Part shown: positions 1 through 34,571 of the stretch, one piece after another
Layout: each line of letters starts with the position of its first letter
How positions within the stretch are numbered: the first letter of the stretch is position 1
From: Gemmatimonadota bacterium
GTDB taxonomy: Bacteria; Gemmatimonadota; Gemmatimonadetes; Gemmatimonadales; JACORV01
Assembly: GCA_016209905.1 (NCBI GenBank)
Contig: JACQVG010000118.1
Coordinates: 1-34,571, forward strand
Length of the DNA: 34,571 nt
Reading direction: 5' to 3'
Notes under the pieces: generated by a model
What the model saw: only the letters and a program-made list of their open reading frames with translations
Databases searched by the model: none
Told to the model about the DNA's origin: nothing
Program-made: the position numbers and the translations under genes

Positions 1-95
1 CACACCCGTTCCCATCCCGAACACGGCAGTTAAGCCCGGCAGCGTCGATGGTACTGCCGACGGACGTCGGTGGGAGAGTAGACCGCCGCCAGCCT
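1..95 (+). rRNA. rrf: 5S ribosomal RNA, 3' part (5' end lies outside the window)
   Basis: Sequence cacacccgttcccatcccgaacacggcagttaagcccggcagcgtcgatggtactgc...gtgggagagtagaccgccgccagcc matches the conserved 5S pattern (CCCAT..CGAAC..G.AGTTAAG, CGATGGTA, GGGAGAGTAG). The 3' end is approximate. Confidence 0.95.
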
Positions 96-106
96 CCCCT
101 ACGGAG

Positions 107-135
107 CCCCGCTCTGGTGCGCCAGGGCGGGGTTT
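107..135 (+). terminator. Rho-independent terminator of the rRNA operon
   Basis: ccccgctctgg-tgcg-ccagggcgggg-ttt: 11-bp stem with one G-U pair, 4-nt loop, followed by TTT, directly after the 5S rRNA. Confidence 0.85.
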
Positions 136-275
136 CGTGCTATTCGGGGGACCGGGGAACCGGGGGACGGGGAACCTGCGCACGACCCAGGCGTCACCGA
201 TGGCCGCGGAGGTCTCGCACGCCGCGCGGCGACCCGCCGTGCGAGCGCCACCGATTTGCCGTAATTTCGGAGCCG

Positions 276-1523
276 ATGAGCATCGCCGTCGTCATCGTCT
301 TCGTGGGCCTCCTGATCTTCGTGGCCCACCTCTTCGCGGCGGTCTTCCAACGCACCCGCGTGCCGGACGTGCTGTTCCTCATCGTCATAGGCCTGGTCCT
401 CGGTCCGCTCAGCGGCGTGGTCGCCCCAGACGACTTCGGCGCCGTGGGTCCCGTGTTTACCACCGTCACGCTGGTGGTGATGCTTTTCGAGGCGGGCATC
501 GGTCTCGACGTGCGGCAGCTGGCGCGCGCCCTCACCGGCACACTGGTCGTCTCCCTGGTCGGCTTCGCGGCCAGCGTCGTGGTTGTCGGCGCCGTGGGGT
601 ACGGCATCTTCGACCTCGGCCTGCGCCGCTCCATCCTCCTCGGCGCCATCCTGGGCGGCACGTCCTCGGCCGTCGTCATCCCCATGATCCAGCAGCTGCG
701 CATGGGCGAGTTAGCCCGCACCATCCTGGCCATGGAATCGGCGGTCACCGACGTGCTCTGCATCGTCGTGGCGCTGGCCTTCCTCGAGGCGCTCAAGCTC
801 GGGTCTCTCGACGCGGGGGTCATGGTGGGGCGCATGGTCGCGGCGTTCGTGCTGGCCACCGCCCTCGGCACCGCCGCCGGGTTGCTCTGGTCGGCCTTGC
901 TGCTGCGGGTGCGCGAGATCAAGAACTCGGTCTTCACGACCGCCGCCTTCGCCTTCGTGGTGTACGGGATGGTGGAGGTGCTGGGTTACAGCGGCGCCAT
1001 CGCGTCACTAGCCTTCGGGGTGACGCTCGGCAATCCCGAGGTCTTCCGCGTCCCGGCGCTTCGGCGCGTCCTGCCGCGCGAGCCCGTCACGCTCACCGAT
1101 ACCGAGAAGGCGTTCTTTGCCGAGGGGGTGTTCCTGCTGAAGACGTTCTTCTTCGTGTACATCGGCCTGTCGCTGGTGCTGCGGGACGTCGGCCTACTGG
1201 CCGCAGGAGCGCTGATCACCTTGCTCCTGTTCGCCGCGCGGGCGCCGGTGGTGCGGCTCACCGCGCCCCGGTCCCTCACCATCGACGACGCGGCCGTCTG
1301 CGCCGTCATGGCCCCCAAGGGGCTCGCGGCGGCGGTCCTCGCTTCCCTCCCCATCCAGCAGGGCATCGCGGGCGGCGACATCATCCAGGCTGTGACCTAC
1401 GCCGTCGTTCTGTTCTCCATCGTGGCGACGTCGGCCCTGGTGGTCCTGCTCGAGCGGACGGGGCTGCGCGACATCTACCGCAGGGGCTTCCTCGGCTTCG
1501 CGCCCCCGGAGCCGGCGGCGTAG
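276..1523 (+). CDS. Cation:proton antiporter (CPA/NhaP-Kef type membrane transporter)
   Basis: MSIAVVIVFVGLLIFVAHLFAAVFQRTRVPDVLFLIVIGLVLGP...; multiple hydrophobic TM helices; GGTSSAVV and ESAVTDVL core motifs. ORF-track start at 48 lies inside the 5S gene, so the internal ATG at 276 is preferred. Confidence 0.88.
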   Translation: MSIAVVIVFVGLLIFVAHLFAAVFQRTRVPDVLFLIVIGLVLGPLSGVVAPDDFGAVGPVFTTVTLVVMLFEAGIGLDVRQLARALTGTLVVSLVGFAASVVVVGAVGYGIFDLGLRRSILLGAILGGTSSAVVIPMIQQLRMGELARTILAMESAVTDVLCIVVALAFLEALKLGSLDAGVMVGRMVAAFVLATALGTAAGLLWSALLLRVREIKNSVFTTAAFAFVVYGMVEVLGYSGAIASLAFGVTLGNPEVFRVPALRRVLPREPVTLTDTEKAFFAEGVFLLKTFFFVYIGLSLVLRDVGLLAAGALITLLLFAARAPVVRLTAPRSLTIDDAAVCAVMAPKGLAAAVLASLPIQQGIAGGDIIQAVTYAVVLFSIVATSALVVLLERTGLRDIYRRGFLGFAPPEPAA

Positions 1524-1537
1524 CCGGCGCACCACCC

Positions 1538-2407
1538 ATGCGGTGCGGCATCGTCGCCCTCGCCGGCGCACCCAACGTCGGCAAGTCCTCGCTGCTCAAC
1601 GCGCTGGTCGGCGAGCCGCTGGCCATCGTCTCCCCGAAGCCGCAGACCACCCGGGAGCCGGTCCGCGGCCTGCTCACCGACGAGGCGACGCAGATCATCT
1701 TCGTGGATCCCGCGGGCCTGCTGAATCCCGGCTACCCGCTCCAGAAGGCGATGGTGCACGCCGCGGTGGCGAGCCTCAACGACGCGGACCTGGTGCTGCA
1801 CCTGCACCCGCTGCCTGAGTTCCCAGCGCCCCCGCTGCCATCGCTGCTGCCGGACGGCGCGAGGCTGCGCTCGCCGCCGATCACGGTGTACACGAAGGCC
1901 GATCTCGTTCCGCCGTCCCGCCGTCCCGCCGTTCCGCCGGAGGCGCTCAGGGTCTCCGCCGCCACGCGTGAAGGCCTCGATGCGCTGCTCGCCCGGACCC
2001 GCGCGCGGCTGCCCGAGGGCCCCTTCCTCTACGACGCCGCCGACCTCGGCACCCAGCCGCTGCGCTTCTTCGCCGCGGAGTTCGTTCGCGAGGCGGCGTT
2101 CGGCGTCCTGGAGCAAGAGCTGCCGTACAGCCTTGCCGTGGAGATCGAAGCATTCCGCGAGCAGGAGACGCCGGTATATATTCGGGCCACCCTGGCCGTC
2201 GAACGGGAAAGCCAGAAACCGATCGTCCTCGGCCGAGGCGGCCGCACCATCAAGGCCATCGGCGTCGCGGCTCGCCAGCGCATCGCGGCGTTCATGGACC
2301 GGCCGGTCTACCTCGATCTGTGGGTGACGGTGTGGCCGAAGTGGCGAAAGAACCGGGCAGCGCTGGCGCGCCTGGGCTTCCCCCTCCCCTCGGAGCCCCG
2401 ATCATGA
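1538..2407 (+). CDS. era: Era-like GTPase with C-terminal KH domain
   Basis: [46 protein letters not shown] (G1/G2), VDPAG (G3), YTKAD (G4), VSA (G5), KH region [45 protein letters not shown]. Confidence 0.88.
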
Positions 2408-2574
2408 CCTTGCCGAAGGACCTGCTCGAGATCCTGGTGTGCCCCCAGTGCAAGGGTGACCTCGAGTACCGCACGGCGCCCTCCGAGGAGTTGGTGTGCC
2501 ACGCCTGCCGCCTGCGCTATGCGGTGGACGACGGCATCCCGATCATGCTCGTCGATGAGGCGAAGCCGCTCTAG
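2404..2574 (+). CDS. Trm112-like zinc-ribbon small protein (YcaR/UPF0434 type)
   Basis: [56 protein letters not shown]; two CxxC pairs and the typical IPIML(V)DEA ending; ATGA overlap with era. Confidence 0.9.
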
Positions 2575-3541
2575 CTTCGTCGCCGGCCTCGCGCTGGTCG
2601 CTGTCTCGCGCGCGGCCGCGGCGCAGGCGATCCCGACGGTGGAAGGCGGCGCCTTCCTCCTGCTCCCCGTCGGCGCTCGCGCCGTCGCTCTCGGCCAGGC
2701 CGCCGCGGCGGACGGTGGGACGAGCGAATCGCTGTTCTGGAACCCCGCCGGCCTCGCCGCGCTCCCCGGCGCCGAGTTCGCCGTCCACCACTACACCCTG
2801 TTCTTCGGCACCGGCGACGCCGCCGTCCTCGCCGTTCCCTCGGCGAGCCTCGGGACGTTTGCGGCGAGTGCGTACATCGTGGACTACGGTGACCTCGACG
2901 TTACGCGCGGCGATATCGGCCCCGATCCGGTCGGCCAGATCCGCCCGCGCAACATCGTACTGTTGGGCAGCTACGCCACCGACGTCGTCGCGGGGTTCGC
3001 CGCGGGGGTGACTTACAAGCTCATCCAGTTTCGGGTGGACTGCGCGGGCGAGTGCAGCGGGGTGCCGGCCGCGACCGGGACTACGCACGCGGTGGACATC
3101 GGCATCCGATACGTCTCGCCCGCTGCGTTCCCGCTGGTGATCGGGGCCGCGCTGCGCAACGTCGGCTTCAGGCTGCAGGTGAACAACCAGGCCCAGGCCG
3201 ACCCGCTTCCCACGCGGCTTGCGGTCGGCGTCAGCTACGGCGTACTGCGACGGCCCGCCGGCGGCCAGGGATTTGACCTGCGCGTCCTCGCCGACCTCCA
3301 GGGCTCGCTGGGTCGAGGTACCCTGTCCCCCGTCACCTTGGTGGGCGTCGAATCCGGCGTCGGCGAATCGGTCCGGTTCCGCGGCGGCTACGCCTTCCTG
3401 GATTCGGAGGCGAAGGGGCCGAGCCTGGGCATCGGGCTCAAGTTGGGCACCGTGGCTCTCGACCTCGGGCGCGTCTTCTCCGCCAGAGCGAATCTGGGCG
3501 AGGACGAGCCGATCCACGTCTCCTTCCGCATGATCTTCTGA
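2555..3541 (+). CDS. PorV/PorQ-like outer-membrane beta-barrel protein
   Basis: Signal-peptide-like N-terminus [55 protein letters not shown] motif typical of the family; C-terminal IHVSFRMIF strand. Confidence 0.75.
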
Positions 3542-3576
3542 GGTACCAGCCGACGCGCCGCTGGACGCCGATTCTG

Positions 3577-4449
3577 ATGCTGATCGCCGCGGCCCACGGC
3601 GGGCAGACACGCCCGGCCCGCGCGCAGGTGCCGGCGGAGGCGGTGCCGGGCGGGCCCGTGGACACGCTGGCCGTGCCGGCCCGGGTTGCGGCGGAGCGAA
3701 GCCGTCCTGCGCTCCTCGACCGGCCGGAGACGATTGCTCCCGCGGGCGCCGTCCCGCTCCACCGTCGGGCCTGGACGTGGCCGGTCGCGTCGCTCCTCGT
3801 CCCCGGCTCGGGGCAGGCTCTCGCGGGCCAGGGACGAGGGCTCGTGTACCTCGCCACGGAGGTGTGGGCGCTGACGCGCGCCGTATCGCTCGGGCGCGAG
3901 GGGCGCCGCGGGCGGGAGCACTTTCAGCAGCTGGCCTTCGCCGTGGCGCGCCGGGCCTTCGCGTCGCGCCGGCGGGATGGACCGTTCGACTACTACGAGA
4001 CGATGGGCCAATTCGTCGAGAGCGGGAACTTCGACGTCGATCCCGGCCCCGGCTTCGAGCCGGAGCCGGACACGACGACCTTCAACGGCTCGGTCTGGCT
4101 CGTCGCGCGGCGCACCTTCTTCCAGAACCCCGACTCGGTCCCGGATCCGACGTCACGTCCCTACCGCACGGCGCTGGCGTTCTACAGGGCGCGCGCCGTG
4201 GACGGCGAGTTCCGCTGGAGCTGGCGCGATGCGCGGCTCGAACAGGACGCCTTCCGGGCCGCGATTCACGCCAGCGACGAAGCGTTCCGCGCTGCGACCA
4301 ACTATCTCGGCGTGCTTGTCATCAACCACGTCGGCAGCGCGGTGGACGCACTGGTGATGTCGCGTCTCGGCAGGCGCGGGGCGGTCCCGCGCGTCGGCCT
4401 GGGCGACGGCCCGCTGTCCGTGACGCTCTCGTGGCACGCCGGCTTCTAG
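3577..4449 (+). CDS. Conserved envelope-associated protein (DUF5683-like character)
   Basis: Hydrophobic motif VASLLVPGSGQALAGQGRGLVYLATEVWALTRAV; C-terminal beta-rich end LSVTLSWHAGF. Family assignment is tentative. Confidence 0.55.
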   Translation: MLIAAAHGGQTRPARAQVPAEAVPGGPVDTLAVPARVAAERSRPALLDRPETIAPAGAVPLHRRAWTWPVASLLVPGSGQALAGQGRGLVYLATEVWALTRAVSLGREGRRGREHFQQLAFAVARRAFASRRRDGPFDYYETMGQFVESGNFDVDPGPGFEPEPDTTTFNGSVWLVARRTFFQNPDSVPDPTSRPYRTALAFYRARAVDGEFRWSWRDARLEQDAFRAAIHASDEAFRAATNYLGVLVINHVGSAVDALVMSRLGRRGAVPRVGLGDGPLSVTLSWHAGF

Positions 4450-4476
4450 GCGTGGCCTTCGGGACACGGGTCCACG

Positions 4477-4513
4477 CGGCCGGCGTGCCGGCCGGCGTCG
4501 CGCTCTTGGTTTG
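4477..4513 (+). terminator. Candidate terminator hairpin
   Basis: cggccggc-gt-gccggccg perfect inverted repeat (4477-4494; practical stem 7 bp, 4-nt loop), then a T-enriched stretch ctcttggttt. The U-tract is weak. Confidence 0.4.
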
Positions 4514-4539
4514 ACACCTCGTTTGACGAGGGCTAAGTT
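4511..4539 (+). promoter_or_regulatory. Sigma70-like promoter for the GGDEF gene
   Basis: TTGACA (4511-4516), exactly 17-nt spacer, TAAGTT (4534-4539). Spacer contains the inverted repeat CCTCG-TTTGA-CGAGG (4517-4531). Confidence 0.6.
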
Positions 4540-4570
4540 GAGCGTTTCTCGCGCGTTGCGAGAGGAGACG

Positions 4571-5530
4571 GTGCGGACGCGGCCCACGATCATCTTCTTC
4601 TCCTCCGCGGGTCGCCCGGTGCCCGGCCTAGTGGCAACCTGGCTGGCGCGGAAGGGACTCCTCTCGGTGGAGATCAGCGACGCGGCGCAGATCGAAGCCA
4701 TGACCCAGCGCGCGCTCCCAGCCATGGTCCTGGTGGACGGGAACGCGGACCCGGCGCCCGGACTGGCGCTATGCCGTCACCTCAAGGCGGATCCGTATTC
4801 GGCCATCGTCCCGGTCGCCTTCCTCGAGGACGCGCACGCCGGAGATCGCGTGCACCAAGCCTTCGGCGCCGGCGCCGATGAGGTCCTGACCCCGATCTTC
4901 GATCCGGAGGAGCAGCGGTCGCGGCTCGATGTGCTGCTGACGCGCACCGAACGCAACGTGGCCGTGCATCCCTCGACGCGCCTCCCCGGCACGAGTGAGA
5001 TCGAGCGCGAGATCAAGCGGCGCATGGCCGCGGCGGAGCCCTTCGCGGTGTGCTATGCGGACCTCGACCACTTCAAGGAGTACAACGACCGATATTCGTA
5101 CGGCGACGGGGACCGGGTGATCCTGAACCTGTCCCGGATTCTCCATGACGTGGTGAAGGGGCTGTGCGGCGCGCGAGGGTTCGTCGGGCATATCGGCGGC
5201 GACGATTTCATCTTGGTTTTGCCCGTCGCGATAACCGACCAGTGCTGCCGCGAGATCATCACGGCTTTCGACCTCCTGATCCCCTTGCAGTACTCGGAGG
5301 CGGATCGCCGCACCGGCTATTTCTTCGGGAAGGACCGGCAGGGCCAGCTGCACAAGGTGCCGTTCATGACGCTGTCGATCGGGATCGTCACGAGCGAGCG
5401 CCGGATCTTCACCCATCCGGCGCAGGTGAGCGCCCTCGCGACGGAGATGAAGAACTACGCGAAGACCCTGGCGGGTTCCGTGTTCGTCGAGGATCGGCGC
5501 CAGAAGGTCGCGGACGGGAAGGCGGGCTGA
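4571..5530 (+). CDS. Response-regulator-like protein with C-terminal GGDEF-family domain (GGDDF variant)
   Basis: REC-like N-terminus RPTIIFFSSAGRPVPGLVATWL...MVLVDGNADPAPGLALCRHLKADPYSAIVPVAFLEDA; GGDEF-like FAVCYADLDHFKEYNDRYSYGDGDRVI...GFVGHIGGDDFILVLP. GTG at 4571 preceded by AGAGGAGA; the ORF-track TTG at 4511 falls in the -35 box. Confidence 0.8.
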   Translation: MRTRPTIIFFSSAGRPVPGLVATWLARKGLLSVEISDAAQIEAMTQRALPAMVLVDGNADPAPGLALCRHLKADPYSAIVPVAFLEDAHAGDRVHQAFGAGADEVLTPIFDPEEQRSRLDVLLTRTERNVAVHPSTRLPGTSEIEREIKRRMAAAEPFAVCYADLDHFKEYNDRYSYGDGDRVILNLSRILHDVVKGLCGARGFVGHIGGDDFILVLPVAITDQCCREIITAFDLLIPLQYSEADRRTGYFFGKDRQGQLHKVPFMTLSIGIVTSERRIFTHPAQVSALATEMKNYAKTLAGSVFVEDRRQKVADGKAG

Positions 5531-5533
5531 AGG

Positions 5534-6262
5534 TTGAACGCGACGTGCCCCGGCTGCGACACGGTGTTCCGGATCGATCCGGCGAAGGTGCCGGCCGGCG
5601 GCGTGCGCGCCCGTTGCTCGGTGTGCGCCACGGTGTTCGCAGTCGGCGCGCCAGCGGCGATTGCGCGCCCGGAGGCGGTCGCCGTGCTGGCCCCCCCCCC
5701 GGTCGCCTCCGAGGCGGCCCCTAGCCCAGCCCCCGCGGCGCCGCTTCCGGTGGCCCCGCCCGTGGCTCCACCGGTTCCGGTGGCGCCGCCGCGCCGCCCT
5801 GCGGCTCCGGTCGCGTCGCCCTTCGCCGGGGCGCGTGGCGTCGCCCCTGCGGCTCCGGCCGGCACGCCTCCGAGTGCGCGGCCGCCCTTGGCGGTCAGGC
5901 CCGCCGTGGCCCCGCGCTCCCCGCGGCCGGCCCCGACCGTGCCCGTCCCGCAGCCCCCTCCGGAACCAGCGGCGCCTGCGCCGCCGCCTGCCGCCCGGGT
6001 CATCAATCCCTTCCTGGTGCAGGACCCGCAGGTCAAGGCCCGCCGCCTGGCGCGCGCCCTGATCTCGGATCTGGTGTCCTACCACCCCGCCAAACGGGCG
6101 CAGGGTTTGAAGGACGGGACCATCAAGGAGATCTTTGCCGAGGAGATCAAGAAGAGCTACGAGGAGTACGTCGGGCAGATCGGGCCCGAGACGGCGCAAT
6201 CCACGACGCACTTCCAGGACGCTCTCAACGAGATCCTCGCCGGCGGACAGAAGATCTTTTGA
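5534..6262 (+). CDS. MJ0042-type zinc-ribbon protein with long Pro/Ala-rich linker and conserved-looking helical C-terminus
   Basis: MNATCPGCDTVFRIDPAKVPAGGVRARCSVCATVFAVG zinc ribbon; Pro/Ala linker; C-terminus VINPFLVQDPQVKARRLARALISDLVSYHPAKRAQGLKDGTIKEIFAEEIKKSYEEYVGQIG. TTG start. Confidence 0.8.
   Translation: MNATCPGCDTVFRIDPAKVPAGGVRARCSVCATVFAVGAPAAIARPEAVAVLAPPPVASEAAPSPAPAAPLPVAPPVAPPVPVAPPRRPAAPVASPFAGARGVAPAAPAGTPPSARPPLAVRPAVAPRSPRPAPTVPVPQPPPEPAAPAPPPAARVINPFLVQDPQVKARRLARALISDLVSYHPAKRAQGLKDGTIKEIFAEEIKKSYEEYVGQIGPETAQSTTHFQDALNEILAGGQKIF
5691..5700 (+). repeat. C10 homopolymer inside the zinc-ribbon gene
   Basis: gccgtgctgg cccccccccc ggtcgcc, read directly. Confidence 0.95.
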
Positions 6263-6798
6263 TCTCGATTGTGGGGCTGGCCGCGGCGTCCTACTTGCTT
6301 GGCTCGCTGCCCACCGCCAGCCTCCCGGCACGGCTGGTCTCGACCCTCGGGTCGCGAGGGACCGAAGCACTCGTCCGGCTGCTTGAGCTGCTGAAAGGAG
6401 TGCTGGCGGTGAGCCTGGTCGGGGCGGGAGCCGACCCAGTCGCGCAGGCCATGGCGGCGACCGCCGTGGTGGCGGGCGATCAGTGGCCGTTCCGGGGTCA
6501 GGGTCGCCGTGGCACGGGCCTGGCCACCGCGGCGGGGGCCCTCACCGTCGTCACCCCCTTGGCGGTCCCGGCCTGGGGTTTTCTGTGGGCGCTCGGCTAC
6601 GTCGCCTCGGGCTACCGCGCTGCCGGCACCGTGGCGGCGACGCTGCTGCTGCCCCTGCTCCTCGGTGTCGTGGCGGGATGGCCGTTTGGCCTCATCGTTC
6701 TGCCAGCGTGCCTGATGGTTGCTGAGCGCCGTCGCGATTCCCTGCGGCGCATCCTGCTCGGGACGGAGCCCAAAGACCACTGGCGCAGCGGGTCCTAA
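6259..6798 (+). CDS. PlsY-like glycerol-3-phosphate acyltransferase family protein (divergent)
   Basis: SYLLGSLPTASLPARL resembles PlsY GSIPTG; GDQWPFRGQGRRGTGLATAAG resembles GHxxPxFxxFxGGKGVAT; RRRDSLRRILLGTE resembles the HxxNIxRLxxGxE tail. TTG start overlaps the previous stop. Confidence 0.65.
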   Translation: MISIVGLAAASYLLGSLPTASLPARLVSTLGSRGTEALVRLLELLKGVLAVSLVGAGADPVAQAMAATAVVAGDQWPFRGQGRRGTGLATAAGALTVVTPLAVPAWGFLWALGYVASGYRAAGTVAATLLLPLLLGVVAGWPFGLIVLPACLMVAERRRDSLRRILLGTEPKDHWRSGS

Positions 6799-6842
6799 CC
6801 TCTTAGTTTTCCGCGCGTTACTGACCTCGGGACTGCTGCCGA

Positions 6843-7953
6843 ATGATCGCCACCGAAGTACGCGACAGGCTGAGGGAGCTCGATCGCCGGCTCACCGAAC
6901 TTCGAGGCTACCTTTGACGTCGATGCCAAGGTAGCTCGCCTCGCGGCGCTCGATGCGGCCATGGCCGCCCCGGGTTTCTGGGACCAGCCCGACGCCGCCC
7001 GCCAGACCGTCACGGAAGTCAAGACCCTGAAGCGCTGGACGCAGCCGTACCACGAGCTGCGCCGGCGCTTGGATCATGCCCTCGAGCTGTGCGACCTGCT
7101 CGACCAGGAATCGGACGCCGCGATCGAGCGGGAGCTGGAGGCGGAGGCGACGGAGCTGGCGGCCGCAGTTGAGCGTCTCGCCCTCGAGACGTTGCTCCAG
7201 GACCCGGAAGACGCGCTCGGCGCTCTGCTCACGATCCACCCGGGCGCGGGGGGCACGGAATCGCAGGACTGGGCCGAGATGCTGATGCGGATGTACCGGC
7301 GCTGGGCCGAGCGGCGCGGCTTCGGCGTCAGCGTGCTCGACCTGGTGCCCGGCGAGGAAGCCGGGATCAAGTCGGCGTCGGTGGAGATTAAGGGGCCATA
7401 CGCCTGCGGGTTTCTCAAGGCCGAGAAGGGGGTGCACCGGCTGGTGCGCATCTCGCCGTTCGACGCCCAGGCGCGTCGCCACACGTCGTTCGCGTCGGTC
7501 TTCGTCTATCCTCTCGTGGATGAGACGATCGAGATCGAGCTCCGGGAGGAAGACATCCGGATGGACGTGTTCCGCGCCTCCGGGGCAGGCGGCCAGCACG
7601 TGAACAAGACCTCGTCGGCGGTGCGCCTGACGCATCTGCCTACGGGAATCGTCGTCTCATGCCAGCAGGAGCGGTCCCAGCACAAGAACCGGGCGGTCGC
7701 GCTGAAGATGCTGAGGGCGGCGCTCTATCAGCGGGCGTTGGACGAGCGCGAGAAGAAGCGCCAGGCGCTCGAAGCGACCAAGACCGACAATTCGTGGGGG
7801 AACCAGATTCGCTCCTACGTCTTCCAGCCGTACACGATGGTGAACGATCACCGGACGGAGCTCAAGGTGAGCGACGTGCACCGGGTGATGGACGGAGACC
7901 TTGACCCCTTCATCGAAGCGTACCTCAAGAAGTCCGGCGGGACGAGGCGATGA
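6843..7953 (+). CDS. prfB: Peptide chain release factor 2, expressed by programmed +1 frameshift at the in-frame TGA 6915-6917
   Basis: Frame 0: MIATEVRDRLRELDRRLTELRGYL then CTT TGA C; the +1 frame continues DVDAKVARLAALDAAMAAPGFWDQPDAARQTV... RF2 signatures RISPFDAQARRHTSF (SPF) and ASGAGGQHVNKTSSAVRLTHLPTG (GGQ). Confidence 0.95.
6903..6918 (+). promoter_or_regulatory. RF2 recoding (autoregulatory frameshift) site
   Basis: CGAGGC TAC CTT TGA C, same layout as the canonical AGGGGG TAT CTT TGA C site, with an SD-like GAGG immediately upstream. Confidence 0.92.
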
Positions 7954-9455
7954 GCGGCAGATCGGACGGGCCCTCGCCGGTGGAGCAGGCGCGGCGGGAC
8001 AAGCTCGAGGCGCTGAGGAGCGGCGGGGTGACGCCGTTCGCTTACCGGTTCGTCCGGACCCACACGGCGGCCGAGGCTGTCGCGGTGTCGAGGGACGGCG
8101 CGGATGCTCCGGAGGTCGCCCTGGCCGGGCGCGTGGTCGGGCTGCGCTCGCACGGCAAGGCCACGTTCGCGCACCTGGCCGATGCCTCGGGCCGCATCCA
8201 GCTCTATTTCCGGAGCGACCATCTGGGCCACGCCGCCTATGCGCTCGTTCCGTTGCTCGATCTGGGCGATCACCTCGGCGTGCGGGGCCGGCTGTTCCGC
8301 ACCCGCACGGGCGAGGTGACGGTGCGTGTGGGCGGGTTCGAGCTGCTCGCGAAAGCGCTGCGGCCGCTTCCTCTCGGCAAGAGCGCCCCGCGTCCCGACG
8401 GCACCGTCGCGCACTACTCGGAGCTCGCCGATCCCGAGGTCCGCTACCGGCAGCGGTACGCCGATCTCGCGGTTCACCCGGAGCGGCGCGCGGTCTTCGA
8501 GCGGCGGGCCGCGATCACGCGAGCCATCCGTCGCTTCTTGGACGACCGGGGGTTCCTGGAGGTCGAGACGCCCATCCTCCAGCCGCAATACGGCGGGGCC
8601 TCGGCGCGCCCCTTCGTCACCCGCTACCACGCGCTTGACGCCGACTTTTACCTCCGCATCGCTGACGAGCTCTACCTCAAGCGCTTGATCGTCGGGGGCC
8701 TCGAGCGGGTGTACGAGATCGGCAAGGACTTCCGGAACGAGGGGATGGATCGCCTGCACAACCCCGAGTTCACGATGCTCGAGTGCTACCAGGCGTACGC
8801 CGACTACACCGACATCATGGAGCTGTGCGAGGCGCTGGTCAGGCGGGTCGTGCGCGAGGTGACGGGAGGGGACGTCGTCCTGGCGCGCGGGCGGCCGGTA
8901 GACCTCGGCCCACCATGGCGCCGGGTCGGCTACGTCGAGCTGCTCGCGGAGCGGAGCGGCATGGACGTCGGGCGTTCCGACCGCGCCGCGCTCGCGGCGG
9001 CCCTGCGGGAGCGCGGCCTCGAGGCCGACGCGAGCCAGAGCAGGGGCCGGCTCATCGACCAGCTGTTCGGGCTCACCGTGGAGCCTCACCTCGAGGGGCC
9101 GACCTTGGTGCTGGACTACCCGATCGAGCTCTCTCCGCTGGCGAAGCCGAAGCGTGGGGCCCCGGCGCTCGCCGAGCGCTTTGAGCTCTACATCGGCGGG
9201 TACGAGCTGGCGAACGCGTTCTCGGAGCTCAATGACCCCGACGATCAACGGGCCCGCTTTGCGGCCCAGGCGGCGCTGGGCGCGGCGGGGGACGATCGGG
9301 CACAGGCGATGGACGAGGACTACGTTCGCGCCCTCGAGTACGGCATGCCGCCGACGGGCGGCCTCGGCCTGGGCGTGGACCGGCTGACGATGCTCGTCAC
9401 GGGTGAACGGTCGATCCGCGACGTCGTGCTCTTCCCGGCGCTGAGGCCCGAGTGA
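7950..9455 (+). CDS. lysS: Lysine--tRNA ligase, class II
   Basis: OB-fold [112 protein letters not shown]; motif 3 [26 protein letters not shown]. Confidence 0.97.
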
Positions 9456-10702
9456 GGCGCGTCGAGTGGTGGGTCGCCGCCCGGTACCTGAGGAGCCGGC
9501 GGGCTTCGCGATTCTTCTCGCTCATCACGCTGATCGCGACGACGGGGGTGGCGCTGGGCGTGATGGCGCTCATCGTGGTCACCGGCGTGATGAGTGGGCT
9601 CCAGAAGGACTTGCGCGAGAAAATCCTGGTGGCCAATCCCCACGTGCGCGTCCTGACGTACGGTGAAGGCCTCCGCCTGGAGGACTGGAGACGCGTTCTG
9701 GGGGTGGCGGCGGAGGCGCCCGACGTGGTGGCGGCGGCGCCGTTCGTGCTCTCACAGGGGCTGATGTCGGCGGGACACGACTACGCCGAAGGCGTCGCGG
9801 TGATCGGCATCGAACCGGACACGGGAACGGTGGCGGTCACGGGGCTCGCCCGGACGTTCGCGGCGGGCGACCTCACTTTCGGTACCCGTGCAGCCGACGT
9901 GGACGGCGGGGTGGTCCTGGGACGCCGGCTGGCCGATCGCTTCTCCGCGTTCCCGGGCACGGTGATCACCCTGGTCTCGCCGGCCGGCTCCTCGTTCAGC
10001 GCGGCGCTCGGCGCGTACGTGCCGCGGTTCTACCGCTACGAGGTGAGCGGCGTGTTCGACACCGGGATGTACGAATACGACAACACCTACGTGGTGATGT
10101 CGCGCGGGGCGGCGCAGCGGTTCGCCGGCCTCGACTCGGCGGTGAGCGGCGTGGAGCTGCGCGTCCGGGACCCCTGGCATGCCGACCGGGTGGCGCGCGC
10201 ACTCGAGGAGCGGCTCGGCTTCCCGTACCGGGCGCTCGACTGGACGGCCCAGAACTCGTCGCTGTTCTCGGCGCTCAAGCTGGAAAAGCTGGCGATGAGC
10301 GTGATCCTTCTGCTCATCGTCCTGGTGGCGGCGTTCAACATCGTGAGCACCCTGACGATGGCTGTGAGCGACCGCACCAAGGAGATCGGGATCCTGCGCG
10401 CCATGGGGATGACGGCGGCCCAGATCCGGCGGATCTTCATGGCGCAGGGGATCGTCGTGGGCGTGGCGGGTACCGCGCTCGGTGCGCTGGGGGGCGTCGC
10501 GCTCGCGCTGGCGGTGGACCGTTACCGGCTCGTCGCCCTGAACCCGACGGTCTACTTCATCGACCACCTGCCCGTGGAGCTCGCGGTGACCGATGTCGGC
10601 GCAGTCGTCGGGGCCAGCCTCCTCATCGCCGCGGTGGCCACCTTGTACCCGGCCGGCCGGGCCGCCGGTCTCGAGCCGGTCGAAGCGATACGGCACGAGT
10701 GA
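9452..10702 (+). CDS. lolC: Lipoprotein-releasing ABC transporter permease (LolC/LolE family)
   Basis: [58 protein letters not shown]; FtsX-like C-terminal TM region. GTG start overlapping the lysS stop. Confidence 0.9.
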   Translation: MRRVEWWVAARYLRSRRASRFFSLITLIATTGVALGVMALIVVTGVMSGLQKDLREKILVANPHVRVLTYGEGLRLEDWRRVLGVAAEAPDVVAAAPFVLSQGLMSAGHDYAEGVAVIGIEPDTGTVAVTGLARTFAAGDLTFGTRAADVDGGVVLGRRLADRFSAFPGTVITLVSPAGSSFSAALGAYVPRFYRYEVSGVFDTGMYEYDNTYVVMSRGAAQRFAGLDSAVSGVELRVRDPWHADRVARALEERLGFPYRALDWTAQNSSLFSALKLEKLAMSVILLLIVLVAAFNIVSTLTMAVSDRTKEIGILRAMGMTAAQIRRIFMAQGIVVGVAGTALGALGGVALALAVDRYRLVALNPTVYFIDHLPVELAVTDVGAVVGASLLIAAVATLYPAGRAAGLEPVEAIRHE

Positions 10703-11400
10703 CGCCGCTGCTGGAGGCGCGGGGGCTCCGGAAACGGTTTCCCTCCGGTGACGCGGGATGGCTGGACGTCTTGGTCAACCTCGACCTTATGCTGGCGCGC
10801 GGCGAGGTCGTGGCCATCGTGGGAGCGAGCGGCGCGGGGAAGAGCACGCTGCTCCATCTGCTGGGCGCCCTTGACCGCGCCACCGCGGGGGAGATCGCGC
10901 TGGATGGCGTCGCGTACGGCAGGCTCGACGCCGCGGCGCTGGCCGAGCTCCGCAATCGGCGGCTCGGCTTCGTCTTCCAGTACCACCACCTCCTGCGCGA
11001 GTTCAGCGCGCTGGAGAACGTCATGATGCCGCTTCTCATCGCGGGTCGGTCCCGGGATCGGGCCCGTTCAAGGGCCGAGCAGCTCCTCGCCGAGGTGGGG
11101 CTCGCCGGCAGGATGACGCACCGGCCGGCGGCGCTGTCGGGCGGCGAGCAGCAGCGCTGCGCGGTGGCGCGGGCCCTGGTGCACGACCCCGACGTGGTCC
11201 TGGCGGACGAGCCGACCGGCAACCTCGACCACGGCAACGGAGTGATGCTGGCCGACCTGTTCTTCCGGCTCGCGCGCGAGCTGGAGACGGCGGTCGTGAT
11301 CGTCACGCACAATCGTCAGCTCGCCGCACGGGCCGATCAGATACTGCTGCTGGAGGACGGCCGGCTCACGCCGGTGCGCGAGGTGGAGGCGCTGCCCTGA
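10699..11400 (+). CDS. lolD: Lipoprotein-releasing ABC transporter ATP-binding protein
   Basis: Walker A GASGAGKSTLLHLLG, LSGGEQQRCAVARAL signature, Walker B VVLADEPTGNLD. Confidence 0.92.
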   Translation: MTPLLEARGLRKRFPSGDAGWLDVLVNLDLMLARGEVVAIVGASGAGKSTLLHLLGALDRATAGEIALDGVAYGRLDAAALAELRNRRLGFVFQYHHLLREFSALENVMMPLLIAGRSRDRARSRAEQLLAEVGLAGRMTHRPAALSGGEQQRCAVARALVHDPDVVLADEPTGNLDHGNGVMLADLFFRLARELETAVVIVTHNRQLAARADQILLLEDGRLTPVREVEALP

Positions 11401-11903
11401 TGCTCTGCGAGCACTGCCGCGAGCGCGACGCGGTCGTTCACCTGACCCAGATCGTGGACAACGCGGTGACGACGACGCACCTGTGCGAACCGTGCGCGGC
11501 GGCGAAGGGGGTCGAGACCGGGGCGGGGGTCGCGAAGTTCCCGCTGGGCGATTTCCTCGCCACGCTGGGCAAGTCGGGGCCGGCGGAGCAGGCGGAGGCG
11601 GGGTCCGACATCCCGTGCCGGTTCTGCGGCGCTACGCTGCGCGATTTCCGGCAGTCCGGACGGCTCGGCTGCGCGCGCTGCTACGCCAGCTTCGACGCGC
11701 ATCTGAGGGATCTGCTGCGGCGACTCCACGGCAGTTCCCAGCACGTCGGGGAGATGTACCGGCTGTCCTCCGCCGCCGCACCGGCCGAGTCGGAGACGCA
11801 GCGCCGGTTGGGAGACCTGCGGGAGCAGCTGCGGCGCGCCGTCGACGCGGAGAACTTCGAGCTGGCCGCCGAGCTGCGCGACCGCATCCGGGTGCTGGAA
11901 TGA
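11400..11903 (+). CDS. mcsA: McsA-like UvrB/UvrC-motif zinc protein, activator of the McsB arginine kinase
   Basis: Four CxxC motifs (CEHC, CEPC, CRFC, CARC) and C-terminal UVR motif LRRAVDAENFELAAELRDRIRVLE; immediately upstream of mcsB. Confidence 0.88.
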   Translation: MLCEHCRERDAVVHLTQIVDNAVTTTHLCEPCAAAKGVETGAGVAKFPLGDFLATLGKSGPAEQAEAGSDIPCRFCGATLRDFRQSGRLGCARCYASFDAHLRDLLRRLHGSSQHVGEMYRLSSAAAPAESETQRRLGDLREQLRRAVDAENFELAAELRDRIRVLE

Positions 11904-12982
11904 TGGATCTCACGCTCATCCCCGACGGCGGCCTGGCCTGGCTGGATGCCAGCGGCCCGCTGGCGCACGTGGTGCTGTCGAGCCGGATCCGGCTGGCCCG
12001 CAACCTGGAGGGGATCCGGTTCGCCGTCCGGGCTCGCGACGCGGACCGTCGGCGGGTGCTGGATCTCGTGGATGCCGCGTGGCAGCGCAGCGCTGCGGCG
12101 CGCGGCGGAGCGCGGTTCCTGCTCGACGACCTGGGTCCCGACGACCGGCAGCTGTTGCACGAGCGGCACCTGGTGAGCAAAGAGCTGGCCGCGGCGGGCG
12201 GCGAGCGGGGCGGCAGCAGCGGCGCGGCGGTGTACTTGGCGGGGTCGCTGGGCCTCATGGTGAACGAGGAGGACCACCTGCGGCTCCAGACGCTCCACTC
12301 CGGCTTCGGGTTGACCCAGGCATACGGCGCGCTGGAGCGCCTGGATTCGGAGCTCGGCGTGGCGCTTCCCGTCGCCTTCCACCCCGAGTTTGGCTATCTT
12401 ACGGCCTGCCCGACGAACGCCGGAACCGGGCTGCGCGCCTCGGTCCTCATCCATTTGCCGGGGCTGGTGCTGACCAAAGAGATCTCCAAGGTCCTTCAGG
12501 GGCTCTCGCAGGTCGGGCTGACGTTTCGCGGGCTCTACGGTGAGGGGAGCGAGGTCGTCGGCAACTTCTTCCAGCTGTCGAACCAGACGACGCTGGGGAA
12601 ATCCGAGGAAGAGTTGCTCGACCACCTCGGCAAGATCGTCCGCCAGGTGGTCGCGTACGAGGAGCAGGCGCGCCAGGTGCTGCTGCGCGACGCGCCCACG
12701 ATCATCGAGGACAAGGTCTGGCGCGCGTACGGCCTCCTGCGCCACGCGCGCAGCCTGTCGTTCGACGAGGCCATGAACCTGCTGTCGGGCGTGCGGTTGG
12801 GTGTGGGGCTGAAACTGATCGCCGGGCTGAGTGTATACACGCTGAACAAGCTGCTGATCTTCACGCAGCCCGCCCATCTGGCCGCTCTTGAGGTGCGCTC
12901 GGCGAACGATCCCGAGTTGCGTGCCACGCGGGCGGCCTATGTACGTCGGCTGCTGGACGCGGAGGCGGCGCCGCCGGCCTGA
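11900..12982 (+). CDS. mcsB: Protein-arginine kinase McsB (phosphagen kinase fold)
   Basis: HVVLSSRIRLARNLEGIRF, MVNEEDHLRLQ, CPTNAGTGLRASVLIHLPGLVLT, LYGEGSEVVGNFFQLSNQTTLGKSEEE; C-terminal DPELRATRAAYVRRLL. ATGA overlap with mcsA. Confidence 0.95.
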   Translation: MMDLTLIPDGGLAWLDASGPLAHVVLSSRIRLARNLEGIRFAVRARDADRRRVLDLVDAAWQRSAAARGGARFLLDDLGPDDRQLLHERHLVSKELAAAGGERGGSSGAAVYLAGSLGLMVNEEDHLRLQTLHSGFGLTQAYGALERLDSELGVALPVAFHPEFGYLTACPTNAGTGLRASVLIHLPGLVLTKEISKVLQGLSQVGLTFRGLYGEGSEVVGNFFQLSNQTTLGKSEEELLDHLGKIVRQVVAYEEQARQVLLRDAPTIIEDKVWRAYGLLRHARSLSFDEAMNLLSGVRLGVGLKLIAGLSVYTLNKLLIFTQPAHLAALEVRSANDPELRATRAAYVRRLLDAEAAPPA

Positions 12983-13021
12983 CCGGTCGGGTCCCCGCAG
13001 GAGGAGGAGAGGTCCGAGGTC

Positions 13022-15499
<2,478 letters not shown>

Positions 15500-15539
15500 C
15501 ACGCCGCTCCCCGGGTGGGGGGCGATCGTCGCGGCCGCG

Positions 15540-17933
15540 GTGGCCATCGTCCTCGCGGTCGCCTCGCCACCGGCGCCGCTGCGAGCCCAGGAGCCGTCGG
15601 ACGGGGCGGCGACGGTCGACTCCGTCGAGGTGGTCGGTAACCGCCGCACGTCGCGCGAGGCGATCGTCAATACCGCCGGGATTCCGATCCGCGCGCCCAT
15701 CGGCTATCGCGACATCCAGCGGGCACTCCGCGCCCTCTACGCGCTGGCGCAGTACGACGACGTCGCGATCCACCGCTATACGGGCAGCGAGGGGGAAGAG
15801 ATCGTCGTCATCAGCGTGCGCGAGCGGCCGCTGCTGTCGCGCACCGTGGTGCGCGGGGCGGAGAAGGTTTCGGAGCGGAGTGTCCGCGACCTGATCGAGA
15901 CGCCCACCGGTCGCCCGCTGGACCCCGGGCTCGTCGAGCGGGCGCGAATCCGGATCGACTCGCTCTACGAGGCTCACGGCTACTACCTCGCGGCCGTCCG
16001 GCCGATGCTGCTGCCGCAGGACAGCGACCACGTGGTGCTGCTGTTCGACGTCAGCGAAGGACGCCGCGTCGCCATCGCGGCGATCCGCATCGAAGGGAAC
16101 CGCGACTTCACCGACGCGCAGGTCGTCAGCCATTTCAAGACGCGGCCGGAGGGGTTCTGGTGGTTCCGACGCGGCGACTACGGCGAGGAGCGGCTCCGCG
16201 AGGACCTCGAGCAGCGGCTGCCGGCGTTCTACGGCGGCCGGGGGTACATTGATTTCCGCGTGGTCCACGATACGCTGATCGTGGATCGGGGCAGCGGCAA
16301 GGCCACAGTGGTCGTGACCGTGGAGGAAGGACGGCCCTACCGGGTCGGCACGGTGACGACAGACGGGAACCACCTCTTCTCCACCGACCAGGTGCTCTCG
16401 CTCAGCCCGTTCAGCGATAGGCCTGGGGGCGGCCTCCGCTGCCTCATCGGCGGCTGCGGGGACCGCGACGTGCAGTGGTTCGACCAGGGCGCCTGGGAAG
16501 CCGCGACCCAGCGGCTGCGCACCCAGTACGCCAACGAGGGGTACATTTACGCGGAGATCCGGCCCCGGATGGAGCGGGTCGAGTCGCCCGACTCCGCCGA
16601 GCCGCCGCGCCTGCAGCTCAGCTGGGAGATCGCGGAGGGCCGGCCCGCCATCATCAACCGGGTGGACATCCTCGGCAACGAGGTGACTCACGAGCGCGTG
16701 ATCCGCGAGGCGATCGTCATTCTTCCCGGCGACGTCTTCGCGCAGGACCGGGTGCTTCGCTCGTACCAGAACATCTCCAACCTCGGGTTCTTCCAGCAGC
16801 CGCTGCCGTTTCCCGACACGCGGCCTGCCAACGATCAGGGGGACATCGACCTCGTCTTCCGCGTGCAGGAACGCCACACCGGCAATGTCAATTTCGGCGC
16901 GTCCATGGGGCAGGGCACCGGAGTCGGGGGCTTCCTCGGGCTCGACGAACCGAACCTCTTCGGACAGGGCAAGCGCGGGCGCCTGCAGTGGCAGTTCGGC
17001 CGAAACATCAACGACTTCGATCTGAGCTACAGCGACCCGGCCCTCTACGGAAGCCGGGTTTCAGGCACCGTCGCCGTGCACAATTCGCGGATCCGGTACA
17101 CCGTCGCCGACCTCGGCCGCATCACGACGCGCGGCGGCTCGCTCCAGCTGGGCTTCCCGCTGCCGCGCAGCCGCTACAGCCGCGTGTTCGGGTCCTACGC
17201 CCTTGAGTTCGAATCGTATTCAGGATCGTCGCGCGGTCTCGCCGGCACTTTCCGGTGCGCCAACTGCGTCCGGTCCACCGTCGGGCTCTCCTTCCTGCGA
17301 GATACCCGTGTGGACCTGCCATTTGCGACCGCCGGCGCCATGCACCAGGTCGGCGCCAGCTTGACCGGCGGCGTTCTCGGGGGCTCGGCCGCCTTCCAGC
17401 GCTACGACGTCGAGACGCGGTGGTACGCGCCGGCGGGGCAGGTCGGCGGCGGCCCGGCGAGCAGCGGCGTCCGGTTCGTCCTCGGCCTCGCCACCAAGTC
17501 CGGGTTCGTATTCGGCAACGCGGGACCGTTCTTCCGCCAGCTCTTCGCCATGGGCGGCACGCAGTACGGGGTGCCGCTGCGCGGCTACGACGAGTTCTCC
17601 ATTACGCCCGAAGGATTCAACCCTGCCGCCTCGCTCGGCGGCGTCCCCCGGAGCGCGTTCGGTCACTCGTACTTCGCCGCGACGGCCGAATTCGGCGCGC
17701 GGTTCAGTCAGCAGATCTACGCCTCGCTCTTCTACGACGCCGGAAACGTCTGGGCCAGCGCCAGAGGATTCAATCCGACCCGGCTGTTCCGCGGCGCCGG
17801 CCTCGGCGTGGCGGTAATCACGCCGTTGGGACCGCTCGGGCTCGACTACGCCTACGGCTTCGACAGAACCGATCTCTTGGGTCGGCCGGCCCCGGGCTGG
17901 AAACTCCACTTCAAGATCGGCAACTTCTTTTAG
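15540..17933 (+). CDS. bamA: Outer membrane protein assembly factor BamA
   Basis: POTRA repeats (VDSVEVVGNRRTSREAIVNTAGIP..., VAIAAIRIEGNRDFTDAQVVSHFKTRPEG, IINRVDILGNEVTHERVIREAIVILPGDVF) and Omp85 barrel ending GLDYAYGFDRTD...WKLHFKIGNFF. Start uncertain: GTG 15540, or GTG 15423 overlapping clpC. Confidence 0.93.
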   Translation: MAIVLAVASPPAPLRAQEPSDGAATVDSVEVVGNRRTSREAIVNTAGIPIRAPIGYRDIQRALRALYALAQYDDVAIHRYTGSEGEEIVVISVRERPLLSRTVVRGAEKVSERSVRDLIETPTGRPLDPGLVERARIRIDSLYEAHGYYLAAVRPMLLPQDSDHVVLLFDVSEGRRVAIAAIRIEGNRDFTDAQVVSHFKTRPEGFWWFRRGDYGEERLREDLEQRLPAFYGGRGYIDFRVVHDTLIVDRGSGKATVVVTVEEGRPYRVGTVTTDGNHLFSTDQVLSLSPFSDRPGGGLRCLIGGCGDRDVQWFDQGAWEAATQRLRTQYANEGYIYAEIRPRMERVESPDSAEPPRLQLSWEIAEGRPAIINRVDILGNEVTHERVIREAIVILPGDVFAQDRVLRSYQNISNLGFFQQPLPFPDTRPANDQGDIDLVFRVQERHTGNVNFGASMGQGTGVGGFLGLDEPNLFGQGKRGRLQWQFGRNINDFDLSYSDPALYGSRVSGTVAVHNSRIRYTVADLGRITTRGGSLQLGFPLPRSRYSRVFGSYALEFESYSGSSRGLAGTFRCANCVRSTVGLSFLRDTRVDLPFATAGAMHQVGASLTGGVLGGSAAFQRYDVETRWYAPAGQVGGGPASSGVRFVLGLATKSGFVFGNAGPFFRQLFAMGGTQYGVPLRGYDEFSITPEGFNPAASLGGVPRSAFGHSYFAATAEFGARFSQQIYASLFYDAGNVWASARGFNPTRLFRGAGLGVAVITPLGPLGLDYAYGFDRTDLLGRPAPGWKLHFKIGNFF

Positions 17934-17956
17934 AGTGACGCGATGAGGAGAGAAAC

Positions 17957-18604
17957 ATGGCTCGCTTGACCGGGGCGGTGATCGTCGTGGTGCTGCTGGC
18001 GGGGTTGGCTGCCGCCCCCGCGGCGCAGCGAACGCCGACTCCCCAGCAGGGACAGGCACTGCGGCTCGCCTACATCAACTCGCAGTACATCCTGGCCAAT
18101 ACGCCCGGCCGGGCGGCGGCGGAGTCCACGTTCAGCGCCGAGATGCAGGGGCTCCGGAGCGAGGTGCAGCGGATGCAGCAGCAGCTCGATTCGGCCATCG
18201 CCGAGTACAACCGGACCTCGCTCGTGATGAGCGCGGCGGCGAAGCAGCAGCGGGAGACCGAGCTGCGGCAAATGGAGCAACGCACCCGTCAGCGTGCCGC
18301 GGAGCTCGAGCAGCAGGCGGGCCAGCGCGAACAGGAGCTCACGGCGCCCATCATGCGGCGCGTCAACGCGGTCATCGAGGGCGTGCGGGCCGAGTTCAAC
18401 TATGCGATGGTTTTCGACGCGGCGGCCCCGTCGGGGACGCTGGTGACGGCCGATCGCTCCCTGGACATCTCGGCCCTCGTGATCCAGCGTCTCCAGGCGG
18501 GCGCCGCTGATGCGCCGGGCGTGCCGCCGCCGCCCCCGATGCGGCCGGCGGCGGACTCGGCGGCGCGGCCGCAGCAGACGCCGCTGCGACCTCGGCGCCC
18601 CTAG
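17957..18604 (+). CDS. skp: OmpH/Skp family periplasmic chaperone with Pro-rich tail
   Basis: Signal peptide, LAYINSQYILANTPGRAAAESTF, long Gln-rich coiled coil, and NYAMVFDAAAPSGTLVTADRSLDIS; located between bamA and lpxD. Confidence 0.9.
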   Translation: MARLTGAVIVVVLLAGLAAAPAAQRTPTPQQGQALRLAYINSQYILANTPGRAAAESTFSAEMQGLRSEVQRMQQQLDSAIAEYNRTSLVMSAAAKQQRETELRQMEQRTRQRAAELEQQAGQREQELTAPIMRRVNAVIEGVRAEFNYAMVFDAAAPSGTLVTADRSLDISALVIQRLQAGAADAPGVPPPPPMRPAADSAARPQQTPLRPRRP

Positions 18605-18629
18605 CAGGCGTCGGCCTCCGGGTCGCCGG

Positions 18630-19664
18630 ATGACTGCGCCGCTGTCGGCCGTCGAGGTCGCCGCGCTGGTGGGGGGCTGGCTCATCGGCGACGGCTCGGT
18701 GCGCCTGGGCGCCGTGGCTCCGCTCGACCGCGCCGGCCCGGGCGACCTTTCGTTTCTCGCCGGTGGCCGCTACCTCCCGTCCTTCCACGCGACCCGCGCC
18801 GGCGCCGTGCTCTGTAGCCCCGAGCACCAGAGCGCCGAGCCCGGTCCCGCGACGCGGATCATCGTGGAGGATCCGCACCGCGCCGTGCAGCGGGTGCTGC
18901 GGGCGCTGTTCCCACCGCCGCCGCGCCGATCGGGAGTGGACCCAAGCGCCACCGTGGGCCGCGGCGCGGTGCTGGGCCGGGACGTTTATCTCGGCCCGCA
19001 CGTCGTGATCGGCTCCGGCGCCGCGCTCGGCGATCGTGCCGACGTGATGGCCGGAGCCGTCATCGGCGCCGGAGTACAGATCGGCGACGATGTGACGATC
19101 CACCCGCACGTGGTGTGCTATCCCGGCACCACGGTCGGGAGTCGCGTGATCCTGCACGCCGGCGTGCGCCTCGGCGTCGACGGCTTCGGATACGTCCCGG
19201 GCCCGACGGGACACGAGCGGGTGCCGCACGTGGGGCGGTGCGTGATCGGGGACGACGTGGAGATCGGCGCCAATTCCACGGTCGATCGCGGCAGCGTCGA
19301 CGACACGGTCGTGGGCGCCGGCACCAAGATCGACAACCTGGTGCACATCGGGCACAACTGTCGCATCGGCCAGCGATGCCTCATCATGGCCCAGGTGGGA
19401 ATGGCGGGCTCGACGTACGTGGAGGACGACGTGATCCTCGCGGGGCAGGCGGGACTTGCGGGGCACCTGACGGTGGCTCGGCGCGCCCGGATCGGGGCCC
19501 AGAGCGGCGTGATCGGCGATGTTTCGGCCGGCGCGACGGTGTCCGGCTACCCCGCCCGCGCTCACCGCGACGTGATGCGCGCCACGTCCGCCATGTACCG
19601 GCTGGCGGAGATCGTGGACGAACTCGAGGCGATGGTGGAGCATGGCCGGCGCGCCGCCGAATAG
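18630..19664 (+). CDS. lpxD: UDP-3-O-(3-hydroxyacyl)glucosamine N-acyltransferase
   Basis: N-terminal PLDRAGPGDLSFLAGGRYLP, hexapeptide repeats, GFGYVPGPTGHERVPHVGRCVIGDDVEIGANSTVDRGSVDDTVVGAGTKIDNLVHIGHNC. Confidence 0.96.
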   Translation: MTAPLSAVEVAALVGGWLIGDGSVRLGAVAPLDRAGPGDLSFLAGGRYLPSFHATRAGAVLCSPEHQSAEPGPATRIIVEDPHRAVQRVLRALFPPPPRRSGVDPSATVGRGAVLGRDVYLGPHVVIGSGAALGDRADVMAGAVIGAGVQIGDDVTIHPHVVCYPGTTVGSRVILHAGVRLGVDGFGYVPGPTGHERVPHVGRCVIGDDVEIGANSTVDRGSVDDTVVGAGTKIDNLVHIGHNCRIGQRCLIMAQVGMAGSTYVEDDVILAGQAGLAGHLTVARRARIGAQSGVIGDVSAGATVSGYPARAHRDVMRATSAMYRLAEIVDELEAMVEHGRRAAE

Positions 19665-20967
19665 CCTCCCCCTCCCCCCCCTCCCCCCCCTGCCCAGGCG
19701 GTCGGTTCGCAGGGCGGTCTCGCTCGACGGCGTGGGAATGCACACCGGTGTCGCCACGCGGGTCACCTTCCGGGCGGCGGCCCCGGGCGACGGGGTCGTG
19801 TTCCAGCGCACCGACCTGGCGGGCGCCCCGACGATCCCGGCGCGGCTCTCGAGCGTTACCGCGGTCGACCGCCGCACCACCCTGGGCATGAACGGCGCCG
19901 AGGTCCACACCGTCGAGCACCTCCTCGCCGCGGTGGCGGCGCTGGAGCTCGATGACCTCCTCATCGAGGTCAGCGGTCCGGAGCCGCCGATCCTCGACGG
20001 CTCGTTCGCCCCGTTTCTCGATGCGCTCCGGGACGCCCAGCCGGTCGAGCACGGCGGCCAAGCGCAGCAGTTCGCGGTCAAGGAGCCGTTCACCGTGACC
20101 GAAGGAGGCTCCTCCTACCTGGTCGGGCCCGCGCCGACTTGGCGTGTCTCGGCGACGATCGAGTTCCCCCATCCGCTCATCGGTCGCCAGTCGGGCAGCT
20201 ACGACATCACGGCGGACGCGTTCGCCCGCGAGCTCGCGCCGGCTCGCACCTTCGGGTTCATGGACGAGGTCGAGGTGCTTCGCGCCAAGGGGTTGATCGT
20301 CGGTGCCTCGCTGCGGAACGCGATCGTGCTGGACGCCGCGTCGGTCGTCGGCACCACGCTCCTGTGGCCGGACGAGTTCGTGCGGCACAAGGCTGCCGAC
20401 CTGGTCGGCGACCTCGCACTCCTTGGCGGTCGCCTGAGAGCGCACGTGGTGGCCGAGCGGCCGAGCCACCAGGGCAACGTGGCGTTGGGCCACGCCATCC
20501 GCCAGCGGGCAGGTCGTTCCGTGAGCTCCGCGCTGGATATCCGCCACATCCTCGACGTCATCCCCCACCGGTATCCGATGCTGCTGGTGGATCGCATCAT
20601 CGAGGTCGAGGAGCGGAAGCGGATCGTCGGCATCAAGAACGTCACGATCAACGAGCCCTTCTTCCAGGGCCATTTCCCGGGCCATCCGGTCATGCCCGGG
20701 GTGCTGATCATCGAAGCGATGGCGCAGGTCGGCGGCATGCTGCTGATGTCGTACGTGGCGAAGGACGACCATCGCAACAAGGTCGTCTACTTCATGTCGT
20801 TGGACAACGTGAAGTTCCGCCGCCCCGTGATCCCGGGCGACCAGATTCGCTTCGAGATCGAGATGATCCAGTTCCGGGGCAAGACCTGCCGCATGAAGGG
20901 CGTAGGGTACGTGGACGGCCACGTGGTCGCCGAAGCCGAGATGATGGCCGCCATCGTGGACAAGTGA
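19642..20967 (+). CDS. lpxC/fabZ: Bifunctional LpxC deacetylase / FabZ 3-hydroxyacyl-ACP dehydratase fusion
   Basis: LpxC half: [63 protein letters not shown]. FabZ half: [22 protein letters not shown]...[28 protein letters not shown]. Confidence 0.95.
19665..19691 (+). repeat. C-tract cluster (C5-T-C8-T-C8) in the first codons of lpxC-fabZ
   Basis: agcctccccctcccccccctcccccccctgccc; C5 19668-19672, C8 19674-19681, C8 19683-19690. Encodes [11 protein letters not shown]. Confidence 0.93.
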
Positions 20968-20973
20968 CGTAGG

Positions 20974-21753
20974 ATGGGCGGGACGAAGATCCACCCCACC
21001 GCCATCGTCTCAGCCGACGCGGCGCTCGCTGCCGACGTGGAGGTCGGGCCGTACGCCTTGATCGGCGCCGGGGTTTCGGTTGCTGCGCGATCGGTGATCG
21101 GCGCGCACGCGATCCTCGAGCGCAACGTCCGCCTCGGGACGGAATGCCGGATCGGGCCGGGAAGCATCCTGGGCGGCGACCCGCAGGACTTGAAGTTCAA
21201 GGGCGAGGAGACATGGGTCGAGATCGGCGACGGCACGGTGGTGCGCGAGTACAGCACCATCAACCGGGGTACCACTCGGTCGGGATGCACGACGGTCGGA
21301 AAGGACTGTCTGCTCATGAGCTACGTCCACGTCGCCCATGACTGCCATATCGGCGATGGGGTCGTCCTCTCGAACGGCGTCCAGCTCGCCGGGCACGTGA
21401 CGATCGATGCGCGGGCGAGTGTCGGCGGCATGACCGGTGTGCACCAGTTCGTTCGGATCGGCACGCTCGCGTTCGTGGGCGGATTCTCCAAGGTGGCCAA
21501 GGATGTTCCGCCGTACACGAGGGCGGACGGGAACCCGTCCCGGCTGTATGGCTTGAACACCGTCGGCCTCCGACGCCACGGGATGCCGCGCGAGACGGTT
21601 GACGAGCTCAAGAAAGCCTACCGGCTCTTCTTCCGCTCCGATCTCAACATCAGCCAGGCGCACGAGCGGGCGCAGACCGAACTGGCCTGGCCTCCGGAGG
21701 TCGCGACCTTCGTCCGTTTCATCGAGGGCAGCGAACGCGGGGTTCTGGTGTGA
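20974..21753 (+). CDS. lpxA: Acyl-ACP--UDP-N-acetylglucosamine O-acyltransferase
   Basis: KIHPTAIVSADAALAADVEVGPYALIG, GDPQDLKFKGEETWVEIGDGTVVREYSTINRGT, HVAHDCHIG, GGMTGVHQFVRIGTLAFVGGFSKVAKDVPPYTRADGNPSRLYGLNTVGLRR. Confidence 0.96.
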   Translation: MGGTKIHPTAIVSADAALAADVEVGPYALIGAGVSVAARSVIGAHAILERNVRLGTECRIGPGSILGGDPQDLKFKGEETWVEIGDGTVVREYSTINRGTTRSGCTTVGKDCLLMSYVHVAHDCHIGDGVVLSNGVQLAGHVTIDARASVGGMTGVHQFVRIGTLAFVGGFSKVAKDVPPYTRADGNPSRLYGLNTVGLRRHGMPRETVDELKKAYRLFFRSDLNISQAHERAQTELAWPPEVATFVRFIEGSERGVLV

Positions 21754-22733
21754 GCGCTGCGCCGCTCCCCGTCGGGGTCGTCGGGGTGGGCAGTCTGGGG
21801 TTCCATCACGCGCGGCTCTACGCGACCATCCCCGAAGCCAGGCTGGTGGGCGTCTACGACACGCGCCGTGATCGCGCGGCCGAGGTGGCTGCGCAGGTCG
21901 GCACGACCGCCTATCCCTCCCTGAACGCGCTCCTCGCGGACGTCGAGGCGGTCTCCATCGCCGTACCGACGCCTGCGCACCACGAGGTGGGGCTGACGGC
22001 ATTGGAGCGGGGGCGCCACGTGCTCATGGAAAAGCCCATCGCGGTGACGATCACCGAGGCCGAGGAGCTCGTCGCGGCAGCGGGGCGGGCGGCCGTGGTG
22101 CTTCAGGCGGGGCACATCGAGCGCTTCAATCGCGCGGTGCGAGCGGCCGCGCCGTACCTCGAGGCGCCGCGCTTCATCGAGTCGGACCGCATCGCGCCGT
22201 TCGGGGTCCGCGGGAGCGAGGTGGCGGTCATACTCGACCTCATGATTCACGACCTCGACCTGGTGCTCGCCCTGGTCCGCGAGCCCGTTGTGGATCTGCG
22301 GGCCTCGGGTACCGGGGTGCTGACGCCGAACGTGGATATCGCGAATGCGCGTCTGGAGTTCGCCTCCGGGGCGGTGGCAAACCTCACGGCGAGCCGGTTG
22401 GCGCGCGAGCGGCTTCGCAAGCTGCGGATCTTTCAAGCCTCCGGGTACTTCTCCCTGGACCTCGCGGCCGGCACGGGCGAGTTCCTCCGATTGCGCCGGG
22501 ACGGAGCGCCATCCGTGGCAGCGGGTCCGGTCGATCTTGGCTCGATCGTCGAGCGCGTTCCCCTCGAGGCGCCGGAAGGTGAGCCGCTGGCGCTGGAGCT
22601 CACGAACTTCGTGCGGGCGGCGCATGGTACGGAGTCGTCGGCCGTGACGGGTGAGGACGGTCTCCGTGCGCTGAAGCTGGCCTACCGGGTCATCGAGGCG
22701 GTCGGCTCGCCCAGAGTGGAGCCGGTGACGTGA
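21750..22733 (+). CDS. Gfo/Idh/MocA family oxidoreductase (candidate GnnA-like)
   Basis: Rossmann VGVVGVGSLGFHHARLY, HVLMEKPIAVTITEAEELV, QAGHIERFNRAVRAA, VILDLMIHDLDLVLALV; GTG start overlapping the lpxA stop. Confidence 0.9.
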   Translation: MSAAPLPVGVVGVGSLGFHHARLYATIPEARLVGVYDTRRDRAAEVAAQVGTTAYPSLNALLADVEAVSIAVPTPAHHEVGLTALERGRHVLMEKPIAVTITEAEELVAAAGRAAVVLQAGHIERFNRAVRAAAPYLEAPRFIESDRIAPFGVRGSEVAVILDLMIHDLDLVLALVREPVVDLRASGTGVLTPNVDIANARLEFASGAVANLTASRLARERLRKLRIFQASGYFSLDLAAGTGEFLRLRRDGAPSVAAGPVDLGSIVERVPLEAPEGEPLALELTNFVRAAHGTESSAVTGEDGLRALKLAYRVIEAVGSPRVEPVT

Positions 22734-23848
22734 ACGGCGCCACGGTGCTGGTTTCGGCTGGCGAGCCGTCCGGGGACGAGCACGCGGCGGCACTCGTCAC
22801 CGCCCTCCGGCGCCTGGTGCCGAACGTCGCGATCGAGGGTGTCGGCGGCCCGAAACTCGCGGCCGCCGGCGCGAAGCTGATGGCGCGGATCGAAGATCTC
22901 ATGGTCATCGGTCTGGTGGAGGTGGTTCGGAAGCTCCCGACCCACTTGCGTCTGCTGCGCACCGTCGAACGGCGGCTGGCCCGAGGCGATGTGCGTCTCA
23001 TCGTGCTGGTGGACTACCCGGGATTCCACCTTCGCGTGGCGGAAGTGGCGCGGCGCGCCGGCGTGCCGGTCCTCTATTACATCGCGCCCCAGCTCTGGGC
23101 GTGGGGGGAGCGCCGCGTGGCGCGGATGGCGCGCGACGTCACGCGACTCGCCGTGATCCTCCCGTTCGAGGAGGCGTTCTTCAGCGAGCGGGGCGTCGCC
23201 GCCACGTTCGTCGGCCATCCTCTCCTCGACCGCGAGCCGCTCGCCGGAGATCGTCGCGCTGTCAAACGGGCCCTCGGTCTCGATCCGGACCGGCCCCTCC
23301 TGGGCCTCTTTCCCGGCAGCCGACCGCAGGAGGCGGCACGACTGTGGCCGGTGTTTCGCGACGCCGCCAGCCTGATTCACCGTCGTCGGGCCGACGCGCA
23401 GTTTCTGGTCGCCGCCACCGCCGGCGCCCACTACCCGGAGCCGGGTGCCGTCCGGGTCATCGCCGGGCGCCCGCGTGAATGCTTCGCGGCGGCGGACGCG
23501 GCGCTCTGCAAGTCGGGTACGGGCACGCTCGAGGCGGCACTCGCGGACACGCCCCTGGTCGTGGCCTATCGGCTGCATGCGGCGTCCTACCTCCTGGCGC
23601 GGCGCCTGGTACGGGTTCCGTGGATCGGGTTGGTGAACCTGGTCGCCGGACGGCAAGTCGCTCCCGAACTCGTGCAGCGCGCGGTGACCCCGACTCGGCT
23701 GGCGGACGCCGCGCTGCCGTTGCTCGACGTCCGGACCGGCGAGCGCGCGGCTCAGCTGGAGGGGCTCGCCGAAGTGCGCCGCCGCCTGGGCGGGCCCGGC
23801 GCGGCGAGCCGCGCGGCCGAGCTTGCCCGCGGCCTGCTCGCTGCGTGA
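22730..23848 (+). CDS. lpxB: Lipid-A-disaccharide synthase
   Basis: VLVSAGEPSGDEHAAALVTALRR, VLVDYPGFHLRVAEVARRAGVPVLYYIAPQLWAWGERRVARM, LGLFPGSRPQEAARLWPVF, SGTGTLEAALADTPLVVAYR. Confidence 0.96.
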   Translation: MNGATVLVSAGEPSGDEHAAALVTALRRLVPNVAIEGVGGPKLAAAGAKLMARIEDLMVIGLVEVVRKLPTHLRLLRTVERRLARGDVRLIVLVDYPGFHLRVAEVARRAGVPVLYYIAPQLWAWGERRVARMARDVTRLAVILPFEEAFFSERGVAATFVGHPLLDREPLAGDRRAVKRALGLDPDRPLLGLFPGSRPQEAARLWPVFRDAASLIHRRRADAQFLVAATAGAHYPEPGAVRVIAGRPRECFAAADAALCKSGTGTLEAALADTPLVVAYRLHAASYLLARRLVRVPWIGLVNLVAGRQVAPELVQRAVTPTRLADAALPLLDVRTGERAAQLEGLAEVRRRLGGPGAASRAAELARGLLAA

Positions 23849-24930
23849 GCGGCGGGCTCGACTGGGGCGCGCTGGCGCGATGGATCTGGCGGTCGCAGTC
23901 GCCGTGGGCGAGCCTGAGCCGCCTGGCGCTCCTTCCGCCGGCGGCGCTGTATCGCCTGGGTGTGCTGGTCCGAAACGTCGCCTACGACGCCGGGGCGCTC
24001 ACGGCTCAGCCGCTGCCCCTGCCGTCGGTGGGAGTCGGAAACCTGGTCGTAGGGGGCGTCGGCAAGACGCCGTTCGCCTCCTTTCTCGCCGCCGAGCTGG
24101 TGCGGCGCGGTGTGAAGCCGGGCATTCTCCTGCGGGGCTACGGGGCGGACGAGGAGCGCGAGCACGCCGCGGCTGTCTCCCTCGCGGTTGTGGTGGTCAA
24201 TCCGGATCGCCGTGCTGCGGCGGAACGGGCCGCGCGATCCGGGGCGCGGGCGCTGGTCCTGGATGATTGTCTCCAGCGGCGCGACGTGGTCGCCGACCTG
24301 ATGCTGGCGATGGTGAGCGCGGAGAGCACGGCGCCGCCGCGCTGGCCGCTGCCGGCCGGGCCGTGGCGCGAGGGCCTCGGAGCGCTGGGCCGGGCGGACG
24401 CCGTGGTCGTCAGTCACAAGACTGCTGCGGCCGCGGATGCGGCGGCGCTTGGCGCCCGCCTCGCTCCTCGCACCCGGCTCGGCGCCGCCTGCGCGGTGGA
24501 GCTGGCTGTGGGAGAGTTCCGACCCATCCGCGGCGGCCCCGCGATGGGCACCGCGGCGGTGGCCGGCCGGAGCGTGGTCGCGGTGTGCGGCATCGGCGCC
24601 CCGGAGCTCTTTGCGGCGCAGTTGGGCCGGCTCGGCGCTCGGGTGCGGCTCCTGGCCTTCGGCGATCATCACGACTACCGCTCGTCCGACGTGCAGGCCG
24701 CGCGGTCGCTGGCGGGCGAAGGCGGACTGGTGGTCACGACCGCCAAGGATGCCGTGAAGCTCGCGCCGCTCTGGCTCGACGCCGCGCCGTCCTGTTGGGT
24801 GGCCACCCTCGTCGCGCGCATGACGGCGGGCGGGGAAATGCTGAGCCGGCTGCTGGATCGCGTCGCGACGGCGGCGCGTTCGACACCTCGACCTGGAGAG
24901 GCGGAGGCGCCGCCTTCGGGAGTCTCATGA
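23845..24930 (+). CDS. lpxK: Tetraacyldisaccharide 4'-kinase (motif-divergent)
   Basis: [89 protein letters not shown]; adjacent to lpxB. Confidence 0.88.
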
Positions 24931-26219
24931 CCGACGCCAAGCAGTTGATTCGACCCGAGAGAGACCGGTTCCTGGCCGACGAGAACCCGTTCGAGGCGAT
25001 GATGTCGCGGTTCGATTACGCCGCGCAGCTGCTCCGGCTGGACGGGGGCCTGTACAAGGTTCTCCGGAATCCGGAGAAGCAGATCATCGTGTCCGTACCC
25101 GTGGCGATGGACTCCGGGGAGGTGGAGGTGTTCACCGGCTATCGGGTGCTCTACAACACGTCGCGGGGCCCAGCCAAGGGCGGGATCCGCTTCGACCTGG
25201 GCGTGACGCTCGAGGAGGTCAAGGCGCTGGCGGCGTGGATGACCTGGAAGTGCGCCGTGGTCAACATCCCCTTCGGAGGCTCCAAGGGCGGCGTCGTGTG
25301 CGATCCGACGACGATGTCCGCGAGCGAGCTCGAGAAGCTGACCCGCCGCTACACGGCCAGCATCATCGAAACGCTGGGGCCCGACTCGGACGTGCCGGCG
25401 CCGGACATGAATACCAACGAGCGGGTCATGGCGTGGGTCATGGACACCTACTCCATGCACAAGCGCCACACCGTCACTGCCGTGGTCACGGGCAAGCCGA
25501 TCGAGATGGGCGGCTCGGCCGGCCGGCGGGAGGCGACGGGGCGCGGCTGCATGATCTGCACCCGAGAGGCTCTCCGGCATCTGGGCATGCCCCTCGGGGG
25601 GGCGGCGGCGGTCGTGCAGGGGTTCGGCAACGTCGGCTCGGTGACCGCCGAGCTGCTTCGTCGCGAGGGATGCCGCATCGTCGGGGCCAGCGATGTGTCT
25701 GGCGGCGTCTACAACGCGAAGGGCCTCGACCCCCAGGACCTGGTGGCGTGGCGCCAGGCGCACCGCTATTTGTCGGGGTACCCGAAGGGCGAGCGGGTGA
25801 CCAACGAGGAGCTGTTGACGGCGGAGTGCGACGTCCTGGTGCCGGCCGCACTCGAGAACGTCATCACCGCCCGCAACGCCGGCGACATCAAGGCGAAGGT
25901 GATCGTCGAGGGCGCCAACGGGCCGACGGCGGCGGGCGCCGACGACATCCTCGACCGCAAGGGAATCTTCGTGGTTCCCGATATCTTGGCGAACGCGGGC
26001 GGGGTGACGGTTAGCTACTTCGAATGGGTGCAGGACCGTGGCGGCTATTTCTGGTCCGAGGAGACGGTGAACAACCGCCTCACCGAGATCATGGTGCACA
26101 GCTTCGGCCACGTCCTGGAGGTCTCCAAGCGTTACAGCGTGAACATGCGGATCGGCGCCTACACCCTCGCCATCGACCGGGTGGCCGCCGTCCACCGTCT
26201 GCGCGGTTTGTACGCCTGA
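24927..26219 (+). CDS. Glu/Leu/Phe/Val dehydrogenase family protein (glutamate dehydrogenase-like)
   Basis: [109 protein letters not shown]. Confidence 0.95.
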
Positions 26220-26291
26220 GGTGCCAGGCGCCGTCGCCGGGCCGGAGCTGCCGGCTTCCGGGCGCGGGCTGAGGCAGGGGCCCGCTGCCGC

Positions 26292-27011
26292 GTGAGCGAG
26301 TGGTTCGAGCGCTGGTTCGGCGAGGAGTACCTCAACCTTTATCCCCACCGCGACGATGAGGAGGCGGAGCGGCTCGTGGAACTGCTGTGGGAGCGGGGGC
26401 TCGCCCGGCACGGCGACCGCGTGCTCGACCTCGCCTGCGGGCCCGGCCGCCACTCGGCGGCGCTGCGCCGGCGCGGAGCGCTGGTAGTCGGCCTCGATCT
26501 CTCGATGCCGCTGCTCCTCACCGCCCGGCACCGGGGCGCCGCGCCTCTCCTGCGAGGCGATATGCGCGCGCTGTCGCTGCGCGGCGAGAGCTTTGACGTC
26601 GTCCTCAATCTCTTCACGAGCTTCGGGTACTTCGGCAGCGACCACGAACACCATCGCGTCCTTCGGGAGGTGGCGCGGGTGTTGCGGCGGGGCGGCGTCT
26701 TCGTTCTGGACTTCCTGAACGCCCCGGCCGTGCGCGGGTCGCTCGTGCCACGCGACGATCTGCGGCTCGGCCGATCTGTGGTGGTGCAGGAGCGCCGGCT
26801 CTCGGCGGACGGCCGCTTCGTGGTGAAAACCATTCACCTCGGCGGGGATGGCCGGAGCTTCATTGAGCGCGTGCGCCTCTACGAGCGGCCGGACCTCGAA
26901 GGGATGATGCTGTCGGCGGGCTTGGTTCCGGAGGCCGCGTTCGGCGACTACGACGGCCGGCCGCACGCTCCGGGGAGTCCGCGCCTGCTCCTGCTGGCGC
27001 GCCGGCAGTGA
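26292..27011 (+). CDS. Class I SAM-dependent methyltransferase (candidate bacillithiol N-methyltransferase)
   Basis: RVLDLACGPGRHSAALRRRGALVVGLDLSMPLL, LLRGDMRALSLRGESFDVVLNLFTSFGYF, VLRRGGVFVLDFLN; GTG start; 4-nt GTGA overlap with bshC. Confidence 0.88.
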   Translation: MSEWFERWFGEEYLNLYPHRDDEEAERLVELLWERGLARHGDRVLDLACGPGRHSAALRRRGALVVGLDLSMPLLLTARHRGAAPLLRGDMRALSLRGESFDVVLNLFTSFGYFGSDHEHHRVLREVARVLRRGGVFVLDFLNAPAVRGSLVPRDDLRLGRSVVVQERRLSADGRFVVKTIHLGGDGRSFIERVRLYERPDLEGMMLSAGLVPEAAFGDYDGRPHAPGSPRLLLLARRQ

Positions 27012-28552
27012 CGCTCCGCTTCGCGTCCGCAGCGCCGACGGGTCCCGCACAGGGCGACGTCGAGTCCGCGTGGGCGGCGCAGAGGGCGCGCCGTTTCCCG
27101 GCGAGCGCCGCGCCGGCGCTGCTGGCGGAAGGCCGGGCCACTGCCGGCCTGGAGCAGCTTCAAAGCGGCGGCGCGCTCGCCGTCACCACCGGCCAGCAGG
27201 CTTGTCTTTTCACGGGCCCCCTGTACACGGTCTACAAGGCGCTGAGCGCGGCTGCCTTCGCCGAGGCGCTTGCCGCGCAGCGGCGGAGGCCGGTCGTGGC
27301 CGTTTTCTGGGTCGCTGGCGACGACCACGATTTCGCCGAGATCAACCATTGCAGCGTTCTCGGTGCGGATGGCCGTCCCGCGCGCATCACGCTGCGGGAG
27401 AGAGTCTCCGGCGCGCCGATGCTCCCGGCCTACCGGGAGGCCGTCGGCTCGGAGGGCGCGTCCGCGCTGGAGGCCCTCGAGGCGGCCCTGCCGCCCAGCC
27501 AGTTTCGCGCTGAAACCGTCGCGTGGCTGCAGCGGGCATACCGCGCCGACCGGTCGCTCGCGGAGGCGAGCGCGGTCGCGCTGGCCGAGCTGCTCGGCCC
27601 GCTGGGGATCGTGATCTGCCGGGGCTGGCACCCCTCGCTCAAGGCCGCCGCGCGGCCCACGATGCTGCGGGCGCTGCGGGCTGCCGCCCTGCTGGGTGAC
27701 GCGCTGCAGGCCGAAGCCGGGCAGGTGCGCGGGGCCGGGGCGACGCCGGCGGTCGAGGTCGCTCCGGGCATGACGCTGCTGATGATCGAAGGGCGTCTGG
27801 GCCGCGATCGGCTGCGACTGGCGGACGGCGGCCGCTTCGTGACACGGCGCAGCGGCGAAACCTTTACGCTCGACGAACTGGAGGCGATTGCGGCCGCCGA
27901 GCCCGAGAAGATCTCGGCGAGCGTGCTCCTGCGGCCTGCGGTCGAGGCGGACCTCCTGCCGACGGTCGCCTACGTCGCCGGTCCCGCTGAGCTCGACTAC
28001 CTGGCCCAGGCGGGGCCGGTTTTCTCGACGCTGGGGGTACCGCGCCCGGTCCGCCTCCCGCGGCTCTCGGGCTTCCTCGTGGAGGCGAAGGTGGACCGCG
28101 TGCTCGGGCGCTATCAGATGGCGCCCGAGGCCCTCGCCTCCGAGCGGGAGTTGGACGCCGTCGTGCGCGATACGCTGCCCGCCGGCGCCGCGGAGGCGCT
28201 GGCGGCCTTGCGCCGCGCGCTGAGCGAGAGATATGAGGTGCTCATCGCCGAGGCCGTCGCGATCGAGCGGACCCTTCAGAAACCGGTCGAGTCGGCCCGG
28301 AATCAAGCGCTGGCGACCGCGCAGGAGATCGAGAAGCGGCTGCTCGCGCATCTCAAGCGGCACAATGAGACGGCCCTTCAGCAGGTCAGCCGGGCCCGCG
28401 AGCAGCTCTTCCCGGACGGCCGACCGCAGGAGCGCGTGCTCAGCGTCGTCTCGTTTCTCGCCCGCCACGGCACGGCGGCACTCGGGCTGATCTTCGACGC
28501 CGCCCGAGCGCACGTGCGGCGCCTACTTGAAGCGCCTCTGCCGCCGACCTAG
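27008..28552 (+). CDS. bshC: Putative cysteine ligase BshC (bacillithiol biosynthesis)
   Basis: ALAVTTGQQACLFTGPLYTVYKALSAAAFAEALAAQRRRPVVAVFWVAGDDHDFAEINHCSVL; C-terminal coiled coil; KRHNETALQQVSRAREQLFPDGRPQERVLSVVSFLARHG. Confidence 0.92.
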   Translation: MTLRFASAAPTGPAQGDVESAWAAQRARRFPASAAPALLAEGRATAGLEQLQSGGALAVTTGQQACLFTGPLYTVYKALSAAAFAEALAAQRRRPVVAVFWVAGDDHDFAEINHCSVLGADGRPARITLRERVSGAPMLPAYREAVGSEGASALEALEAALPPSQFRAETVAWLQRAYRADRSLAEASAVALAELLGPLGIVICRGWHPSLKAAARPTMLRALRAAALLGDALQAEAGQVRGAGATPAVEVAPGMTLLMIEGRLGRDRLRLADGGRFVTRRSGETFTLDELEAIAAAEPEKISASVLLRPAVEADLLPTVAYVAGPAELDYLAQAGPVFSTLGVPRPVRLPRLSGFLVEAKVDRVLGRYQMAPEALASERELDAVVRDTLPAGAAEALAALRRALSERYEVLIAEAVAIERTLQKPVESARNQALATAQEIEKRLLAHLKRHNETALQQVSRAREQLFPDGRPQERVLSVVSFLARHGTAALGLIFDAARAHVRRLLEAPLPPT

Positions 28553-28561
28553 GTTACCCCG

Positions 28562-28849
28562 ATGGTCTGGCTCGTGATCTTCGTCGCGCTCATGATCCCG
28601 CTGACCGCGGTCGTGTTGGACTCGCCGGTGGTGCGGGCGTGGGTCGAGCGGATGCACGGAGGCGGCGCCGACGCACCGACCGACGTGAAGGAGCTGGACA
28701 AGAAGGTTCGTGTGCTCGAGGCCGAGCTCGAAGCGATGACCCGGCAGCTGGTCCAACTCCAGGAAGAGCATCAGTTCCTCCAGCGGCTGCTCGAAGATCC
28801 GGCGCACCGCCAGGACGCCGCGAAGCCGCTCCCCAAGTCCGGCGCCTAG
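28562..28849 (+). CDS. Small membrane-anchored coiled-coil protein of unknown function
   Basis: MVWLVIFVALMIPLTAVVLDSPVVRAWVERM (TM) followed by heptad-rich DVKELDKKVRVLEAELEAMTRQLVQLQEEHQFLQRLLED; tight spacing with bshC and murJ. Confidence 0.7.
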   Translation: MVWLVIFVALMIPLTAVVLDSPVVRAWVERMHGGGADAPTDVKELDKKVRVLEAELEAMTRQLVQLQEEHQFLQRLLEDPAHRQDAAKPLPKSGA

Positions 28850-28852
28850 CCG

Positions 28853-30397
28853 ATGGCGCGTGCGGCGGGGCGCGCTGCGGCGCTCGTCGCCGCGGGCATC
28901 TTCGTGTCCCGCATTCTCGGCTTCGTCCGCGAGCGGGTCTTCGCACACTACTTCGGCAACGCCGCCGCCGCCGACGCGGTGCGCGCGGCGCTCAAGATCC
29001 CCAACCTCATCCGTAATCTGCTGGGCGAAGGGACGCTGTCGGCCTCGTTCATCCCCGTGTACGCGCGGCTGCTCGAATCGGAGGATCCGCGCGCGGCCCG
29101 TGCGCTCGCGGGAGCAGTGGCGTCGCTGCTGCTCGTCGCGACGGGCGTCGCCGCATTGCTCGGCCTCGCCTTTGCGCCCCTGATCACGGCGGTCGTGGCG
29201 CCCGGCTTCGACCGCGAGACCAGGCGGCTGACGGTCACCCTGGTGCGCGTCCTCTTTCCGATGTCCGGGCTGCTGGTCCTGGCGGCGTGGTGCCTCGGCG
29301 TGCTGAACTCCCACCGGCGCTTCTTCCTGCCCTACGCGGCGCCGACGCTCTGGAACGTGGCGCAGATCGCGGTACTGATCGCGCTGGGTGGGGTGACGGC
29401 GGGCGGCGAGCTGGCGGTGTGGCTCGCGTGGGGCACGCTCGCGGGCGCCGCGCTCCAGCTCGCCATCCAGGTGCCCACGGCGCTCGGGCTTGCCGGGAGC
29501 GTGGACTTCCGGCCGTCGCTCGCCGTGCACGGCGTGCGCGATGTGCTGCGTGCCTGGACCCCGGTCGTCATCGGTGCCGGGGTGGTGCAGATCTCGAGCC
29601 TCGTGGACACGCTGCTCGCCAGCCTGCTTGAGCCGGGGGCCGTGGCCAGCCTGGGCTACGCGCAGCTCCTCACCAACTTGCCGATCGCCCTCTTCGGCGT
29701 CTCGGTGGCGGCTGCCTCGCTGCCCGAGCTGTCGCGGGAGGCCGCCGGCCCGGAAGCGCGTGAGGCTCTGCGGGCGCGTCTCGCCGATGGTTTCCGACGC
29801 ATCGTTTTCTTCGTGCTGCCGTGCGCTTTCGCATTCGCCGTGCTAGCCGAGCCCATCGTGCGCCTGCTGTTCCAGACCGGCCGCTTCGGCGCGCGCGACA
29901 CGACTCTGGTGAGCGGCGTCCTGGCGGCGTACAGCCTCGGCCTGGTCGGATACGCGACTGTCAAGCTCTTCGCCTCGGGCTTCTACGCCCTCCAGGACAC
30001 GCGGACGCCGGTGACCATCGCCGCCAGCTCGGTCATCATTTCGGCTCTGCTCTCCTTGATGCTGATGCCGTACTTCGGGCCGGCGGGTGTCGCGTTGGGT
30101 TCGGGCCTCGCCGCCACCTACAACATGGTGATGCACCTGGTCCATCTCGAACGCCGCACCGGCGCGGTCTTTCGGCACGCCGACCGACGGGCGCTGGCCG
30201 TCGCCCTGGTCGCGAGCGGCGTGGCGAGCGTGGTCGGCCTGGCCGGCGCCCGCCTGGGAGCGTCGATCGGGCCCATCGGCGCGGCGCTCGTCGCGCCGGT
30301 CGCCTTCGCAGCCGCCTATCTCGGCGTGGCGCGAGGGGCCGGCCACCCCGACGCGGCGCGGCTGGCGGCCATCCTGGGGCGCTGGCTCTCACCATGA
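28853..30397 (+). CDS. murJ: Lipid II flippase MurJ
   Basis: VAAGIFVSRILGFVRERVFAHYFGNAAAADAVRAALKIPNLIRNLLGEGTLSASFIPVYARLLE is the MurJ/MviN N-terminus; about 14 hydrophobic helices; LFQTGRFGARDT. Confidence 0.95.
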   Translation: MARAAGRAAALVAAGIFVSRILGFVRERVFAHYFGNAAAADAVRAALKIPNLIRNLLGEGTLSASFIPVYARLLESEDPRAARALAGAVASLLLVATGVAALLGLAFAPLITAVVAPGFDRETRRLTVTLVRVLFPMSGLLVLAAWCLGVLNSHRRFFLPYAAPTLWNVAQIAVLIALGGVTAGGELAVWLAWGTLAGAALQLAIQVPTALGLAGSVDFRPSLAVHGVRDVLRAWTPVVIGAGVVQISSLVDTLLASLLEPGAVASLGYAQLLTNLPIALFGVSVAAASLPELSREAAGPEAREALRARLADGFRRIVFFVLPCAFAFAVLAEPIVRLLFQTGRFGARDTTLVSGVLAAYSLGLVGYATVKLFASGFYALQDTRTPVTIAASSVIISALLSLMLMPYFGPAGVALGSGLAATYNMVMHLVHLERRTGAVFRHADRRALAVALVASGVASVVGLAGARLGASIGPIGAALVAPVAFAAAYLGVARGAGHPDAARLAAILGRWLSP

Positions 30398-32208
30398 TGC
30401 CGCCGCCGGCGGTCCAGGCGAAGCTTGCGGCGCTGCCCGACACCGCCGGGGTTTACCTGTGGAAGGATGCCGAGGGCGCCGTGCTCTACGTCGGCAAGGC
30501 GAAGGGCCTGCGCACCCGCGCGCGGTGGTACTTCGGCGACGAAGTGGACGACAACCCGCGTCTCAAGCTCCTCCAGCGCCGTATCGCGGACGTGGAGACC
30601 ATCGTGGTGCAGAGTGAGGCGCAGGCGCTGCTGCTCGAAAACAACCTCATCAAGGAGCACCGGCCGCGGTTCAACGTGACGCTGCGGGACGATAAGCGCT
30701 ACCCGTGGCTCGCCGTGACCGTGCAGGAGCCGTTCCCGCGCATCTTGGTGAGGCGTGCTGCGGCCGACGACGGCGCCCGCTACTTCGGGCCGTACACCGA
30801 CGTGGGCGCTCTTCGCCAGACGCTGCGCGTCATCCGGCGCATCTTCACGGTCCGCTCCTGCCACTACGACCTGCCGAGCGACGCCCCCGACCGCCCGTGC
30901 CTCGACTACCACATCCGCAAGTGCAAGGCGCCTTGCGTGGGATGGGAGAAGGCCGAGTCGTACCGTCGCATGATCCAGGACGTGCTGCTGTTCCTGGAGG
31001 GGCGGACGCTGGAGGTCCGTGGGCGGTTGCGGGAGAGGATGCAGCAGGCCTCCACGGCACTGGATTTCGAGGGTGCGGCGGAGCTGCGCGACGTGCTGCG
31101 GCGCCTGGATCAGATCGAAGAGCCGCAGACGGTCGAGCGGGTCGGCGGCGGCGACTGCGACGCCGTGGGGATGGCGCGGGACGAGGACGATGCGTGCGCC
31201 GTGGTGCTGCGGATCAGGGATGGGAAGGTGATCGGCCGCGAGCACACCTTTCTCGTGGGCGCGCGCGGCGTGGCCGAGGCCGAGGTGGTGACGGCGTTCC
31301 TGGTGCGCTACTACCTCTCCCGCCCGTGGCGCGCGCGGCTGGCCCTCTTGCCCTGTCCGCCGGCAGACGAAGAGGCGCTCCGGGAGACGTTCGGCGAGGG
31401 ACGGTGGGCCGTGCCGCAGCGTGGACTGGGGCGGCGCCTGGTGGATCTCGCGGACCAGAACGCGAGGCACCTGCTCGAGACGCTTCGCCTCGAGACCTTC
31501 GAAGGAGCCGAGCGGGCCGACGACCCGGTCTACGCCTTGGGCCGCGACCTGGGGCTGGCCGCGGTGCCCCGCGAGCTCGCCTGCGCCGACATCAGCACGG
31601 CGCAGGGCAGGGACACCGTGGGCGCGATCGTCTGGTTCGAGAACGGACGCCCCAAGCGGAGCGAGTACCGCACCTACAAGATCAAGACGGTCGAGGGCCA
31701 GGACGATTTCGCCTCGATGGGCGAGATCGTCGCGCGGTTCCTGCGGCGACGGCTCGCCGAGTCAAGACCGCTGCCCGACCTGTTCGTCGTGGACGGCGGT
31801 CGCGGCCAGCTGGCCGCGGCCCGGGCGGCGGCGAGCGAACATGCGGGAACGGCCGCTCCGCCGTTCGTCGGCCTGGCCAAGCGCGACGAGGAGATCTACC
31901 TGCCGGATCGCGCCGAGCCCCTGTCGCTCTCACGTCGCAGCCCCTCGCTCCGGCTGCTGCAGCGCGTGCGGGACGAGGCGCACCGGGTGGCGGTGACGTT
32001 CAACCGGAAGCGACGCACGGCGCGCACGATCACCTCGTCGCTGCTCGAGATCCCCGGCGTAGGCCCCGCGCGGCGGCGCGCGCTGCTGGAGCGGTTCGGC
32101 TCCCTGGCCGGCGTGGAGTCGGCGAGCGTTGCGGAGCTGGCCGCCGTCGCAGGAATCGCGCGCGGCCTGGCCGAGCGCATTCACGGCCGCCTGCACCGAC
32201 AAGGCTGA
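30394..32208 (+). CDS. uvrC: Excinuclease ABC subunit C
   Basis: GIY-YIG domain DTAGVYLWKDAEGAVLYVGKAKGLRTRARWYF; RPCLDYHIRKCKAPC; UVR motif; ADISTAQGRDTVGAIVWFENGRPKRSEYRTYKIK; C-terminal HhH LEIPGVGPARRRALLERFGSL. ATGA overlap with murJ. Confidence 0.97.
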   Translation: MMPPPAVQAKLAALPDTAGVYLWKDAEGAVLYVGKAKGLRTRARWYFGDEVDDNPRLKLLQRRIADVETIVVQSEAQALLLENNLIKEHRPRFNVTLRDDKRYPWLAVTVQEPFPRILVRRAAADDGARYFGPYTDVGALRQTLRVIRRIFTVRSCHYDLPSDAPDRPCLDYHIRKCKAPCVGWEKAESYRRMIQDVLLFLEGRTLEVRGRLRERMQQASTALDFEGAAELRDVLRRLDQIEEPQTVERVGGGDCDAVGMARDEDDACAVVLRIRDGKVIGREHTFLVGARGVAEAEVVTAFLVRYYLSRPWRARLALLPCPPADEEALRETFGEGRWAVPQRGLGRRLVDLADQNARHLLETLRLETFEGAERADDPVYALGRDLGLAAVPRELACADISTAQGRDTVGAIVWFENGRPKRSEYRTYKIKTVEGQDDFASMGEIVARFLRRRLAESRPLPDLFVVDGGRGQLAAARAAASEHAGTAAPPFVGLAKRDEEIYLPDRAEPLSLSRRSPSLRLLQRVRDEAHRVAVTFNRKRRTARTITSSLLEIPGVGPARRRALLERFGSLAGVESASVAELAAVAGIARGLAERIHGRLHRQG

Positions 32209-32211
32209 GCC

Positions 32212-33366
32212 GTGGACTGGACGTTGGAGTGCTCGGGATGCGCGGACGTGAGCGGGCCTGGCGGTCTGCCGACCGTCTGCCCGGTCTGCGGCTCGCCATA
32301 CCTGGTGCGCTATGCGAGGCGGCCGGCGCCCGGGCCGCGCGAGGCGCTGGCCGGCCGCGCGCACACCATGTGGCGCTTCCTTGAGTTCCTCCCCCTGGCC
32401 GCCGGCGAGGAGCCGGTCTCGCTCGGTGAGGGCGGAACACCGCTCCTCCGGGCGGAGCGCCTCGGCGCCGCACTCGGCATGTCGGATCTCTGGGTCAAGG
32501 ACGAGGCGGCCAATCCGACGGGATCGTTCAAGGCGCGCGGCTTGGCCGCGGCGGTAACCCGCGCGGTGCGGGGCGGCGCCCGCCACTTCGTGCTTCCGAG
32601 CGCCGGAAACGCCGGGGTGGCGGCTGCGGCGTACGCGGCGCGCGCCGGCGCACGCGTTCGCGTGTACGCCCCGACCAGCACGCCGCCGCCGCTGTTGGCG
32701 CAGATCGTAGGGCACGGCGCCGAGCTGATCACGATTGACGGCCACATCGGGGATTGCGGGCGGCTGGCCAACGACTACGCCGTCCACACACGGGCGATGA
32801 ACCTTTCGACGTTCCGGGAGCCGTATCGCGTCGAGGGAAAGAAGACGCTCGGCCTCGAGATCGCCGAGCACTTCGGGTGGAGACTGCCCGCTGCCATCGT
32901 GTACCCGACGGGAGGAGGTACCGGGCTCATCGCCCTCTGGAAGGTGTTCCGAGAACTCGTCGATGCGGGGTGGGTCGCGGGGCCGACACCGCGCCTGTTT
33001 TCCGTCCAGGCGGCGGGGTGTGCGCCCGTCGTGGCGGCTTTCGCGCGTGGGGCCGAGCGGTGCGAGCCGTGGCCGGACCCTGAAACCGTTGCGAGCGGGC
33101 TCCGGGTTCCCGGGCCCGTAGGAGGAGCTCTCATGCTGAGGGCGCTGCGGGATACGGCGGGCAGTGCGGTCGCGGTCTCGGACGAGGAGCTTCTCGCCGG
33201 TGCCAGGCAGCTCGCTACCCTGGAGGGCGTCGACGCGTCACCCGAGGGGGGCGCCACGGTCGCCGCCACACGGAAACTGGCGGCGGCCGGGACCATCGCC
33301 CGGGAGGAGGAAGTGGTTCTCCTCAACACGGGGGCGGGAGTCCTGTACGGAGCGGCCTTAAAGTAA
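32212..33366 (+). CDS. thrC: Threonine synthase-like PLP enzyme with N-terminal zinc ribbon
   Basis: CSGCADVSGPGGLPTVCPVCGSPYLVRY; SLGEGGTPLLRAERLGAALGMSDLWVKDEAANPTGSFKARGLAAAV (PLP Lys), VLPSAGNAGVAAAAYAARAG, YPTGGGTGLIALWKVF. Confidence 0.88.
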   Translation: MDWTLECSGCADVSGPGGLPTVCPVCGSPYLVRYARRPAPGPREALAGRAHTMWRFLEFLPLAAGEEPVSLGEGGTPLLRAERLGAALGMSDLWVKDEAANPTGSFKARGLAAAVTRAVRGGARHFVLPSAGNAGVAAAAYAARAGARVRVYAPTSTPPPLLAQIVGHGAELITIDGHIGDCGRLANDYAVHTRAMNLSTFREPYRVEGKKTLGLEIAEHFGWRLPAAIVYPTGGGTGLIALWKVFRELVDAGWVAGPTPRLFSVQAAGCAPVVAAFARGAERCEPWPDPETVASGLRVPGPVGGALMLRALRDTAGSAVAVSDEELLAGARQLATLEGVDASPEGGATVAATRKLAAAGTIAREEEVVLLNTGAGVLYGAALK

Positions 33367-33450
33367 CCTGTTGACGTCGGGCCTTAACTTGTGGAGATTC
33401 TTCAACTTCGGCTCGTGGCAAGCCAGATAGCATGAGGGGGGGAGACCAGG

Positions 33451-34571
33451 ATGCTTCGGCGCTGTTTTGCATGGCTCGCACCGGTCAGTGTGCTCATCCT
33501 TGGCGCTGCCGCCGCGGCGGCCCAGCGAGCTGAGCAGCGGCAGGAGACACAGCAGCCTCAGTGCCGGAGCCTGAGCATCCGGGGAAGCTCTCGGCTGGAC
33601 GCGGCGCTGCAGGCGCTGGTCCGGGCCGATGAGGCGTCGGCGCCGGAGGTCAGGCGCCGATTCCTCGGCGACGCCGTGCGGGCGCTGGGCGAGGCGGTAC
33701 GCGATGGTCGGGGCGACCCGCTCACCATCTGGCACTTCTTCGGGCAGGCCTACGCGCTCCAGGGCGACCTGGCGGGCGCGGATTCCGCGTTCCGCCGGGC
33801 GGAGACCCTGGCCGATTCGGAGTGCGTGGCGGAAATCGCTCAGCGCCGCCGCGCCCGGTGGGCGCCGTTCGTGCGTGAAGGGAGCGCGCAGAGCCAGGCG
33901 GGCAACGTGGATTCGGCGCTCGCGCTGTACCGCCTGGCGAACACGATCTATCGGGGCGCGCCGTTCGCTTTCATCAGCATGGGGAACATTTTTCTGAATC
34001 GGACGCAGACGGACAGCGCGATCGTCTACTTCCGCTTGGCCGGCCGAGCGTCCGACGAGGCCGACTACTTCCCCTACCGCTGGCGGGCGCTCCTGAACGT
34101 GGCGCATCTCCTGGTGCGTGAAAACCGGTTGCCCGAAGCCGATTCCGCCTTCCGCGAGTACCTGCGCCTCAGGCCGTACGATCTGTCGGCGCAGGCGAGT
34201 CTGGCCGGCGCGCTGCTGCAGTCGAACCGGCCGGCGGAGGCGCAGGCGGTTTACGACTCGCTCTTCGTGGGCGCCGATTCCGCGTCGTCATTCGAACTCT
34301 TCGACACCGGAGTGGTCCTGTTCCAGCAGGAGCGCTTTCCGCAGGCTGCCCGCGCCTTCGAGCTGGGGCTCGCGAAGAACCCGAGCCATCGGGACGGGCT
34401 GTTCAACCTGGCCAATTCCTACATCGCGGCGAACGATTCCGCACGGATCCTCCCGGCGGCACAGCGGCTCGTCGCGCTCGACTCGATGAATCGGCAGTCG
34501 TTGCAACTGCTCGCGGCAGGCTACTTGGCGCGCGGAGACGCGAACAGCACGGTGGAGGTGCTGCTGCGCCG
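33451..34571 (+). CDS. Secreted TPR-repeat protein (3' end outside the window)
   Basis: ATG 33451 after a G-rich SD (aggggggggaga), signal peptide MLRRCFAWLAPVSVLILGAAAAAAQ; repeated TPR-like helices (IWHFFGQAYALQGDLAGADSAFRRAE, LLNVAHLLVRENRLPEADSAFREYLRLRP, FELFDTGVVLFQQERFPQAARAFELGLAKNP). No stop before the window end, so absent from the ORF track. Confidence 0.85.
   Translation, partial: MLRRCFAWLAPVSVLILGAAAAAAQRAEQRQETQQPQCRSLSIRGSSRLDAALQALVRADEASAPEVRRRFLGDAVRALGEAVRDGRGDPLTIWHFFGQAYALQGDLAGADSAFRRAETLADSECVAEIAQRRRARWAPFVREGSAQSQAGNVDSALALYRLANTIYRGAPFAFISMGNIFLNRTQTDSAIVYFRLAGRASDEADYFPYRWRALLNVAHLLVRENRLPEADSAFREYLRLRPYDLSAQASLAGALLQSNRPAEAQAVYDSLFVGADSASSFELFDTGVVLFQQERFPQAARAFELGLAKNPSHRDGLFNLANSYIAANDSARILPAAQRLVALDSMNRQSLQLLAAGYLARGDANSTVEVLLR

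Follow-up and report, generated by a model that had tools for sequence, protein, structure and literature searches.

The methyltransferase encoded at positions 26292 to 27011 of the window (the whole 34,571-nucleotide stretch of DNA analyzed here) is very probably, with a rough probability of 0.92 on the sequence evidence, an orthologue of NmbA. Together with BshC it would carry out the last two steps in the synthesis of N-methyl-bacillithiol, a sulfur compound with a protective role that is likely to be the low-molecular-weight redox thiol of the source Gemmatimonadota bacterium. In the proposed pathway, UDP-GlcNAc and malate would be joined by BshA, the product would be deacetylated by BshB, and the addition of cysteine by BshC would give bacillithiol. 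NmbA would then methylate the nitrogen of the cysteine, with SAM as the methyl donor. As the two reading frames overlap, a single transcript might match the supply of the methylase to the output of bacillithiol. We infer the activity of the protein, the co-transcription and coupling of the two genes, and the thiol of the source organism; the basis in the present data is homology, residue conservation, conserved linkage, the presence of bshB and an assembly gap at bshA, and the chemistry has been demonstrated in the literature for the enzymes of C. tepidum and P. polymyxa.

Deletion of CT1040, the C. tepidum nmbA gene, abolishes N-methyl-bacillithiol while bacillithiol is kept (PMC6282198). In assays with purified enzyme from C. 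tepidum or P. polymyxa, bacillithiol is methylated, and no product forms from glutathione or glycine (PMC12719100). A thiol measurement for Polaribacter is also available in the literature. Gemmatimonadetes were named in the 2018 paper among the phyla with bacillithiol or N-methyl-bacillithiol, and NmbA orthologues have already been published for Gemmatimonadota (PMC12719100), so that the novelty of the locus is less than the first-pass annotation had implied. Neither the enzyme family nor its occurrence in this phylum is new, and the window gene is a well-supported ordinary member. The useful additions are the conserved nmbA-bshC pair and a caution concerning a paralogue. The main texts of the 2018 and 2025 NmbA papers contain no mention of the pair that we could find, and a search for literature on the genomic context of bacillithiol methyltransferases returned nothing relevant.

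The product of the downstream gene is assigned with certainty to BshC from its family models (TIGR03998, 364.9 bits against a cut-off of 265.8; Pfam PF10079 and PF24850). For the methyltransferase, the family models give only a class I methyltransferase (Methyltransf_11/25), with all NCBIfam matches far below cut-off. This generic outcome is what would be expected if the protein were some other methyltransferase of this broad superfamily, with a different small-molecule substrate, and only happened to adjoin bshC, as is the existence, in the same order, of related paralogues in another gene context. Such a reading is nevertheless very unlikely. The best sequence match in the PDB is the C. tepidum NmbA (PDB: 9RI2; E value 3.2e-40), covering residues 3–237 of the window protein and 15–260 of 9RI2, i.e., essentially full length, and it lies 26 orders of magnitude above the next solved methyltransferase, which matches over part of the window protein (E value 7.3e-14). 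The window protein shares 38.6% amino acid identity with C. tepidum NmbA, which exceeds the criterion of >25% identity applied in PMC12719100; the C. tepidum protein itself has 35% identity with a Paenibacillus homologue and about 28–31% with those from Tenacibaculum. Also against the rival reading are the linkage to bshC, seen for 60 of 62 strong homologues in the phylum sample and again in several other phyla, and the retention of ten residues that are replaced in the paralogues (see below).

An alignment of 26 homologues, which range from the genus of the window to Paenibacillus and Bacteroidota, has 29 invariant residues. In a second alignment C. tepidum NmbA has 27 of the 29, the exceptions being G67 and T109, and the shared residues include the Y134/F135 pair, which the NmbA structure paper ties to SAM binding. 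According to that paper the SAM motifs comprise VLDIAxGxG, an acidic residue after beta2, Y134/F135 and the Motif VI glycine; the equivalents in the window protein are VLDLACGPG, D69, Y113/F114 and G135. The two proteins are alike in their full-length homology, in the motif VLD(L/I)ACG and in the GYF loop. In gene order they differ: judging by locus tags, nmbA (CT1040) of C. tepidum is not beside bshC (CT1558), whereas the two genes overlap in the window. Similarly, the Paenibacillus and Bacteroidota homologues have the same invariant residues, and the Paenibacillus protein (L014) is 43–44% identical to that of the window, but no bshC adjoins them in the loci fetched.

In a phylogenetic tree the window protein groups with bshC-linked Gemmatimonadota proteins, apart from an outgroup of eight generic methyltransferases, and L010 and L011 pair with genomes of the same order; the deep forks are poorly supported (83–84) and the grouping is weak taken alone. 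The assignment of the source organism to Gemmatimonadota follows from this pairing together with the best named matches, which are Gemmatimonadetes loci. The AlphaFold model of the protein has a mean pLDDT of 90.7. The best Foldseek match by E value is again 9RI2 (1.3e-21), but the TM-score is 0.69–0.72 with an rmsd of about 8.5, and the TM-scores to some other methyltransferases exceed those to the NmbA crystal, which counts against the assignment. As the structure paper reports that AlphaFold also puts the cap strands in the wrong place for C. tepidum NmbA, fold similarity, including the TM-scores, was not counted as decisive for NmbA membership.

Conserved adjacency to bshC is the feature that goes beyond chance, and not the overlap of the genes. 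Of 75 loci with a homologue, drawn from a public collection of genomes, 13 have bshC immediately 3' of the methyltransferase gene. Besides Gemmatimonadota, the pair occurs in records whose titles name Anaerolineae, Planctomycetota, Hydrogenedentota, Spirochaetia, Krumholzibacteriia and Latescibacterota; most of the records are metagenome bins, and single titles may be wrong. Among 41 related genomes, bshC follows each of the 19 closest homologues (49–100% identity) and none of the 11 more distant homologues fetched as loci. A sample of 150 genomes of the phylum gave two score classes, 62 matches of at least 150 bits and 56 of at most 127 bits. When their coordinates were compared with those of the BshC matches, 60 of the 62 strong homologues proved to be followed directly by bshC in the same orientation, and none of the 56 weak ones lies beside bshC. 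The two unlinked strong homologues are assembly-limited cases: in G095 the homologue is near a contig start and a separate contig opens with a partial bshC, and in G046 (84% complete) bshC was not found. In the same sample, an NmbA-like protein is missing at an E value of 1e-18 from 42 of the 150 genomes, although 146 have bshC; from these matches the methylation step seems to be unevenly distributed across the phylum.

The weaker homologues of the same order (L114–L124, L130 and L132) have 36–43% identity. In 10 of the 11 loci checked they are adjoined by genes for methylmalonyl-CoA mutase, MeaB or acyl-CoA carboxylase (names taken from a reading of the L130 translations), the exception being L118; L130 and L132 are also in mutase context. 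The paralogue usually stands directly after the mutase gene, and the L130 copy is at 4066–4812 on the minus strand. This group forms one fully supported branch in the tree. The mutase-linked proteins share the SAM motif and an SFG(F)F loop with the window protein; they are unlike it in never being beside bshC, and the three that were aligned replace ten residues kept by the NmbA set: R20, A25, Y113, D140, N143, K179, E192, V194, G218 and R231 (window numbering, obtained by shifting the alignment numbers by two). In eight genomes of the 150-genome sample a strong homologue and a weak one occur together. On the grounds of gene context and residues, the mutase-linked homologues were kept apart from NmbA. 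The published census of NmbA used an E value of 1e-20 and over 25% identity (PMC12719100); judging from the scores, these criteria could count some mutase-linked paralogues as NmbA, and the 25% identity cut-off may fail to exclude them. The nmbA-bshC pair would be a practical marker for distinguishing a likely true NmbA from this paralogue.

A different methylated product or a methylated intermediate, and hence a thiol other than N-methyl-bacillithiol in this lineage, is highly improbable. It is extremely unlikely that the enzyme belongs to the bacillithiol pathway and acts on another acceptor or atom, e.g., on an intermediate that precedes cysteine addition or in a second methylation: linkage to bshC shows pathway membership and not the exact acceptor, and NmbA in vitro also methylates the secondary amine of a by-product (PMC12719100), but in the two other phyla from which homologues have been assayed, the methyl group goes to the cysteine nitrogen of bacillithiol (PMC12719100), and in C. 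tepidum N-methyl-cysteine has never been observed (PMC6282198).

The present locus supports N-methyl-bacillithiol as the thiol of nmbA-bearing Gemmatimonadota. Relatives with the nmbA-bshC pair should be expected to contain N-methyl-bacillithiol, and those with the paralogue alone should have unmethylated bacillithiol, unless the paralogue takes the place of NmbA.

The first-pass annotation had proposed that the gene may be the equivalent of Chlorobium NmbA, to be checked by alignment with that protein. The alignment is full-length, with the identity and invariant residues given above, and the closest characterized homologue, the residues, the tree, the linkage to bshC and the presence of bshB all agree with the proposal. 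Its reservation regarding a generic methyltransferase now appears unlikely to hold, given the closest homologue, the residues and the linkage. Of the two further pathway genes it had named, only bshB was recovered in the source genome (G000:C145:3901-4575; TIGR04001, 220 bits against a cut-off of 182.5). No bshA over cut-off was found in this 89.5% complete metagenome-assembled genome, which counts against the pathway reading. The best candidates, L001 and L003, score at most 100 bits against about 500 in congeners and were rejected as other glycosyltransferases. Both genomes of the same genus have bshA (about 500 bits), in the order mutL-miaA-bshA (mutL and miaA named from their translations). 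The sole sizeable match of the source genome to this stretch is mutL, running into the start of contig C130; with mutL cut at that point, miaA and bshA fall at an assembly break. A YphP/YqiW bacilliredoxin was not found in the source genome and is present in all eight relatives searched; its absence, like that of bshA, counts against the reading but is probably another assembly gap.

Features of the nmbA-bshC locus in the window
Feature	Position	Strand	Description and basis
Glu/Leu/Phe/Val dehydrogenase gene	24927..26219	+	PF00208/PF02812; conserved upstream neighbour
nmbA	26292..27011	+	SAM-dependent bacillithiol N-methyltransferase (predicted), 239 aa, GTG start; Methyltransf_11/25, 9RI2 match
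GTGA, nmbA stop / bshC start	27008..27011	+	Sequence and ORF coordinates
bshC	27008..28552	+	Cysteine-adding enzyme of bacillithiol synthesis, 514 aa, GTG start within nmbA stop; TIGR03998, PF10079, PF24850
95-aa ORF	28562..28849	+	Between bshC and murJ; conserved in genus
murJ-like gene	28853..30397	+	Conserved downstream neighbour; MurJ name from reading of translation

The coordinates of the two genes and their four shared nucleotides had been given exactly in the first-pass annotation. Its statement that the pair contains no other genes is true, but the pair belongs to a longer run on the same strand: the dehydrogenase-family gene, whose probable start lies inside a longer ORF (24267–26219), ends 72 nt 5' of nmbA, the 95-aa ORF begins 9 nt 3' of bshC, and the murJ-like gene starts 3 nt after that ORF. 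The start codon of the methyltransferase gene is credible, as the N-terminus of the protein, SEWFERWFGEEYLNLYPHRD, can be aligned with those of relatives in other phyla. In the bshC frame no start codon precedes the one in the table, ORFs having been called from the earliest start that follows a stop. An overlap of exactly 4 nt is also seen at six other gene pairs in the window; it is thus ordinary for this genome and was rejected as a sign of shared function. The LPS-type diderm context that had been suggested was borne out by lpxD, lpxC-fabZ, lpxA, lpxB and an Omp85/POTRA gene.

The order dehydrogenase-nmbA-bshC-murJ is kept in both genomes of the same genus (L127 and L128) and in L010 and L011; L012 and L013 also have nmbA-bshC-murJ, and the DNA fetched for them may end before the dehydrogenase is reached. 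The dehydrogenase and murJ-like flanks (24267–30397) are conserved in several Gemmatimonadota and have no obvious functional link to the pair. The 95-aa ORF has 71–79% identity in both genomes of the same genus and 39% in L012, and its product has a hydrophobic N-terminal stretch and a likely coiled coil.
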